A DNA stretch of 64,000 nt from positions 77,501-141,500 of the forward strand of contig CAUYUJ010017970.1 in NCBI GenBank assembly GCA_963575745.1, written 5' to 3'. A model generated the notes under the pieces. It ran no database searches. It was not told where the DNA came from and saw nothing but the letters and a program-made list of their open reading frames with translations. This DNA is from Prorocentrum cordatum (taxonomy: Eukaryota > Sar > Dinophyceae > Prorocentrales > Prorocentraceae). This document shows positions 1-64,000 of the stretch, piece by piece; the first letter of the stretch is position 1, and every line of letters starts with the position of its first letter. Both the position numbers and the translations under genes were made by a program.

Positions 1-207
1 AAGACAGAACCTTGCGGGTTGCCACGGAAGCTGGCTTTCCACACGATGATGCCTTTGCTGTGTTTTCTCACGCTCGAGCCGCTCACGCCTTCGTGCCCGC
101 GCGAGCACACGATTGTGCTCAGCGCGCGCGGATCTCATTTGCAAGAGGGACGGGGACCGGACGAGGAGCAGAATTTTGAGGGGAGACAGGGGGCCTTTCC
201 AAGAGTT

Positions 208-290
208 TAAAAGAGAGGAGGAAGAGGAGGAGGCGGAGGAGGAAGAAGAGAAGAGGAAGGAGGAGGAGGAGGAGGAGGAAGGATGGACGA
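208..290 (+). repeat. GGA-rich purine microsatellite
   Basis: Imperfect GAGGAGGAAG run of about 80 bases. The preceding 200 bases hold no convincing gene. Similar purine or pyrimidine tracts punctuate the whole window. Confidence 0.9.
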
Positions 291-299
291 ACAGAAAAC

Positions 300-412
300 G
301 ACGTAAGTATGTTAGCCAGCGTAGACCCCGAATGGTGTGTTTCTAGGAACGGAGTTTGCGCAATCGATGTGGGGACTTATAGGTGGGTGCAATATACGTG
401 GTGAAACTCAAT
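300..412 (+). other. Short dispersed motif, possible exon relic (VDPEW)
   Basis: Bases 312-336 read as a peptide ending LASVDPEW. The same motif (FANVDPEW) is at 19889-19915, with differences mainly at codon third positions, which suggests coding origin. In both places a GTGCAAT/ACGTGGTG-type stretch follows. Whether this is a dispersed repeat or a paralogous exon piece cannot be decided from the window. Confidence 0.35.
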
Positions 413-503
413 TGTGAAACTTATAGGTGACACACTTGACACTGCTGGCAATTTACCGCGCAAATCACCCAATCTCTGTTTAGATGTTTGCCTCTGGTTT
501 CAC

Positions 504-1240
504 CTTGTCGCATGGTCGACCTCATCAATCCGGTTTTCGCACGAGGCCCGTAGCTCATCCAACGACGGCTCGCCATGGAGATCCTTTGGCCAGCCCCAGA
601 AATTGCTCATGTCATCCATCGCTTGGGCAGCAAACTGAATTGAGACAGCCCGATCCCTCGGGGCCCACTGCTTCATCGAATGTCTGCGCTCTTTCCTTTT
701 CTTCCAACATGATCCCTGGGTGTTAGGCTTGACATGCACTGGATACTGGTCACCTCGAAGGACTCGTTCCTGGCATACGTGGCCAGTGCTCGCAGCCTCC
801 ACCTAAACCAACTCATACTCAATGTGAGTCCCTTGCACCCTATGCGAGCCCTTGTCAACCACCACTGGCACTCAGATTTATCAGACCGTTTGTTCACGGC
901 ACGCACGCGATAATCTAAGAATAGTCTGGCACATATACCAAAAATCCATTACCTCAGCACTCATAATAGAAGCCACACCGCATGACTGAGGCCCTGTATG
1001 AGGAAGAACTGATGGAAATTGTCCAGTCGGATCGCCTCTCACGAGCATCCACCAGAATCCAATGTGCCTCGCTTTGCCGATCAGCCCTTCAACCTCCCTA
1101 AACCTTTCCATGCACTCGGACAGAGGGCAAGTACTGTCTGGCAAATTAGAGTGGGGGGGCCGAACGGTCATGCAGTCCCTGGGTGCGTGGCTGAAGTGGG
1201 CTTCCGCGGTGCGGATTGCTGATGTGTTGCTGTTGTCGTT
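504..1240 (-). CDS. Unidentified split gene fragment, minus strand
   Basis: Three overlapping minus-strand frames look like ordinary protein, unlike the repeats around them. The first (about 1240 to 880) contains segments such as SECMERFREVEGLIGK and ends at a stop. The second (906 to 673) contains SMSWFRWRLRALATYARNES. The third (about 720 to 504) contains MDDMSNFWGWPKDLHGE. The third ends at a good GT donor (AAG then GTGAAA at 504/503), so an intron probably follows. A CAG acceptor lies near 1222 beside the AAC microsatellite. The frame changes at about 900 and 720 could be short introns, real frameshifts or assembly errors. I do not recognise the family and assign no function. Confidence 0.42.
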
Positions 1241-1510
1241 GTTGTTGTTGTGGTTGTTGATGCTGATGTTGTTGTCGTTGTCGGTGTGGTTGTTGTTGTT
1301 GCGGCTGGTGTGGTTGTGGTGGTGATGGTTGTTGTTGGTGTTGTTAGTGTTGCGGGTGTTGTTGTTGTTATTGTTGTTATTGTTGTTATGGTGGTTATTA
1401 TTGATTGTGTTTTTGTTGTTTGTCGTTCGTGGTTTGTTGTTTGATGTTTGCTGTTGGTTGTCTGTTGGTTGTTGTTTGTTGTTTGCTGTGAATTGATTGA
1501 TTATTTTTGT
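1215..1510 (+). repeat. GTT-type microsatellite
   Basis: About 300 bases of TTG/GTT-rich imperfect trinucleotide repeat with scattered GAT and GCG variants. On the minus strand it reads as Asn/His-rich low-complexity peptide that extends the neighbouring frame; I treat that as an artefact. Confidence 0.9.
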
Positions 1511-1534
1511 TGTTTGTTGTATGTACTCGCCGTC

Positions 1535-1835
1535 CCGCCCGCGACCCGGCCCGCGACACACCCGCGTCCCGCCCGCGACCCACCCGCGACCCAAGCCGCG
1601 ACCCGCCCGCGACCCGCCCGCGACCCACCCCGCGACCCGCCCGCGACCCAGCCTGCGACCCACCCGTGACCCACCCGCGACCACCAGCAACCCACCCGCG
1701 ACACACGCGGGACCCACCGCGACCCACCCGCGGCCCACCCGCGACCCACCCGCAACCCACCCGCGACCCACCCCACGACCCACCCGCGACTCGCCCGCGA
1801 CCCACCCACGATCCAATCCGCGCCCGCCCCCTCAC
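1535..1835 (+). repeat. ~11-bp GC-rich satellite (CCCGCGACCCA type)
   Basis: About 27 imperfect copies of a CCCGCGACCCA-like unit. Because 11 is not a multiple of 3, the frame rotates, so all three frames of both strands stay open and give long Pro/Arg/Thr or Gly/Val/Ala reading frames without coding meaning. Confidence 0.92.
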
Positions 1836-2084
1836 TCTTATTCGCAACTGCGGGGTGCTATACAACCCCCCCTAACGTAGCCAATCCCTACCCGAACCTA
1901 ACCCAAGCCCTGTCGACAGTCCGCCAAAAGCTAACCTGACCCATTGACGTTAACGTGGCCAACGGCTCGGCGACACCAGTGTGTCACGTGCGCGCGCTGC
2001 AGGGAATGATGCACCAGAATGGGGCGACACAGCAACATGCAATGCAAATGTGCCAACGGTATCACTAATCCCCGTTCGTTTCCA
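1836..2084. other. Unique spacer, nothing recognised
   Basis: Moderately GC-rich spacer between two satellites, with no coherent exon on either strand. Confidence 0.5.
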
Positions 2085-2760
2085 ATGAAGAATCTGGCCG
2101 GCGCTGAAGGGAGAGCAACTTTCGCAATCATAGATGCGGCCAGCGCTGCGGCGAGAGCAACGTTCGCAATCATGGATGTGGCTGGCGCTAGGACAAGAGC
2201 AACTTTCGCAAATCGTGGATATGGCCGGCGCTAAAGCAGGAGGAACTTTCGTAATCGTGGATGTGGCCGGCGTTGAAGCGACAGCAACATTTGCAATCAT
2301 GAATGTGGCCGGCGCTAGGGCGACAGCAACTTTCGCAATCGTGGGTGTGGCCGGCGCTGACGCAAGAGCAACATTCGCAATCGTGGATGTTGCCTGCGCC
2401 AAGAAGACAACAACATTTGTAATCATGGATGTGGCCAGCGTTGAGGCGAGAGCAACGTTCGCAATCATGGATATGGCTGGAGCTGAGGCGACAGCAGCCG
2501 TCGTAGTCGTGGATGTGGCTGGCACTGAAGCGAAAGTGTCGTTCGCAAGAACGGATGTGGCCGGCACTAGAGCAACGTTCGCAATCATTGACGTGGCCCG
2601 CGAAGATGCGAAAGTAAAGTTCGCAATCATGAATGTGGCCTGCGCTGCGGCGGAAGCAACGTTCTCAACCATGGATGCGGCCTGGGTTAAGGCCAACACA
2701 AAGTCGATACAGTGGATGTGGCGTCTCTTGAGGCGAGAGCATCCGTCGCAATCGTGAGCG
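2085..2760 (+). repeat. 42-bp satellite, family A, plus orientation
   Basis: About 15 diverged copies of a 42-bp unit built on GATGTGGCCGGCGCTGAGG then CGAGAGCAACGTTCGCAATC. As 42 is a multiple of 3 and the unit has no stop in this frame, a 207-residue frame (2134-2757) repeats a 14-residue AIMDVAGAEARATF-like motif; the opposite strand is open for 249 residues too. Openness on both strands argues for a satellite. Related arrays are at 9150-10060 (same orientation), 17395-17830 and 63240-64000 (opposite). Confidence 0.88.
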
Positions 2761-2779
2761 AGCGAGGTGTCCCACTGAA

Positions 2780-3195
2780 CACGCGCACTGGCTCCAGCGC
2801 AACCAGGAGCACCATTGAGACGATCAGCGCCAGAGACAGCAGCACCACGCGCAGCAGCAACTACACCAACACCAACAACAGCAGAAGTAGTAGTGCAAGC
2901 CAGACAAGCGATTCAAGCAGTGGTGACGAGCACGACTGGGAGCAACAACGCCACGCGAAGCAACTCAAATGCAACCAACAATACCACTGCACTACACGCA
3001 CCAACACACGCGCAAGGAGCAGCACCGCCGCGACGCGCACGACAGGATCCTGGATCCGGCAGCACGACACGCGCCAATACAAGCACTACCAACAGCACCA
3101 CTGTAATCAGCACGACTAAAAGCAGCAACACCACGCGCAGCAACACAAACGCCACCAGCAGTTCCACTAGAACGAGCGCGACGGGAACTAGCAGC
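2780..3195 (+). repeat. 66-bp Ser/Thr-type satellite, block 1
   Basis: Degenerate AGCAGCACCAC-rich sequence built from units like CTGTGACCAGCACGACGGGA plus an ACGCGCAGCAGCACC half. The unit is about 66 bp, measured on the cleaner copies near 5720-5860. Plus-strand frames read as Thr/Ser/Asn-rich peptide and the minus strand as Val/Leu-rich peptide. Confidence 0.8.
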
Positions 3196-3565
3196 ACCAG
3201 GCGATTCGCGCCAGACTGCGCGAGTGTTCCCACCCCCCCGCAGGCCTGACCAGCGGGGGGGGAGGCGTTCAGTCCAGCACAAAGCGTCATGGCCCAAATC
3301 GTTCAATTTTGCGCTGGGGACCAGGGCGCCCCAAAGCAGAAATGCGCGATCCGTCCGCTCGAAATTTTGCGAACCCCACCACGGGAGCAACTGCTGCTCG
3401 CCCCAAGCCCGAACGACGGTCGTTCCCAGGGTTCGGAACGGGTGGTGCCAGCCGGGGCCTAAAGTAGCAGCGCTAACCAGGAGCGCCAGGGCGAGCGCGA
3501 GGACGGGGTAGTGACTCGTCGTGGGCCCGCCGTCAGCGCCCGCCGCCTGCCGCCGCCCAGCCTGG
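3196..3565 (+). repeat. Larger duplicated cassette, copy 1
   Basis: Begins AGGCGATTCGCGCCAGACTG and carries landmarks ATTTTGCGCTGG, GGAGCAACTGCTG and GACTCGTCGTGGG. A diverged second copy is at 4697-5265 and a shorter third at 3665-3900. All three sit inside the Ser/Thr-type arrays, so cassette and array were amplified together. Confidence 0.8.
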
Positions 3566-3664
3566 ACAGCAGCTCCAACGCCTAGCACCGGCGCCCTCTC
3601 CAGCCAGCAGCATCACACGCGCAAGCAGCACCAACGCCACCAGCAGTTCCATTGGAACGAGCAC
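3566..3664 (+). repeat. Ser/Thr-type satellite remnant
   Basis: Short stretch of AGCAGCATCAC repeats joining two cassettes. Confidence 0.6.
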
Positions 3665-3930
3665 GCCCAGGCGATTCGCGCCGGACTGCGCGATCGCCCC
3701 CCTCCCCACGCCAGCGAGGTAGGTGGGGAGGAATTGCTACCGTGCCTCCGTGCTGCGGCCCACAACGTCACGGCCCGAATAGCTCGATTTTGCGCTGGGC
3801 GGGGGCGCCCCAGGGCACAGCCCACAGCCTGTCCCACAGGAGCCAGCTGCTCGCCCATCGCACCACAGTCCACGCGGCCTGGCGGAGGTGCGCACGACGA
3901 CCCGCGACGCTCGCGTCGGTCAGCAACACG
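3665..3930 (+). repeat. Larger duplicated cassette, truncated copy 3
   Basis: Starts AGGCGATTCGCGCCGGACTG and contains GATTTTGCGCTGGGCGGGG, matching the first half of the cassettes at 3196 and 4697, but returns to AGCAGC repeats after about 235 bases. Confidence 0.75.
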
Positions 3931-4696
3931 AGCGAATCGAGAAGTTCCACTGTGACCAGCCCTACAGGCAGCAGCATCGCCATCAGCAGCAACAGCAGCA
4001 GCAGCACAAGCGCCACCAGCAGCACAACTGTAAGTAGCAAGACGAAGGCAGCAGCAAGAGCGCCACCTGCAGTGCCACTCCACCAAGGCCTGTAGGAAGC
4101 AGCAACATCACGCGCCGCATCAACGCCGCCAGCAGCAGTAGCGCAAGCAACACCAGCGCCACCAGCAATGGAGCCACCAGCAGCACCACTGTGACGAGCA
4201 CCGTGACAAGCAGCAGCACGACACGCAGAAGCTCCAAATCAGCAGCACCACCAGGACCCGCATACTGGGAAACAATAGTACGACGCGCACCAGCTCTAGC
4301 ACAACCAGCGAAACTACTGCGACAAGCACTACAGCAGCATCGGCGATGCCACCAGCAGTGCTGAGAGCAGCAGTGGCAATAGCTTCGCCAGTAGTAGCTC
4401 TACGGTCCGCACGGCAGCAAGCAGCACAACCACGCACAGCAGCACGAGCGACCCGAGCAATTTCAGTATGACGAGCGCGACGAGGAGCAGCAACAACACA
4501 CAAAGCAGCATCAACGCCACCTGCACCACCGCTGCAACGAGCACGGCGGCGAGCAGCGGCGCCAAGCTCCGCAGAACGAGCGCCACCAGCGGCATCACTG
4601 CGACGAGCACGACGGAAAGCCGCTGAGCAACGCAAAGCAACACCAGCACCACCAGCAGTTGCAACAGAACGAGCACAACGGGAACCAGCAGCACCA
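3931..4696 (+). repeat. 66-bp Ser/Thr-type satellite, block 2
   Basis: About 770 bases of the AGCAGCACCAC family. No stop-free frame has normal composition, so I call no gene here. Confidence 0.82.
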
Positions 4697-5265
4697 GGCG
4701 GTTCGCGCTGGACTGCGCGAACACCCGCAACGCCCCGCTGGCGAGGCCTGCCAGGGGGTCGCCCCAGCGCGAAGCGCCACGGCCCGGATCTTTCGATTTT
4801 GCGCTGGACACTGGGAAGCGCCCCAGACAAAGATGCGCATTGCGTCCGTGCGAAGTGCGAAGCTTGGCTGGGAGGTGCGAGCCCCGCCCCAGAAGCAACT
4901 GCTGGTCTGTCCCAGCCCGGCCCGAACAGCGGTCGCTCCCAAGGGAAGGAATTCGCCAGCTGGGGTCAATAGCAGCAGCGCTACCCAGGACCGCCACGGC
5001 GAGCGCGAAGACGGGGTAATGGCTCGTCGTGGGGCCTCCGTCAGCACCGGCCGCCTGCTGCTTCCCGTCCCAGCCAGCCGATCCAGCGCCCAGCACCAGC
5101 GCCCTGCCCGGCCAACAACGGCGCTTGAACTGGCCAGCAGCGGCCTTCCGGCAGTGCCCGCCCACCATCGTCGCCCAGGGCGTTCAGCGGCTGCCGTGCT
5201 GCCGGCGTGGCCATTGCCCGCTGCAGCTGCGGGCCGCCACGCGTCAGGCGTGCAGCAGGAGAAGT
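4697..5265 (+). repeat. Larger duplicated cassette, copy 2
   Basis: Begins AGGCGGTTCGCGCTGGACTG and follows the same landmark order as copy 1, ending in a GC-rich stretch. The long minus-strand frames across it (279 and 311 residues) are low-complexity Val/Leu/Ala sequence continuing into the flanking array and are not called genes. Confidence 0.8.
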
Positions 5266-5905
5266 GCGAGCGCAACGAGCAGATTCCGTTGTGACCAGCA
5301 CGAAAAGAAACGTCAGCACCACTCGCATCAGCACCAGCGCCAACATTAGTGTCCCTGTCAGTAGCACGAGAAAGACTAGAGCAGCACCACCAGTGCGACC
5401 AGCCCGACAGGAACCAGCAGCACCACCAGCAGCAGCGCGAGCGCCACCACCAGCACTGCAATAACGCGACCAACCCTAGCACCTCTGTGACCATAACGAC
5501 AGCAAGCAGCATCACCACGCACAGACTCACCAGCGATACAATAACTATGTAGCGTTGTGACGAACACGACGGGAAGCAGCAGCGCCACGCACAGCACCAC
5601 TAGCGCCACTAGCACCACCAGAACCACGCGCCCCAGCACGAACACAACCAGCAGCAACAGCATGACCAACACATCGATAACCAGCAGCACAAGAGTAACA
5701 AGCAGTACCCCTGTGACCAGCACAACGGGAACCAGCTGCACCAAGCGCAGCAGCACGAACGCCACCAGCAGCGCCAGTGCGACCAGCAGGACGGAAACCA
5801 GCAGCACTACGCGCAGCACTACAATCGCCACCAGCAGCACCACTGTGACCAACACGGCGGGAAACAGTAACACTACGTTTACCAGCCCAAGAGCAATGAC
5901 CAGTT
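5266..5905 (+). repeat. 66-bp Ser/Thr-type satellite, block 3
   Basis: The clearest part of the family. Between about 5710 and 5870 successive units repeat TGCGACCAGCAGGACGGAAA, ACGCGCAGCACTAC and GCCACCAGCAGCACC with a 66-bp period. Confidence 0.85.
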
Positions 5906-5954
5906 TTTCCCAACCCTCCTGCGTTGGGTACTCGTTTTGACTAGAGCACTGCGG

Positions 5955-6070
5955 TCTCCACCTTCCTTCCTTCCCGCCTCCTCCTCCTCTCTTCCCTCTT
6001 CCTCTCCTCTCTTGCTTCCCTTCTCCGCCTCTCTTCGCTCCTCCTCTTCTCTTCTCTTCTCTTGCCTTTT
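5955..6070 (+). repeat. CT-rich tract
   Basis: Polypyrimidine CCTCTTCTC run of about 110 bases directly before the ~101-bp satellite. Confidence 0.85.
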
Positions 6071-6079
6071 ACGCCATCT

Positions 6080-6775
6080 CTGGGGGGCTGCGATCTGCGG
6101 AACTGTCACCACTCTCGAGGGCTGCTGGTGGGTCCAGCGGAGTGAGGCACCACGGGGACTCAGATTAGACCTCGCCATCCCTGGGGGGGGGGGGCTGCGA
6201 TCTGTGAAACTGTCGCCACTTTCGAGGGTTGCTGGTGGGTCCAGCGGAGTGAGGCACCACGGGGACTAAGATTCGACCTCGCCATCTCTGGGGGGGGCTG
6301 CGATCTGTGAAACTGTCACCACTTTCGAGGGCTGCTGGCGGGTCCAGCGGAGTGAGGCACCACGGGGACTCATATTAGACCTCGCCATCCCTGGGGGGCT
6401 GCGATCTGTGAAACTGTCGCCACTTTCGAGGGCTGCTGGTGGGTCCAGCGGAGTGAGGCAGCACGGGGACTCAGATTGAACCTCGCCATCTCTGGGGGGC
6501 TGCGGTCTGTGAAACTATCGCCACTTTCGAGGGTTGCTGGTGGGTCCAGCGGAGTGAAGCACCACGGGGATTCAGATTAGACCTCGCCATCCCTATGTGA
6601 AACTGTCGCCACTTTCGAGGCTGCTGGTGGGTCCAGCGGAGTGAGGCACCACGGGGACTCAGATTAGACCTCGCCACCCCTGGGCGGCTGCGGTCTGTGA
6701 AACTGTCGCCACTTTCGAGGGCTGCTGGTGGGTGGCCAGCGGAGTGAGACCACGGGGACTTAGATTCTGACCACG
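6080..6775 (+). repeat. ~101-bp satellite, family B, plus orientation
   Basis: Seven tandem copies of a unit with core GCTGCTGGTGGGTCCAGCGG, then AGTGAGGCACCACGGGGACT and ACTGTCGCCACTTTCGAGGG. The same satellite lies in opposite orientation at 57190-58185, 51 kb away. Short frames inside repeat LSPRGASLRWTHQQP-like peptides because of the repeat. Confidence 0.93.
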
Positions 6776-7078
6776 AGCAATGCTCGCGTGCCCTTGCTCT
6801 GCGGTTCGTGCCACGTGGCGCTGCGACTCGAGCTGGCGGTCGTCCTTCGGACCCGCAGAAACATCTGCTGAGCTCGATGAGCTAGGGGAACTACAGGAAA
6901 GAAAGTAGGAAAACGGAGGCCGGTCATGCACTCGCCGATACCTCGTTGCTCTGTCATCGTCTTTGCTGTTGCATGATCCTTATCTGGCCTGCCGGCGCCG
7001 CGGCTCGAGCTGGCGGTCGCCCTTCGGGCCCGCGGGAACATCTTCTGAGACAAGTGGACGCCGCCGCCTTACTTGCAG
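6776..7078. other. Spacer with a ~50-bp direct repeat
   Basis: Contains CTCGAGCTGGCGGTCGTCC then CGGACCCGCAGAAACATC near 6829-6875, and a close copy CTCGAGCTGGCGGTCGCCC near 7004-7050. No gene recognised. The end of the segment is a strong acceptor-like TTACTTGCAG (to 7078). Confidence 0.5.
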
Positions 7079-7512
7079 GCATTGCGCGGACAGCAGCATG
7101 GCAGACCGCAGTGAGATCCTCAGTCGCGTGGTGTTGCCAAGCCTGGTGGAGACGCGCGTGATCGACCTGAAGTCCCAATCGCGCGTGCACTGTACCTGCG
7201 TGGCGTTCAGGCACGCGCGTGATGCTGCTCGCTCCGCGTTCAACCAGTACGTCGCCAGTGCAACTTTGGACGATGGACAACCGATTGATGATGCGCGACC
7301 CCGGCCTTGAGTTTCTTTCCCGCGGGCCGCCCGCAGACCTGGCGGCGCGCCTGCGAGCGTTCAGCTCCCGCGCTGAAATGTGCGGGAAGGAGGCGGAGAA
7401 GCTAGCGGGCGAGCTACGCCTCGCTCGTTCCTTGCACTCTAAACAAGTTTTATCATGTGGAACTCTGCGACGACATGGCGCAGGCAGCGCTGCGGGCTTA
7501 GCTCGCACTTGA
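7079..7512 (+). CDS. Unidentified exon(s), plus strand
   Basis: Starts after a pyrimidine-rich AG acceptor ending at 7078. The first part reads MADRSEILSRVVLPSLVETR from 7099 and continues with normal composition to about 7260. The second part, one frame over, reads LMMRDPGLEFLSRGPPADLA and then a helical segment EMCGKEAEKLAGELRLARSL to about 7440. Joining them needs a frame change near 7260, either a small intron or an indel. The rest of the gene is not visible. No family recognised. Confidence 0.4.
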
Positions 7513-7844
7513 AAAACGCGGCAGTCTTCTGTCTCCTCCCGCCACTTTCATCGTCGTCCTATTCCCCGCCTCACCTTCTCCATGCATGCTGCTGCTTCCG
7601 CGATGGCCTTTCGCCCCCCCCGCCCTCCATTCCATCCCTCTCCTACCCCTCGTTCCCGCACCCGTTCTTCTTCGATCCTGGGGCCTCAAGCCTCGTTCTT
7701 TCGATCGTCGTCCTGTGAATCGTGCAACGCATGCGCATCCCATGTAGTTTGCACAGCAAATCGCCGCGTCTACACTGTCGTTGTTCCTGCTAATGTTGGC
7801 ATACTCCTCTTGCCATTCGATGCACGTGGGTTGGGTACGTCGCA

Positions 7845-7875
<31 letters not shown>

Positions 7876-8406
7876 CGGGTCCTCCAGCCTTACGCCGTGG
7901 CCGAAGTAATCTTCCTAAGCACTGGGAAAAACCGGCGTGCCGACCCATCCGCTATCACTTCGGGTCTGGCAGGGTCCGCCAGCCTTACGACGGAGTGAGA
8001 GTGAGCGAGAGAACGCCGGAGGAGGAGGAGGAGGCGAAAGGAGGAGAGGGGGAGAGAGGCGGAGGAGAAATCCAATACACCGGGAGCAGCGCGCAGGCCA
8101 GCCTGCCATAGGCGAACCGTTGCGTGCAACTGGAGAATTTGGACAATGGCAAAACTGCATCTATGAGAGGCCAAGCTCCGTGAATGACCATGCGAACTTT
8201 AAACCCCGACAAGAACGAGGAGGAGAGAAGGAGGAGGAGGAAGACAGGAGGGAGGGGGAGGAGAGTGGACAAGCCAAAGCACTCGGAAATCCCCAGCGAA
8301 TGCAGCTCCAGCCGGAGCGACTCCAACAAGCTATCATGATTGCAGACGGTAGATAAGCGGCAGCGGCGGCAACGGCAAGAGAGGAGAGGAGAGGAGACAA
8401 GCAGAC
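7513..8406. other. Intergenic spacer with purine tracts
   Basis: Includes a T then G homopolymer at 7849-7875, a GGA-rich run at 8015-8080 and another at 8215-8270. A GCCGACCCATCCGCTATC-type stretch at 7938-7955 recurs at 8485-8505 in opposite orientation. No coherent exon seen. Confidence 0.5.
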
Positions 8407-8640
8407 TCAACACGATGGCGCCAAGACGCGCCCCTTTTCCACCGCCGCGCCAAACAACAACCCTCCGCCGTGCGATAGCGGATGGGCCGGCACGCCCATG
8501 AGCCTATCGGCCACGTGGCCGGGACAGAAGCGAACAGCGGAATTCATGTCACGGACTCGGTGCGCTGCCGGATCGGCAAGTACCGCTGCAATGCACGGCC
8601 GGACTAACCAGAACACGATCCGAGGAGAGAGCGGAAGGGG
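8407..8640 (-). CDS. Possible terminal exon, unidentified
   Basis: Minus-strand frame of ordinary composition, with DPAAHRVRDMNSAVRFCPGH and then PAHPLSHGGGLLFGAAVEKG, ending at a stop at 8407. A CAG acceptor candidate lies in the Pro/Leu-coding stretch near 8590. Upstream (higher coordinates) the frame runs into purine repeats and the Ser/Thr array, so only the last ~60 residues are credible. No family recognised. Confidence 0.3.
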   Translation of the reverse strand, partial: PLPLSPRIVFWLVRPCIAAVLADPAAHRVRDMNSAVRFCPGHVADRLMGVPAHPLSHGGGLLFGAAVEKGRVLAPSC

Positions 8641-8744
8641 GGGAGAGAGGAGGAAGCAGGGCGGAAGGGGGGAGGAACGTTCCTGCAGAGCGACGTGCAA
8701 GCGGCCACCGTCCCGGGCCGAGTGCGACGACGTGCACGGGATCC

Positions 8745-9080
8745 AAGAGCAATGACCAGTACCAGTGTGACGAACATCACCAGAGACAGCAGCCTTCCGC
8801 AAAGCAGTAGCACCAGTGTGACCAGCACGAAGGGAAGACGCAGAACAACAAGTAGCACCACCAGCGCCATCATCAGCACCACTGCGACCAGCCCGACGGG
8901 AAACAGAAGCACTACGCACACCAGCACAGGTGCAGCGAAGAGCACCACTGTGAGGCGCATCGCTGGAAGCAGCACAACTGCGACCAACACGACGGAAATC
9001 AGCAGCACCATGCGCAGCACTACTAGCGGCACCAGCAGCACCAGTGTGACCAGCAAAACGATGACCAGTAGCACAACGAG
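8745..9080 (+). repeat. 66-bp Ser/Thr-type satellite, block 4
   Basis: Same family as 2780-5905, with ACCAGTGTGACCAGCACGAA and CCACTGCGACCAGCCCGACG units. Confidence 0.83.
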
Positions 9081-9149
9081 AATGATCCAAGCGGCACCTT
9101 GGCATCAAACTGGCCGCGGATGGGGCCGCGATTCGGACGCTTGCGCAAC

Positions 9150-9510
9150 CCACAAGCTTATGAGGCTGCGTCTTCCGCTGCGACGCGAATGGCGTTCGCA
9201 ATCAAGATGCGACAGGCGCCCCAGCGACGGTACAGTCGATAGTCAAGGAGAGAAAGGCATTCGCGTTCAAGGGTGCGGCCGGCGCCGAAGCGACAGCACA
9301 ACATTCGCAGTCACATTTTCGGCCGGCGCCAGGCGAAGGCAGCGTTCCGAATCGAGAGCACAGCCCGCGCTGAGGCAAGAACAACAATCGCAACCATGCG
9401 CGCGGCCGGCGCCCAGGACCTGGGCGAAAGTAGCAGTCCGAGTCGAGAATGCGGCCCGCGTTGAGGCGAGAACAATTATCGCAATCATGCGTGCGGCCGG
9501 CGCCTAGACG
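9150..9510 (+). repeat. 42-bp satellite, family A, second array
   Basis: Units such as GCGGCCGGCGCCGAAGCGAC and CGAGAACAATTATCGCAATC at about 42-bp spacing, more diverged than 2085-2760. Confidence 0.8.
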
Positions 9511-9529
9511 AAGACATAAGTTTCAATCA

Positions 9530-10060
9530 GATGTGGCCGATGCTACAGCAATAACGACATGGTCAATAACGACATGCTCAATGAAAGATGTAAATGGCGC
9601 CTGAGCGACAGCAACATTTTCCATCAAACATGTGACAAGCGCCACAGCGAGAACGACATGCTCGATGAAGGATGTCGCTGGAACCGAGGCAACAAGAGCA
9701 TTTTCAATCTGACATGTGACCGACGCCACGGTGAGAACGAAATGCTGAATGAAAGATGTCGCCAGCGCCTTGGCGACAGCCACATTTTCAAGATCTAACA
9801 AGCGCCAAAGCGAGAACGACACGCTCAATGAAGGAGCTCGCCAGCGCCCAGGCGACAGCAGCATTTCCAAACAGATATTTGGCTGGCGCTACGGCGAGAA
9901 TGACATTCTCAATGAAGGACGTCGCTGGCGCCTAAGCGGCAGCCACACTTTTGATCAGAGATGTGGCCCACGCACAGGCGAGAACAACGCGCTCAATGAA
10001 GGATGTCGCCGGCGCCTAGGGCCTAGGCGGCAACAACACGTTCAATCAAAGATGTGGCAG
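9530..10060 (+). repeat. 84-bp dimeric form of family A
   Basis: About six copies of an 84-bp unit in which two 42-bp halves have diverged: one half carries GCGACAGCAACATTTTC, the other GAGAACGACATGCTCAATGA. I measured 84 bases between successive GAGAACGACATGCTC landmarks near 9650-9735. This is a higher-order form of the 42-bp satellite. Confidence 0.85.
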
Positions 10061-10357
10061 CACACGCACAAGCTGGAGCATCACTCAGAGACACGCGTGT
10101 CGCCAGAATGCAGGTGTCACGCCCATTCCACGCGGGCTGGGCCCGGTGTCACCGAGGTCTGGGCTACGTTGGGTGGGTAGTCCACGTTGGGGGGATAGTA
10201 TATATAATTACTGGCACACAGAATCTAATTCAAGACGACAGCCGCACAGTCTCCACGACAGCCCGTCCAGCGCAAAGAGGCCGACAAGGATGGCGAAATC
10301 AGTATGGCAGCTGGGCAATCCAAGTGGTGAGTGAGGCGCCAGCCAAGCGCATGCACG
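10061..10357. other. Unique spacer, no gene recognised
   Basis: Contains an isolated AT-rich AGTATATATAATTA at 10197-10210. Dinoflagellate promoters are not known for a classical TATA box, so I do not call a promoter. Confidence 0.4.
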
Positions 10358-11006
10358 TCACGAGCTGATGATCCCCTCCCTGGCCTCCTGTAGTACGATC
10401 GTGTTAATGTCACCCATGAAAGACGACAGCTGCTCGATCACCTCGCCCGCGAAGTCGAAGTTGATGCGAGTGGCATTCCAAGTTACTCTCCACAGCGGCC
10501 TGGTGAACTCCTCCTCCTCCTCCTTCTCCTCCTCCTCCTCGCCGACTTGCACAAGTCAGCCATGACCTCCACTCGCACTTTTAGAAGAAAAGCTTCGCGC
10601 TCCTCCTGCCGCAAAGGACCCCCCATTGCGGCCTTCACGCTGACCTTGACCACCCCATGCTTCTCCAAGTATCCTAGGAAACGGCCTCATGCCGGAAGGT
10701 ATGGACACAAATCGGGGGAAGGCTCCACGATGCCGTAGGGGTTCGAGGTCCCGGATCTCGCACCACCCACTGGAAATCAAGTTGTCGATCGGTTTGACCA
10801 TCCAGGGATCGTCCCTCACGGCAGTCTCCGGCACTCTCCACCAATGAAACGTCGGTCCCAATGAACAGCACGCGGGAGCCAGTATTCAGCGTGGCCGGGA
10901 CATAGATCAGCTTCCACACATCCTCACCGACATGCTCGACCATGTGATCCACCCACTTCTTGACTTTGCGCTTGCTGCAACATGTGATGTATCCCTCGAC
11001 TTCCAA
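10358..11006 (-). pseudogene. Frameshifted gene fragment, possible endonuclease-family start
   Basis: The minus strand shows consecutive segments of normal protein in different frames: GEDVWKLIYVPATLNTGSRV (from 11006), then SSGWCEIRDLEPLRHRGAFP (about 10780), then EKHGVVKVSVKAAMGGPLRQ (about 10665), then, after a GAG microsatellite, TRPLWRVTWNATRINFDFAG followed by INTIVLQEAREG to 10358. The last segment resembles the N-terminal motif of the endonuclease/exonuclease/phosphatase fold (Asn-containing strand, then LQE), a fold also used by non-LTR retrotransposons. At least three frame changes in 650 bases suggest decay or indels. Function is an inference. Confidence 0.45.
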
Positions 11007-11061
11007 CTTACGCGGGACGAAGTATCACCTGCCAGCAGTGTTGCGTTCTCCTCCAGCGGCT

Positions 11062-11253
<192 letters not shown>

Positions 11254-11287
11254 CGCGCTCCCTGCCGTGCATGCCGCCTTCTTTAGC

Positions 11288-11572
11288 TCATGAATTGTCC
11301 TTCTCCACCTGCGCGAGGCGACGCATGAGCTCCTCGAACTTGGCGTCCGTACGTTCCTCTGAGTCGGCAATTTTGACGCCCACCTGCCCCATGAATCGAG
11401 CCATCCTAGGGCCTGACTTCCCAGCGCATGTCGGATGTTTCGAGCGCCTACCAGGCGGCGCTGTCCACCGATTCGGTTATGAACCCCTCCATGATGCCCG
11501 AGAGTTTTTGGGTACTTCTCTGCGGGGACACCGCACTCCTCCAGAAGACCACTCGCAGCAGCCGCCATGCCT
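11288..11572 (-). CDS. Two-exon 3' gene end with a 46-nt intron, unidentified
   Basis: The first exon reads LLRVVFWRSAVSPQRSTQKL and then GIMEGFITESVDSAAW, ending at a GTAGGC donor (intron begins 11451). The intron is 46 nt and ends CCCTAG at 11406. The next exon restores the frame across TGG ATG and reads MARFMGQVGVKIADSEERTD, then KFEELMRRLAQVEKDNS and a stop at 11288-11290. The join is in frame and both flanks have ordinary composition. The C-terminal ~25 residues look like a short amphipathic helix. The 5' boundary is uncertain (an AG lies near 11572). No family recognised. Confidence 0.5.
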
Positions 11573-11925
11573 CGGCAGGTAGTGGCCCCCGGGCTGGCTG
11601 GGGCTGTCCCGACGGCCAGTGTCCAACCGACGGCCAGTCTTCGACCGACGGTCGGTTTTGCAGCACAGCTTGAGCCAAACACGAGTTGAGCCGTCAGCAT
11701 CATCAGCACCATCATCCCCTCGCCCTCCCTCATCCTCCCGCCATCGCTCGGACGTCCATGCCCCATGCATTTTTCAACTTCGTGCACTCATTATCCCGCA
11801 GGATGATCCGAGATGCTCCCCGATGGTTCTCGCCGAGAACACATGCACACGTCCGAGCGATGCCAAGTTAAGTAAACAACCCTCACCCGCCGCCCCGGCG
11901 CTGCTCCCCGCAGAACCCGACTTAC

Positions 11926-12072
11926 GGGGGGCGCCGCGCAGTCCATGAAATCCGACGGCAGGACGTTCAGCTGGTTGTGGGAGAGGTTGAGCACCTGCAG
12001 CTTTGCGACCACGCCGCCGGAGAGGGCCTGCACCTCTGGGCCCGAGCTGCGCGCCACCTCAGGAAGCAACTC
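11926..12072 (-). CDS. Leucine-rich-repeat exon
   Basis: A 147-nt exon, exactly 49 codons, starting after a CTCTCCAG acceptor and ending at a perfect GTAAGT donor (intron starts 11925). It encodes LQVLNLSHNQLNVLPSDF, a canonical LRR with LxxLxLxxNxL spacing, preceded by a helical segment. A paralogous exon at 45185-45303 has a similar acceptor-side intron, so the two derive from a duplication. Neighbouring exons of this gene are not identified; the segment at 11288-11572 on the same strand could be downstream but nothing proves it. Confidence 0.68.
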
Positions 12073-12125
12073 CTGGAGAGCCTTCGCAAGAACGATCGAG
12101 GGCTATCAAGCCCGATTAAAGGGCA
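12073..12125 (-). other. Paralogous empty site for the inverted-repeat element of 45371
   Basis: GATCGAGGGCTATCAAGCCC here aligns with the two sequences flanking the small element at 45371-45451, without the insertion. Confidence 0.6.
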
Positions 12126-12300
12126 ACTGAGCCAGACCAGGCCAAATTGAATCTGGGCTTAGTCCCCAGTGTTGCTGGATAAAACGACAGGATGATGCGG
12201 AATAAAAACAGTCCGGTTTTCGACCACGGATGTACTGGCGCCGATACTGAATTTAATATCCCAGGAGTTGTATCATAGGCTACCTGTCGGCGTTGCTGGA
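12126..12300 (+). repeat. Dispersed repeat family R, partial copy
   Basis: TTTTCGACCACGGATGTACT followed by GGCGCCGATACTGAATTTAA and CCCAGGAGTTGTATC. Matching copies are at 36757-36820 and 62428-62490. Confidence 0.72.
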
Positions 12301-13498
12301 AAGTGGTGCTGGCCCAAGGTGCCCCCAGCTTTTCTAACCTTCAGGGGCCAGGAAATTTTGCCATCAAAACCAACTCAGGGGGCGCCTCCACTAGGGTAAG
12401 GTGATCCTGAGTCTTGGTGCTGCTGGTAATTTCCCGGCCACCTAAGAAGCCCGCATACTACCACCATCACCGAGATCATGATCACCTTCCATCGGTGGAG
12501 GCAACCGCCGACATCGGTGTTGGTGCCAACCTCCAGGCATCCGACACCTGCGCCTCCCTGGAAAAAGCGCAAGGGCCACCTCGTGGCCGCAGGGCCACCT
12601 CGTGGCCAGCACCTGTGCCCGAGGCCAGAACCTCGCGCCTCGCGCCGCGCAGGGCGCGAATCTCTGCGGCCTTGCTGTGCCTCCGGAGGGTTCGAACATA
12701 CAGGGTGACTGAAGCCGTCTTCGCCCGTGCTGCTCCCTGAGATGGCCTGCACGAGACCCAAATGAGCGACAATCAAAGACGGGTCTCACGCGAGGCGACA
12801 CAGCGACCTTACGAGGTGGCTTACGCGGGCCTCCAGCTTTGTACGCTGGCATTGGAAACAGGGGCGCTTGCGCGCGACTGTTCGCGGGCAACTTACGCGC
12901 AAATGTCGGCGCAGACGACCCCGTTTTTCTTGCAACGCTCAGATGCAGAACTGACCTCCGGAGTGGGTACAGAGGAGGCCAGTCCACAAGAAACCTGCCA
13001 CAAGAGACCCAACCCTGAGACCCCAGGACGTCCATCGCAAAACCATGGAAATCCAAGAAACCCAGGGCACCCTGGAGGCAAGCAGAGTGCTTCTTGGCAT
13101 GGGCCCCCCCTGTAGGCGCACACCCGGTGGATAAAGGTTGAGAAGCTGACACGGCTGCTCCGTGCGCTCGCCTCCCCTGCGCGCGAGAGGTGAGCGCTCC
13201 TCAGGCAGCGTTGCCTCTTGCGCGGGGAATCGCGAGTCAAGAGCCCACCTCCACGCTTGCGGTGGCGCAGCCGTTATCCAGGGCCCCTCGGATACGAGCC
13301 AGAGAGGCGCTCCCCCTTCTTGGGTGCACCGTCTCTGCACGAGGAGGAAGAGGCAGCGCGGAGGGAATCAAGAGGAAGAGGGCCGAGAAGCACCCCTCAT
13401 ACCCGGACGCCTTGTCTGCACGGCACGTCTGAGGCCCTCCGGATCCGGAATCGGTGGCCCGTGGCCCGCGGTCTCCCGTGCGATCTCCCCTGTGGTCT
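12301..13498. other. Unresolved non-repetitive region
   Basis: About 1.2 kb of non-satellite DNA. Both strands carry 100-240 residue frames. A plus frame from 12762 (MSDNQRRVSREATQRPYEVA) and minus frames around 12930-13100 both have acceptable composition, and I cannot choose between them. A 17-bp GGGCCACCTCGTGGCC-type repeat is duplicated at 12573-12606. Confidence 0.35.
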
Positions 13499-13499
13499 C

Positions 13500-13605
13500 T
13501 CGTCTCCTCCTCCTCCTCCTCCTCCTCCTCTCCTCCCTCCTCCTCCTCCTCCTCCTCCTCCTCCTCCTCCTCCTCCTCCTCCCCCTCCTCCCCCTCCTCC
13601 TCTCG
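13500..13605 (+). repeat. CTC microsatellite
   Basis: About 30 CTC units with CCC interruptions. Confidence 0.96.
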
Positions 13606-13760
13606 TCTCTCTCGCGTGGCCTCCGGCATGGCCTCCCGTGTGGCCTCCCGTGTGGCACCCCGCACGGTCTCCCGTGTGTGGTCTCCCGTGTGGTCTTCCG
13701 TGTGTGGTCTCCCCACGTGGCCTCCCGTAGGGTCTCCCGTGTGGTCGCCCCTGTGTTCTT
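13606..13760 (+). repeat. ~12-bp satellite (GTGTGGTCTCCC type)
   Basis: About 12 diverged units of GTGTGGCCTCCC or GTGTGGTCTCCC, directly upstream of the large palindrome. Confidence 0.85.
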
Positions 13761-13794
13761 GGGGGGCCAGATGCGAACCCTACCCCTACCCTTA

Positions 13795-14166
13795 CCCTGG
13801 CGGAAGAAAGCCCCCCCACACAGCATCCTCGAGCAGGAGGGAGAATCTCATATGGTGCTGCACGCACGGGAGACCAGGACGGGCGAGCATACGGCAGAAC
13901 TAGGGGGCCAGATGCGAACCCTACCCCCTACCCCCCCACGATTTCTGAGGGGGAGGGTGGGGTTCACTGCGTTCGGAGGAGCTCCCGAGCGAAGTAAACC
14001 CCACCCTCCCCCTCAGAAATCGTGGGGGGGTATGGGGTAGGGTTCGCATCTGGCCCCCCAGTTCTGCCGTATGCTCGCCCGTCCTGGTCTCCCGTGCGTG
14101 CAGCACCATATGAGATTCTCCCTCCTGCTCGAGGATGCTGTGTGGGGGGGCTTTCTTCCGCCAGGG
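13795..14166. mobile_element. 372-bp near-perfect palindrome (fold-back element)
   Basis: Left arm 13795-13963 and right arm 13997-14166 are inverted copies differing at only a few positions (for example at 13902 and 13932), around a 33-base loop. The centre (about 13902-14058) has ends TAGGGGGCCAGATGCGAACC, which match the short element at 45371-45451 apart from an AGATG/ACATG difference. A further half-copy of that end is just outside at 13761-13791. No coding capacity: frames on both strands mirror one another. Probably a non-autonomous fold-back or MITE-like element. Confidence 0.85.
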
Positions 14167-14307
14167 TGTGATCAAAACCTTTGGCCGCCTGTTGCCCGCT
14201 TTGTCTGTCCAGGCTTCTGGGGCCCCTGGAGACCTCCAGGGACCTCCAGAGACCTCCCAAGAGCTCTTCCTCCTGCACGTGTCTGCCGCTACGTCATCCA
14301 TGAGTTA

Positions 14308-14458
14308 GGTCGGGCATGTCCTCATGCAGGCGGAGTTTGGACGAAAAGTAAAGAATGGGAAAAATAATGTTCGAAAATTGTCAGAAATAGTCCAAAAATC
14401 CCATGATTATTGTTTGACTATGTTTGAATATTCCTCCTGTAGAAGGACATGCCCGACT
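14308..14458. mobile_element. MITE candidate with TA target duplication
   Basis: A 151-bp element with terminal inverted repeats GGTCGGGCATGTCCT / AGGACATGCCCGACT (14 of 15 paired, weaker pairing to 28 bp) and an AT-rich interior in otherwise GC-rich DNA. It is bounded by TA at 14306-14307 and 14459-14460. TA duplication with short inverted ends is typical of Tc1/mariner-derived MITEs. No coding capacity. Confidence 0.7.
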
Positions 14459-14641
14459 TATCCTTGAGTCTCGGCTCCTTCCTGACCCCTGTGCCAACGC
14501 CGCCGTCGGACCCACGCACCCTAGCGTTGCACACCTCGCAGGTGCACCCGCAACACGTCTGCACTTCCTGTGAAACAAAAGCTATTGATTTGATGACCGT
14601 GCGGGGCAGGGTTGGTGTACGGGCTTGCTCGATAGACATTA

Positions 14642-14940
14642 CCAGTCGATGAGTGTCACCTCCACGTGACGATTGGGGGCTGTGTTTGAGCTAAATCTCC
14701 GACACAGGGAACGCTGATCATTGAGTTCGGCTACACGCAAGAAGTACCCTAGGCAACACGCAAGAGTTACCCTAGGCAAGAGTGACCTTTGGTGCGCAGC
14801 GTAACGGGGGACGCGGAGTGGCCAAACCTGGGCGCGCAAGCCGCTGTTACCGCTTCGCGATCGGCGATCGGGGGACCTCATTTGGCCCGCATCAACGGTC
14901 AATCCGGCGAAAGGTCGCCCCTACGTCCAGTCGATGAGTG
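14642..14940. other. Segment bounded by a 14-bp direct repeat
   Basis: CCAGTCGATGAGTG occurs at 14642-14655 and again at 14927-14940. The 271 bases between contain two ACACGCAAGAGTTACCCTAGG-like copies. This could be a long target duplication or an intron-like insertion; no gene is seen inside. Confidence 0.5.
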
Positions 14941-14974
14941 GGGGATTTGAGGGCCCTCTGTAGGGAAACAAACC

Positions 14975-15148
14975 ATGACAGAAACATAAAATCTCGGAGG
15001 TCCGCGCGGATTTCTGGGATCGGCGCTGGACCCCCCCCTCCGCGGCGCGCGGAGCGCGCCCAGGGGCGGCGCCGGGGGCGCCGCCGAGAGGGTCCAGCAC
15101 CGATTCGAGAAATCCGCGCCGACCTCCGACTTTTTACGTTTCTGCCAT
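14975..15148. mobile_element. Fold-back element, ~174 bp
   Basis: Left arm (14975-15030) CAGAAACATAAAATCTCGG and on, and right arm (15093-15148), are inverted copies over about 52 bases at roughly 85% identity. The centre is extremely GC-rich and itself folds (GGCGGCGCCGGGGGCGCCGC). No target duplication is obvious. Confidence 0.72.
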
Positions 15149-15159
15149 TCTTCGTCCCC

Positions 15160-15300
15160 CTGCTCCTCCTCCTCCTCCTCCTCCTCCTCCTCCTCCCCCT
15201 CCTCACTCATCCCTTTTTCTTTTCATGATCCTCCTCCTCCTCCTCCTCCTTCTCCTCCTCCTCCTCCTCCTCCTCTTCCTCCTCCTCCTCCCCCTACTCT
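15160..15300 (+). repeat. CTC microsatellite, two blocks
   Basis: CTC runs at 15163-15200 and 15228-15295, separated by a TTTTTCTTTTC stretch. Confidence 0.96.
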
Positions 15301-15459
15301 GGAGAACGAATCACCCACAGGGCTCCCTGCCACGCTCAGGCGTGATATCATACCAAGGGCTGCACGGCACCCCCCAACCCCGTGCCGAGGTTCCCTGGGC
15401 ACCCCGACGCCTCCCCAGCGCTCTCCAGGGCCGCTGGGACGCCAAAGATGGTTTCCGAG

Positions 15460-15930
15460 ACGGCCAAGGCAGGCCACCAAGGCCGCCAAGGTGGCCCAAG
15501 ATGCTTCTAAGACCGTCCAAGGGCCCCCAAACGGCCCAGGATGGTCTCAAAACAACCCAAGAAGCCTCAAATACAGCTCGAGAGGGCTCCAAGAGGAGCT
15601 CCAGGAGAGCCCGAAGAGGTCCATGAATTGTGCTCCTGAGGTGTTCAAAGATTGTCGCGTTCTCGCCTTTTTAGGTGTCCGTCAGCCCAAGACGGCCTAA
15701 GAAGTATCCAAGATGCCCCTGCACTGCAGGAGGTCCCCAGGAGAGCTCCAAGACAGTCCAAGAGGCCCTCAAAACGGCTCAACTGGCCTCCAAGACGGAC
15801 CAAGACGGAACGAACTGCAAGACGCCACAAGAGACCCCCCAGACGACCCGTCCAGGCCAGGGACGGCCCAGAGAGCTCCCCAAGATGGACTCTGAAGGCG
15901 CCAGACTGCCCAAGAGCGCCTGAAGACGGC
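15460..15930 (+). repeat. 12-bp satellite family C, array 1
   Basis: Imperfect CCAAGACGGCCC / CCAAGAGGCCTC units. The family recurs at 16700-17390, 23930-24620, 34200-34630, 58730-59320 and 61000-62280, and inverted at 33400-33960, 45880-46160 and 50840-51180. Peptides from it (RPPRRPKTAQEAP-like) are artefacts. Confidence 0.88.
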
Positions 15931-15937
15931 CCAGGGT

Positions 15938-16028
15938 CCTCCTCCTCCTCCTCCTCCTCCTACTCCTCCTCCTCCTCCTCCTCCTCCTCCTCCTCCTCCT
16001 CCTCCTCCTCCTCCTCCTCCTCCTCCTG
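15938..16028 (+). repeat. CTC microsatellite
   Basis: About 30 CTC units with one TAC interruption. Confidence 0.96.
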
Positions 16029-16039
16029 CTCTGCCTCCA

Positions 16040-16485
16040 GCCCCCAACAGGCCCCGAGAGGCCCCCAAGACGCCCCCAAGAGGCCGCCAAGAGGCCCCAG
16101 GAAAGGACGGAAGAAGAGGAAGGGGGCAAGACGACGACGATCACGAAGAGAGACACCCCGACACAACGCGAAGGGGCGTGTCACATGCTGCGGCTCCCCT
16201 AAGCGTCTGGGCACGAGGTCTCACACGTTACGATTTCCGACGCGCTCCCCGAACAGCTGCCACCAAGTTGCAGGGCTGACACGATGGCGGGACTTTGGCG
16301 CAGGCAGCTGGATACATTCCGCCACCGAATTGACGATCGAAGCCCCGCGTGCGACCCACACTTTTGGCGTCGCGGCCACGCGCGCAGCGGCGCGGCGTAG
16401 AAAATCGATCGGGGAGACGTGCGCGGCCAGCCCAGGTCACCAGGCGTGAGGACCTGGGACCCGCCCATAACGGGGTCACTCGCGG
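16040..16485. other. Short non-satellite stretch, no firm gene
   Basis: Minus-strand frames around 16200-16480 have fair composition (for example RSIRWRNVSSCLRQSP-like peptide), but two frames compete and no clear splice signals set the ends. Confidence 0.3.
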
Positions 16486-16553
16486 AGGTCAGGGGACATA
16501 ACTCCCACCCTCGCTTCTGCAATCTGCCCTTTTCGCGCTCCACTCCCTTCATC

Positions 16554-16590
<37 letters not shown>

Positions 16591-16600
16591 TTCCCTCTCT
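16486..16600 (-). repeat. Short dispersed repeat with CT microsatellite
   Basis: The minus strand reads GAGAGAG, then a spacer, then GCAGAAGCGAGGGTGGGAGT and TATGTCCCC. An inverted partner is at 18190-18312 (GAGAGAG ... GCGAGTGGGAGTTATGCCCC). Confidence 0.65.
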
Positions 16601-16699
16601 ATCTAAATGTAGTATAGTCCTCATGCCCATGAAATTACAATGAAAAACCCAGCATGTCACCGTCACCCCCCCCCCCCTGGCGGGGGGACGTATACGCCT

Positions 16700-17390
16700 T
16701 CGGCCCCCCATGCTGGCGGAAGAGGCCCCCAAGAGAGCTCCACAATGCGTGCAGACGGCCGAAGGAAACCCTACGAGAGCGCCCCAGGGCTTACATCGGG
16801 CTCCCCAGATAGCAAAATCCACTTCCCGAAACGGCCCCAAGATGGCCCGAGAGCGCTCCGAGAGAGCCCAAGACAGCTTCTTCACGACCAGTGAGGCTTG
16901 AAAACTCCCAAGAGGCCCCCCAGAGGGCTCCCAAGAGGCAACAATAATCAACAAATTCCTTGCGGGAAACGTGCATTTTTAGCACACGCGCTTCTCCGGC
17001 TCTGACAGCGTCCAAGATGGCCCAAGAGGCCCCCGATATCGCCCCAAGACAGCCCTAGGGACCTCCAAGAGAGTCCCAAGACGGCCAAAGAGGGCTCCGA
17101 AACGGCCCAAGGGAGCCCCAAGACAGCCAAGAGGGGCCCCAGAGGGTCCCACAGGGACCCCAAGGGAGCTCCAAGAGGGCTGTAGGAAAACCCCTGGACG
17201 GCCGAAGAGGGCCCCCAGAGGGCTCTAAGACGGCCGCAGCTCCCCAGGACGGCCCAAGAGGGCCCCAGGACAGCCCAAGAGAGCCCACAGCCGGCCCAAA
17301 AGAGCCCCAAAAGGACCTCCAAGAAAGCCCAAGAGGCCCCCAGAGACTCCAGAATGCTTCCGAAAGACTCCCAGGAAGCTTCCCAAGGCT
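16700..17390 (+). repeat. 12-bp satellite family C, array 2
   Basis: CCAAGAGGGCTCC / CCAAGACGGCC units over about 690 bases. The 322-residue minus frame across it is satellite-derived. Confidence 0.88.
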
Positions 17391-17394
17391 TGAT

Positions 17395-17830
17395 GCTGCT
17401 GGTCGCGCACAAGCCCCATTCCTGGATGGGATTGGCGCTCTCGCCCGAGCGCTGGCCACACCCCTGTCTGGGAGTCATGCTGCCGTCTGCGCGCTGGCCA
17501 AATCCTTCATGGAACGCGGCACTCATTCCGCAGCGCCAGCCACACCCCTGATTGACTATTGTGATGCCGCTCCACTCCATGGGAAAATGGTGCTCCACCC
17601 AAGCGCCAGGCACATCCATTTCCAGGATTTGTGCTACCGCCCCAGCGCCGGCCGCATCCGTGCGTGAGACTGGCACTCTCGTTTGAGCCCTGGCTACATC
17701 CGTCTTTTGCGAGCGCCACCTCTGGCGCGACACGACTGGCGACCGCAGCTGCCGTCCTTTCGTGCTGGGCGAGTGCCGGATCTGGGGTTCGGTTCGGACG
17801 GAACGCGCCGGGTTCTTTTGCCAATCGGGG
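17395..17830 (-). repeat. 42-bp satellite, family A, minus orientation
   Basis: The minus strand carries GTGTGGCCAGCGCTCGGGCG then AGAGCGCCAATCCCATCC-type units at 42-43 bp spacing, the same family as 2085-2760 but inverted. Confidence 0.78.
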
Positions 17831-17984
17831 CTGCGCCAGGTTAGATCCTCAACGTCAGGTTCGGGAGTGGGTCGTAGCAGCGCTGCGGCTACGTCAATAT
17901 GCGAACCGCAACGCAATCAATCGAACATGTAGGTGCAAGGATCAATACTATAAGGCGAAGCGCAGCGAGCCTTGAGGAAGCGAC

Positions 17985-18262
17985 AGAAGAGACGACGGAG
18001 GAGACGAGAGAAGAGGAGAAGAGGAGGAGGAGCCGAAGGAAGATGAGGACGAGAAGGAGACGAAGAAAAAGGATGAGAAAGACGAGAAAGAAGATGCAGA
18101 CCATTGATGGCGATGCGGAGGAGTGGGGGCGGAAAGGAGGAGGAGACGAAGGAAGAGGAGGACAGGACAAGGAAGAGGAGGAGACGAAAGAAGAGAGGGA
18201 GAGAGAGAGAGAGAGAAAGGGATAGAAAGAGAGAGAGGGGGAGAGAGAAAGAGAGAAGCACA
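17985..18262 (+). repeat. Purine tract (GAAGA, GGAGGA, GAGAGA)
   Basis: About 280 bases almost free of pyrimidines, ending in a GA dinucleotide repeat. It contains the inverted partner of the short repeat at 16486-16600. Confidence 0.93.
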
Positions 18263-18538
18263 CAACAGCGCCATAGCAGAAACGCAGAAACGCGAGTGGG
18301 AGTTATGCCCCCAACCCCACTCACAGGGGGGGGGGGGGAGGCTGACGCGAGGGCGAGGGGACGGGGAGACGGGGAGACACGGGGAAGCGGGGAGGGCGGA
18401 GCAGTGCACAGCACACCGCGGAAGAAAACGAGGCGCGGCAGCGGGCCGCGACGGCGAGCCGCAGGGGGGAGGAGACGACAAGCAGACGGGGCCCAGCCGG
18501 GGCGGGCGCCAGGATGAGACAGCAGCGTGCGGCACTCA

Positions 18539-18539
<1 letters not shown>

Positions 18540-18573
<34 letters not shown>

Positions 18574-18601
18574 GCATACACACACACACCATACACACCA
18601 T

Positions 18602-18676
<75 letters not shown>

Positions 18677-18796
18677 ACACGCACACACGCACACTTTTTC
18701 CCGTCGGCGGCTAGGCAGAGTGACTGCGAAAGAACACACACACACACACACACGCACACACACACACACACAAACACAAACACACACACACACATA
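18540..18796 (+). repeat. CA dinucleotide microsatellite
   Basis: CA repeats at 18541-18690 and 18733-18796 with CACG and CATA variants, interrupted by a ~40-bp unique segment. Confidence 0.97.
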
Positions 18797-18845
18797 GAGT
18801 TCACTGCTCAATCGAAGCGATGTATACGTGGGCTGGTGTCGGTCC

Positions 18846-18896
18846 TCCTAGCTTGATGAGGTCGAATCAAGTTGATTCGATCTAATCAAGCTAGGG
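18846..18896. other. 51-nt hairpin-forming palindrome
   Basis: CCTAGCTTGAT, then TCGAATCAA, then TTGATTCGA, then ATCAAGCTAGG. The two 24-base arms pair with three mismatches around a 2-base centre. It could be a cruciform, a transcript hairpin or a tiny fold-back element. Confidence 0.75.
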
Positions 18897-19048
18897 GGAC
18901 GTGCGCTGACAACGCGTGCCGCACTCCGCGGACACAGTGCCAGGAATACATACCCACTGGCTCTACTGGCTACCCACTGCATCATCACAAGATGATCGCT
19001 GCAAGACACGTCTGCTCCGTGACTGCATCCCCTTCAATTTAGAGCCCG

Positions 19049-19234
19049 TCATGGCACCTCGATGCTGTAGATGCTGTTCCAATCCAAAAACAAGTGCTCT
19101 AAAACTGGGAGGTCCCTAGACCCTTTAATCTCGTTGGGCTCGACGCCGCTGATCACAGAGCCAGTTCGCCGCACTTCCAGCTCTTGTCGGGAAATGACGG
19201 GCAGGCCCGCCAACTCCATCGGGTAGGCCAGTAT
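19049..19234 (-). CDS. Leucine-rich-repeat terminal exon
   Basis: A 186-nt exon (61 codons plus stop) beginning after a CTTCAG acceptor. It reads ILAYPMELAGLPVISRQELE, then a linker, then DLPVLEHLFLDWNSIYSIEV and a stop at 19049-19051. The LPVLEHLFLDWNSI part fits the LRR consensus LxxLxLxxNxI. It is unrelated at DNA level to the LRR exons at 11926 and 45185. Upstream exons were not identified. A 215-residue frame overlapping it in another register was rejected. Confidence 0.6.
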   Translation of the reverse strand: MLAYPMELAGLPVISRQELEVRRTGSVISGVEPNEIKGSRDLPVLEHLFLDWNSIYSIEVP

Positions 19235-19849
19235 CTGAAGACATCGGAGAGGCGAGACTACTATCGCTCGGATGTTGCATGTGGCGAAGGCACAATCGTC
19301 CCGCCAATATGGTTAGAACGAGAAGAGAAGAACATACCAAAGAACATGAACCCGTAGCACCATCCCCGTTCCGTAAAAAGCAGCGGCATAGCATTTCCTG
19401 CTTTGGGAACCGCCTCCACCAAGCCACTGCCAAAATGAAGGCACTCTCATTACGGGATGCTCCCAATTTCTGCCATGGACAACCGCCAACCAAGAAGCTT
19501 CCCAACCTCCCTGGCATCTCCCCAAGACCTCTGTCGAGCCGATCTGAAATTGCAATATTGCGACATGTGTGATCGTATCGCGACACGCCTCCCATCGCTA
19601 TCCATGTCTGGCCGATGTACCTTCGAGACGACAATTGCACGATCGGCTTCAGCCCCCCAACTTTCCGTGAAGCCGAAATGCTTGAAGCAATCATGACGAA
19701 AACCGCGCGCAGAGCACCTCCAGAGAACCAGACTCCGCCATGGCGAAGAAATGGCGAACGCTGATTAGACATATCCCAAGTAGAAGCGCGGAGGAGGGAG
19801 GAGAAGAACGACGACGAGGTAATCCAAAGAAGTGCTCAAAGGTCCCAGG
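19235..19849. other. Non-repetitive stretch, probably intronic or intergenic
   Basis: Contains competing short frames on both strands, none convincing. It precedes the LRR exon on the minus strand, so part may be intron of that gene. Confidence 0.3.
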
Positions 19850-19918
19850 GAATGCCGATGGGGTGTGCGAAGTTGCTCGGGCTTCCAACAATGTTTGCCA
19901 ACGTGGACCCCGAATGGT
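19850..19918 (+). CDS. Possible micro-exon (GMPMGCAKLLGLPTMFANVD)
   Basis: A 69-base segment after a TCCCAG acceptor and before a GGTAAGT donor, coding a coherent peptide that ends VDPEW. The motif recurs at 312-336. It is too short to assign a family. Confidence 0.35.
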
Positions 19919-19939
19919 AAGTAATTACACCTTGGATGT

Positions 19940-20145
19940 GTAAGCTACGTGCTGCGATCTACGTGGTGCAATCCATTCGTTGCCGGTTACGTGGTAAAGG
20001 TATGTGGGGCAGCGCACGTAAGGCGGCACATGGGGTACAAGATATGTGGTGCAGCATATGTGAGGCAAGCCTCGTGGTGCATTATGTGTGGTGCTAGGTA
20101 CGTGGTGGCATCAATGTGGTGCAAGCTATGTGGTGCAAATAAAGT
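19940..20145 (+). repeat. ~16-18 bp satellite (TACGTGGTGCA type)
   Basis: About 11 diverged units such as CTACGTGGTGCAA and GTATGTGGTGCAGC. Confidence 0.75.
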
Positions 20146-20480
20146 CTGAAGACGTTGGAATCGTCGACCTCACTGCTTGCGCAGACATCCCACCCTCCCA
20201 CCCGAAACATGTTCGGCAAAACCCTTTCGTCCACGATTGCGGCTACTGGTTGGCACTTGCTAGCGCGTCTCCACGACGGCGACGGCGTGCGCACGTTCGC
20301 GCGCAGACAGAGCAGCCAACTGGTTTGACACAACCGGTGCGGCCGCGATGGCGCTTACCGATGGGAGCTCTCCGGCACGTCTAACAGGCTGCGCTTGCGC
20401 GCGGCCACTTCAATGCTGGTCGGTGACTCGGGCGGGCGCGATTCTCATGACGCGTGCAACGGCGGCAACGATGATGACGA
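20120..20480 (+). repeat. Segmental repeat D, copy 1
   Basis: Shares order and sequence with 27250-27565: GCAGACATCCCACCCTCCCA, GCGATTGCGG-like motifs, GCGGCCGCG and GGGGCGGGCGCG, and both end in GAT-rich sequence. Confidence 0.72.
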
Positions 20481-20650
20481 TGATGACGATGATGGTCATG
20501 ATGATGGTGATAATGGTGGTGGTGATGACAACGATGAGGAGAACAGCGATGGTGGTGGCGATGAGGACGATAACGACGGCAGGGCCAATGACGGCGCCGA
20601 TGCTGGTGACGACGATGACGATGATGATGATGCCTATGCGTTAGTGATCG
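20465..20650 (+). repeat. GAT-type microsatellite
   Basis: Imperfect GATGATGACGATGGTGATG run. The Asp/Gly-rich plus frame is not taken as a gene. Confidence 0.92.
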
Positions 20651-20659
20651 AGGTGATCG

Positions 20660-21105
20660 TGCTGATGATGGCGGCAACGGCGGCGACTGGCAATGACGAT
20701 AACGGCGGTGATGCGATGGGGCTGATGGGGGTGATAGGGGAAGTGCGCGCGCGCAGACATTCAATCAACTTGACATATTGATTGTTGAACGCGGGTGCTT
20801 GTTTCATCCTGTTCTGCAGAACTCTATGCCGAAATGCGTCAAAACAAATGGTTCTGGGTCGCTTTCGACACGCACGCGGCGACGCGCGCATGTGGCCCGT
20901 ATGATGTTATCTGATACGGATTCGTGCAGCGGGCGCATGCTAGATCCACGCGGATGCACCGCGTGGTGGAATGAAAATGCGGCTTCTGGACGAGATTGTT
21001 AAAAACAGATGGTTGTTATGTGATTTCAGCAAGTACGTGCGGGCAGAAAATCCTAAACTTCCCTGCCCTTTGGTTTTTTCTTGTTGTCTAAGGAACTGAG
21101 CCTAT
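20660..21105. other. Spacer, no gene recognised
   Basis: Mixed-composition DNA with no coherent exon on either strand. Confidence 0.4.
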
Positions 21106-21500
21106 GCGTCGGTGCGGCTATGTAGTCGCCGTCGCCGACCCGTCGCCGCCTCGTCGCCAACCATCGTCTGACCCTGTGCGTCCACCTGCCGGCTATGTTG
21201 TCGCCGTTGCCGCCCGTCGTCTGGGCCTGTCGGCCCGTCTGGCGGCTATGTTGTCGCCGTCGCCGCCCCGTCGCCGCCGTCGCCGCTCTTCGCCACCGTG
21301 ACGCTTTGCATTTGCGTTACGTTACCTGGAGATGCCTTATCTGCATTGATTTGCGTCGCATTGCGCTGCATTGCGTTGCGTTGAACTGCTTCGTGCTGAT
21401 TCGCGTTGAGATACATGGCATTGTCTTGCGTTGTACTGCACTAGTTGAACGATGTGCATTGACTTGCATTGCGTTGCATTTTTGTGCACCACAAAGATTC
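21106..21500 (+). repeat. GTCGCCG then TTGCGT short satellites
   Basis: GCCGTCGCCGCC-like units to about 21300, then TTGCGT/TTGCATTGCG pentamer-hexamer repeats to about 21480. Confidence 0.75.
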
Positions 21501-21514
21501 TCCTTTCTCAGACT

Positions 21515-22095
21515 CTAAGCCCCCCCCCGGCGCTATCGGTCCCCATTTCGGGTATGTAAACCACATATGATTCCGACCACATGTCCATCCTAAACATGAA
21601 ATCACAATGTTCCAGGGGGGCCGGGTTCCCCCCCTGAGGTTCCTTTGTTAAAAAACACTATGCGGTGACATTTGCTGTTCTAACATGGCATTTGTTCACG
21701 AATCCCTTGCAAAAAACGGGACGAAGTGCACACGCGCGCGTCGTCGCGCGCGCATGCCGGAATCCTTCAAAAACCTTCGGTGCCGCAAGGATTTCGCAAT
21801 CGAGCTTCCAGAAAACATACAAAAACACATGGTTTCGCAACACTGGTGTGCTAAGAAAGCTTCCGCGCGAGCTCTTGCGAAATCTTAAGAAAACCATGCG
21901 TTCTTCAAGATTTTCACAAAATGCTACCAAACGGGCTTCGCGCGCGCATGTCGAGATCTGTCGAACGCCCTTGCGCGTGTGCCGTCGCGAGAATCCTCTG
22001 CAAAAAAACGGAGCGAATTGCAGACGCGCGCGTCGTCGCGCGCGTACGCCGGGAACCTTCAAAACTCATCGGTTTCGGAAGGATGTCAAAATCGT
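21515..22095 (+). repeat. ~580-bp repeat K, copy 1
   Basis: Starts GGCGCTATCGGTCCCCATTT-like sequence, contains CCACATGTCCATCCTAAA, then ACGAATCCCTTGCAAAAAAC, a CGCGCGCGTCGTCGCGCGCG hairpin and AATCCTTCAAAAACC. A close direct copy is at 22905-23500. Inverted relatives are at 46735-47170 and 51240-51690. Confidence 0.9.
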
Positions 22096-22159
22096 GTCCA
22101 AAAAAACCTACAAAAACACAAGGTTTCGCAACATGGATTTTCAACAAAAGCGTGCGCGC

Positions 22160-22168
22160 GCGCTCTTG

Positions 22169-22199
<31 letters not shown>

Positions 22200-22692
22200 C
22201 TCCCTCCTCCCGCGTCGTCGTCGTCGTCGCCTACGTCGTCCTCTGTCTTTCCTCGTGTTCGTCGTCGTCGTCCTCTTTGGCGTCGTGGTCGTTTCCGTCG
22301 TCGTTGTCACCGTGGTCGTCCTTCCTCCTCCTCCCTCGTCGTCGTCGTCGTCCGTCGTCAGCGTCTCGTCGTCGTCCCTCCTATTTCGTCGCCGTCGTCG
22401 TCGTCGTCGTTGTCGTCGTCCTCTTCCCTCCTCCCTCGTCGTTGTCGTCGTCAGCGTCGCCGTCCTTCCTCCTTCTTCGTCGTTCGCGTCGTCGCCGTCC
22501 TCCCTCCTCCATCGTCGTTGTTGTCGTTGTCGTCGTTGTCGACGTCGTCATCCTTCCTCCTCCCTCGTCGTCGTCTTCGTTGGCGTCGTCGTCGTCGTCT
22601 TCGTCGTCGTCGGCGTCGGCGTCGCTGTCGTCGTCGAAGTCGTCGGAGACGTCGTCGGTGTCGTCGTAGTCGTTGTCGTCGGTGTCGTCTCA
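22160..22692 (+). repeat. CGT microsatellite
   Basis: More than 500 bases of GTCGTC with CTCCTCCCT interruptions at about 45-60 base spacing, giving a higher-order rhythm. Ser/Arg/Val homopolymer frames are artefacts. Confidence 0.95.
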
Positions 22693-22904
22693 GTTGGTCT
22701 TAAGAGGTTTTACGAACCAAGTTGCGGGTGGGTGGGTGGGATGTTCGCAAGAGCGTGGGATGTGTCAAATCATGGGTAAAAATCAATTGCGCAACATAGA
22801 CTGCACCACATAAATTGCAATATGTGTTGAGATATACTTCTACAGAAAGCAACATACATTGCACCACCTGTATTGAACAGCATACATTCTCCTTTCTAAA
22901 AAGG

Positions 22905-23500
22905 GAATAGACTCTACCCCCCCCCCCGGCGTTATCCGCCCCCCTTTCCGGGTATGTAAATCAGATATGAGTCTGACCACATGTCCATCCTAAATATGAA
23001 TTCGCACTATCCCAGAGGGGCCCGGATCGGTCCCCCTGAGGTTCCCTGGTAAAAAAAAACGATACGCGGGGACAGTTTGTGCTCTAACATAGCACTTGTT
23101 CACGAATCCCGTTTGTAAAAAAACGGGACGAAGTGCGCACGCGCGCGTCGTCGCGCGCGCATGCCGAAATCCTTCAAAAACCGTAGGTGTCGGAAGGGTT
23201 TCGCAATCGAGTTTCCAAAAAAACATACAAAAACACATGGTTTCGCAACACTGGTGTGCTAAGAAAGCTTCCGCGCGAGCTCTTGCGAAATCTTAAGAAA
23301 ACCATGCGTTTTTCAAGATTTTCACAAAATGCTACCAAACGGGCTTCGCGCGCGCGCATGTCGAAATCTGTCGAACGCCCTTGCGCGCGTGCCGTCGCGA
23401 GAATCCTTTGCAAAAAAAACAAACGAAATGCAGACGCGCGCGTCGTCGCGCGCGTATGCCGAAATCCTTCAAAACCCGTCGGTTTCGGAAGGATTTCATG
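22905..23500 (+). repeat. ~580-bp repeat K, copy 2
   Basis: Direct duplicate of 21515-22095 with scattered substitutions and small indels. The two copies bracket the CGT tract. Confidence 0.9.
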
Positions 23501-23519
23501 GGGGCCGACATGTTTCCCG

Positions 23520-23765
23520 ATTTGTGCTGTCACTTGCGCAGGCGCACCTGACGCACTCTGCACGTGCCCCGAACGTGGCGCACCTGGCGCGGCTTGAATG
23601 TGCGGCACAGCTGGCGCACTCGGAGCACGTGGCGCATCTGGCGCACCAGGTGTGCCTGGCACGCTCGGGCCCAAGGGGTGTCTGGCGCGCGTGGCGCCCC
23701 TGGCACGCGTGGCGCACCTCGCCCAAGCGTCGCGCACCTGGGGTCGGCTTTGGTTCCCAGTAGCT
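23520..23765 (+). repeat. ~9-12 bp satellite (CTGGCGCAC type)
   Basis: GCGCACCTGGCGC / GGCGCACTCTGC-like units, purine-pyrimidine mixed, about 20 copies. Confidence 0.75.
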
Positions 23766-23929
23766 GCCCATCTAAGAAAACGACCGCTGCACATGCTCAG
23801 GCTCGGGTGTTACTAATGTGTTGGGATGGCGGGTGGAAGTGAGCTAAACGACTTGCGGGCGGGTGGGTAGCTTGTCCCTCTCCCTACCCCCTCCCCTGGA
23901 CCTGGAGGGGCGGTCCGCGAGACGTTGGA

Positions 23930-24620
23930 GCGTCCTAGAAGGCCCAAGATGGCTCCAAGAGGGCATCAGAGAGCCCAAGATGACCTCCGAGATGGCTCAA
24001 GATAGCCTAAGATCGTTTCCCAAGAGGCTCCTAGAGGCCCTAAGATCGCTCCAAGAAGGTTCCAAGTAGCCACGGAAACTCCCGGAGGACGCCAAAAGGC
24101 CAAAATTTGTCAAAAACCAATATAAAATCAATGAATTGTGACTTTTCGCCTTTTTGCTTTCAATGGCCTTCTGAGGCCTCAAGATGCCTCCAAGAGAGCC
24201 CGTGAGGGCTCCAAAAAAAGCCCAAAAGAGCCCCAAGACGGCCCCAAGAGCGCCCAGGAGCGCTCCAAAAGCGCCCCAGGAGGGGCCCAAGAGGCGATTT
24301 TGGAGGCTCCCGCAGGGGGGTCGCAATTGGAGTTCCCATGCGCATGAATCGATCTCCCCCAAGATGGCCCCAAGAGCACTCTCAAGGCTCCCAAGAGCGC
24401 CCAAGCGGCGCCAAGAGGCGCCCAAGAGGCGCCAGGAGGCGCCCAAGAGGCCTCCAAGAGGCTCACAAGAGACCCCCAAGAGACCCTAAGAGGCTCCCCG
24501 AGGCACCCAAGACGCTCCAAGAGGCCCCCAGGGCCGCCAAGAGGCACCCAAGACGCTCCAAGAGGCCCCCAAAAAGCTTCCAAGAGACATCCGAGGAGAC
24601 TTTGAGAGACATTCAAGAGG
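23930..24620 (+). repeat. 12-bp satellite family C, array 3
   Basis: CCCAAGAGGC / GCCAAGAGGCGC units. Near 24100-24170 an AT-rich GGCCAAAATTTGTCAAAAAC segment interrupts, resembling the interruptions at 61205 and 61590. Confidence 0.88.
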
Positions 24621-24639
24621 CCTCTGGCCCTTCTGCTCA

Positions 24640-24830
24640 TGTTTGTTCTTTCTCCTCCTCCTCTTCTTCCTCCTCCTCCTACTCCTCCTTCTCCTCCGCC
24701 TCCTACTTTGAAAAATCCGCCGACCCTGTGTCTGCGCGTGGAATAAGCTTTTCGCTCTGCCCCCACTGAGGCTTTCCTGTCTGCCCCCTCTTCGTCGTCG
24801 TCGTCGCTCCTTCCCCTTTCCCAGGCCTCC
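24640..24830 (+). repeat. CTC/CCT tract and CGTCGTC run
   Basis: Polypyrimidine 24650-24708, then a unique 80 bases, then CGTCGTCGTCGTCG at 24794-24808. Confidence 0.85.
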
Positions 24831-24889
24831 CCCTCAAGTGACGAAGCAAAAGGAAATTGAGCAATGTCGTAATCACAAAGAGCGCGTTT

Positions 24890-25062
24890 CTGTACGTTCG
24901 GCGATGACGGGCGTCATGGGGGGGGGAGAGGGCGGGGGGGGGTATGACGTGACGCCCCCCCCGCCGTGTGGCTCCGGCACCAAAGCCGCGCCCGCGCGCA
25001 CGACGCGACGAGCGACGAGCGACGAGCGACGACGACGACGCGAGCAGCATGTAAGTGGCGAT
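24890..25062. repeat. Segmental repeat E, copy 1
   Basis: GATGACGGGCGTCATGGGGG and GCGCGCACGACGCGACGAGC-type sequence. Parts recur at 26225-26345 (direct) and 26470-26530 (inverted). Confidence 0.65.
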
Positions 25063-25365
25063 CTGCCCATTGCGCCTGTGTGCACCACAAAGCTCGCGTG
25101 CACCACACCGCGCGTGTGCACCGCAGCGCCTGCGTACACCGCAACAGCCGTGTGCAACGCACCGCCCGCGTATACCACAATACGTGGGAGCACTACAGGG
25201 CTGGTGTACATACACCGCAGAAGCCATGTGCAACACAACGCCTGTGTACACCACTGTGCCTGCGTGCACCGCAGCGCGCGTGCACGCCACAGCGCCTGTC
25301 TACACCACAGCATCCGCGTGCAACGCAGCGCTGGTGTACACCACAGTGCCTGCGTGCATAGGACA
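25063..25365 (+). repeat. ~19-bp satellite F, forward array
   Basis: GTGTGCACCACAGCGCCT / GTGTACACCACAGTGCCT units, about 16 copies. The inverted array is at 25830-26112. Confidence 0.85.
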
Positions 25366-25439
25366 AGAAAGAGCATGTACGTCAGGATCTGCTGCGGACA
25401 ACTAAACGCCACGCCAGGAAAGTTCTGAGAATCGAATGC

Positions 25440-25560
25440 GACGTTTTTCCCTCCTGCCTCCTCCTCCACCTCCTCTTCCACCTCCTCCTCCTCCTCCTCC
25501 TCCTCCTCCTCCTCCTCTTCCTCCTCCTCCTCCCCCTCCTCCTCCTTACCCCCTGTCGTG
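25440..25560 (+). repeat. CTC microsatellite
   Basis: About 37 CTC-type units in about 110 bases. The following 270 bases (25561-25829) hold no gene I can recognise. Confidence 0.95.
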
Positions 25561-25829
25561 CGGCTTGGCGTTACAACGCACGTGCGCATCTCAGCGTGCA
25601 CCGCAGAATGGTCGATTGAATCGGCCCACTTGGTTCTCGGACGGCCAGTTTAGCTGGAGCCTCCTGGACGCAAGTGGGAGTTAGGGTGATGCGGGCGGAC
25701 TGGGGGGGACTCGTAGATTCCAGCGGCGCTCCTTCGTCCATGAGGATTTGTGTTCCATTGTTTCCTCTGGAATCCACACGCGCTCCATTTTGTCACAAGG
25801 AGTCCTTCTGAAATTCTATACACAACACT

Positions 25830-26112
25830 GGTGCTGTGTTGCACACGGCTGATGTGGTGCACACAGGCGCCGTGGCGTACACAGGCACTGCAATGCACGC
25901 AGGCATTGTGGTGTACACTGGTGCTGTGTTGCGCACGGCTAATGTGGTGTACGGAGGCGCTGTGGTGTACACAGGAGCTGCTGTGCCCGCAGGCACGGTG
26001 GCACAAACTGACGCTGTGTTGCACGCGGCTGCTGTGGTGTACATCGGCGGTGTGGTGTACACAGGCGCTGTGGTGCACGCGGGCACTGTGATGTACACAG
26101 GCGTTGTGGTGC
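25830..26112 (-). repeat. ~19-bp satellite F, inverted array
   Basis: GCTGTGGTGTACACAGGC-type units, the reverse complement of 25063-25365, so the two arrays form a large interrupted inverted repeat about 470 bases apart. Confidence 0.85.
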
Positions 26113-26224
26113 ATATCGCCACCTACATGTTCGTGCTACCCGTCCTCCGTCATTCCTAAGCATTCCCAGACGCCGCCGGCGCGAAACGTGACGTCATCGA
26201 CCCCCTCCCCCCCCAGATGATTGC

Positions 26225-26317
26225 CGTCATCGGCCCGGACTGAAAAACAGGCTCCAGCCGCGTCCGCGCGCACGACGACGATGAGCGACGAGCGACGAAC
26301 CACGAGCGACGACGACG

Positions 26318-26383
<66 letters not shown>

Positions 26384-26540
26384 TGCGGACCAGACACCTA
26401 TGCGGATTCCTACGCGGACACCTACGCGGATCCCAATGCGCACGGCGGCAGTGCCCGGAGCGCACTGGGGGGGGGAGCGTTACGTCATAGGGGGGGGGGG
26501 AGCGGGGGCCATGACGCCCGTCATGCCCCAAGCAATAAAG
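26225..26540. repeat. CGA microsatellite with segmental repeat E pieces
   Basis: GACGAC tandem run at 26275-26385 flanked by sequences also found at 24890-25062. Confidence 0.85.
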
Positions 26541-26589
26541 AAACGGGCTCAAAATTGAGCCACGTCGTCATTGAGCCGAACGGAAGCCC

Positions 26590-26700
26590 ATTCCCTATCA
26601 TCCCTTCCCCGCCAGGACGGGGGGGTCCCGGGGGGGGTCCCGGGAGGGGTCTTGGGGAAGTCCGGGGGGGGTCCCGGACCAGATACGACGCCCCACCCCT
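26590..26700 (+). repeat. GGTCCCGGGGGG tandem
   Basis: About six ~20-bp units of GGGGGGGTCCCGG with AGGGGTCTTGGGG variants. Confidence 0.75.
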
Positions 26701-26859
26701 GGGAATCCCGCGGCCCAACAAAGCCCCAGGACGAGACAAGAATGTCCCAAGAGATTCTCACGAGACCACGTCCTTCCTCCGTCAACATCTGCGGGCACCA
26801 CTACCACCCCCGAGTCCCCCCCCCCCTCACAACTAACCCCCCTCCATTCCCCCCCTCCC

Positions 26860-26985
26860 CTGAGCATCTGCCTCCACCTCCTCCTCCCCATCCTCCTCAC
26901 CCTCCTCTTCCTCCTCCTCCTCCTCCTCCTCCTCCTCCTCCTCCTCCTCCTCCTCCTCCTCCTCCTCCTCCTCCTCCTCATGCGG
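26860..26985 (+). repeat. CTC microsatellite
   Basis: About 40 CTC/CCT units. The 200 bases after it hold no recognised gene. Confidence 0.95.
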
Positions 26986-27249
26986 CTCCTCCCCCTGCTC
27001 GTCCTACTTTTCATCCATCTACCTCGTCGTGGTCAGCGTCCTCATCTTCAGGGTCGGGGGCACCGGCCGTAAGGTCTTCGAAATAACAGATGCCCCTCTC
27101 TTGCTCCCACACTTCCCTGATCACCTCAACTCTCCTGGGCAACGTTTCTGGGATGGTTCGGTGGGGATACGCGAAGCGTCAACACTTGCAATACGAAAAG
27201 GGGCACCGTAAATTCCGGGGGGGAGGGAGATTCTTTTTGGGACGGAGAG

Positions 27250-27565
27250 CCTACGTGGTGCAATTGATTTCTACGAACGAGTTAACACATTCCACGCTCT
27301 TGCAAACATCCCACCCAACCATCCGCAAATTGGTTTGCAAAACCCATGCGGTTGCGATTGCGGTGAGTGCTTGGAGTTGGCTGGTGCATCTCTGCGGCCG
27401 CGCCAACCCAAGCAAACGCGCGCAGCGGACAGTTAGTTTGGCGCGGCCGACGCGGCCGCGGTGGCGCTGACCGCTGGGCACATCCCAGCGGGCACTGCAG
27501 TGCGAATCGGCGACTGGGGCGGGCGCGGTATCATGGCAACGTCGACAACGGTAGACACGATGATG
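27250..27565 (+). repeat. Segmental repeat D, copy 2
   Basis: Diverged copy of 20120-20480 with CAAACATCCCACCCAACCAT, GTTGCGATTGCGG, GCGGCCGCGGTGGCGCTGAC and GGGGCGGGCGCGG in the same order. Confidence 0.72.
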
Positions 27566-27584
27566 ATAGTAGCGATGCTCTATT

Positions 27585-27805
27585 TACCCTCCTCCTCCTC
27601 CACCTCCCTACTCCCTCCCTCCCTCCCCCTCTTCCTCCTCCTCCTCCGCCCTCCTCCCTCCTCCCTCCTCCCGCCTCCCTCCCCCCTACCCCCCATTCCC
27701 TCCCACCCTCCTCCTCCAACTTCCAGGAAGCTCCGACAACGTACTCCTACCCCGCCTTCGCCTGAGGGAGAACGATCGGGGGGGGGGGGGGGGGGGGGGG
27801 GGGGC
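27585..27805 (+). repeat. CCT tract and G homopolymer
   Basis: CTCC/CCCTC-rich to about 27725, then a G run of more than 25 at 27778-27804, a likely assembly-error hotspot. Confidence 0.9.
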
Positions 27806-28054
27806 AATTCAGGGGGGGAAACATCGCGTTCGAATTGGAGGAAAGAGCTCAGGAAGAGGGGGGCAATATAGAAAAATGACAAAATGCAAAAACTTAACCT
27901 GCCAAAGGTCCGCGCGGAGCTCCGCATGTTTATGTTTAAGTCCCTTCCTCTTCTTCAGTATCGACTGACGGGGGGTGGTCGATGCATCCCCCCCTGAGCA
28001 GATCCTCTCGAACGTTGCCCCTTGGCTTTCGGTTAATAACTCGGCTCCACGGCT

Positions 28055-28200
28055 GCTTTCCGTGACGATTCTGGCACCCCCGGCACGCCCTTCGACGAGG
28101 CGCAGCACATGGAAAGCGCTCCGAGGCCGGAAAACAGCCGAGAACCGATGAAAACATCGGATGACCTCGAAGCTCGAAGGTCGAGGTTTTCGACCCCCCC
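28055..28200 (+). repeat. Dispersed repeat family R, copy
   Basis: GACGATTCTGGCACCCCCGG, CGACGAGGCGCAGCACATGG and CCGGAAAACAGCCGAGAACC match the order in copies at 37060-37165, 44975-45095 and 62940-63075. Confidence 0.7.
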
Positions 28201-28244
28201 CCCTGAGCGTATGCCCCCCCCGGCGTTGCCCCCGACCCCCGCCC

Positions 28245-28376
28245 GCCCCCGCGGCGGCGATCCGGGCCGTCGTCGCCCTGGGGCCACGCGAGCAGCCAGT
28301 CGGTGATGGCCTCCTCCTCGTCTGGCCGCTGGGGCCTCGGCGTCCCCACCAGGCCGCAGGCTCGTCCCCAGACCTC
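28245..28376 (-). CDS. Possible exon, unidentified
   Basis: After a TGTGTTGAG acceptor the minus strand reads VWGRACGLVGTPRPQRPDEE and then AITDWLLAWPQGDDGP before becoming repetitive. Composition is ordinary, but there is no family match and the 3' end is uncertain. Confidence 0.28.
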
Positions 28377-28604
28377 AACACACACTGGCAAGTTCCATCT
28401 CAAGGTTTTTCGTGGCTCTCGGCCTCGGCAGGTAGCGAAATCTGGACTCTAGCCCCACCAATCGTCGACTCTCCTGGATCGATGGGAGGCGGGGGTAGAC
28501 TTCGCATTGCGCGTCGTGCTCGACTAATTCCGAACCCTACCCCAGCCGCCCATCGAGTTGCCTGAATCGTTGATCGGCGAAGGTGGGGTTCGGATGTCGC
28601 CGCC

Positions 28605-29740
28605 GACGCTGGCCCCGTGAATAATTATCTTGGCAAAGGACTCAACCATATGCAGTTGTGAGTACCGCCGTTGCGGGTAACGCCTTCGGGGATCTCCTCA
28701 TGGGGCCATGAAGCATGCGCAGGATGTGCCGATGTGAGGCGGGGCCGCCATGTGGGCGCTGCCACTGGTGCTTCAGGCGGAGAGCACTACGGGGCCGCGA
28801 AAAGTGTGAGAGGTGCGTCGCAATGGGCCGGGCCCGCCACTGGATCCTTCAGTGGAGCTCCCTATGTGGCCACGAAACGCTGCACTGAGTGGGGGTGACG
28901 CATGCGGGCGGTGCCACTGGGGCCTTCGGTGGAGCTCCCTATGGGGCCACGAAACGCTGTACTGGTTGGGGGTGACGCATGCGGGCGATGCCACTGGGGC
29001 CTTCGCTGGAGCTCCCTGTGGGGCCACGAAACGCTGTACTGGGTGGGGGTGATGCGTGCGGGCGGTGGCACTGGGGCCTTCGGTGGAGCTCCCTACAGGG
29101 CCAAGAAGCGCTGTACTGAGTGGGGGTGACGCATGCGAGCGGTCCCACTTGGGCCTCCGGTGGAGCTCCATATGGGACCACCAAACGACATACTGGGTGA
29201 GGGTGGCGCATGCGGGCGGTGCCGCTGGGGCCTTCGGTGGAGCTCCCTATGGGGCCACGAAAGGCTACACTGGGTGGGGGTGACGCGCCACTGTGTGGGT
29301 AACGCATACAGGCGGTGCCGCTGGAGCTTTCGGTGGAGCCCCCTTATGGGGCCACGAAACGCTGTATGGGCTAGGGTGACATGTGCAGGCGGCGCCACTG
29401 GAGCCTTCGGGGCCACGAAACGCTGTACTGGGTGAAGGTGGCGCATGCGGGCGGTCCCACTGGAGCCTTCGGTGGAGCTCCCCATGGGGCCACGAAACGC
29501 TGGTGACGCATGCGGGCGGCCTTGGGTGGAGCTCCCTATGGGGCCACGAAACACTGTACCCGGAGGGGTTGGGTGATGATGCTGATGCTGATGATGATGG
29601 AGGAGGGAGGAGGAGGGGCAGAACGAAGGAGTAAGGGACGCAGGGCGCTGTCTCTTCAAAACGAGGACCCAACACCACATGATGGCCGGGAACAACGAAT
29701 CAATATGCAACGCCGGTCCTGGAGAAAGGGTCGGGACTTC
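28605..29740 (+). repeat. Satellite block G1 (77-bp unit)
   Basis: Opens GGCAAAGGACTCAACCATAT, then about 10 copies of a 77-bp unit GGCCTTCGGTGGAGCTCCCT / ATGGGGCCACGAAACGCTGT, and closes GCGCTGTCTCTTCAAAACGA and GGACCCAACACCACATGATG. The next block repeats the same opening and closing. Confidence 0.9.
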
Positions 29741-29744
29741 CAGG

Positions 29745-30640
29745 GGCACAAAAAAATTAGCCTGGCGAAGGACCCTACCATATGCAGTTGCGAGCACCGT
29801 CGTTGTATGCACCGTATTCGAAGGAGCTCCCTAGAGGGCCACGAAACGTGCGAGGGATGTGCCAAAATTTGTCCGGTGAGCGCATGCGAGAGCAGCAACT
29901 TGGGACGTCGGTGGAATAACTTATGGGACCACGAAACCCTGAGAGGTGTGCCGAAATAGGTGTGGTGGGCGCATGCGAACGCAGCCACTGGGGCCGTCGG
30001 TGGAACTCCCTATTGGGCCGCGAAACGTGTGAGGGGTGTGCCGAGATGAGTGCGGTGGGCGCATGCGAACGCAGCCACTGGCGCCTTCGGTGGAGCTCCC
30101 TGTGGGGCCACGAAACGCGTGAGGGGTGTGCCGGAATGGGCGTGCGTGACGCATGTGGGCGGTGGCACTGGGGCCTTCGGTGGAGCTCCCTATGGGGCCA
30201 CGAAACGTGTGAGGGGTGTGTCGAAATGGGCGTGGGTGACGCATGCGGGCAGTGGAACCGGGGCCTTCGCTTGAGCTCCCTATGGGGCCTCGAAACGTGT
30301 GAGGGGTGTACCGAAATCGGTGTGGATGACGCATGCGGGCGGTGGCACTGGGGCCTTCGGTGGAGCTCCCTGTGGGGCCACGGAACGTGTGAGGGGTGTG
30401 CCGACATGTGTGGGTGACGCATGCGGGCGGTGGCACTGGGGCTTCGGTGGAGCTCCCTCTGGGGCCTCGAAACGTGTGAGGGGTGTGCCGAAATGGGTGT
30501 GGATGACGCATGCGGGCGGTGGAGGGGGGAGGGCGAGGAGGAGTGAGTGAGTGACGCGGGGCGCTGTCTCTGCAAAACGGGGACCCAACACCACAGGATG
30601 GTTGGGAAAACATCAGTGCAACAGATCTCTGGGTCGGGCT
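29745..30640 (+). repeat. Satellite block G2 (~90-bp unit)
   Basis: Opens GGCGAAGGACCCTACCATAT, then about 8 copies of a ~90-bp variant unit (the same core plus GTGTGAGGGGTGTGCCGAAA), and closes GCGCTGTCTCTGCAAAACGG and GGACCCAACACCACAGGATG. It is a diverged tandem duplicate of G1. Confidence 0.9.
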
Positions 30641-31590
30641 TCGTTCTCGTCGTCGTTTCCGTGGTTTTCGTCGTCGTCTTCGTCTTCGTTACGACGAGGC
30701 CAGGACTTGGACAAAATCGGAATGCACAAATCGGGAATCGCTGGAATCCCGGCGGTTCTGGGAGATGTGTCGGGCGCCGCGGCCGTTCCCGAGCGCTCCC
30801 GAGCGCTCTGAGATGGTTCCAGACCGCTCTGGAACGACTTGTCGCGGTCCTAGCCCCGCGCGACGAGACCAGGCCGCTGGCTGTCGGTCGTCGTCATCGT
30901 CGTCGTCGTCGTCGCCGTCTCTCCAGCCGCCGCGGCACACGAGTCGTGCCGCTGGGCCGCTGCGCGCGCCCGCCATGGCTCCGACGCTGGCGGCGACGGC
31001 GTGCCTCTCGCCTGCGCTGGTCGCGCGGACGCAGGGTGGCGCCTTCGCTCGTGGTCCGTAAAAGCGGCCGCTGAGCGCGGCCCTGGAGCTGGTGAGGGTG
31101 GAGGCGTGGGCCACATGGCCGTTGAGTTCGCTGCGCGCGCTGCCGAGGCGTTGTCGCGGCTTCGCCGATGGGTCTTGTGCGGCTGGTCCCCCGGCGCTGG
31201 CGCGTGTGCCGCCTCCCGCGCTGCAGGCGGCCCCGGCCTGCGGCTCCACATGGTCGTGCAGGACGCGCCGCACCGCCCGCACATCATGCTCGGGGTCGAG
31301 GCTCCCTCTACTTCGCCGGCCTTGTCGTGAAGATGAAGGTTCGTAAGCCCTTTCGACGGTTCGGGGTGAGTGTCCTTAAACCCCCCGCCTCTCCAGGCGT
31401 GCCCCTGCCCGACGCTCAATCGTCGGCGTGCGGGGGGCCCACGGTGGACGTGCCCGACCTTCCCCTGCGATCCCATTTGAGGGGAGGGGTGGCGAGGGCG
31501 GCCGTGGGAGCTGAGCGTCACGTAGCTAAGCGATCTGGCCGCCAGCCTGGCGGCAATGCACCCTCTGGGGCCGGGTTACAAAAAAGTCGC
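30641..31590. other. Unresolved GC-rich region with possible exon
   Basis: GTCGTC tracts at 30646-30700 and 30889-30925. At 31240-31310 a segment reads on the minus strand as VRRVLHDHVEPQ, similar to REVPHDHVLKPED at 32288-32325, which hints at a repeated exon. Plus-strand frames here are also open, so I leave it unassigned. Confidence 0.35.
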
Positions 31591-31594
31591 CGTC

Positions 31595-31840
31595 ATCTCT
31601 CCGTCGCTGTCGTCGTCGTCTCTCCGTCGCTTCCGTCGTCGCTTTCGTCGTCGAGGGTCCAGCCGGAGAGGCCTCCTCCTCCTCCTCCTCCTCCTCCTCC
31701 TGCTCCTCCTCCTCCTCCTCCTGCTCCTCCTCCTCCTCCTCCTCCTCCTCCTCCTCCTCCTCCTCCTCCTCCTCCTCCTCCGCCTCCTCCTGCTCCTGCT
31801 CCTCCTCTTCTTCCTCCTCCTCCGCCTCCCGCGGGCGTGC
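31595..31840 (+). repeat. CGT then CTC microsatellite
   Basis: CGTCGTCTCTCC to about 31660, then about 50 CTC units to 31840. Confidence 0.96.
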
Positions 31841-31954
31841 GAGGCGTCCTGGAGCGGCGAGCGCGGGCCGGCAAGGCGCGGGGCCGGCGAGGCGCGGGGC
31901 CGTGTGGTTTCGGCTCGGGGGCGCCCTGCGACGGCGTGTTGCAGCAGCAGGGAG

Positions 31955-32085
31955 GCACGGGGGGAGGGGAGGGGAGGGGAGGGGAGGAGGAAGGGGAGGG
32001 GAGGGGAGGGGAGGGGAGGGGAGGGGGGGGAGGGGAGGGGAGGAGAGGAGAGGGGAGGGGAGGGGAGGGGAGGGGGGGCAGACGG
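31955..32085 (+). repeat. GGGGA pentamer satellite
   Basis: GGGGAGGGGAGGGGAG run of about 130 bases. G-rich on the plus strand, potentially quadruplex-forming. Confidence 0.95.
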
Positions 32086-32189
32086 GCTCCGGGCGGGGGT
32101 GGCCTGTGAAAAGGGTGGCCCAGAAACAGGAGCAGCGGGGGGGGGGGGGAGCACAGGTCGCAGGGGGAGCAGAAGGAGCCGTAGCAGGA

Positions 32190-32726
32190 ATCCCTGCGCG
32201 GGAGCGGCGCTGGGGCCCCTCGGCGGCCTTCGGCGCCCCTCGGCGGCCGCGGCCGGGGCCTGATCTTTTTCCAGACTGTGTCCTCTGGCTTCAGCACGTG
32301 GTCGTGCGGCACCTCCCTGCGCCCCCACTTCGTCTCCCACCACCTTGCGCGGGGAGGACTTTTTGTCGCTGCTCTTTCCGTGCCGCCGACGTCGACGTCG
32401 GCGGCATTCGGAGCGGCGGCAGCGTCGAACGCGATGACGCCCCGCCCCTCCCAGGGCCCGAAATCTGACCGAAATCGGCTGGCTTCAGCACAAAACGCCG
32501 ACTCCAGCATCCCGGCGATGGTGGAGCTCGGCGCCCACCTCATCTGCTGGTCTGGCAGCTTCTCGATGATCCTATAATTGTTGTTCTCGACGTCCGCCAC
32601 CTCGCACCGGTAGCAGGGTATGCCGTCGCTGAAGCTCTCCTGCACCTGCAGGTGGCCAGCAAGAGAGAGCACAGAGGCCACACGGACTGCTCGGTCCACC
32701 GTCCTGGAGCTAGAGGTCTTGGTCAT
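32190..32726 (-). CDS. Candidate coding segment, unidentified
   Basis: The minus strand has a TTGCTGGCCACCTGCAG acceptor at 32646, then VQESFSDGIPCYRCEVADVE, NNNYRIIEKLPDQQMRWAPS and STIAGMLESAFCAEASRF. Farther on, REVPHDHVLKPEDTVWKKIR occurs at about 32325-32265. Both halves look like real protein. A 13-bp GTGCTGAAGCCAG occurs at the end of the first half (about 32480) and inside the second (about 32290), bracketing ~190 bp of poorer sequence that could be an intron. The frame is open from an ATG at 32726. I do not recognise the family. Confidence 0.48.
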
Positions 32727-32729
32727 AGC

Positions 32730-33060
32730 GTAGCCTTGACAGCCCTCGGCCCAGAATCGGCTTCAAGTGTGAGGCTCACTCCACCCGCCCTTCGTCGTCA
32801 GGTCCGCGACACCAGACGTCCTGATTACAGCATGCTTTTAGCATCCCTTGGCCCAAAATCGGCGTTGTGATCACGGCTCATTTCGCCCGCCCCTCGTCGT
32901 AAAACTCGTGACAATATGCTCGTTGCATCGTTTCATCTCGTTTCGGGTCCCCCGACCACTGTTGGGCACCGCGCCTGCCCTTTTCCGCCGAGCCGCGTCC
33001 AGCTGTGGCCAGGCGGGGGACCTCCGAGAGGAGGACAAGGAGGGAAAGGGTACGTGCGCA
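32730..33060. other. Spacer with short direct repeat
   Basis: AGCCCTCGGCCCAGAATCGG at 32741-32760 and a related CCCTTGGCCCAAAATCGG at 32845-32862, each followed by a TCACTCCACCCGCCCTTCG-like stretch: a ~115-bp duplicated unit. No gene. Confidence 0.5.
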
Positions 33061-33400
33061 CCCGCTTGTTTCCCTATATCTTTATGCTATAAAAAACATT
33101 GCGAAACATGCGGGTGTCCATTTCAGGGGGTCCCGCGGTCCCCCGCTTGGTTCCCAATACTCGTACAGCGTATAAAAATTGAGAAGCAAGCGGGTGACCC
33201 CCCCCCGTTTGGGCCCCCCCGCCGCTTGTCAGGCCCCTACAGTGGCCCCCCTTCCTGGGCATTCCGAGTGTTGGGAACCAAGCGGGTGACCGCTGGACGC
33301 CCTTGAAAGGGTCACCAGCTTGTTTCCCAATATTCGGGAGGCCCAGGGCGAAGCCCGAGCCGCTCTGGTATTGGGAAGCAAGCGGGTGGCCGCTGGACCC
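33061..33400. repeat. Nested inverted repeats (CCGCTTGGTTCCCAATA type)
   Basis: At least six copies in alternating orientation, the best pair being 33142-33163 and 33265-33286 (21 of 22 inverted matches). The arrangement could form competing hairpins. Confidence 0.75.
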
Positions 33401-33960
33401 CCTTCCATGGTCGTTCGGGTGCCTTTGGGGGCATCGTTTGGGCCCGTTGGGGGTCTCTTGGGCCCTCTTGGGGGCCTGATGGCAGTCTCGGGGGCCCCCT
33501 TGGGGCGGAGGGCTCGAAATGTAAACTCGAGTTCCCCCTCTTGGACCCTCTGGGGGCCCTCTGAGGGCCCTCTTAGGCCGTCTTGGGCGCTTCTTGTGCC
33601 GTCTTGAGGCCCTCATGGGGGCCTCTTTGGCAGGCCTCTTGGGCCGTCTTGAGCGCCGTGAGGCCGAAAAGTACCATGTGCTAAAGTGTAGATTTGTTGA
33701 TGGGAATGTGACGAGTGCTACCTCTTGGAACCCTGTTGAGAAGGCTCTTGGAGGCCTCTTAGGGCGTCTTGGAGGCCTCTTGGGCCGGCTGGAGGCCACC
33801 TGGAGCGTCTTGGACCGATCACTCGGCGACTCGGAGCCCTCTTGGACCGTCTGGAAGGCCTCTTGGAATCCTCTTGGCCCGTCTTGGGGCCCTCTTTGGA
33901 CGTTCTGGGGCCGTCCGGGACCCTCTTGGGGCGAGCTGGAGTCAGCCTCACCGCCGGGCC
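33400..33960 (-). repeat. 12-bp satellite family C, inverted array 1
   Basis: GGCCGTCTTGGG / GGCCTCTTGGG units on the plus strand, the reverse complement of the main family. A short AT-richer insertion is at 33660-33720. Confidence 0.88.
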
Positions 33961-34199
33961 CGAAATCAAGGCGGACCCATGTTCGTTGCACACAGGTGCT
34001 CCATGTCTCTGCCACCGTGCCTCGGGGCACGGAGTGAACGTCTCCTCGGGTCCTCTGCCAAATCCCTGGAGCCTCAGCTGTCAGCCCAGATGAGTTTTTG
34101 AGGGCCCGACCCAAAATTCCTAAACCTGGCTGGGTTCCCGGCATGCCCCCCGGGGCGCGTCGCGTGCCCTCTGGGCTCCAGGAAGTGTTCTCGCACGAC

Positions 34200-34630
34200 T
34201 TTTGCAGGGCCGGGAGGCCCCAAGACGGGCCAAGAGGGCCCAACGAGGCCGCGAAGACTGTCCAAGAGGATCGCCTTTTCGGCTTTCCGACGCTCCAAGA
34301 CGGCCCACGAGGCCCCCAAGACCACCCCTAATTGGCCAAAGAGGCCTCCAAGAGGGCCCCCAGACGGCCTAAGAGCGCCCCAAGACGGCCCAGGAGGCGC
34401 CCAAGACAGCCCAAGAGGGTCTCAAGACAGCCCCAAAAGAGACCCAAGAGAGGGACACGAACCGACAATCCGAGCCTTCCGCCCCAGAATGCCCCCAAGA
34501 GGCCCAACGAGGCGCCCAGGAGTTCCCAAGAGGCCCCCACGAGGCCCCTAGGAGGCCCCAAGAGCCCAACAGAGCTCCCAAGAGGCCTCCAAACTGAGTC
34601 CAAGAGGCCCCCGAGAGGCCTCCCACGAGA
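34200..34630 (+). repeat. 12-bp satellite family C, array 4
   Basis: CCAAGAGGCC / CCAAGACGGCCC units in the forward direction, so the family changes orientation between 33960 and 34200. Confidence 0.88.
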
Positions 34631-34769
34631 CCGCAACGAACATCAAATAAGCTTCATACACACAGCCCAGGCACGGTGGCGGGATGGGCCGAAAGCCATC
34701 AGAATTGCACAGCTATATACCAGCCGACACGCTAATCTTATGCAAGCAGGCGCGCGGATGTTCCCGTTC

Positions 34770-34816
34770 CTGGAGGAGGGAGGAGGAAAAGGAGGAGAAG
34801 GAGGAGGAGGAAGATG
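34770..34816 (+). repeat. GGA microsatellite at the 3' edge of the retrogene
   Basis: GGAGGAGGGAGGAGGAAAAG-type run directly next to the stop codon of the methyltransferase-like gene. Confidence 0.9.
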
Positions 34817-34821
34817 TTTTG

Positions 34822-36120
34822 TCAATGCCGCAGCAGCGCTCGGTTCACGTAACTCACCTCAAGCTGGCTCATGCCAATGCCGCGGGAGTTGTAGTGAAAC
34901 GGCGGCTTGCCATTGGCCAGCGGCTGCGCCCCTCTGCAGAAGACCTTCTGGAGCGTGCTGCCGCTCACCGCGAACGTGTCCAGGAGGCGCTCCATCATCT
35001 CGGTGCGGTCCGCGATCCAGAACAGCCAGGCCGTCTGGTTCAGTCCCTTCAGGTACTCCTTTCCCAGACCGAAGAAGGTATAGTGGATCTCCATGTCTAG
35101 GGTCCGGATCTTCATCAGGGCCTCGGAGTCCGACAATAACCACCTGATCTGTTCCCACTCCGAGCCCTCGATGTCCACCTTCATATGGACGCTGAGCTCA
35201 CCGTGGGGCGCCAGCAAGCTGGCGAGCGTGGTGGCCGGGCGTTCGCCGAGATGTGTGGGCACCACGTCCCCGTGGGTGCTGAGGCACACCCTGTTGACAG
35301 AGTACGGCGCCTCGTAACAGATACCAAAGCGACCCGAGCATTTCTGAGATTTCCCTCTCGTCAGGTTGAGAGCATAATTCTCCCCACCTCGGCACCTGTT
35401 GCAGAAAGGCCCCTCGTTGTCCTGCGGTCTGCCGGTGCTTCCGTAGAAACAATCGAAGAGGTGTGTCGGTAAGTGGAGCCTGTTGCTCATATACTCGGAC
35501 CAATGGTCCCGAGTGTAGATCCCGAAGGAATATCCGACTAGCGGCGTCTTGTTGCCGCCGCTGGTCAGGGCCTCCTCGCACCAGGTGTAGTCGTAGGTGG
35601 AATGGAAGCCGCCGCACTCCCGCTCGGTCAGCGTGGCCCGGAACGCGTCCGCGGCGCGGTCGCCGAGGTCGGCCATCGGGCGATTGATCTCCACGGGCCA
35701 AGGCCACGCGCCCTCCGGCGTAGGCGCGGAGCCCGGGCAGGATCTCGAAGGGCCGCGCGGGCCGCGCTCCTTGGTCGAGCATGCGCACTTGGCGGCCAGC
35801 CTGTCCAGTGCCTCTCGGTCGCGCGGCTGCTCGTGCGCGCGCCGCACCCAGCGTCCCGCGAGCAGCGCGCCGCCGGGGCCTCCGAGCTTCCCTGCAGCCC
35901 CGACGCCCTGCTCAGCGGCACGGGGTGCCCGTCCGGTGGCTGGCACGCCCTGCCCCGCGCCGCCGCCAGGATCGGCCACTGGCTCGGGGGCACCGTCAGG
36001 TCGCCGCAGGAACTCAGCGCGCGCGCCCGCGGCATCCCAGCCGCTGGCCCACAGCCTGACCACGCAGACGATCACGAGCAGCGCGCAGAGCCCTATGCCG
36101 AGCCTCGTGGCGCGCCTCAT
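34822..36120 (-). CDS. Membrane-anchored methyltransferase-like protein (METTL24/Methyltransf_22-like), retrogene
   Basis: Intron-free frame of 432 codons, the best gene in the window. Residues 7-25 are a hydrophobic signal anchor (LGIGLCALLVIVCVVRLWA) after basic residues, implying a type II protein of the secretory pathway. A low-complexity stem runs to about residue 105. The C-terminal half has family-like motifs: GYSFGIYTRDHW from 196, FDC at 222-224, VDIEGSEWE at 315-323, LDMEIHY at 341-347 and EVSYVNRALL near the end. DIEGSEWE is typical of FkbM/Methyltransf_22-type S-adenosylmethionine methyltransferases; the acceptor is unknown. At least 12 cysteines suit a lumenal domain. A perfect DinoSL lies 95 bases upstream, so an mRNA was retroposed. 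The stop TGA (34822-34824) is next to GGA repeats and no poly-A remains. Family by motif only. Confidence 0.8.
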   Translation of the reverse strand: MRRATRLGIGLCALLVIVCVVRLWASGWDAAGARAEFLRRPDGAPEPVADPGGGAGQGVPATGRAPRAAEQGVGAAGKLGGPGGALLAGRWVRRAHEQPRDREALDRLAAKCACSTKERGPRGPSRSCPGSAPTPEGAWPWPVEINRPMADLGDRAADAFRATLTERECGGFHSTYDYTWCEEALTSGGNKTPLVGYSFGIYTRDHWSEYMSNRLHLPTHLFDCFYGSTGRPQDNEGPFCNRCRGGENYALNLTRGKSQKCSGRFGICYEAPYSVNRVCLSTHGDVVPTHLGERPATTLASLLAPHGELSVHMKVDIEGSEWEQIRWLLSDSEALMKIRTLDMEIHYTFFGLGKEYLKGLNQTAWLFWIADRTEMMERLLDTFAVSGSTLQKVFCRGAQPLANGKPPFHYNSRGIGMSQLEVSYVNRALLRH

Positions 36121-36215
36121 GGCGACCCTGCAGGCGGGGGCCCTGCGGGCGACGGCCGTGCCCTCCGCCCCCTATGCGGCGGCTGCGGCGGCCAGGGCAT
36201 CTCGGCTGGCCACGG

Positions 36216-36237
36216 CTTGAGCCAAAATGGCTACGGA
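36216..36237 (-). other. Relict dinoflagellate spliced leader (DinoSL), perfect
   Basis: The minus strand reads the complete 22-nt DinoSL, beginning TCCGTAGCC and ending TTTTGGCTCAAG, with no mismatch. In dinoflagellates this sequence is added to mRNA 5' ends by trans-splicing, so a genomic copy upstream of a gene marks reverse transcription and reinsertion of a mature mRNA. No SL RNA gene context (downstream donor GT and Sm site) follows; the next bases are the 5' UTR of the methyltransferase-like gene. Confidence 0.96.
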
Positions 36238-36756
36238 GGAGGAGAAGAAGCAACAGCAAAAGAGAGAGGAGGGGAAGCACAGAACTCCCACACCGTGATT
36301 TCGACCCCGCCCCGCTCTTTCGCCGCAGCCTGGTGGCTTTGCTGCAGGTCCCAGGGGCCCCGCAAAAACGGCCCCCGCAAGCACAGCTCGAGGACAGAGC
36401 ACCGTCCGCCGCGGCCAGGCTCCCGGAAAGCTTCGGGGGAACGGCGGCTCCCGGGGGGGTCGTCGTGAGAACGGCTGCGAACTGGTACTCGGCGGCGCGC
36501 CGCCGGGTGGAAGGCAGAGCAGGCGGGCCTCCTCAGAAGGCTTAGAAGGCCTCGGACCTTCTGAGAAGCTCTCGCTTCTCAGAAGCCCGGCCGCCTTCTG
36601 AGAAGCCCTACCCCCGCTCACTTCCCCCCTGGGCTCGCCGCCGAATAGCGCGAGCCCGACTAAATGGTGATACTCAACAGATTTGAGCAGGATCAGGCCC
36701 AGGATTAGGCCAGATTAGGCCTCATCAAGCGGGATCCGGAATGAGCGGGATCATAG
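36238..36756. other. Retrogene 5' flank, no gene recognised
   Basis: GGAGGAG/AGAAG purine run to about 36280, then GC-rich sequence with several CTTCTGAGAAGC inverted motifs at 36530-36605. No coherent exon. Confidence 0.45.
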
Positions 36757-37165
36757 ATCCGCGGATACGCCAGCGCCGATGTCAAATCCAACCTCCCAGG
36801 AGCTGCAACCGTGCTTCTTCACGACGCCTCGAGATCTGGGAGGAGGCCTGGGCGGTCTCAGCTCCGCCGCTGTGTTGAAATCAAAATTCGCAACATGGGC
36901 CCCTGGAGGTCTCGACCGCTTCCTCGGGGACCGAAAGGTTTCCCGACGGCCTTGGAGCCTGGCGAAGGCTTCTGGAGGCCGAAAATTGCCAGAAACCTTA
37001 TGCGATGACTTTGACGGGCGGGAAAATATTTGTTGAAAGAAAACTTCGAGCAGCAACTCGGGCCTCCGGCGGCAGTTCGGACCCCAGAAAGCTCTCGGCG
37101 AGGCGCAGCCGCTGGAAAGCATCCCGAGGCAAGAAAAACTCTAAGAACCAACGACAACATACGAA
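36757..37165 (+). repeat. Dispersed repeat family R, longest copy
   Basis: Begins CGCGGATACGCCAGCGCCGA and CCTCCCAGGAGCTGCAAC, and ends CAGAAAGCTCTCGGCGAGGC, GCAGCCGCTGGAAAGCATCC. Other copies: 12210-12290 (5' part), 28055-28200, 44975-45095, 62425-62490 (5' part), 62515-62660 (inverted 3' part) and 62940-63075. Confidence 0.75.
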
Positions 37166-37640
37166 AACCGTCCGCCGCATTACTCTCCACGACGCGAGTG
37201 GGTGGGAGGAGGGGACGCAGAATGACATACTAGTATCATGCGCCCCCCGTTCTGGAGGCGCACGCCCGAACCGAACATATAGCACAAGCACCGTACAGCA
37301 CATCGTCACACGGGCGGTACAACCAGAAAGCGACCGCCACCCATCACATGCTGTGTACTCCTGAGCGCGCGCACGTCGCCCCTGGGGGCCGACCCACACA
37401 AAACATGGCATGCTCGATGGGGGAAACGGGTCCTGAGGGAAACGGGTCCTGGACCCTGTCGGGGGCGGCCAAGAGGGGGGCGTCCATGAGGGGGGGCGCA
37501 AATCATGGCCGGCGGCACGTGCGCGGCCCAAGGGGGGGGCCAAGGACGTAACGAAATAAGAAGAGGCGGCATGAAATCTGGGGAAATATCATGGCCCACG
37601 CCATGATATCCACCCCCCCTAGTCATCACCCCCTCTTAGC
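37166..37640. other. Spacer, no gene recognised
   Basis: GC-rich, with repeated GGAAACGGGTCCTGAGG-type sequence at 37417-37455. Confidence 0.4.
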
Positions 37641-37641
37641 C

Positions 37642-37838
37642 TTAGCCGCCCCCGAAGATTTTCACCCTGAGTCGTTTTCTCACGGTCCCGTCAGGACTGG
37701 TTTCCATCTGGACCCGTTTCACCACGGCGACGAGAGGAGGTCTCCGACCTGTTCGGCTTCGGAGCCGGTCAGGTGGTCGTTCTTGGCCACGTACTGCCTT
37801 TCGAAGACCGGCCGGTCGTCCTCCGGCCAGAGCCACTC
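37642..37838 (-). CDS. Terminal exon, unidentified, with a one-base frame break
   Basis: After a pyrimidine-rich CTCTTCCGCGCAG acceptor (exon starts 37838) the minus strand reads EWLWPEDDRPVFERQYVAKN, then DHLTGSEAEQVGDLLSSPW and a TGA at 37719-37721. The sequence immediately after is equally protein-like in the adjacent frame: VKRVQMETSPDGTVRKRLRV, then KIFGGG and a stop at 37642. A single inserted or deleted base near 37725 would fuse both. Either the gene is broken, or the assembly has an indel, or a frameshift is used. No family recognised. Confidence 0.5.
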
Positions 37839-37859
37839 CTGCGCGGAAGAGGAGGAGGA

Positions 37860-37985
37860 TCATATAAGATAAGACAAGATAAGCTTAGACAAGCTATGAT
37901 TTATGATAAACAAAGATAAGATAATCTAAGATAAGACATGAAAAGATACGACCGTATAATATACTATAATACAATATGAATACAC
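37860..37985 (+). repeat. AT-rich AAGATAAGAT block
   Basis: Imperfect AAGATAAGACAAGATAAG repeats, the most AT-rich part of the window, directly before the 31-bp satellite. Confidence 0.85.
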
Positions 37986-37989
37986 GCAA

Positions 37990-39590
37990 CATAAATACAC
38001 ATGCGTGGCACTGTGTATTTACATTGCGTGTACGCATGGCGTTGCGTAGTTACGTGGTGGTTACGCGTGGTGTTGTGTATTAACGTTGTGTGTATGCGTG
38101 GTGTTGTATATTTACGTTGTGTATATGCGCGGTGCTGCGTATTCACGTTGAGTATATGCGTGGTGTTGCGTAGTTGCGTTGCGTATATGCGTGGTGTTGT
38201 GTATTTACGTTGCGTGTATGCGTGACGTTGCATATTTACGTCGTGATTACGCGTGGTGTTGTGTGCTTGCGTTGTGTATATGCGTGGCGTTCTGCATTTA
38301 CGTTGTGCATAAGCGTTGTGTTGTGTATTTACAGTGAATAAATGCGTGGTGTTGTGCATTTGCGTTGCGTATATTCGTGGTGTCGTGGATGCGCGTTGCG
38401 CGTATGCGTGGCGTTGCATACGTACGTCGTGGTTACGCGTGGCGTTGTGTGTTTACGTTGCGTATATGCGTGGTGTTGTGTGTTTACGTTGTGTATATGC
38501 GTGGTGTTGTGCATGTACGTTGTGTACTTGCGCGGTGTTGTGTATTCACGTTGGGTATATGCGTGGTGTCGTGTATTTACGTTGAGTATATGCGTGGTGT
38601 TGTGTATTCACGTTGCGTGCACGCGTGGCGTCGCATATTTACGTCGTGTTTGCACGAGGTGTTGTGTGCTTACATTGTGTATTTGCGCGGCGTCGCATAT
38701 TTACGCCGTGTTCGCGCGTGGTCTTGTGTGCTTACGTTGTGTATATGCGTGGTGGTGTGTATTTGCGTTGTGAATATGCGTGGTGTTGCGTATTTACGTT
38801 GTGTAGATGCGCGGCGTTGCATATGTACGTCGTGTATATGCGTGGTGTCGTTTATTTACGTTGTGTATATGTGCAGTGATGTGGAGTCACGTTGTGTATA
38901 TGCGTGATGTCGCGTATTTGCGTTGCGTATATGCGTGGTGTTGTGTATGTACGTTGTGTATATGCGTCGTGCTGTGTATTTACGCTGCGTATATGTGTGG
39001 TGTATGTACGTTGTGTGAATGCGAAGTGTTGTGTATTTACGTTGTGCATGTGCGTTGTGTTGTGTATTTACGTTGTGTATATGCGTTGTGTTGTGTATTT
39101 ACGTTGTGTATATGCGTGGCGGTTTGTATTTACGTCGTGTTTATGCGTGGTTGTGTGTATTTGCGTTGCGCACACGCGTCGCGCTGTGTATTTATGCTGT
39201 GCATATACGCTGCGAATTTACGTTGAATATATGCGTTGCGCTGTGTATTTGTGCTGCGTATATGCGTCATGTTGTGTATCTACGCTGTGTATATGCGCTG
39301 TGCGTTTACGTCGTGTATATGCGTGGTGGTGTGTGTTTACGTTGTGTATATGCGTGGTGTTGTGTATTTACATGGTGTATATGCGCGGTGCTTGTTGTGC
39401 ATGCACGTTTCGCGCATGCGTTTTCACGCTGTGTATACGCGTGGCGTCGTGCATTCGCTTTGCGTATATGCGTGGTGTCGTGTATTTGCGTTGCGTATAT
39501 CCGTGGTGATGTGTGTTTACGGTGTGTATTAACGCTGTGTATTACGCATACTCACGTTGTGTGATTACGGTGTGCGTTAACGCTGCGTTC
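37990..39590 (+). repeat. 31-bp satellite (TACGTTGTGTATATGCGTGG type)
   Basis: About 50 copies of a 31-bp unit TACGTTGTGTATATGCGTGG + TGTTGTGTATT. Because 31 = 3 x 10 + 1, each unit shifts frame by one, so every plus frame reads a 31-residue period mixing LRCVYAW, TLCICVV and VVYMRG peptides with no stops, giving overlapping frames up to 205 residues. These are satellite artefacts. Confidence 0.95.
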
Positions 39591-39649
39591 TACGCAGGGT
39601 TAAACTTTTGTTTTGATTGGTTCGTGAAAACCACCAGGCAGCGCCCACC

Positions 39650-40195
39650 AAAAATGCGCGCAGAAGCATATGCACATAAATGCCGAATGGCAAATTAATT
39701 CACTTTTGCGCCGGGAAAACCTCTTGCCAGGGACAGAGCCATCGGCGCCAAACTTGGGGCCACCCCAGCAATGGACCGATAGCCTGCACCACGGCCCGCG
39801 AGAAAAGACGCGGCTCGGGTCGCACCAAGCAGCCGCCTCTAGCCACGCCCGGCGGCTAAGACATCCCAACGAATCAGACTGCACTGCCGCTCGCGAAACC
39901 CCCTGCCTGAGCAGGTGGGCAGCGCTCACCAAACTGCGCACAATACGCACATGCAAATAAGAGCCGAATGGCGAATACATTCGAACGCGGACGGAAGCAG
40001 ACACGCGCTGGGAGAACCTCGCACCAGAGGGACAGAGACGTCGGGAAGTTTCTTGGGGCAACCCCAGCAATGAACCGATCGCCTGCACCTCAGCCCACGA
40101 GAAAAATGGCCACGGGCGCGACCAAGCAAACGCCATTAGCCACGCCCCGCGGACCGCGGCCCGAGGGGCACAGCAGGATCGACGCGATCCTGCGC
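39650..40195 (-). repeat. Duplicated ~290-bp tail of the retrotransposon
   Basis: Two direct copies (about 39655-39920 and 39945-40190) share GCCGAATGGC, GAGAACCTCGCACC-like sequence, GGGGCCACCCCAGCAATG and AGCCACGCCC. They lie 3' of the RNase H remnant on the minus strand and may be tandem copies of the element's 3' UTR. Confidence 0.65.
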
Positions 40196-42112
40196 GAGGA
40201 CCCGATAGACATTCCCATCGGGTCTGTTGACATTTGTTTGCAAGACGAGTGAGCACCTCCCCACAGTGGGCGGAGACCTAAGATGGACACGGCCCGCCCG
40301 CGTTCGCAACGCGAGCGGGCGCGAAACAAGCACAGCACAGGCATCCAACCACGAGAGGGCCCCCTTGCAACTGTAGCCTAACGAGGGCATGCATTTGGGA
40401 CCCCGCCCCCAACTTCGCTTGCGCGGCGAGAACCCGACTAACCACATCGTTGCGAGCGGGGTCACTGACCAACTGCAGATCGGGAACCGGCGGGCCCCCA
40501 CGGTTGCGCCCCCACAGGCGCCCGCAGTCCGCCAGCTCATCCCCAAGACACACAACCCGAGAAACCAACGCATTGAGGACGGGCCTGCAGCTGAGAGGGG
40601 AGTGCCTTGGTCGAGACTGGCGGAAACAGCCGCGCTCTCGGCCGCCGCATCCGCCCTGGCATTACCGTGTCCATGGCGTGCCGCGGCGCGTCTAAACTGA
40701 AGGTAAACCACTGTCGCATGCCCCTTTATCTTGACAACTTCAACGCCCCCAGCCCCAGTCGTCAACCAGCCTCCAAAACTGCCTCCAAAGGTGCGCGCGA
40801 ATGGATGCACACGCACAGGCGGCCCCACGGCCACGCCCCAGAAACCCGCCAGCCACGAAGGCCGGGTCGGGGAGGAGGCGGACAGGCGGGGACACAAAGC
40901 GAAGAGCATGGATAACTGCCATGAGCTCATCAACGGCAGGCCGGCGCGGCGTCACAGCCCGCCGCCCACAGCCTCTTCTGAGGCAACTCTCCTCCCACAA
41001 TGGCGCTGCCAAGGTGCCTTTGTCGCTGCGCGGCCAGCCATCTCGTCGCCCGGCAAAGCCTCCAGGGGGCCAAAGAACACACCATGGGGGAACTATCTTG
41101 CACGCGATGATCTGAAACATCGCACGCCTGCCAGCCGCTCTGAACACAAGCTCCTGAATGGCGTCGGCGCAGAAGTCGGACGGGTTGACGTCAGCCCCAT
41201 CAGGGCAAATCCAAGACGCAGCCGACGCAGCAGCGATACCCACGCGCCTGAGAGTGGCCCACAGAACACAGAAGGGCCCCCCCAATGGAAGACCAGGGGC
41301 GCTGCAACGCAGACAGGTGCCCAAGGGCCTCACGGAGCCCAAAGTCAAAAGCCCCCCAAGGCATCCAAAGGTGTCAGAGAGCGCGCAGATAGGCGGTAGA
41401 TGGGGCCCAGGCGGGGAACGTTTTTTTGACACAACAGAAAATGAGAGCCCACGCGAGCTCAGCCACCGCGGGCCCGGGCGAAGGTTCTCCGAGCCCAAGC
41501 CGCTGGAGGGGGCCATGACGACAACCAACTTGCCACCACTTCTCCCACTCAGCCTCGAGGCCATCGATCGACTCGAGCGAGGTGCAAGGTCGCAGGGCAC
41601 CATGACAGAGGGTCGAAGACTGCCGGGGGCCAGGGACAGACGAGAAGCGATAGCGGGCCGACATTCCTCCAACCGAATGCGCGTCAACCACCCGCCCCAT
41701 TTTCCCTCCTTGGCCCGCGCGTAGAGGCGGCGCTGGTTCTCGGCCCCCTCGCCCGCAAAGCCGGCGAGGCAGCGAGCCGCAGACGCCGGCGGAGGAGACG
41801 CTGTCGCAGCATTGCCAACCAGGCGGCATAGACGGCAGCGCCCGGAAGCCGACAAAACCGCGAAAGACGACCCGCTGCGGCAACCAACTGAGATCCGCGC
41901 GAGCCCGTCGGCTCACGAATGGAATCTGCCAGAATGCCCCAGACCTTCCGCCACCAACGCACAACGGGCGAAATCGTGGGGAACTTGGGCGGGGCAGGGG
42001 AAAACGTGGATTCCCACCAGATTTGCAGGGGCCTGTCTCTGCCCACAGGCCCGAGCAGCTCCCCCCGAAGATCTGGCGAATGGCAATGCCACTGGGCCTC
42101 AGCAGCCCTCAA
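40196..42112 (-). pseudogene. Reverse transcriptase / RNase H remnant of a non-LTR retrotransposon
   Basis: Three frames carry successive pieces on the minus strand. From 42112: WWRKVWGILADSIREPTGSR, an endonuclease-RT linker-like segment. About 41580: IDGLEAEWEKWWQVG, then about 41400 YLRALSDTFGCLGGLL, and 41310-41240 LGGPFCVLWATLRRVG, resembling the N-terminal part of a LINE RT. No YxDD or FADD catalytic motif was found, so the palm is probably deleted. RNase H: DELMAVIHALRFVSPPVR near 40935, VEVVKIKGHATVVYLQF near 40740 and GNARADAAAE near 40665, with a frame break near 40750. The order is typical of RNase H-bearing LINEs. Inactive. Confidence 0.72.
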
Positions 42113-42124
42113 GAACGCGCCCCA

Positions 42125-42962
42125 TCAACCCTGGATGAGCCGCTCGGGGCCGGCGCGCCACTGCCCGACATGGCCCCGGGGATCAGCGTCGGGAGGGGGG
42201 GGGGGGGGGGCAGACGCAATGGGCGGCCCAAAGGTGGAACGCTTGGGAACCTGAACGAACCCGACCTGACACAAGGGCACCATAGAGGGCAGAACGAGCC
42301 TGACAAGAAGGTGAAGAGAGATGGGAATCCCCTGAACAACTCCCGCCCTCGCGCGACTTGCAATCTGGCGCGACGCAACAAAGTAGTCGACGCAGCGCGC
42401 GGCAGGCCTGCAGGCGCCGCGCTCGGAAGAGACGAGCGCGGCATCCAACGCATCTGCCCGCGCCGTCTAGCGCGGGTCCTCCGCCGCGAAATTCAAACCG
42501 CCACCGGCGACCAAGGGCGCGCTCAAGGCCTTGAGCCGAGCGCCGATCTTGGAGAGGATGGCCCAGCCATGCTAATCAATGCCGACAGAGTGGACAAGAT
42601 CAACATTCGCGATGGCGAAGCCACCGCGGAGGAGGCCGCAAACGCGAGGCATCGACACCCGAGCAGGTACCACATGGCAATCGAAATGCTCAAACTTGGC
42701 CGGTCCAATACGCCCCGCCGTCGAAGTGACCAGGCCCCATGAAGGATTGCCGAGCATAGGCCGAGCCGCACGCGCAGAGGCTACCCAACCTGACTTGCGC
42801 ATCTTGCTTTCCAGAGACTCGGAGGCAAGCTGCAACACACGCGACTCTTGCAACAGCAAAGCATCACAATAAATGGCTTCGTCCAGGAAGGCGTCGAGCC
42901 CGACTTGGCCTCCGACATCGGCCGCGATGATAGACCACTGCTTAGAACGCCAGACGCAAAAT
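42125..42962 (-). pseudogene. Endonuclease domain of the retrotransposon, with two stop codons
   Basis: Immediately after ORF1, one frame over, the minus strand reads FCVWRSKQWSIIAADVGGQV, then DALLLQESRV (42838-42866), then SMPRVCGLLRGGFAIANVDL. A TAG follows at 42572-42574. The same frame continues with ARLKALSAPLVAGGGLNFAA and EDP, a second TAG at 42467-42469, then RCVDYFVASRQIAS and GIPISLHLLVRLVL. The order LQE, GDxN-like, VDYF, SxH is that of an APE-type endonuclease. The GDxN position reads GGLN and the Asp of the final SDH motif reads Leu, so key residues are changed as well. No ATG starts this frame. Confidence 0.78.
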
Positions 42963-44102
42963 TCACGACGCTGAGTCGGGGTCGACAAACGGGGCGGCTT
43001 TGAACTTCTTGGGCGCAGCATCGCTAGAGCCTCGAAGAACGTTGTCACACTGATTCCTGGACAGACCCTTGGACTGCAAAAACTCCCCCCGGCCATCACC
43101 CGAGGCGAGACGCTGAAGGAAGGAAGAAAACTGTTTATCACCAGGCTGGCCGCCGACAACACCCCGCGCTCCTCCGCCGCCCCCGCCCCGAGCCCCCCCC
43201 CCCCCGCAAGGCACAGGGGTTGCAGGCTCAGCACCGTCGGCGAATGGCGAGGCAGCCGCGCCGAGGCCATCTCCTCCAAAGATTGCCTGCGCTGCTGCCT
43301 CGATGGATAGTTCGGGCAACGGATAGTGCACTGGCTGCGGCTCATGGGCGTCGACCATACCGCCGTCGCCACCGAGCTCGTCGCCGTCGTCACTCTCGCC
43401 ATCGGAAGAGGCAGGCTGCAGAAGACCAGCGCGAGTGGCCATGAGCGAACGAAGGGAAGCAGCCAACTTGCTGTCGAGCGCCTCGAACTGCATGAGGAGA
43501 GCGAAACCAGCACCATCAGGAGACTCAACGACACCACCGCGCTGGGCAGCAGACCGTCCAACCACCGAGCCGCTGACCGCAGTCCACGCTGCGGTGGCTT
43601 TCGCGGCGAGGACCCTCTCGTTCTCCTGCAGCTGCTCGAGCTTACCCTTGAGGCGGACCAGTTCCCTGAACTTGTCCTGCACCTCCTTGTCGAGCTTGTC
43701 AGCCTTCTGCTCAGCTTGGAGCAATTCACGTTTCGCCTCGTCGTACGCCAATTGCGCGTGCCGAGCCACCGCCTTGGGGTCGCCAGCAGCCAACGCGCGC
43801 TGAACTGCGACACGGGCGCGCTGGCTGGGCCCCAGGATGGACTTGGCGGACTCGAAATCTTCTCTGGACATATAAACAAAGACTGCGAGCTGCGTGGTGT
43901 CGTGCATTTTGTGTTTGGGTTTGCCTGCCTTGGGCGGCCCATTGGCCCACTCTCCTTGCGCTGGCCTCTGACGAGGAGAAGCAGGCACAGGAGGACGCTC
44001 AGCACCACACTTGTAGCAAAATTTCTTGAACGACAAATTGGTCTTCAACCCACACTTCTTCTCGGGACAGCGCCAGACATCGCCGCGACTGAGACTGCCC
44101 AT
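42963..44102 (-). CDS. Retrotransposon ORF1, zinc-finger and coiled-coil protein
   Basis: Intact 379-residue frame. Residues 10-32 (W10, C12, C17, C29, C32) form a RanBP2-like zinc ribbon, WxC(x4)C(x11)C(x2)C, a plausible nucleic-acid-binding module. Residues about 115-172 form a charged coiled coil (ELLQAEQKADKLDKEVQDKF and on), suited to multimerisation. A low-complexity Gly/Ala region and a basic C-terminus follow. It is directly upstream of the endonuclease frame, as an ORF1 would be. The start ATG at 44102 is the first in frame after the leader, and DinoSL relicts are 132-174 bases upstream. Retention of ORF1 while ORF2 is decayed suggests recent loss or chance. A host gene fused to a dead element is the alternative. 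Confidence 0.72.
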   Translation of the reverse strand: MGSLSRGDVWRCPEKKCGLKTNLSFKKFCYKCGAERPPVPASPRQRPAQGEWANGPPKAGKPKHKMHDTTQLAVFVYMSREDFESAKSILGPSQRARVAVQRALAAGDPKAVARHAQLAYDEAKRELLQAEQKADKLDKEVQDKFRELVRLKGKLEQLQENERVLAAKATAAWTAVSGSVVGRSAAQRGGVVESPDGAGFALLMQFEALDSKLAASLRSLMATRAGLLQPASSDGESDDGDELGGDGGMVDAHEPQPVHYPLPELSIEAAAQAIFGGDGLGAAASPFADGAEPATPVPCGGGGARGGGGGGARGVVGGQPGDKQFSSFLQRLASGDGRGEFLQSKGLSRNQCDNVLRGSSDAAPKKFKAAPFVDPDSAS

Positions 44103-44234
44103 GGAAGGTGCGAACAGGGGGAAGTATGCTCCACCAGGTGCTCACATAAAGTGGAGTATGCAAGCTGGCCTGACAGGCTGATTGGCTGAAAACTGTTGGG
44201 GGCCGCATATCCCCCTCGCCAGAAAGGTCAGGTC

Positions 44235-44254
44235 CTTGAGCGAAACGCTACGGA
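44235..44254 (-). other. Degenerate second DinoSL relict
   Basis: The minus strand reads TCCGTAGCGTTTCGCTCAAG, a 20-base version of the leader with an internal deletion and changes, directly abutting the perfect copy. Tandem relicts record more than one round of trans-splicing and reinsertion, the inner copy being older. Confidence 0.85.
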
Positions 44255-44276
44255 CTTGAGCCAAAATGGCTACGGA
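44255..44276 (-). other. Relict dinoflagellate spliced leader (DinoSL), perfect
   Basis: All 22 bases match the leader (TCCGTAGCC ... TTTTGGCTCAAG on the minus strand). It is the outermost preserved 5' end of the retrotransposon copy; beyond it is a CTC microsatellite. Confidence 0.96.
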
Positions 44277-44277
44277 T

Positions 44278-44345
44278 CTCCTCCTCCTCCTACTCCTCCT
44301 CCTCCTCCTCCTCCTCATCCTCCTCCTTCTCCTCCTCCTCCCTCT
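44278..44345 (+). repeat. CTC microsatellite
   Basis: About 22 CTC-like units abutting the DinoSL. Confidence 0.95.
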
Positions 44346-44970
44346 CGTCCTCCCCGTCCTAAATCCACCCCTCCTCCCGCACGCTGTCCCCGCGTGCTGC
44401 GTTGGTCGCGGGGCAGCCCAGCCGCGGTCTGCCAAGCCCAATCCCCCCCTTGTCGTCTGAGGTGGAACGATACAGTCGGACCTAGCACAGAAGAACATCC
44501 TTCAAGAACATGAGACCCTCCGTCGGCCAAACACACAGAACATACAAGGGTACCCTCCCCCAGGATGCCCAAGAACCTCCAACAAACACGAAGAACACTA
44601 GGATACCCTCCCCGACCCGATCTCGACCTTATACATCGGTCCGACTGTAGGGGAGTCAGGGGGGCGGCCGCGGAAGGAGGGGATCGTGGGGGCGGCACTC
44701 AGGACAGGATGAATCGGACTGACTACTGGTGCTGCCCCTACTCCGGCACACGCTAGCATACATTACGGATCCGTAGGTCGCCGGATCCACGGATCGGGGA
44801 AAGCCCCCCCCCGAAAAAGGAACCAGCGCCGCTTCATCCAGCGACTCGGCGGGTCGATTTTGCATTGGATCAGGAACCCAAGAATTCCGGCAGCGCCCCC
44901 TTTGAGGGGGAACGATAACGGGGACGGCGACGGGTGGGACTCACCGCAGATAGATCGGCGATAGGCCCCA
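44346..44970. other. Spacer, no gene recognised
   Basis: Contains a ~75-bp direct repeat: CAAGAACATGAGACCCTCC...GGTACCCTCCCC near 44500-44560 and CACGAAGAACACTAGGATACC near 44585-44610. Confidence 0.4.
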
Positions 44971-44974
44971 TAAC

Positions 44975-45095
44975 TGGCGTTCGGGACGATTCTGGCGCAA
45001 CCGGAACACCACCGACGAGGCACAGAGGATGGAAATCACCCCGGGCCTCGAAAATGTCCAGGAACATCTAAAAACATAGGAAAACATCCGAAAAC
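44975..45095 (+). repeat. Dispersed repeat family R, copy
   Basis: GACGATTCTGGCGCAACCGG, CGACGAGGCACAGAGGATGG and CTCGAAAATGTCCAGGAAC align with 28055-28200. Confidence 0.7.
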
Positions 45096-45184
45096 CTGTG
45101 ATAGCAGTGCCCCTCAGGCTGCCCCCCCGAGCCCATGCGTCCCAAGCCCCCCTCGTCCGACCCGAAAGAGGAGACGAGGCCCTC

Positions 45185-45303
45185 CCTGGAGCCGCCCCAG
45201 CGCCAGGGCGCGCGGCCACCGCGTCCTCCGTGAGTAGCTTGATCTCGTTGTGACTCAGTCTCAGGTGCCGGAGGGTGGGCACCTCGCGCAGCACCGGCGG
45301 CAC
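45185..45303 (-). CDS. Leucine-rich-repeat exon, paralogue of 11926-12072
   Basis: After a GCTCCCGCAG acceptor the minus strand reads VPPVLREVPTLRHLRLSHNE, then IKLLTEDAVAARPG. The LRHLRLSHNEIKLL part is an LRR matching LQVLNLSHNQLNVL at 12,000. The intron side upstream (GAAGGCCTTCCAGAAGTTGG and TAGCCCTCAATCATTCC) also resembles the other copy, so the duplication included intron. The donor is not clear, so the 3' end is approximate. Confidence 0.58.
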
Positions 45304-45370
45304 CTGCGGGAGCCCCTCGCTTCAGAGCCAACTTCTGGAAGGCCTTCGTCGGAATGATTGAGGGCTACTA

Positions 45371-45451
45371 GGGTAGGGGGCCACATGCGAACCCTACCCC
45401 TACCCCCCAAGATTTCTGAGGGGGAGGGGGGGTTCGCATGTGGCCCCCTAG
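45371..45451. mobile_element. 81-bp inverted-repeat element (MITE) with CTACTA duplication
   Basis: Terminal inverted repeats TAGGGGGCCACATGCGAACC at 45374-45393 and 45431-45450. The flanks CTACTA at 45365-45370 and 45452-45457 look like a target-site duplication. The paralogous site at 12085-12125 lacks the insertion. The same ends form the centre of the palindrome at 13795-14166. Confidence 0.78.
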
Positions 45452-45459
45452 CTACTACA

Positions 45460-45835
45460 CCCGATTAGGAGCCATGAAGCCCAGCACCAAACCAAAATGA
45501 GCCAGACCGAGACGGGATTCAGCGGAAGCCTGATCGGGCAAGAACGGGAAGCGCCGATGTTGTCCATGAGGTTCGTAAGGATGATGGCGACGACAAGGCG
45601 GCGGACGACGAGGATGACAGCGTGGATGACGGGGAGTTCAGCGATGCGAGCAGGAGGACAACGTGTAGGAAGACACGAACGAGGACGACGAGGAAGATAT
45701 GGAGAAGGACGAATACAATGAGGAACGAATCGTAGGGGCATGACGAGGAGGATGAGGAGGCAGAAGATGAAGAGAGGAAGAAGAAGAAGAAGAAGAAGAA
45801 TAACGAAGACGAAGAAGAAAAACGGTAAGGAGCCC
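45460..45835 (+). repeat. Purine-rich GACGA/GAAGA tract
   Basis: First a short unique part resembling 12105-12140 (CCCGATTAGGAGC ... GAGCCAGACC), then GAGGACGACGAGGA and AAGAAGAAGAAG repeats to 45830. Confidence 0.75.
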
Positions 45836-45879
45836 GAGGGAAAAGACGTCGAAGAAGGGGGGTGTCCTTATGATCATTC

Positions 45880-46160
45880 AGAGCTACCCTGGGGGCTGTT
45901 GGGGCCATCTGGTGTTTTCTTGGCGCATCCTGGGGGCCTCTTGGGGGCCTGTCAGGATCCTCTTGGGGGCTACTGGGGTCTTCTTGAGCTTTCTGGGCGT
46001 GTCTTAGGGGATCTGTGAGGCCTCTCTCGGGCCATCTTGGCGCCATCTTGGGCTGTCTTGGGCCGTCTGGGGCCTCCCGGGACTCTCTTGGGGCCCTCTT
46101 GGGGCCTTCTTGGGACCCTCTTTGGGTCCTCCGGGGGGCCTTGGAGGCTCTTATGGGCCA
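45880..46160 (-). repeat. 12-bp satellite family C, inverted array 2
   Basis: CTTGGGGCC / GGCCTCTTGGG units on the plus strand. Confidence 0.86.
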
Positions 46161-46275
46161 CCGTGCGCCCCACCAAGAGCGTTTCCAAGACGATGTTGAC
46201 TCGGGACCCCCTTCCGCAGCCCTTTCCTTTTGAGGACCTGCTACGTACGTATATGTACATATGTATACACATCCA

Positions 46276-46620
46276 TAACAACAACAACAACAACAACAAC
46301 AACAATCATTTTACCCGAACGCTCAGTGTTCTCCCCAGTGCCAGGGCTTTCTTGCGACACCAGCCAATACCCCCACTTCGTGGAGGGGCCGTTCAAGCTC
46401 TACCAAATATCCAAACGACTCTTCGAGACCACCCACACCCAGCTTCCCGCCCTATGACGTTGGGACACTTCACTTCGTGGCGTGCGGACGACCCTGGCTA
46501 CTACACTGGCGTGGGGTACACACCCACAGAGGTTGATCACATCTGTTACATATGATGTGGTACACGGTACACGTGAGATGGTACGCAGTGCCAAGATAGT
46601 TGGTCACATTTTTGGGGCAA
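46276..46620 (+). repeat. Repeat block P, copy 1, with CAA tract
   Basis: AAC run 46276-46305, then ATTTTACCCGAACGCTCAGT, CCCCACTTCGTGGAGGGGCC, CCCGCCCTATGACG and GTGTGGGGTACACACCC-like sequence, then GGTACACGTGAGATGGTACG. Copy 2 is at 50168-50690. Confidence 0.88.
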
Positions 46621-46639
46621 ATTCGTGGGGATGCGATTA

Positions 46640-47335
46640 GGTTTTAAAGATCTGGGGCCATCTTGGGTTTTAAAGATTCATCAAGAGACCGCGAATGGAT
46701 TTCGAGATTTTTCGGATGAGAAAGTAGTGCGTTTTCATATGTTTTCTGAACATCGCATCTTGAAATTATTGAAAACCCATTGTGTTTGGCAGGATTTCGA
46801 CATGCGCGCGCGGCGGCCGCGCGCATGTGCACTTCGTCTCATTTTTTGCAAGGGATGGTGGCCCTCGCAGGCGCGCAACCGTTGTTGGAGAAGTTCAAAG
46901 CACCTGAAGAAGTAGCACGCAAAGACCCTTTTGACAGAAATGTTTAAAAAGTGGTGTGTTTCCTATGAATCCGCAAGAGCGCGCGGAAGGACATTTTGAC
47001 AATTTTTTCTTAAAAACCATTGGGTTTTTGATGTTTTTATGTTAAAATCGCTACGAAACCTAAGGTTTTGGAAGGATTTCGTCTTGCGCGCACGAATGTC
47101 CACTTTACCTTATTTTTTGCAAGGGATTCTTGCAATTTGATCAAGTAAAAACAAGAATTTTCATTTTCTATTGTTTTTTGCAAGGGAAAACGAGCGTCAA
47201 CAAAAAACCGGATCCGGAGCTCATCCACTTTTCTGAAGCTTTCGCGAAAAAATGATGAAAATGTAGCTGCGGCCTAGGCGCGGCGCAGAGGTCGCGCACC
47301 AGGGGTCCCAACAATAATAATTCTTTAGAAGGAAT
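46640..47335 (-). repeat. Repeat block Q, copy 1 (K-family related)
   Basis: Near-identical to 51165-51840. Contains AGGATTTCGACATGCGCGCG, TTTTTTGCAAGGGAT several times, and GTCAACAAAAAACCGGATCC. The CGCG hairpin and CTTGCAAAAAA core make it an inverted relative of repeat K at 21515 and 22905. Confidence 0.87.
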
Positions 47336-47339
47336 AATG

Positions 47340-47353
47340 TTCAACAACAGCAA

Positions 47354-47443
<90 letters not shown>

Positions 47444-47518
47444 AGACAACGACAACGACAACGACAACAACAACAACAACAACAACGACGACAACAACAA
47501 CGACAACAACAACAACAA
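47340..47518 (+). repeat. CAA/CGACAA microsatellite
   Basis: CAACAA then CGACAACGACAA hexamers. It separates blocks of the composite megasatellite. Confidence 0.95.
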
Positions 47519-48513
47519 TCAGTTTAAGACTGTTCGCCCTTATATGCTCGAGCGTCCAATAACGCGTATTCCCCAAACCCTCGATACCCACCCTCTTCGT
47601 CTTCGATCGAACCCCTTTTGGGGGGTATACCTTTCTTCCCTGCAGGCTGGGCCCAGGCAAGCAGCGGGGCGGCCGCGGACCGTCGGCCTGGCCAGCGGCA
47701 GCGGTGATCGGCGGGGCGGCCGCGGACCGTCGACCCGACCCCAACAGGGACGGACAGGGGACCGACCACGACGACGATAACGACGACGACGACGACGACG
47801 TCGAAGACGACGGCGACGACGACGGCGACGACGAGCGAAAGCAAGAGCGAGAGAGAACGACAGCAGGGCCACGAAGGGCACGAAGTAGGCCACGAAGGGC
47901 GACAGCGGGGACACGAAGGGAACGCGTATGGGGCCACGCAGACCGCGAACGGGCGGGGGCCACGAAAAGCAGATAATGCGGGGCCACAGCGTGGGGCCAC
48001 TGAGGGTAGCAATCGGGCCACGTAGGACAATGAGGGGGGCACAAATGGCGACAGCGGGGCCACGAAGGGCATGCACATGGGGCCACAATAGGCGCGAGTC
48101 CTGGGTGCCTGGGTGTCGGGAGCGCGGCGCTTGGGCAAATTGCCGGAAATTCCAACGCAAGGCCATTCTTCAGTAAGTTGCAAGCAAGTCTCCAGCGAGA
48201 CCGCGACTCCAGAGCGCCGGGGGAGCGATTCCTGAATAAATTGAAAGGAAGTCCCAAGCGGGAGCGCGATTCCTGAATAAAATGCGCGCAAGTCTCGGGC
48301 GGGAGCGGGGGTCCTGGCTAAATTGTAAGGAAGTCTCAGGCGGGAGCCGTTGTTGTTGTTGTAACCCGGGGGCCAGGGGCCCAGTTTGAGCAGGAAGACT
48401 TTCCCTGTCAAAAAACAAAGTGCGAGCGTCGAGGGGCACACTTTGATTGAGAAAAAAAAGTATGCACCGGTGGGGGGATCAACAATAATTATTCTTCAGA
48501 AGTGAGAATTCAA
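47519..48513 (+). repeat. Megasatellite unit M1
   Basis: Head GTTTAAGACTGTTCGCCCTT, GGGGGGTATACCTTTCTTCC and GCGGCCGCGGACCGTCG; GACGAC tract; 21-bp GGGGCCACGAAGGGC subarray (47860-48080); tail of ~45-bp GAGCGCGATTCCTGAATAAA units; closing GGGGGGATCAACAATAAT. The 310- and 305-residue minus frames cross the unit. Confidence 0.9.
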
Positions 48514-48665
<152 letters not shown>

Positions 48666-50165
48666 GCAAGCATGAGACTGTTCGCCCTTATCTGCTCAGG
48701 TGTCCAATATCGCGTTTTTACCTAACCCTCGATGCCCGCCCCCTTCGTCTTCGATCGAACCCCTTTTGGGGGGTATACCTTTCTTCCCTGCAGGCCGGGC
48801 CCCGGCTAGCGGCGGGAAGGCCGCGGACCGTCGGCCTGGCCAGCGGCAGCGCTGATCGGCGGGGCGGCCGCGGACCGTCGACCCGACCCCAACAGGGACG
48901 GACAGGGGGACCGACCAGGACAACGACGACGACGACGACGACGTCGACGACGACGGCGACGACGACGACGGCGGCGACGACGACGACGAGCGTAAGCGAG
49001 AGCGAGAGGGAACGACAGCAGGGCCACGAAGGGCACGAAGTAGGCCACGAAGGGCGACAGCGGGGACACGAAGGGAATGCGTATGGGGCCACGAGAAGCG
49101 CGAACGAGCGGGGGCCACGAAGGCCAGATAATGCGGGGTCACAGAAGGCAACGATGGGGCCACTGAGGGTAGCAACTGGGCCACGTAGGACAGTGAGGGG
49201 GCCACAAACGGCGGCAGCGGGGCCACGAAGGGCACGCACATGGGGCCACAACGGGCGCGAACGAGCGGGGGCCACGAAGGGCATACGTATATCGGGCCGC
49301 GGAGGGCAGCGAAGGGGCAACTGAGGGCAGCAACGGGGCCACGAAGGGCAGCGAGGGGGCCACGAAGGGCGACAGCGGGGCCACGAACAGCATGCATATG
49401 GGGGGCCACCACGAGCGCGAACGAGCGGGGGCCACGAAGGGCATACAGATATGGGGCCACGAAGGGCTGCAACGGGGCCACGAAGGGCAGCGAGGGGACC
49501 ACGAAGGGCTGCAACGGGGCCACGAAACAAAGCGAGGAGGCCACGAAGGGCTGCAACAGGGTCACGAAAGGCTGCAACGGGGCCACGAGTGGCTGCAACG
49601 GGGCCACGAAGGGCTGCAACGGGGCCACGAAGGGCTGCAACGGGGCCACGAAATAAAGCGAGGGGGCCACGAAGGGCTGCAACCGGGCCACGAAGGGCAG
49701 CGAGATCCCGATTCCTAAGTGATCTGTGAGGGAGTCCAAAAGCGTGAGCGCGACTCCTGGGTGCCTGGGTGTCGGGAGCGCGGCGCTTGAGTACATTGCA
49801 AGAAATTCCGACGCAAGGGCGCTATTCTTCAGTAAATTGCAAACATGTTTCCAGCGAGAGCGCGACTCCAGAGCACCGGGAGAACGATTTCTGAATAAAT
49901 TGTAAGGAAGTCCCAAGCGAGAGCGCGATTCCTGAATAAAATGCGCGCAAGTCTCGGGCGGGAGCGGGGGCCCTGGCTAAATTGTAAGGAAGTCTCAGGC
50001 GGGAGCCGTTGTTGTTGTAACCCAGGGGCCAAGGGCACAGTTTGAGCATCAAGACTTTCCCTGTCAAAAAACATGGTGCGAGCGTCGAGGGGCACACTTT
50101 GACTGAGAAAATACCATATGCACCGGCGAGGGGGGATCAACAATAGTATTTTTCAGAAGTGGGAG
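48666..50165 (+). repeat. Megasatellite unit M2 (longest 21-bp subarray)
   Basis: Same head, GACGAC tract, a 21-bp CACGAAGGGCTGCAACGGGG array spanning 49020-49710, tail and closing sequence. The minus strand carries a 406-residue frame (48696-49916) with about 20 PFVAPLQ heptads. Confidence 0.92.
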
Positions 50166-50167
50166 TT

Positions 50168-50168
50168 C

Positions 50169-50219
<51 letters not shown>

Positions 50220-50690
50220 CATTTTACCCGAACGCTCAGTGTTCTCCCCAGTGCCAGGGTTTTCATGCGACGCCAGCCAACACCCCCACTTCGTGGGGGG
50301 GCAATGCAAGCTCTACCAAACATCCACACGACTCTCGGGAACCACCCACACCCAGCTTCCCGCCCTATGACGTCAGGACACTTCACTTCGTGGCGCGCGG
50401 ACGATCGTGGATACTACACTGGCGTGGAGTACACACCCGCAGAGGTTGATCACTTGTTTGGGCCCCGCATGTGCCCCGCATGGTGCATTTGTTGCGTATG
50501 ACATACATAGTACAGAGAGACAGAGAGAGAGAGAGAGAGAGCAAGACAGAGAGCCAGTGGAGAGAGAGATAGAAAGAGATTCGTCACATGTGTGAGGCAA
50601 CCTGAGAAGATGTGGTACACGGTACACGTGAGATGGTACGCAGTGCCAAGATAGTTGGTCACATTTTTGAGGCAAATTCCTGGGAAGGCG
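50168..50690 (+). repeat. Repeat block P, copy 2, with CAA tract and GA insertion
   Basis: Copy of 46276-46620 with an extra ~130 bp containing GAGAGAGAGAGA at 50525-50580. Confidence 0.88.
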
Positions 50691-50793
50691 ATTACACAAG
50701 TAGATGTGTTACGTATGATAGATATGAAGCAGAGAAAGAGCGAGAGACAGAGAGAAGGAGAGAGAGGAGTCGGTCACATCTTTAGGGCGATAC

Positions 50794-50815
50794 CTTGATC
50801 CGAGATGGCTACGGA
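50794..50815 (-). other. Possible degenerate DinoSL relict
   Basis: The minus strand differs from the 22-nt leader at three positions (19 of 22), keeping TCCGTAGCCAT at the 5' end and a terminal CAAG. It lies in a ~460-bp insertion (50699-51160) absent from the paralogous block at 46620-46660. No gene follows on the minus strand. Confidence 0.5.
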
Positions 50816-50839
50816 TATGAGCGTGAGAGGAAGGGGGGA

Positions 50840-51180
50840 AGCCTCCTGGGGCCGCTGGGGGTCCTCTTGGGGAAGGGGGGAAGCCTCCTGGCGCCGCATG
50901 GGGTCCTCTTGAGAGGCTTTGGGGGGCTTCTTGAAAGCATGTTGGGGCCTCTTGGGGGCTTATTGGATCCTCCCGGAGGACTCTTGGAGCCGCTTGGACG
51001 CCTCCTGGGGCCATCTTGGGGGCCTCTTGGAGCCAACTTGGAGCCTCTTTGGAACCTCTTGGGGGCCTCTTGGAGTCCTCTTGGGGCCTCTTGGGACCAT
51101 CTTGGGCGCCTCTTGCGGCCTCATGGGCGCCTCTTGGGGCCATCTTGAGCGCCTCTTGGGGCCATCTTGGGTTTTAAAGA
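50840..51180 (-). repeat. 12-bp satellite family C, inverted array 3
   Basis: GGCCTCTTGGGG units on the plus strand, joining smoothly into block Q. Confidence 0.86.
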
Positions 51181-51840
51181 TTCATGAAGAGCCCGCGGGT
51201 GGATTTTGATATTTTTCGGATGAGAAAGTCTTGCGTTTGCATATGTTTTCGGAACATCGCATCTTGAAATTATTGAAATCACATTATGTTTGGCAGGATT
51301 TCGGCACGCGCGCGCGGCGGCCGCGCGCATGTGCACTTCGTGTCATTTTTTGCAAGGGATGGTGGCCCTCGTAGGCTCGCAACCGTTGTTGCAGAAGGTC
51401 GAAGCACCTGAAAAGGTTCCTCGCAAAGGCCCTTTTAACAGAAATGTTTAAAATCTGGTGGGTTTCCTAGGAATCCGCAAGAGCGCGCGGAAGGACATTT
51501 TGACAATTTTTTCTGAGAAAACCATTGGGTTTTTGATGTTTTTATGTTAAAATCGCTACGAAACCTAAGGTTTTGGAAGGATTTCGTCTTGCGCGCACGA
51601 ATGTCCACTTTACCTTATTTTTTGCAAGGGATTCTTGCAATTTGATCAAGTAAAAACAAGAATTTTCATTTTCTATTGTTTTTTGCAAGGGAAAACGAGC
51701 GTCAACAAAAAACCGGATCCGGAGCTCATCCACTTTTCTGAAGCTTTCGCGAAAAAATGATGAAAATGTAGCTGCGGCCTAGGCGCGGCGCAGAGGTCGC
51801 GCACCAGGGGTCCCAACAATAATAATTCTTTAGAAGGAAT
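51165..51840 (-). repeat. Repeat block Q, copy 2
   Basis: Nearly identical to 46640-47335, including a 63-residue minus frame present in both copies (47037-47228 and 51542-51733); its identity reflects DNA duplication, not proven constraint. Confidence 0.9.
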
Positions 51841-51854
51841 AATGTTCAACACTG

Positions 51855-51936
51855 ATGATAATAATAATAATAACAACAACAACAACAACAACAATAACAA
51901 CAGCAACAACAACAACAACAACAACAACAGCAACAA

Positions 51937-51967
<31 letters not shown>

Positions 51968-52048
51968 AACAACAACAACGACAACGATAACGACAACGAC
52001 AACGACAACGACGACAACGACGACGACGACAACAGCAACAACAACAAC
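51855..52048 (+). repeat. AAT/CAA/CGA microsatellite
   Basis: GATAATAATAATAATAAC then CAACAA and CGACAA mixtures. Confidence 0.95.
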
Positions 52049-52049
52049 A

Positions 52050-53025
52050 CTATGTTTAAAAATGTTTGCTCTTATCTGCTCGAGTGTCCGTTAACGCGTA
52101 TTTCCCCCAACCCTCGATACCCGCCCTCTTAGCTTTCGATCGTACCCCCTTTGGGGGGTGTACCTTTCTTCCCTGCAGGCCGGGCCCCGGCAAGCGGCGG
52201 GGCGGCCGCGAACCGTCGGCCTGGCCAGCGGCAGCGCTGATCGGCGGCAACCCGACCCCAACAGGGACGGACAGGGGACCGATCACGACGACGACGACGA
52301 CGACGACGAGCGAAAGCGAGAGCGAAAGAGAGAACGACAGCAGGGCCACGAAGGGCACGAAGTAGGCCACGAAGGGCGACAGCGGGGACACGAAGGGAAT
52401 GCGTGTGGGGCCACGAAGAGCGCGATCGATCGGGAGCCAGGAAGGGTAGATAATGCGGCGCCAAAGAAGGCAACGACGGGGCCACTGAGGGTAGCAACTG
52501 GGCCACGTAGGACAGTGAGGGGGCCACAAAAGGCGACAGCGGGGCCACGAAGGGCATGCACATGGGGCCACGATGGGCGCGAACGAGCGGGGGCCACGAA
52601 GGGCATACGTATATTGGGCCGCGGAGGGCAGCGAGAGGGCCACGAAGGGCTGCAACGGGGCCACGAACGGCAGCGACAGGGCCACGAAGGGCGACAGCGG
52701 GGTCACGAAGGGCATGCGCACGGGACCACGACGGGCGCGAAAGAGCGGGGGCCACGAAGGGAATGGGCAGCGAGGGGGCCACGAAGTGCTGCAACGGGGC
52801 CACGGAGGGCAGCGAAGGGGCCACGAAGGGCTGCAACGGGGCCACGAAGGGCAGCGAGATCCCGATTCCCAAATAATCTGTGAGGGAGTCGAGTCCTAAG
52901 CGTGAGCGCGACTCTCCTGTGTGAGTGTCGGGAGCGCGGCGCTTGAGTAAATTGCCGGAAATTCCAACGCAAGGGCGCTATTCTTCAGTAAATTGCAAGC
53001 AAAGATCCAGCGAGAGCGCGAACAA
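52050..53025 (+). repeat. Megasatellite unit M3, 3' truncated
   Basis: Head, short GACGAC tract and 21-bp array (52340-52860) as in M2. The tail breaks off after GATCCAGCGAGAGCGCG directly into a CAA tract, so the closing sequence is missing. Confidence 0.88.
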
Positions 53026-53026
53026 T

Positions 53027-53097
<71 letters not shown>

Positions 53098-53112
53098 AAA
53101 CAACAACAACAA

Positions 53113-53153
<41 letters not shown>

Positions 53154-53177
53154 GCAACAGCAACAACAATAACAACA
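53026..53177 (+). repeat. CAA microsatellite
   Basis: About 50 CAA units with two AAA and two CAG variants. Confidence 0.97.
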
Positions 53178-54555
53178 ATCAGTTTAAGACTGTTCGCTCC
53201 TATCTGTTCACGTGCCAATCAGTACGTCTATCCCAAACCCTCAGTACCCGCCCTCATCGTCTGCGATCGTACCCTCTTGGGGGTATATCTTCCTTACTTG
53301 CCACGTGTATTTAGTGCAGCCCTGAAACAAGGGAAGAGAGGACGGGTGGAAGGGGGAGGGAGAAGAATGGAGCACGAGAGAAATTAGCAGGAGGGGGGCA
53401 AGGAGCAGGAAACAAGTGGTATAACCAGATGGGCAGATCGGGTGGGCAGACCCATAGCGGGCAAGTCAGGAAGGCGGGCCCAGGCGACGAGGTCGAGCAT
53501 GCGGGTTGCTGAAGCGTGGGTCCTGCATGAATCGCGAGGAAATCTCGACAACATGGGCCACGAAAAGCATAAAATCCGAGGCCACAGAGGGCAGCGACGG
53601 GGCCGCTGAGGGCAGCAACGGGGCCACGGAGGGCAGCGAGGGGGCCACAAAGGGCGACACCGGGCCACGAAGGGCATGCATATGGGGCCACGATGGGCGC
53701 GAGCGAGAGGGGGCCACGAAGGGCATTCGTATACGGGGCCACAATGGGCGACAGCGGGGCCACTGAGAGCAGCAACGGGGCCACGAAGGGCAGCGATGGG
53801 CCACGAAGGGCGACAGCGGTGCTACGAAGGGCATGCGTATGGGACCACGACGGGCGCGAACGAGCGGGGCCACGAAGGGCAGATAATGTGGGGCCACAAG
53901 GCAACGACAGGGCCACTGAGGGCAGCAACGGGGCCACGAAGGGCAGCGAGCGAAGGCGACCGCGGAACCAGCACGGGCAGCGAGGGGCATCGAAGGCGGG
54001 CGAAAAGCGAGCGGCGACTGCAGACATTAACGGGCTGGTCGGGTGGGCAGGCCCCGACGGGCGGGTCGAGCGGGCGGGTCGTTGAAGCGTGAGTCCTGCT
54101 TGAACCTCCAAGCAATATGTAACGGGAGCGCGATTCCTGAGTGTCGAGGACAGGCATCTGAAGAAGTGGTGAAGAAATATCAAGCGAAACGGTTCGGCGG
54201 TAAGTTGCGAGGAAGTCCCAAGCGAGAACGCGATTCTGCAAAAAAATGTTCGGAAATATCAGACTGGAGCCGCGATTCGGTGGTAAATTGCCAGGACGTC
54301 CCAAGCGAGAGCGCGATTCTCGAATAAGTTGTGAGGAAGTATCAGGCGGGAGCCGTTGTTGTTGTTGTCGTCGTCGTCGTCGTTGTAGTTGTTGTTGTTG
54401 TAAACCGGGGGCCAACGACACAATTTGACGCGCTCAAGACTTTCCCTGATAAAAACAGGGTGCGAGCCCCGGGAGGGGCCCTTCAATCGAAAAAATAGAA
54501 TGTGCACCGGGCGGGGGGGATCAACAATTATAATTCTTCAGAAATGAGAGTTCAA
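53178..54555 (+). repeat. Megasatellite unit M4, divergent
   Basis: Head GTTTAAGACTGTTCGCTCCT, then a ~250-bp purine-rich stretch (53320-53400) in place of the usual sequence, 21-bp array 53555-53960, tail 54085-54360, CGTCGTC/GTTGTTG run 54355-54400 and closing sequence. Confidence 0.82.
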
Positions 54556-54577
54556 GAACAACATCAACAACAACAAT

Positions 54578-55771
54578 CAGTTTAAGACTGTTCGCTCTTA
54601 TCTGCTCGAGTGTCCGTTAACACGTATTTCCCAAACCCTCGATACCCGCCCTGTCGTTTTCGATCGTACCCTTTTTGGGGGGTATACATATCTTCCCTGC
54701 CGGCCGGGTCCTGGCAAGCGGCGGGGCGGCCGCGGACCGTCGGCCTGACCAGCGGCAGCGCTGATCGGCGGCAACCCGACCCCAAGAGGGACGGACAGGG
54801 GACCGACCACGACGACGACGACAAGCGAAAGCGAGAGCGAGAGAGAGAAAGACAGCAGGGCCACGAAGGGCACGAAGTAGGCCACGAAGGGCGACAGTGG
54901 GGACACGAAGGGAATGCGTGTGGGGCCACGACGGGTGCGAACGAGCGGGGCCACGACGGGCAGATAATGTGGGGCCACAGAAGGCAACGACGGGGCCACT
55001 GAGGGCAGCAACGGGGCCACGAAGGGCAGCGAGGGGCCACAAAGGGCGACAGCGGGGCCACGAGGGGCATGCATATGGGGCCACGACGGGCGCGAACGAG
55101 CGGGTGCCACGGAGGGATATGGGGCCCCGAAGGGCAGCGAGGGGGCCACGAGGGGCTGCAACGGGGCCACGAAGGGCAGCGACAGCGAGGGGGCCACGAG
55201 GGGCTGCAGCGGGGCCACGAAGGGCAGCGAGGGGGCCACGAGGGGCTGCAACGCAGCCACGAAGAAAGCGAAAGGGCCACGAAGGGCTGCAACGGGGCCA
55301 CGAGGAGCAGCGAGATCCCGATTCCTAAATCATTTGTGAGGGAGTCCTATGCGTGAGCGCGACTCCTGGGTGCATGAGTGTCGGTAGCGCGGCGCTTGAG
55401 CACATTGCGGGAAATTCCAACGCAAGGGCGCTATTCTTTAGTAAATTGCGAGTAAGTATCCAGCGAGAGCGCGAATCCAGAGCGCCCAGAGAGCGATTCC
55501 TGCATAAATTGAAAGAAAGTCCCAAGCGAGAGCGCGATTCCTGAATAAAATGCAAGGAAATCTCGGGCGGGAGTGGGGGTCCTGGCCTCACTGTCAGGAA
55601 ATATCAGGCGTGAGCCGTTGTTGTTGTAACCCGGGGGCGAACGATACAGTTTGAGGACGAAGATCTTCCTTGATAAAAAACTGGGTGCGAGCGCCGGGAG
55701 GGGCACTTCAATTGAAAAATACAATGTGCACCGGAGGGGGGATCAACAATAATTGTTTTCAATACTGAGAG
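54578..55771 (+). repeat. Megasatellite unit M5
   Basis: Complete unit: head, GGGGGGTATACATATCTTCC, 21-bp array 54855-55320, tail 55325-55620 and closing GGGGGGATCAACAATAAT. It is followed by CAA/CCACAA repeats to 55915. Confidence 0.9.
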
Positions 55772-55774
55772 CGC

Positions 55775-55806
<32 letters not shown>

Positions 55807-55920
55807 CCACAACCACAAGCACAAGCACAACCACAACCACAACCACAACCACAACAACAACAACGACGACAACAACAACCACAACATCAACAACAACACC
55901 AACAGCATCTACAACACAAA
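55772..55920 (+). repeat. CAA/CCACAA microsatellite
   Basis: CAACAA then ACAACCACAACC-type repeats; the right boundary of the megasatellite region. Confidence 0.95.
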
Positions 55921-55929
55921 AACGGTCGA

Positions 55930-56240
55930 AGCGTTTCCCGTCATCCGCCACCGTGCCCCCTGCCCTGGCACGCTAAGGCGTGGAAGAATACCATGGACTG
56001 TCTGGTAGGGTTTTTGAAATTCTAATAGGAGGCCCCTCCTCCCTCTCTCCACCAGCAGACAGCTGCACGCCCCCGAGGCCATGATCCTTCGTAAATCACC
56101 CTGCGACGTATCCAACCCATCTGCACTAAGTGACAAGAAGGGCAGGTCCAGAATAGTATGGCCGATGACAACGCAAGATCTATCATTGGTTGCGCAAGCT
56201 ATCTGGGCAACGCGCTTGTCCGTTGTACGACTCACAGGAC
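55930..56240 (-). CDS. Possible exon, unidentified
   Basis: The minus strand reads TTDKRVAQIACATNDRSCVV, then LDLPFLSLSADGLDTSQGDL, then LVERGRRGLLLEFQKPYQTV with ordinary composition and a stop near 55912. A GTG near 56235 follows an in-frame TGA, so the 5' end should be a splice junction, which I cannot place. The plus strand of this region also has a 155-residue frame from 56158. No family recognised. Confidence 0.35.
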
Positions 56241-56704
56241 AGCATCAAAAAGACGAGAACTGAGGCCCCAGGTTCGAAGAGAAAACGTGCGGTTGGAACT
56301 AAGGGCAGGAAAAGGGCGGAAGAGGGGACGACAAGTTAACGCAACAGCAGCAATGAGACGGTGGAAGGAGGAAAAGGACGACAACGAAAGTTTTATTTTT
56401 TTATTAGGCAGCTTAGAGGACCGTTTCACGATGTTGGTTTCGCCAGTGAACCGAAAAAGCTCGACACTCAGCACTATTCGCAATCGCCTCGCTGTCACGC
56501 TCCAGAGCGTGTTCCCAGATACGGGTAAAAAAAGCCCGCCCCCCGACGGACTGAGAACGGGGCTTCCACGGTCGCCCCCTCAATCAGGGCGCCGCCTGAA
56601 ACCGAAACTCGTGAGAGAGCTCTGACTTCCCCCCCCCACCTCCCCGCCGCCCCTCCTCGGACTCCTGGCGGGAGCACGGGCGCAGGCGGCAGTCCTCGAG
56701 CGGC
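56241..56704. other. Spacer, no gene recognised
   Basis: Mixed-composition DNA between two minus-strand exon candidates. A C-rich run at 56629-56640 is the only notable feature. Confidence 0.35.
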
Positions 56705-56865
56705 TCATGACGAGCCGATCATGTCCACATACGCTCCGAGCTCCTCCTCTAGGTATCCCGCTGGAGCCTGGCCGACGGTCGTCGTCGCTCCGATCTGCTC
56801 CATGCACTGGCGCAGCAGCTTGCGGACCTCGGCCACGGGTGTGGCCAGTACGATCTTGATCTTGC
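56705..56865 (-). CDS. Terminal exon, unidentified
   Basis: After a pyrimidine-rich tract and a GACGAAG acceptor (exon from 56865) the minus strand reads KIKIVLATPVAEVRKLLRQC, then MEQIGATTTVGQAPAGYLEE and LGAYVDMIGSS with a TGA at 56705-56707. Composition and codon use are clearly gene-like; the segment looks like a helical C-terminus. Upstream exons were not found within the next ~300 bases, which lead into the inverted ~101-bp satellite. No family recognised. Confidence 0.55.
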
Positions 56866-57189
56866 CTTCGTCGTAGCACGACAACGAAAGAGTCAGGATA
56901 AGGAAGGAGGGTGGCGATCATTTTCCAGTGACACGCTGGACAAACAGCGCGGCCCTTGCCATATCGCTCCGGCGCTTCAAAGAATCAGCTGTTCAAAAGT
57001 CGCGCAAGAAGCGAGCGAGGCCAAGCTCGCCCACCAAGTTTTCCTTTCCTGCGTGTACCGTGCAGTACGTGAGCTAAGCGCCTGCAGGGGCGGCACCAGT
57101 TCTCTGGGCGGCCCGCGGGAAAGGACACCAAGGCTAATATGAGTCCGCGTATGACGTAACTATGCTTGACCCCCCAGCACAACTCGACA

Positions 57190-58185
57190 GTGGCGACAAG
57201 TTCGCAGATCGCAGCTCCCAGGGATGGCGAGGTCTAATCAGAATCTGCATGAGGCGTCACTCCGCTGGACCACCCAGCAGCCCTCAAAAGTGGCAACAAG
57301 TTCGCAGATCGCAGCCCCCCAGGGATGGCGAGGTCGAATCTGAATCTGCGTGGGGCGTCACTCCGCTAACCCCCCAGCAGCCCTTCAAAGTGGCGACAGT
57401 TTCGCAAATCGCAGCCTCCAGGGATGGCGAGGCCTGATTTGAATCTGCATGAGATGCCACTCCGCTGGACCCCCCAGGAGCCCTCAACAGTGGCGACAGG
57501 TTCGCAGGTCGCAGCCCCCCAAGGGATGGCGAGGTCGAATCTGAATCTGCGTGAGGCGTCACTCCGCTGGACCCACCAGCAGCCCTCACAAGTGGCGACG
57601 GTTTCGCAGATCGCAGCCCCCAGGAATGGCGATATCGAATCCGAATCTGTATGGGGCGTCACTCCGCTGACCCCCCAGCAGCCCTCAAAAGTGGCGACAG
57701 GTTCGCAGATCGCAGCCTCTAGGGATGGCGAGTTCCAATCTGAATCTGCGTGAGGCGCCACTCCGCTGGACCCACCAGCAGCCCTCACAAGTGGCGACGG
57801 TTTCGCAGATCGCAGCCCCCCAGGGATGGCGAGGCCTAATTTGAGCCTGCGTGGGGCGTCACTCCGCTGGACCACCCAGCAGCCCTTCAAAGTGGCGACA
57901 GGTTCGCAGATCGCAGCCTCCAGGGATGGCGAGGTCGAATCTGAATCTGCGTGGGGCGTCACTCCGCTGGACACCTGCAGCCCTCAAAGGCTGCTTCGCA
58001 GATCTTGAGCATGGACCGACAGTCCCGGCATTCCTATAGTCAAACCACGAAAAGTTCTTAGAACCCAAAACTGTTCTAAGAACAAAAACAAGGTTCTTAG
58101 AACGTAAACCCGATGTGTTAAAACAAGATAGTCCCAGCCCTCAAAAAAGGCTGCTTCGCAGATCGCAGCCCCAGAGGGATGGCGA
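57190..58185 (-). repeat. ~101-bp satellite, family B, minus orientation
   Basis: About nine copies of TCGCAGATCGCAGCCCCC, AGGGATGGCGAGGTCGAATC and GTCACTCCGCTGGACC units, the reverse complement of 6080-6775. Interrupted at 58010-58135 by a segment with three GTTCTTAGAAC-type palindromes, then one more partial copy. Confidence 0.93.
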
Positions 58186-58189
58186 GGAG

Positions 58190-58730
58190 GCAGGGTCAGG
58201 CAGGCAGGCAGGAAGGATCGACTTAGAAGGCAGGGGCGAAGAGGAGAAGAAGACGAGAGGAGGTAAAGGTGACTCCGAGTCTATTCACAAGCGAGGGGAG
58301 GGGGGTACCGCACCGACGGGGGTCAGCCTCGCCTCGCCGTCGCGCCGCGACGGGGGTCGGAGCGCCTCTGGCGCGCAGCGGCTGCCCGCGACGGGGGTCG
58401 ACGTGGGGCTGTCGGCGGGGGTGGCGCCCCCCGCGACGCATATTGCGAAGCTCGGAGTATCTGCGAACTCTCCTCTCGGCGGGGCCTCTCGGCAGGCCCC
58501 CCTTCGGCTGCCCCCCTCGGCGAGGCCCCCCTCGGCGAGGCCCTTCACGGCAGGGCCTGGGAGCCCCTCGGAGGGCCTCCTGTGGCCTCGGGGGGGCGGC
58601 GAGGCAGGGAGGCGGCAAGGAGGACGGAGACCACAGTGCTTTCCTCCCAACGAGAACCCAACGCAGGAGGGTTGGAAAAAGGAATGGAGACGCGCTCCCG
58701 AGGCCACCCCTCGACTAAAAAAACAATGGA
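58190..58730. other. GC-rich spacer, no gene
   Basis: GGCGAGGCCCCCCTC tandem at 58475-58560 and CAGGCAGGCAGG at 58197-58211. The long plus and minus frames here have Arg/Pro/Gly-rich low-complexity composition. Confidence 0.5.
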
Positions 58731-59330
58731 GACGCGCCTTCAGCTTCCAAGACGGCCTACGCAGGCAACCAAGGCCAGCAAGATGGCCAGAGATGCCTCG
58801 AAGACGGCCCAGATGGTCCCAAGGCGGCCGAATCTGACTCCAAGAAGGCCTAGGTTGCACCCAAGAAGGCCCAAAACGGGCACCAGAGGACCCCCAACGT
58901 GGCTCGGAGAAACCAAAGATAATGATTCACTTTGGATGTTCAAACGATTTCCGCAGTCTCGCGGTTTCGGACTGCCGTCTGCCAAAGACGGCCCAAGAAG
59001 CCTCTACGATGGGCCCAAGACGGCCAATGAGGTCGTCAAGAGGGTCCGAATGCGGCCACAAAACATAATGGCCCAAGAAGCATCATCCAATACGGCCCCA
59101 AGACGGCCCAAGAGGGCTCCCCTTGGGACCCGAGACTGTCTTAGAAGGCCCTTCGACGGCCCAAGACGCCGCCAAGACACCCTCACGATGGCCCCCAGAC
59201 ACACGTCATACGGCCAAGAGGGCCCCAAGACGGCCCGAAAGAGCCTCACGAAGGCGTAAGGTGGACCCAATAGGGCCCCAAGGGACCCCCAGCCCCAAGA
59301 CGTCCCAAACGAGTTCCATGATAGACCCCC
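58730..59330 (+). repeat. 12-bp satellite family C, array 5
   Basis: CCAAGACGGCC / CCAAGAAGGCC units, partly decayed. Confidence 0.85.
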
Positions 59331-59387
59331 AAAGAAGGAAACCGAAAACTGTCACACGGGACGGCCTTCCTCTTCATCATCCACCCT

Positions 59388-59419
59388 CCTCCTCCTCCTC
59401 CTCCTCCTCCTCCTCCTCC

Positions 59420-59499
<80 letters not shown>

Positions 59500-59500
59500 G

Positions 59501-59560
<60 letters not shown>

Positions 59561-59561
59561 G

Positions 59562-59617
<56 letters not shown>

Positions 59618-60715
59618 CCATCATCATCATCATCCTCATCCTCATCCTCATCCTCCTCCTCCTCTTCATCCTCCTCCTCACCCTCCTCATCCTCCTCAAC
59701 CTCCTCATCCTCCTCCTCCTCCTCCTCACCCTCCTCATAGCATCATCAGCAGCATCATCAGTAGCAGCATCAGCATCATCAGCATCAGCATCATCATCAC
59801 CATCATCATCATAATCGTCGTCATCATCATCAGGAGCATCAAAACCATCATCAGCATCAACAGCATCCTCATCATCCTCAGCAGCAGCAGCAGCGTCATG
59901 ATCAGCATCATCATCATCAACAACATCATCAGCAACAACAACAGCATGGTCATCATGGTCAGAATCATCATCAGCAGCAGCATCAGCATCAGCATCATCA
60001 CCACCACCACCATCAGCAGCATCGACATCAGTATCCTCATCATCAGCATCATCAAAATCGACTTTATCAGCAGCAGCAGCAGCATCATCGTTATTAGCAT
60101 CATCATCATCATCATCAGCAGCAGCATCATCATCAGCATCATCATGAGCAGCATCGTCATCAGCAGCATCGTCAGCATATTCATCATCAGCATCATTGGA
60201 TATTTGGATCGTCATCTGTTCACCGTCATGTCATCAGCATCATCATCACCATTATCACCATCATCATTGGCAGCATCATCATCGGCATAGTCCTCGTCCT
60301 CATCATCGTCATCATCATCAGCATAATCATCGCCATAACCATCCCCATCAACATCACCATCATCATCACCATCATCATCACCATCATCATCACCATCATC
60401 AGCAGCATCAGCATCACAATAATCAGCATCATCATCATCAGCAGCAGCAGTAACATCATCAGCATCGGCATCGCCATCATCAAAATCAGCATGGTCATCA
60501 GTATCGTCAGTATCATCCGCATCCTCAGCAGCAGCAGCGCCATGATCAGCATCATCATCAGCATCATCACCAACATCATCAGCATCAATATCAGCATCAT
60601 CACCATCATCATCGTCCTCGTCGTCATGTCATCAACATCATCATCAGCAGCAACATCATCGTCATCCCCGTCATCCTCATGATCCTCATCATCCTCATCA
60701 CTGCTCTCAAGCCTG
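59388..60715 (+). repeat. CTC then CAT microsatellite, 1.3 kb
   Basis: CTC to 59420, near-pure CAT to about 59630, then CAT with CAG, CCA and CTC interruptions to 60715. Reverse-strand Met/Asp homopolymer frames (287 residues and others) are not genes. Confidence 0.97.
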
Positions 60716-60719
60716 GAGA

Positions 60720-60990
60720 CATAAGGTATCAGAGATGACGGCCTCCCGTGCCCCCTCAAACAGCCACCACCCAGAATACTGGGCTGGCACGGTGACGGGA
60801 CTTGCCGCAGGCAGCCGGATCAACCGCCCTCTGTCGATTCATCGCAGGGGTGCCTGGCGTGCTAGACCCTTTCGGTTTGGGTTCTTTTTCCAAAAGAACT
60901 CCCCCTGGGCCTCCGGCGCGTCCCGCCGGCCACCCGAAAAGATGCCGAAAACTTGCCACGACCCGGTTCCGAAGGGTTTTTCCTAGTCCA
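60720..60990. other. Spacer, no gene recognised
   Basis: Short unique segment between CAT repeats and the 12-bp array. Confidence 0.45.
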
Positions 60991-60999
60991 TACGGCTCC

Positions 61000-62280
61000 A
61001 AGACGGCCCACGATGGCCTCCAAGATGCATCCCAAACGGCCAAGATGGCCTCCAAAACGGCTAAGATGGCCCCAAAATGCCTCCAAGACGGCCCAAGATG
61101 TACCCAAAATGGCGTAAGATAGCCTCAAGATGGCCCAAGACGGCCCAAGAGGCCTCAATACGGCCCAAGAGGCCTCCAAGAGGTGCTCCAGGAAGGCCCG
61201 CAAAGGCCAAAATCATGAATAGTCCTTAGGTTTTTGAAGGATTTTGGCATTTGCCTCTTCTCGGCATTCCGACGGCTCAAGACGGCCCAAGAGGCCGCCA
61301 AAGATCACCCCAAGATCGCCCACGAGGCCTCCAAGAGGGCCCCATGACGGCCCAAGAGGCCTCCAAGAGAGAGGGCCCCAAGACGGCCCAAGAGACCTCC
61401 AAGACGTTCAAGATGGCCTCCAAAACGGCCCTGAAGCGCCCCAAGAAGACCCCAAGTCGGTTCAGAGAGGCCCCCAAGACGGCTCCCGACGGCCGCAGAC
61501 GTGCCAGGAACCTACCAAGATGGCCGAAGATGGCCCCAAGATGGCCCAAGACGGCCCAAGAGGCCTCCAAGAGGGCCTCCAGGAAAGCCAGAAAAGGCCA
61601 AAAACACATTTTTTACTTAGGCTTTTGAAGGATTTTGACATTTGCTTCTTTTCGGCCTTCCGACTGACCGAGACGGCCCAAGAGCCGCCAAAGATCGCCC
61701 AAGATCGCGCAAGAGGGCTCCAAGATGGCCCCAGAACGGCCCAAGAGGCCCCCAAGACGGCCCCAAGACGGCCCCAAGACGGCCCAGGAGGCCTTTAAGA
61801 CGCCCAAGATGGCCTCCAAGACGGCCCTGGAGCACCCCAAGAGGGCCCCAAGCCGGCCCAGAGAGGCCCCCCGAACGGCTTCTGACGGCGTCAGACGGGC
61901 CAGGAGCCCACCAAGACGGCCGAAGATGGCCCAAAGATGGCCCAAGACGTCCCAAGAGGCCTCCAAGAGGGCCTCCAGGAAGGCCCGAAAAAGCCAAAAT
62001 CATTGATTTCCCATGAGTTTTTGAAGGATTGTGGCATTTGCTTCTTGTCGGCCTTCCGACGACCCGAGACGGCCCAAGAGCCCCCAAAGATCGCCCAAGA
62101 GGCCCAAGACGGCCCCAAGAGGCCCCCAAGACGGCCCAAGAGGCCTCCAAGACGCTCAAGATGGCCTCCAAGACGGCCCAAGTCCTCCAAGACGTCCTCC
62201 AAGAAGTCCCGAAAGTGTCAAAATGGCCTCCAGACGGCCAAGAGAACCTTCAAGATGCCCACGTGTTCACGGAAGGCTTT
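61000..62280 (+). repeat. 12-bp satellite family C, array 6, with ~410-bp higher order
   Basis: CCAAGACGGCCC / CCAAGAGGCCTC units. The AT-rich punctuations AGGTTTTTGAAGGATTTTGG (near 61225), GGCTTTTGAAGGATTTTGAC (near 61620) and GAGTTTTTGAAGGATTGTGG (near 62016) recur every ~400 bases, each followed by CATTTGCTTCTTTTCGGCCT-like sequence. Confidence 0.9.
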
Positions 62281-62424
62281 CCAAACCGATTCGGGGAACA
62301 CATGATCCGATAGCTTAACAGATCTGGCCTCAACGTTCGGCCACATAGGCGCTTCCAAAAAGGCAGGGGGCGGCGGTGATTCGCCGTAAGCGTCTTCGGT
62401 AAGCGGATGATGCCAGATTAGGCC

Positions 62425-62490
62425 AGTTTTCGACCACGGATACACCAGTGCCGATGCTGAAGGTAACCTCCCAGGAGTTGCATCCTGAGG
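62425..62490 (+). repeat. Dispersed repeat family R, 5' part
   Basis: TTTTCGACCACGGATACACC, AGTGCCGATGCTGAAGG and CCTCCCAGGAGTTGCATCC match 12221 and 36763. Confidence 0.72.
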
Positions 62491-62514
62491 AACTCCTCCC
62501 CTCGCGACGCTCAT

Positions 62515-62660
62515 GTCTTCGGAGGTTTTCTGAATTTCTGGTTGACTCTTGGAGGTGTTCTCGCCTCGAGATGCTTTCCAGCAACTGTGCCTCGCCGGGA
62601 GCGTTCTGGGGGTACCCAACTCGTTGCGAACTGCCGCTGGAGACCCGATTTGTGGCCCGA
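62515..62660 (-). repeat. Dispersed repeat family R, inverted 3' part
   Basis: The minus strand reads CCAGCGGCAGTTCGCAACG, CCCAGAACGCTCCCGGCGAG and GCACAGTTGCTGGAAAGC, matching 37065-37135. Confidence 0.75.
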
Positions 62661-62844
62661 GAGCCGACTTTCCTCTCGTCGAAAAGCATCATGACGGAAG
62701 ATGTTTGACTATTTACTGCCTTCGGTAGCCCGTGCCAGGCTCCGCGACCGTCGGGAAACGACACCCCAGATGAGAAAGCGGCTCTTGAGAAGGTGTCAGA
62801 ACTTCCAGAGGTCCACATTGATTGAAAAAATGACTGCGTCGAGG

Positions 62845-62925
62845 GTCGGGGCGGAGGAGGAGGAGGAGGAGGAGGAGGAGAAGGAGGAGGAGAAGGAGGA
62901 CGAGGACGAGAAGAGCTGCTCGCGA
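62845..62925 (+). repeat. GGA microsatellite
   Basis: GGAGGAGGAGGAGGAGAAGG with GACGAG variants. Confidence 0.93.
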
Positions 62926-62939
62926 CGCGAGGGAGCCGC

Positions 62940-63075
62940 TGCCGGTCCACAACTCGGGCCTCCAGCAGCCGCGCGAAACGAGTCAGGCAACCAGGCAAAC
63001 CCAGAAAGCTCTAAGCGAGGCGCAGTCGCTTCCCAGAATCAACGAAAATCAGTGAAAATCACAAAATCCTCAAAA
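62940..63075 (+). repeat. Dispersed repeat family R, 3' part
   Basis: AACTCGGGCCTCCAGCAGC, CCCAGAAAGCTCTAAGCGAG and GCGCAGTCGCTTCCCAGAAT, in direct orientation. With 62515-62660 it forms an inverted pair. Confidence 0.73.
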
Positions 63076-63239
63076 ACCTTCGGGTCTCTCTAACCACGAT
63101 CCTCCCCACCTTCCTCCTGCACCTCCCTCCTTCCTCCCTCCCTCCCGCCCTCCCTTCCTCTCTTTCCTTATGGATAACTCCTGCCGGTCGTATCCCGAGG
63201 CCTGTCGAAAGGGCGGGCCAGGCGTTTCGCCTGAGACGT
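63076..63239. other. Spacer, pyrimidine-rich
   Basis: CCTCCCTCCTTCCTCCCTCC run at 63120-63165. No gene. Confidence 0.6.
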
Positions 63240-64000
63240 CCTCGCCACTTGTGACCCTGATGCTAAAAGTGACAACAGCTTCACAGATGGAGGGCGGGTG
63301 GTAAATGTGGCTCTTGCAACAAGCGCCGCGCACATTCGTTTTGAAAACTAGCAGGAGCTTCACAGATTGAGAGCGGGTCGCTTTCAAAATGTGGCTCTCG
63401 CAACAAGCACCGCGCACATTCCATGAAAAAGATTGCCAGAGATTTGCAGATTGAGGAAGGGTGGCTTTCAAAATGTGGAACTCGCCTCAGCGCCGCGCAC
63501 ATTCGCTTCCAAAATGTGCAAGAGCTTCACATATTGAAGGCGGGCGCATTTCAAAATGTGGCTCTCGCAAGAAGCGTCGCGCACATTCGTTTCAAAATGT
63601 GCAGAAGTTTCACGGATTGAGGGCGGGCGGCTTGCAAAATGTGGTTCCCGCCTTAGCGCTGCGCACATTCGTCAAAGAAACTGCAAGAGCTTCACGGATT
63701 GAGATTAGGTAGCTTTCAACAGATGCTTTCCGCCTCAGCGATAAGAGCTTCAAGGATTGAGGGCGGGTGGTTTTCAAATTGTGGCTGTCGCAACAAGCGC
63801 CGCGCACCTTCTATTTCAAACTAAGAGCTTCACGGATGGAGGGCGGGTGGTTCTCAAAATGTGGCTCTCGCAACAAGCGCCACGCACGTTCGTTGTGAAA
63901 ACTTGCAAGAGCTTCACAGATTGAGGACGGGTTTTTTCATCAAAATATGGCTCTCGCCTTAGCGCCGCGCCCATTCGATTCAAAACTTGAAAGGGTTTTA
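63240..64000 (-). repeat. 84-bp satellite, family A relative, minus orientation
   Basis: About nine copies of AGAGCTTCACAGATTGAGGG, CGGGTGGCTTTCAAAATGTG and GCTCTCGCAACAAGCGCCGC at ~84-bp spacing. The reverse complement, with GCGCGGCGCTTGTTGCGAGA then GCCACATTTT, aligns with the family A core, so I group them. The array continues past the window edge. Confidence 0.8.

Follow-up and report, generated by a model that had tools for sequence, protein, structure and literature searches.

The presence of two copies of the host's spliced leader at the head of a dinoflagellate retrotransposon raises the question of how the leaders came to stand there, and what their number says about the past of the element. 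In dinoflagellates, the leader (DinoSL) at the start of an RNA marks a trans-spliced mRNA (PMC6050394; this and the other articles cited here were available in part). The locus considered lies in a window, i.e. the whole stretch of DNA analysed, of 64,000 nucleotides from Prorocentrum cordatum (positions 77501-141500 of contig C17121), and the genome searched comprises 4.13 Gb in 21,875 contigs.

The leader pair and the element behind it

Read on the minus strand from position 44276, the window carries the DinoSL (TCCGTAGCCATTTTGGCTCAAG), then without any gap TCCGTAGCGTTTCGCTCAAG, and after a further 132 nt the ATG of ORF1 at 44102 (table 1). This confirms the starting point of an earlier, sequence-only reading of the locus, namely that a perfect leader abuts an altered one upstream of ORF1. 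The element thereby shows the feature by which DinoSL retrogenes are recognized, a copy whose 5' end consists of an exact or relict DinoSL. The match to the exact 21-nt leader covers 44255-44275(-), and adding the first T extends it to 44276. When up to three mismatches are allowed, the leader has three matches in the window, compared with none in 100 shuffles. The inner copy is 20 nt long and four edits away from the 21-nt leader; none of 5000 plus-strand stretches and none of 5000 shuffles reached its local score, compared with 0.08% of 20,000 minus-strand stretches, among which the leaders themselves were counted. The CCGTAG head is retained in the inner copy, which is thus not of the 15-nt relict type (CCATTTTGGCTCAAG). 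A literature search of limited coverage found the string TCCGTAGCGTTTCGCTCAAG in no paper.

Three further ideas about the inner leader were dropped. Its status as a separate SL variant hinged on a sole exact match among viral contigs, judged a chance one, on a GC-rich contig (L004) whose reading frames resemble those of bacterial phage; a hairpin kept by paired changes was discarded as random edits keep the stem in 21-26% of trials; and a third relict behind the inner leader was given up because 15-28% of random stretches or shuffles scored at least as well.

Table 1. Features of the leader-headed element in the window.
Feature	Position	Strand	Basis
5' flank, (AGG)n on the element's sense strand, presumed insertion target	44277-44353	(-)	TRF
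Outer DinoSL, 22 nt without mismatch, start of the element	44255-44276	(-)	exact leader match
Inner leader, full length but altered, TCCGTAGCGTTTCGCTCAAG	44235-44254	(-)	alignment, local score
5' UTR, conserved motif GGACCTGACCTT.CTGGCG.GGGGG..GCGGCCCCC, short GGGG/CCCC stem	44103-44234	(-)	
ORF1, 379 aa from ATG	42963-44102	(-)	reading frame
AP-endonuclease (Exo_endo_phos-like) domain of ORF2, stops inside	42365-42865	(-)	own profile
RNase H remnant, one frameshift, ends approximate	40600-40950	(-)	PF00075
3' region, two imperfect tandem copies, 71% identical	39637-40152	(-)	

The description of the element as a retrotransposon copy is borne out by its endonuclease domain (141.7 bits, E = 1.9e-43 with a profile from sibling loci, later rounds of which could include the window copy; no matches in antisense and reversed controls) and by the RNase H remnant. 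Pfam's own endonuclease model gave the window copy only E = 0.17, and PF00075 matched the RNase H as two joined pieces (E = 1.2e-4; 22.7 bits, below the Pfam cut-off of 25.8), neither of which matched singly. Since ORF2 is broken by stops and frameshifts and neither Pfam nor our own profiles matched a reverse transcriptase (RT) in the window copy, the element is, judged from its sequence, a damaged LINE retrotransposon; RT is present in 18 loci of the leader sample described below by one profile and in 12 by another, and has thus probably been lost from this copy.

The ORF1 frame is open over 42963-44141 and contains a cysteine motif and a coiled-coil-like stretch, both recognized by eye only, and no Pfam family at E ≤ 0.01. 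Its weak similarity to another leader-headed locus, L071 (28.9%, E = 1e-7), starts within the translated leader. Protein relatives were found neither for ORF1 among 7,996 candidates scored (E 0.001) nor for the ORF2 part among 7,991 (E 0.01), and none turned up in viral contigs, where the query, a 490-aa frame that is only partly coding, was weak. The GGGG/CCCC stem of the 5' UTR shows no compensatory pairs, and neither a 3' end nor a target duplication was found for the window copy. Directly behind the presumed 3' end lies a long array of 31-bp units (38001-39529).

Copies of the family elsewhere in the genome

Searching with 377 bases from the 5' end of the element gave 956 first-look candidates, of which 40 loci (the window included) were scored. 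The alignments of 36 reach query position 6 or lower, i.e. into the leader, and the other four, which stop short of it, were left out of the comparison of 5' ends. As both leaders were part of the query (42 of its 377 bases), it favours leader-bearing copies. Compared were the window copy and the best-scoring 20 of the 35 other leader-reaching loci.

In all 21 copies (the window and the best 20 of 35), an outer leader, exact or mutated, meets the inner leader at one fixed junction base. Two leaders are present in 20 of these 21, and three in L108, whose extra leader is truncated; none has a single leader or lacks one. The outer leader is exact over 21 nt in 10 of 20 copies from the same set, L108 not being counted. 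A ladder of zero, one, two and three leaders, as anticipated by the sequence-only reading, was thus not found for this element, and the contention that its lineage has been trans-spliced and reinserted at least twice is unsupported: the inner leader is common to all 21 copies from the window and the best 20 of 35 and therefore provides no count of recent insertions. The outcome named as speaking against that reading, a fixed non-leader start in other copies, was not seen either, every one of the 21 (again the window and the best 20 of 35) beginning with a leader.

Mean pairwise differences among the copies amount to 0.096 in the outer leader and 0.164 in both the inner leader and the UTR. Distances in the inner leader and the UTR correlate with r = 0.23 (P = 0.054), those in the outer leader and the UTR with r = 0.09 (P = 0.31), and those in the two leaders with r = 0.17 (P = 0.13). 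Variants of the inner leader follow subfamilies, the longer GTTTCTCTGGCTC occurring in L118-L121 and L123 and GTTTCTGGCTCAG in L112, L113, L117 and L122. Changes in the outer leader are mostly private, nine of its 22 columns having only singleton changes and three having shared ones (e.g. in L109/L110 and L115/L124). The lower divergence of the outer leader would fit, weakly on its own, a renewed outer and an inherited inner leader. The inner leader joined to the start of the UTR, searched as one gapped pattern without mismatches, occurs 13 times genome-wide and not at all in the reversed control. In the explanation that we favour, the inner leader is likely to be an ancient leader that became incorporated into the element and is now inherited in the family.

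Spliced leaders across the genome

The genome contains 14,218 exact 21-nt leaders (7,201 + 7,017). In 1,202 places the exact leader is followed by the exact 15-nt relict CCATTTTGGCTCAAG, and in 837 by any base and CCGTAG, the head of a full-length second leader, where about 3.5 would be expected with six random bases; the reversed control gave zero for all three patterns. One hundred of the 14,218 exact leaders, listed in contig order and hence not a random draw, served as a sample of loci. At least one further leader follows the first in 28 of the 100 (0.18% at random positions under the same rule), this being one 15-nt relict in 18 cases, one full-length leader in seven, two relicts in two, and a relict plus a full-length leader in one. 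In these counts L098 is taken as full length despite a 4-nt spacer, L087 looks full length by eye and falls under the threshold, and the overlapping L043/L044 and the tandem-unit copies L060-L062 are entered separately. By eye, some 5' ends look alike except that one has a relict and the other none (L072/L036 and L013/L027). In L090, the leader and two perfect 15-nt relicts form a stack without decay beside a CCT tract. Loci L060-L062 (contig C39) belong to a tandem unit of about 3 kb with an exact leader at the same position in each.

Four profiles were applied to the 60 sampled loci in which the sequence behind the leader exceeds 3.4 kb, and a LINE endonuclease or RT is encoded in 40 of them, with no match in antisense or reversed sequence; L043 is not counted as a LINE, its domain sitting behind the next leader. 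No further leader is present in 28 of the 40 LINE loci, whereas six have one relict, five a full-length leader and one two relicts; for the 20 loci without a LINE domain, the corresponding numbers are 16 without a further leader, three with a relict and one with a relict plus a full-length leader. The stack of L045, a LINE with both endonuclease and RT, decays inward, from the leader through a perfect relict to a relict with four changes. Leader numbers of one, two and three do exist in LINEs other than the window element. The other outcome named as speaking against the sequence-only reading, a leader pair without the element, occurs in a loose sense: relict-type stacks are present at four of the 20 loci in which no LINE domain was found, as is known of host retrogenes, and the full-length pair also heads other, very diverged LINE lineages.

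Pfam recognized Exo_endo_phos in 14 and RVT_1 in two of the 68 longest ORFs. When nine ORFs were scanned singly, that of L032 was above the cut-off for both families, those of L063, L015 and L045 were above and those of L019 and L021 below it for Exo_endo_phos, and those of L033, L022 and L047 matched no Pfam family, yet our own profiles find the endonuclease in all three.

The full-length leader pair in other LINE lineages

An inner leader of the same full-length kind occurs in L022, L025, L055, L058 and L071, all with a LINE endonuclease; L099 and, by eye, L087 resemble the pair, with about 240 nt covered. Locus L010 has the UTR motif and an inner leader without its first 7 nt, as if cut after its AG. 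RT is present in the relatives L055, L022 and L032. With a UTR-motif probe drawn from the full-length-pair loci themselves, the window element (WIN1), L010 and L022 each score 50 and L055 scores 40, the background maximum being 28 in 3000, and L058 (25) and L025 (22) fall within the background's upper tail; L071 is outside the 20 best matches. The proteins of these loci share 22-40% identity over matched stretches of at least 53 residues, with the exception of L010 and L055 (58% in the main frame). A single origin of the full-length inner leader was tried on a weakly supported endonuclease tree of 21 rows (12 without a further leader, six full length, three relict) and rejected, with five label changes versus a shuffled mean of 5.3. 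Low protein identity combined with no grouping in the tree suggests either selective retention of the 5' module or its exchange between LINE lineages.

Microsatellites at the 5' flank

TRF reports the repeat in front of the window element as a CTC array at 44278-44353 of the plus strand, and lists no (AGG)n between 39529 and 44278. Among the window copy and the best 20 of the 35 others, 19 of the 21 have (AGG)n as the 5' flank and none has CCT; the two without a clear (AGG)n are L108, whose flank is mostly N, and L114, with a degenerate AGG-rich sequence. One repeat motif in one orientation, as is characteristic of microsatellite-specific elements, is thus seen at the 5' side. The 30 nt upstream of the 100 sampled leaders contain (CCT)n in 40 loci, (AGG)n in 19, another simple repeat in eight and none in 33, the background being 0.2% for CCT and 0.4% for AGG in the sampled loci, and 1.7% and 0.5%, respectively, in the window. 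With other families grouped by short motifs, CCT flanks 14 of 17 members of family B, AGG four of five and CCT one of family D, and neither repeat any of the five of family E, while family C has one locus with AGG, one with CCT and one with none; the wider motif of the window element goes with AGG in only one of three assigned loci. As the flanking repeat differs by family, these sequences suggest target microsatellites that are family-specific, with a preferred orientation.

Two further motifs were noticed in leader-tagged families. The motif CGGATACCGCTAGTCCGCGG is found in L005, L011, L031, L033, L037 and others, mostly beside CCT tracts, and CCCGACGACCGCGAGTC in L015, L035, L044, L065 and L100, beside CA-rich or mixed sequence.

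How the leaders may have been acquired

The structure itself, its presence in the 21 copies compared, the two junction types and the (AGG)n 5' flanks are direct observations. DNA copies that begin precisely with the leader imply a template RNA ending in it, and movement via a leader-bearing mRNA is the best reading of the leader start in all 21 copies (the window and the best 20 of 35) together with the 40 LINEs among 60 leader loci. The central proposal of the sequence-only reading, that the element moves as a trans-spliced mRNA, is in this respect supported: we think that the RNA of the window LINE is quite probably trans-spliced by the host, and that such leader-bearing LINEs probably move as trans-spliced mRNAs whose outer leader is renewed in each cycle.

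A copy within an (AGG)n tract would be transcribed from outside, the host would add a fresh spliced leader to the LINE RNA, and the leader-capped mRNA would serve both for translation and as the template of reverse transcription; insertion into another (AGG)n tract would then yield a DNA copy with the leader as its exact start. Splicing at the final AG of the old leader (after CTCAAG) would replace the outer leader, keeping the leader number constant and leaving no trace; splicing at the internal AG (after CCGTAG) would leave a 15-nt relict, and the stack would grow. The outer leader is probably renewed by splicing after its own CAAG. The two AG acceptors would account for one leader in most LINE loci, two in the window family and occasional stacks, and as traceless replacement is possible, the leader number would give at best the minimum number of events that a lineage has gone through. 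Several observations count against this explanation: the (AGG)n flank is rich in purines and offers no pyrimidine tract before the leader, neither a 3' end nor a target duplication was found for the window copy, no (AGG)n is listed between 39529 and 44278, the distance correlations are weak, and three outer-leader columns hold changes that copies share.

Alternatively, LINE RNAs might receive leaders simply as dinoflagellate mRNAs generally do and insert equally well without them, the link being incidental. We regard this as unlikely, despite the well documented recycling of host-gene mRNAs with relict leaders (PMC6050394, PMC12014239, PMC3229502; texts available in part) and the lack of a LINE domain in 20 of the 60 leader loci, since in all 21 copies (the window and the best 20 of 35) the start coincides with the leader instead of varying with the point of truncation, a regularity that the leader-containing query itself favours.

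An element-encoded imitation, with both leaders being element DNA copied from an upstream start without host trans-splicing, appears improbable. The same two-leader structure in 20 of the 21 copies (from the window and the best 20 of 35) is what encoded sequence would give, selection could hold the outer leader canonical and produce the same low divergence, and a few outer-leader changes are common to copies. This reading does not explain why stacks grow in exact steps of 15 nt, with the cut following the AG of the leader (1,202 sites; L045, L108), why the inner leader of L010 is shortened, and why one and the same exact leader heads both diverged LINE families and loci with no LINE domain.

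We give little credence to the addition of both leaders at once, by a single trans-splicing from a tandem-SL RNA gene, although tandem-SL genes of two and three units have been reported from Fugacium kawagutii and the available part of PMC6616646 offers that reading for stacked leaders. The inner leader is non-canonical and varies with subfamily, and among the 100 loci the full-length copy directly behind the leader sits in LINE-domain loci (L022, L025, L055, L058 and L071), L099 having the 5' motif by eye and L098, with its 4-nt spacer, being the exception. LINE RTs are known to switch templates at 5' ends, and on reaching the 5' end of the RNA they might jump onto SL RNA or the leader of another mRNA and so add it without trans-splicing, but the relict-type junctions fall precisely after the old leader's AG, as splicing predicts, making a jump the least credible of these readings.

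Building on host trans-splicing of the LINE RNA as the preferred explanation, we raise, tentatively, the wider possibility that a whole group of dinoflagellate LINEs has ceded its 5' end to the host: it would have no promoter of its own before the leader, land in fixed microsatellites and be transcribed from the flank, trans-splicing would cap the RNA and restore the same 5' end in every cycle, and the inherited inner leader, with CAAG followed by TCCGTAG, would mark the acceptor between them; the group might then be a source of RT for mRNA recycling, and most genomic leaders might be LINE starts instead of retrogenes.

Relation to known systems

With its ORF1, ORF2 endonuclease and RNase H remnant, and RT in relatives, the window element resembles APE-type LINEs, from which it differs in opening with a host spliced leader. 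The elements SLACS, CRE and NeSL, which insert into SL genes, likewise bring a spliced leader and a LINE together; here, however, the inserted copy begins with the leader, is preceded by (AGG)n and does not lie within an SL gene. A class with SL exons as targets is mentioned in PMC4640811, of which part was available, as are the Togen (TG)n and HERO families, which insert beside one microsatellite motif in one orientation, as the window family presumably does; the named families belong to groups with a restriction-like endonuclease, whereas the window family has an AP endonuclease and (AGG)n. Cer1 of Caenorhabditis elegans is likewise a retrotransposon whose transcript is capable of SL1 trans-splicing, but according to the available part of PMC3315495 the trans-spliced RNA is a spliced 2.4-kb message, the 8-kb RNA not being trans-spliced, whereas in the window family the leader sits in integrated DNA.

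A further parallel is provided by DinoSL retrogenes and mRNA recycling (Slamovits and Keeling 2008, as presented in the available parts of PMC6050394, PMC12014239 and PMC3229502), in which genomic DinoSL likewise stands at the 5' end of a retrocopy and stacked relicts trace repeated trans-splicing and reinsertion. Relict leaders and mRNA recycling are thus already known from these partial texts, including the 15-nt relict from use of the AG in CCGTAG (PMC3229502, PMC12014239) and genomic relicts longer than 15 nt (PMC6616646). Our case differs in that the tagged unit is a LINE and not a host gene, the inner leader of the window family is full length and inherited, and the 5' flanks are a specific microsatellite. 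A literature search, of limited coverage and with texts partly available, found no report of leader-tagged LINE families; PMC7789003, in the part available, mentions both DinoSL and non-LTR elements without joining them as one thing.

Genomic DinoSL has been used as a tag of host retrogenes (PMC6050394, PMC12014239; in the parts available). As 40 of 60 exact leaders head LINEs, the leader alone does not identify a retrogene, nor need the leader number count rounds. The need for RT in mRNA recycling is discussed in the available part of PMC3942190, which points to Ty1/copia elements; leader-tagged LINEs would be a concrete candidate for this source. If RNA data agree, host trans-splicing would be a step in the life cycle of a LINE.

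Other leader sites

A second exact DinoSL in the window (36216-36237(-)) lies just upstream of an intronless frame at 34825-36171(-), which spans 449 aa from stop to stop and has no Pfam match. CCT-rich tracts flank this leader and frame on both sides, the picture that a retrocopy inserted into a CCT microsatellite would give; a second relict behind the leader was considered and dropped (3-8% by chance). At 50794-50814(-), GTATCG follows a leader with three mismatches, an arrangement of exon and GT donor that the remnant of an SL RNA gene would be expected to show.

Leaders were also noticed outside dinoflagellate contigs. The AT-rich viral contig IMGVR_UViG_3300045993_001077 (L001) has on its minus strand (2700-2920) two exact DinoSLs at a distance of 147 bases, and the leader at 2746-2766 heads a GC-richer frame, as if the virus had captured a copy of a leader-tagged dinoflagellate mRNA. 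On a contig filed as Dehalococcoidia (L003:4334-4354), GTACG follows the DinoSL, and the neighbouring sequence resembles, by eye, eukaryotic small-subunit rDNA; this is probably a contamination with an SL RNA gene. Another Dehalococcoidia MAG contig (L002:1-60) begins with (TCA)n and an exact DinoSL and is possibly a chimera.
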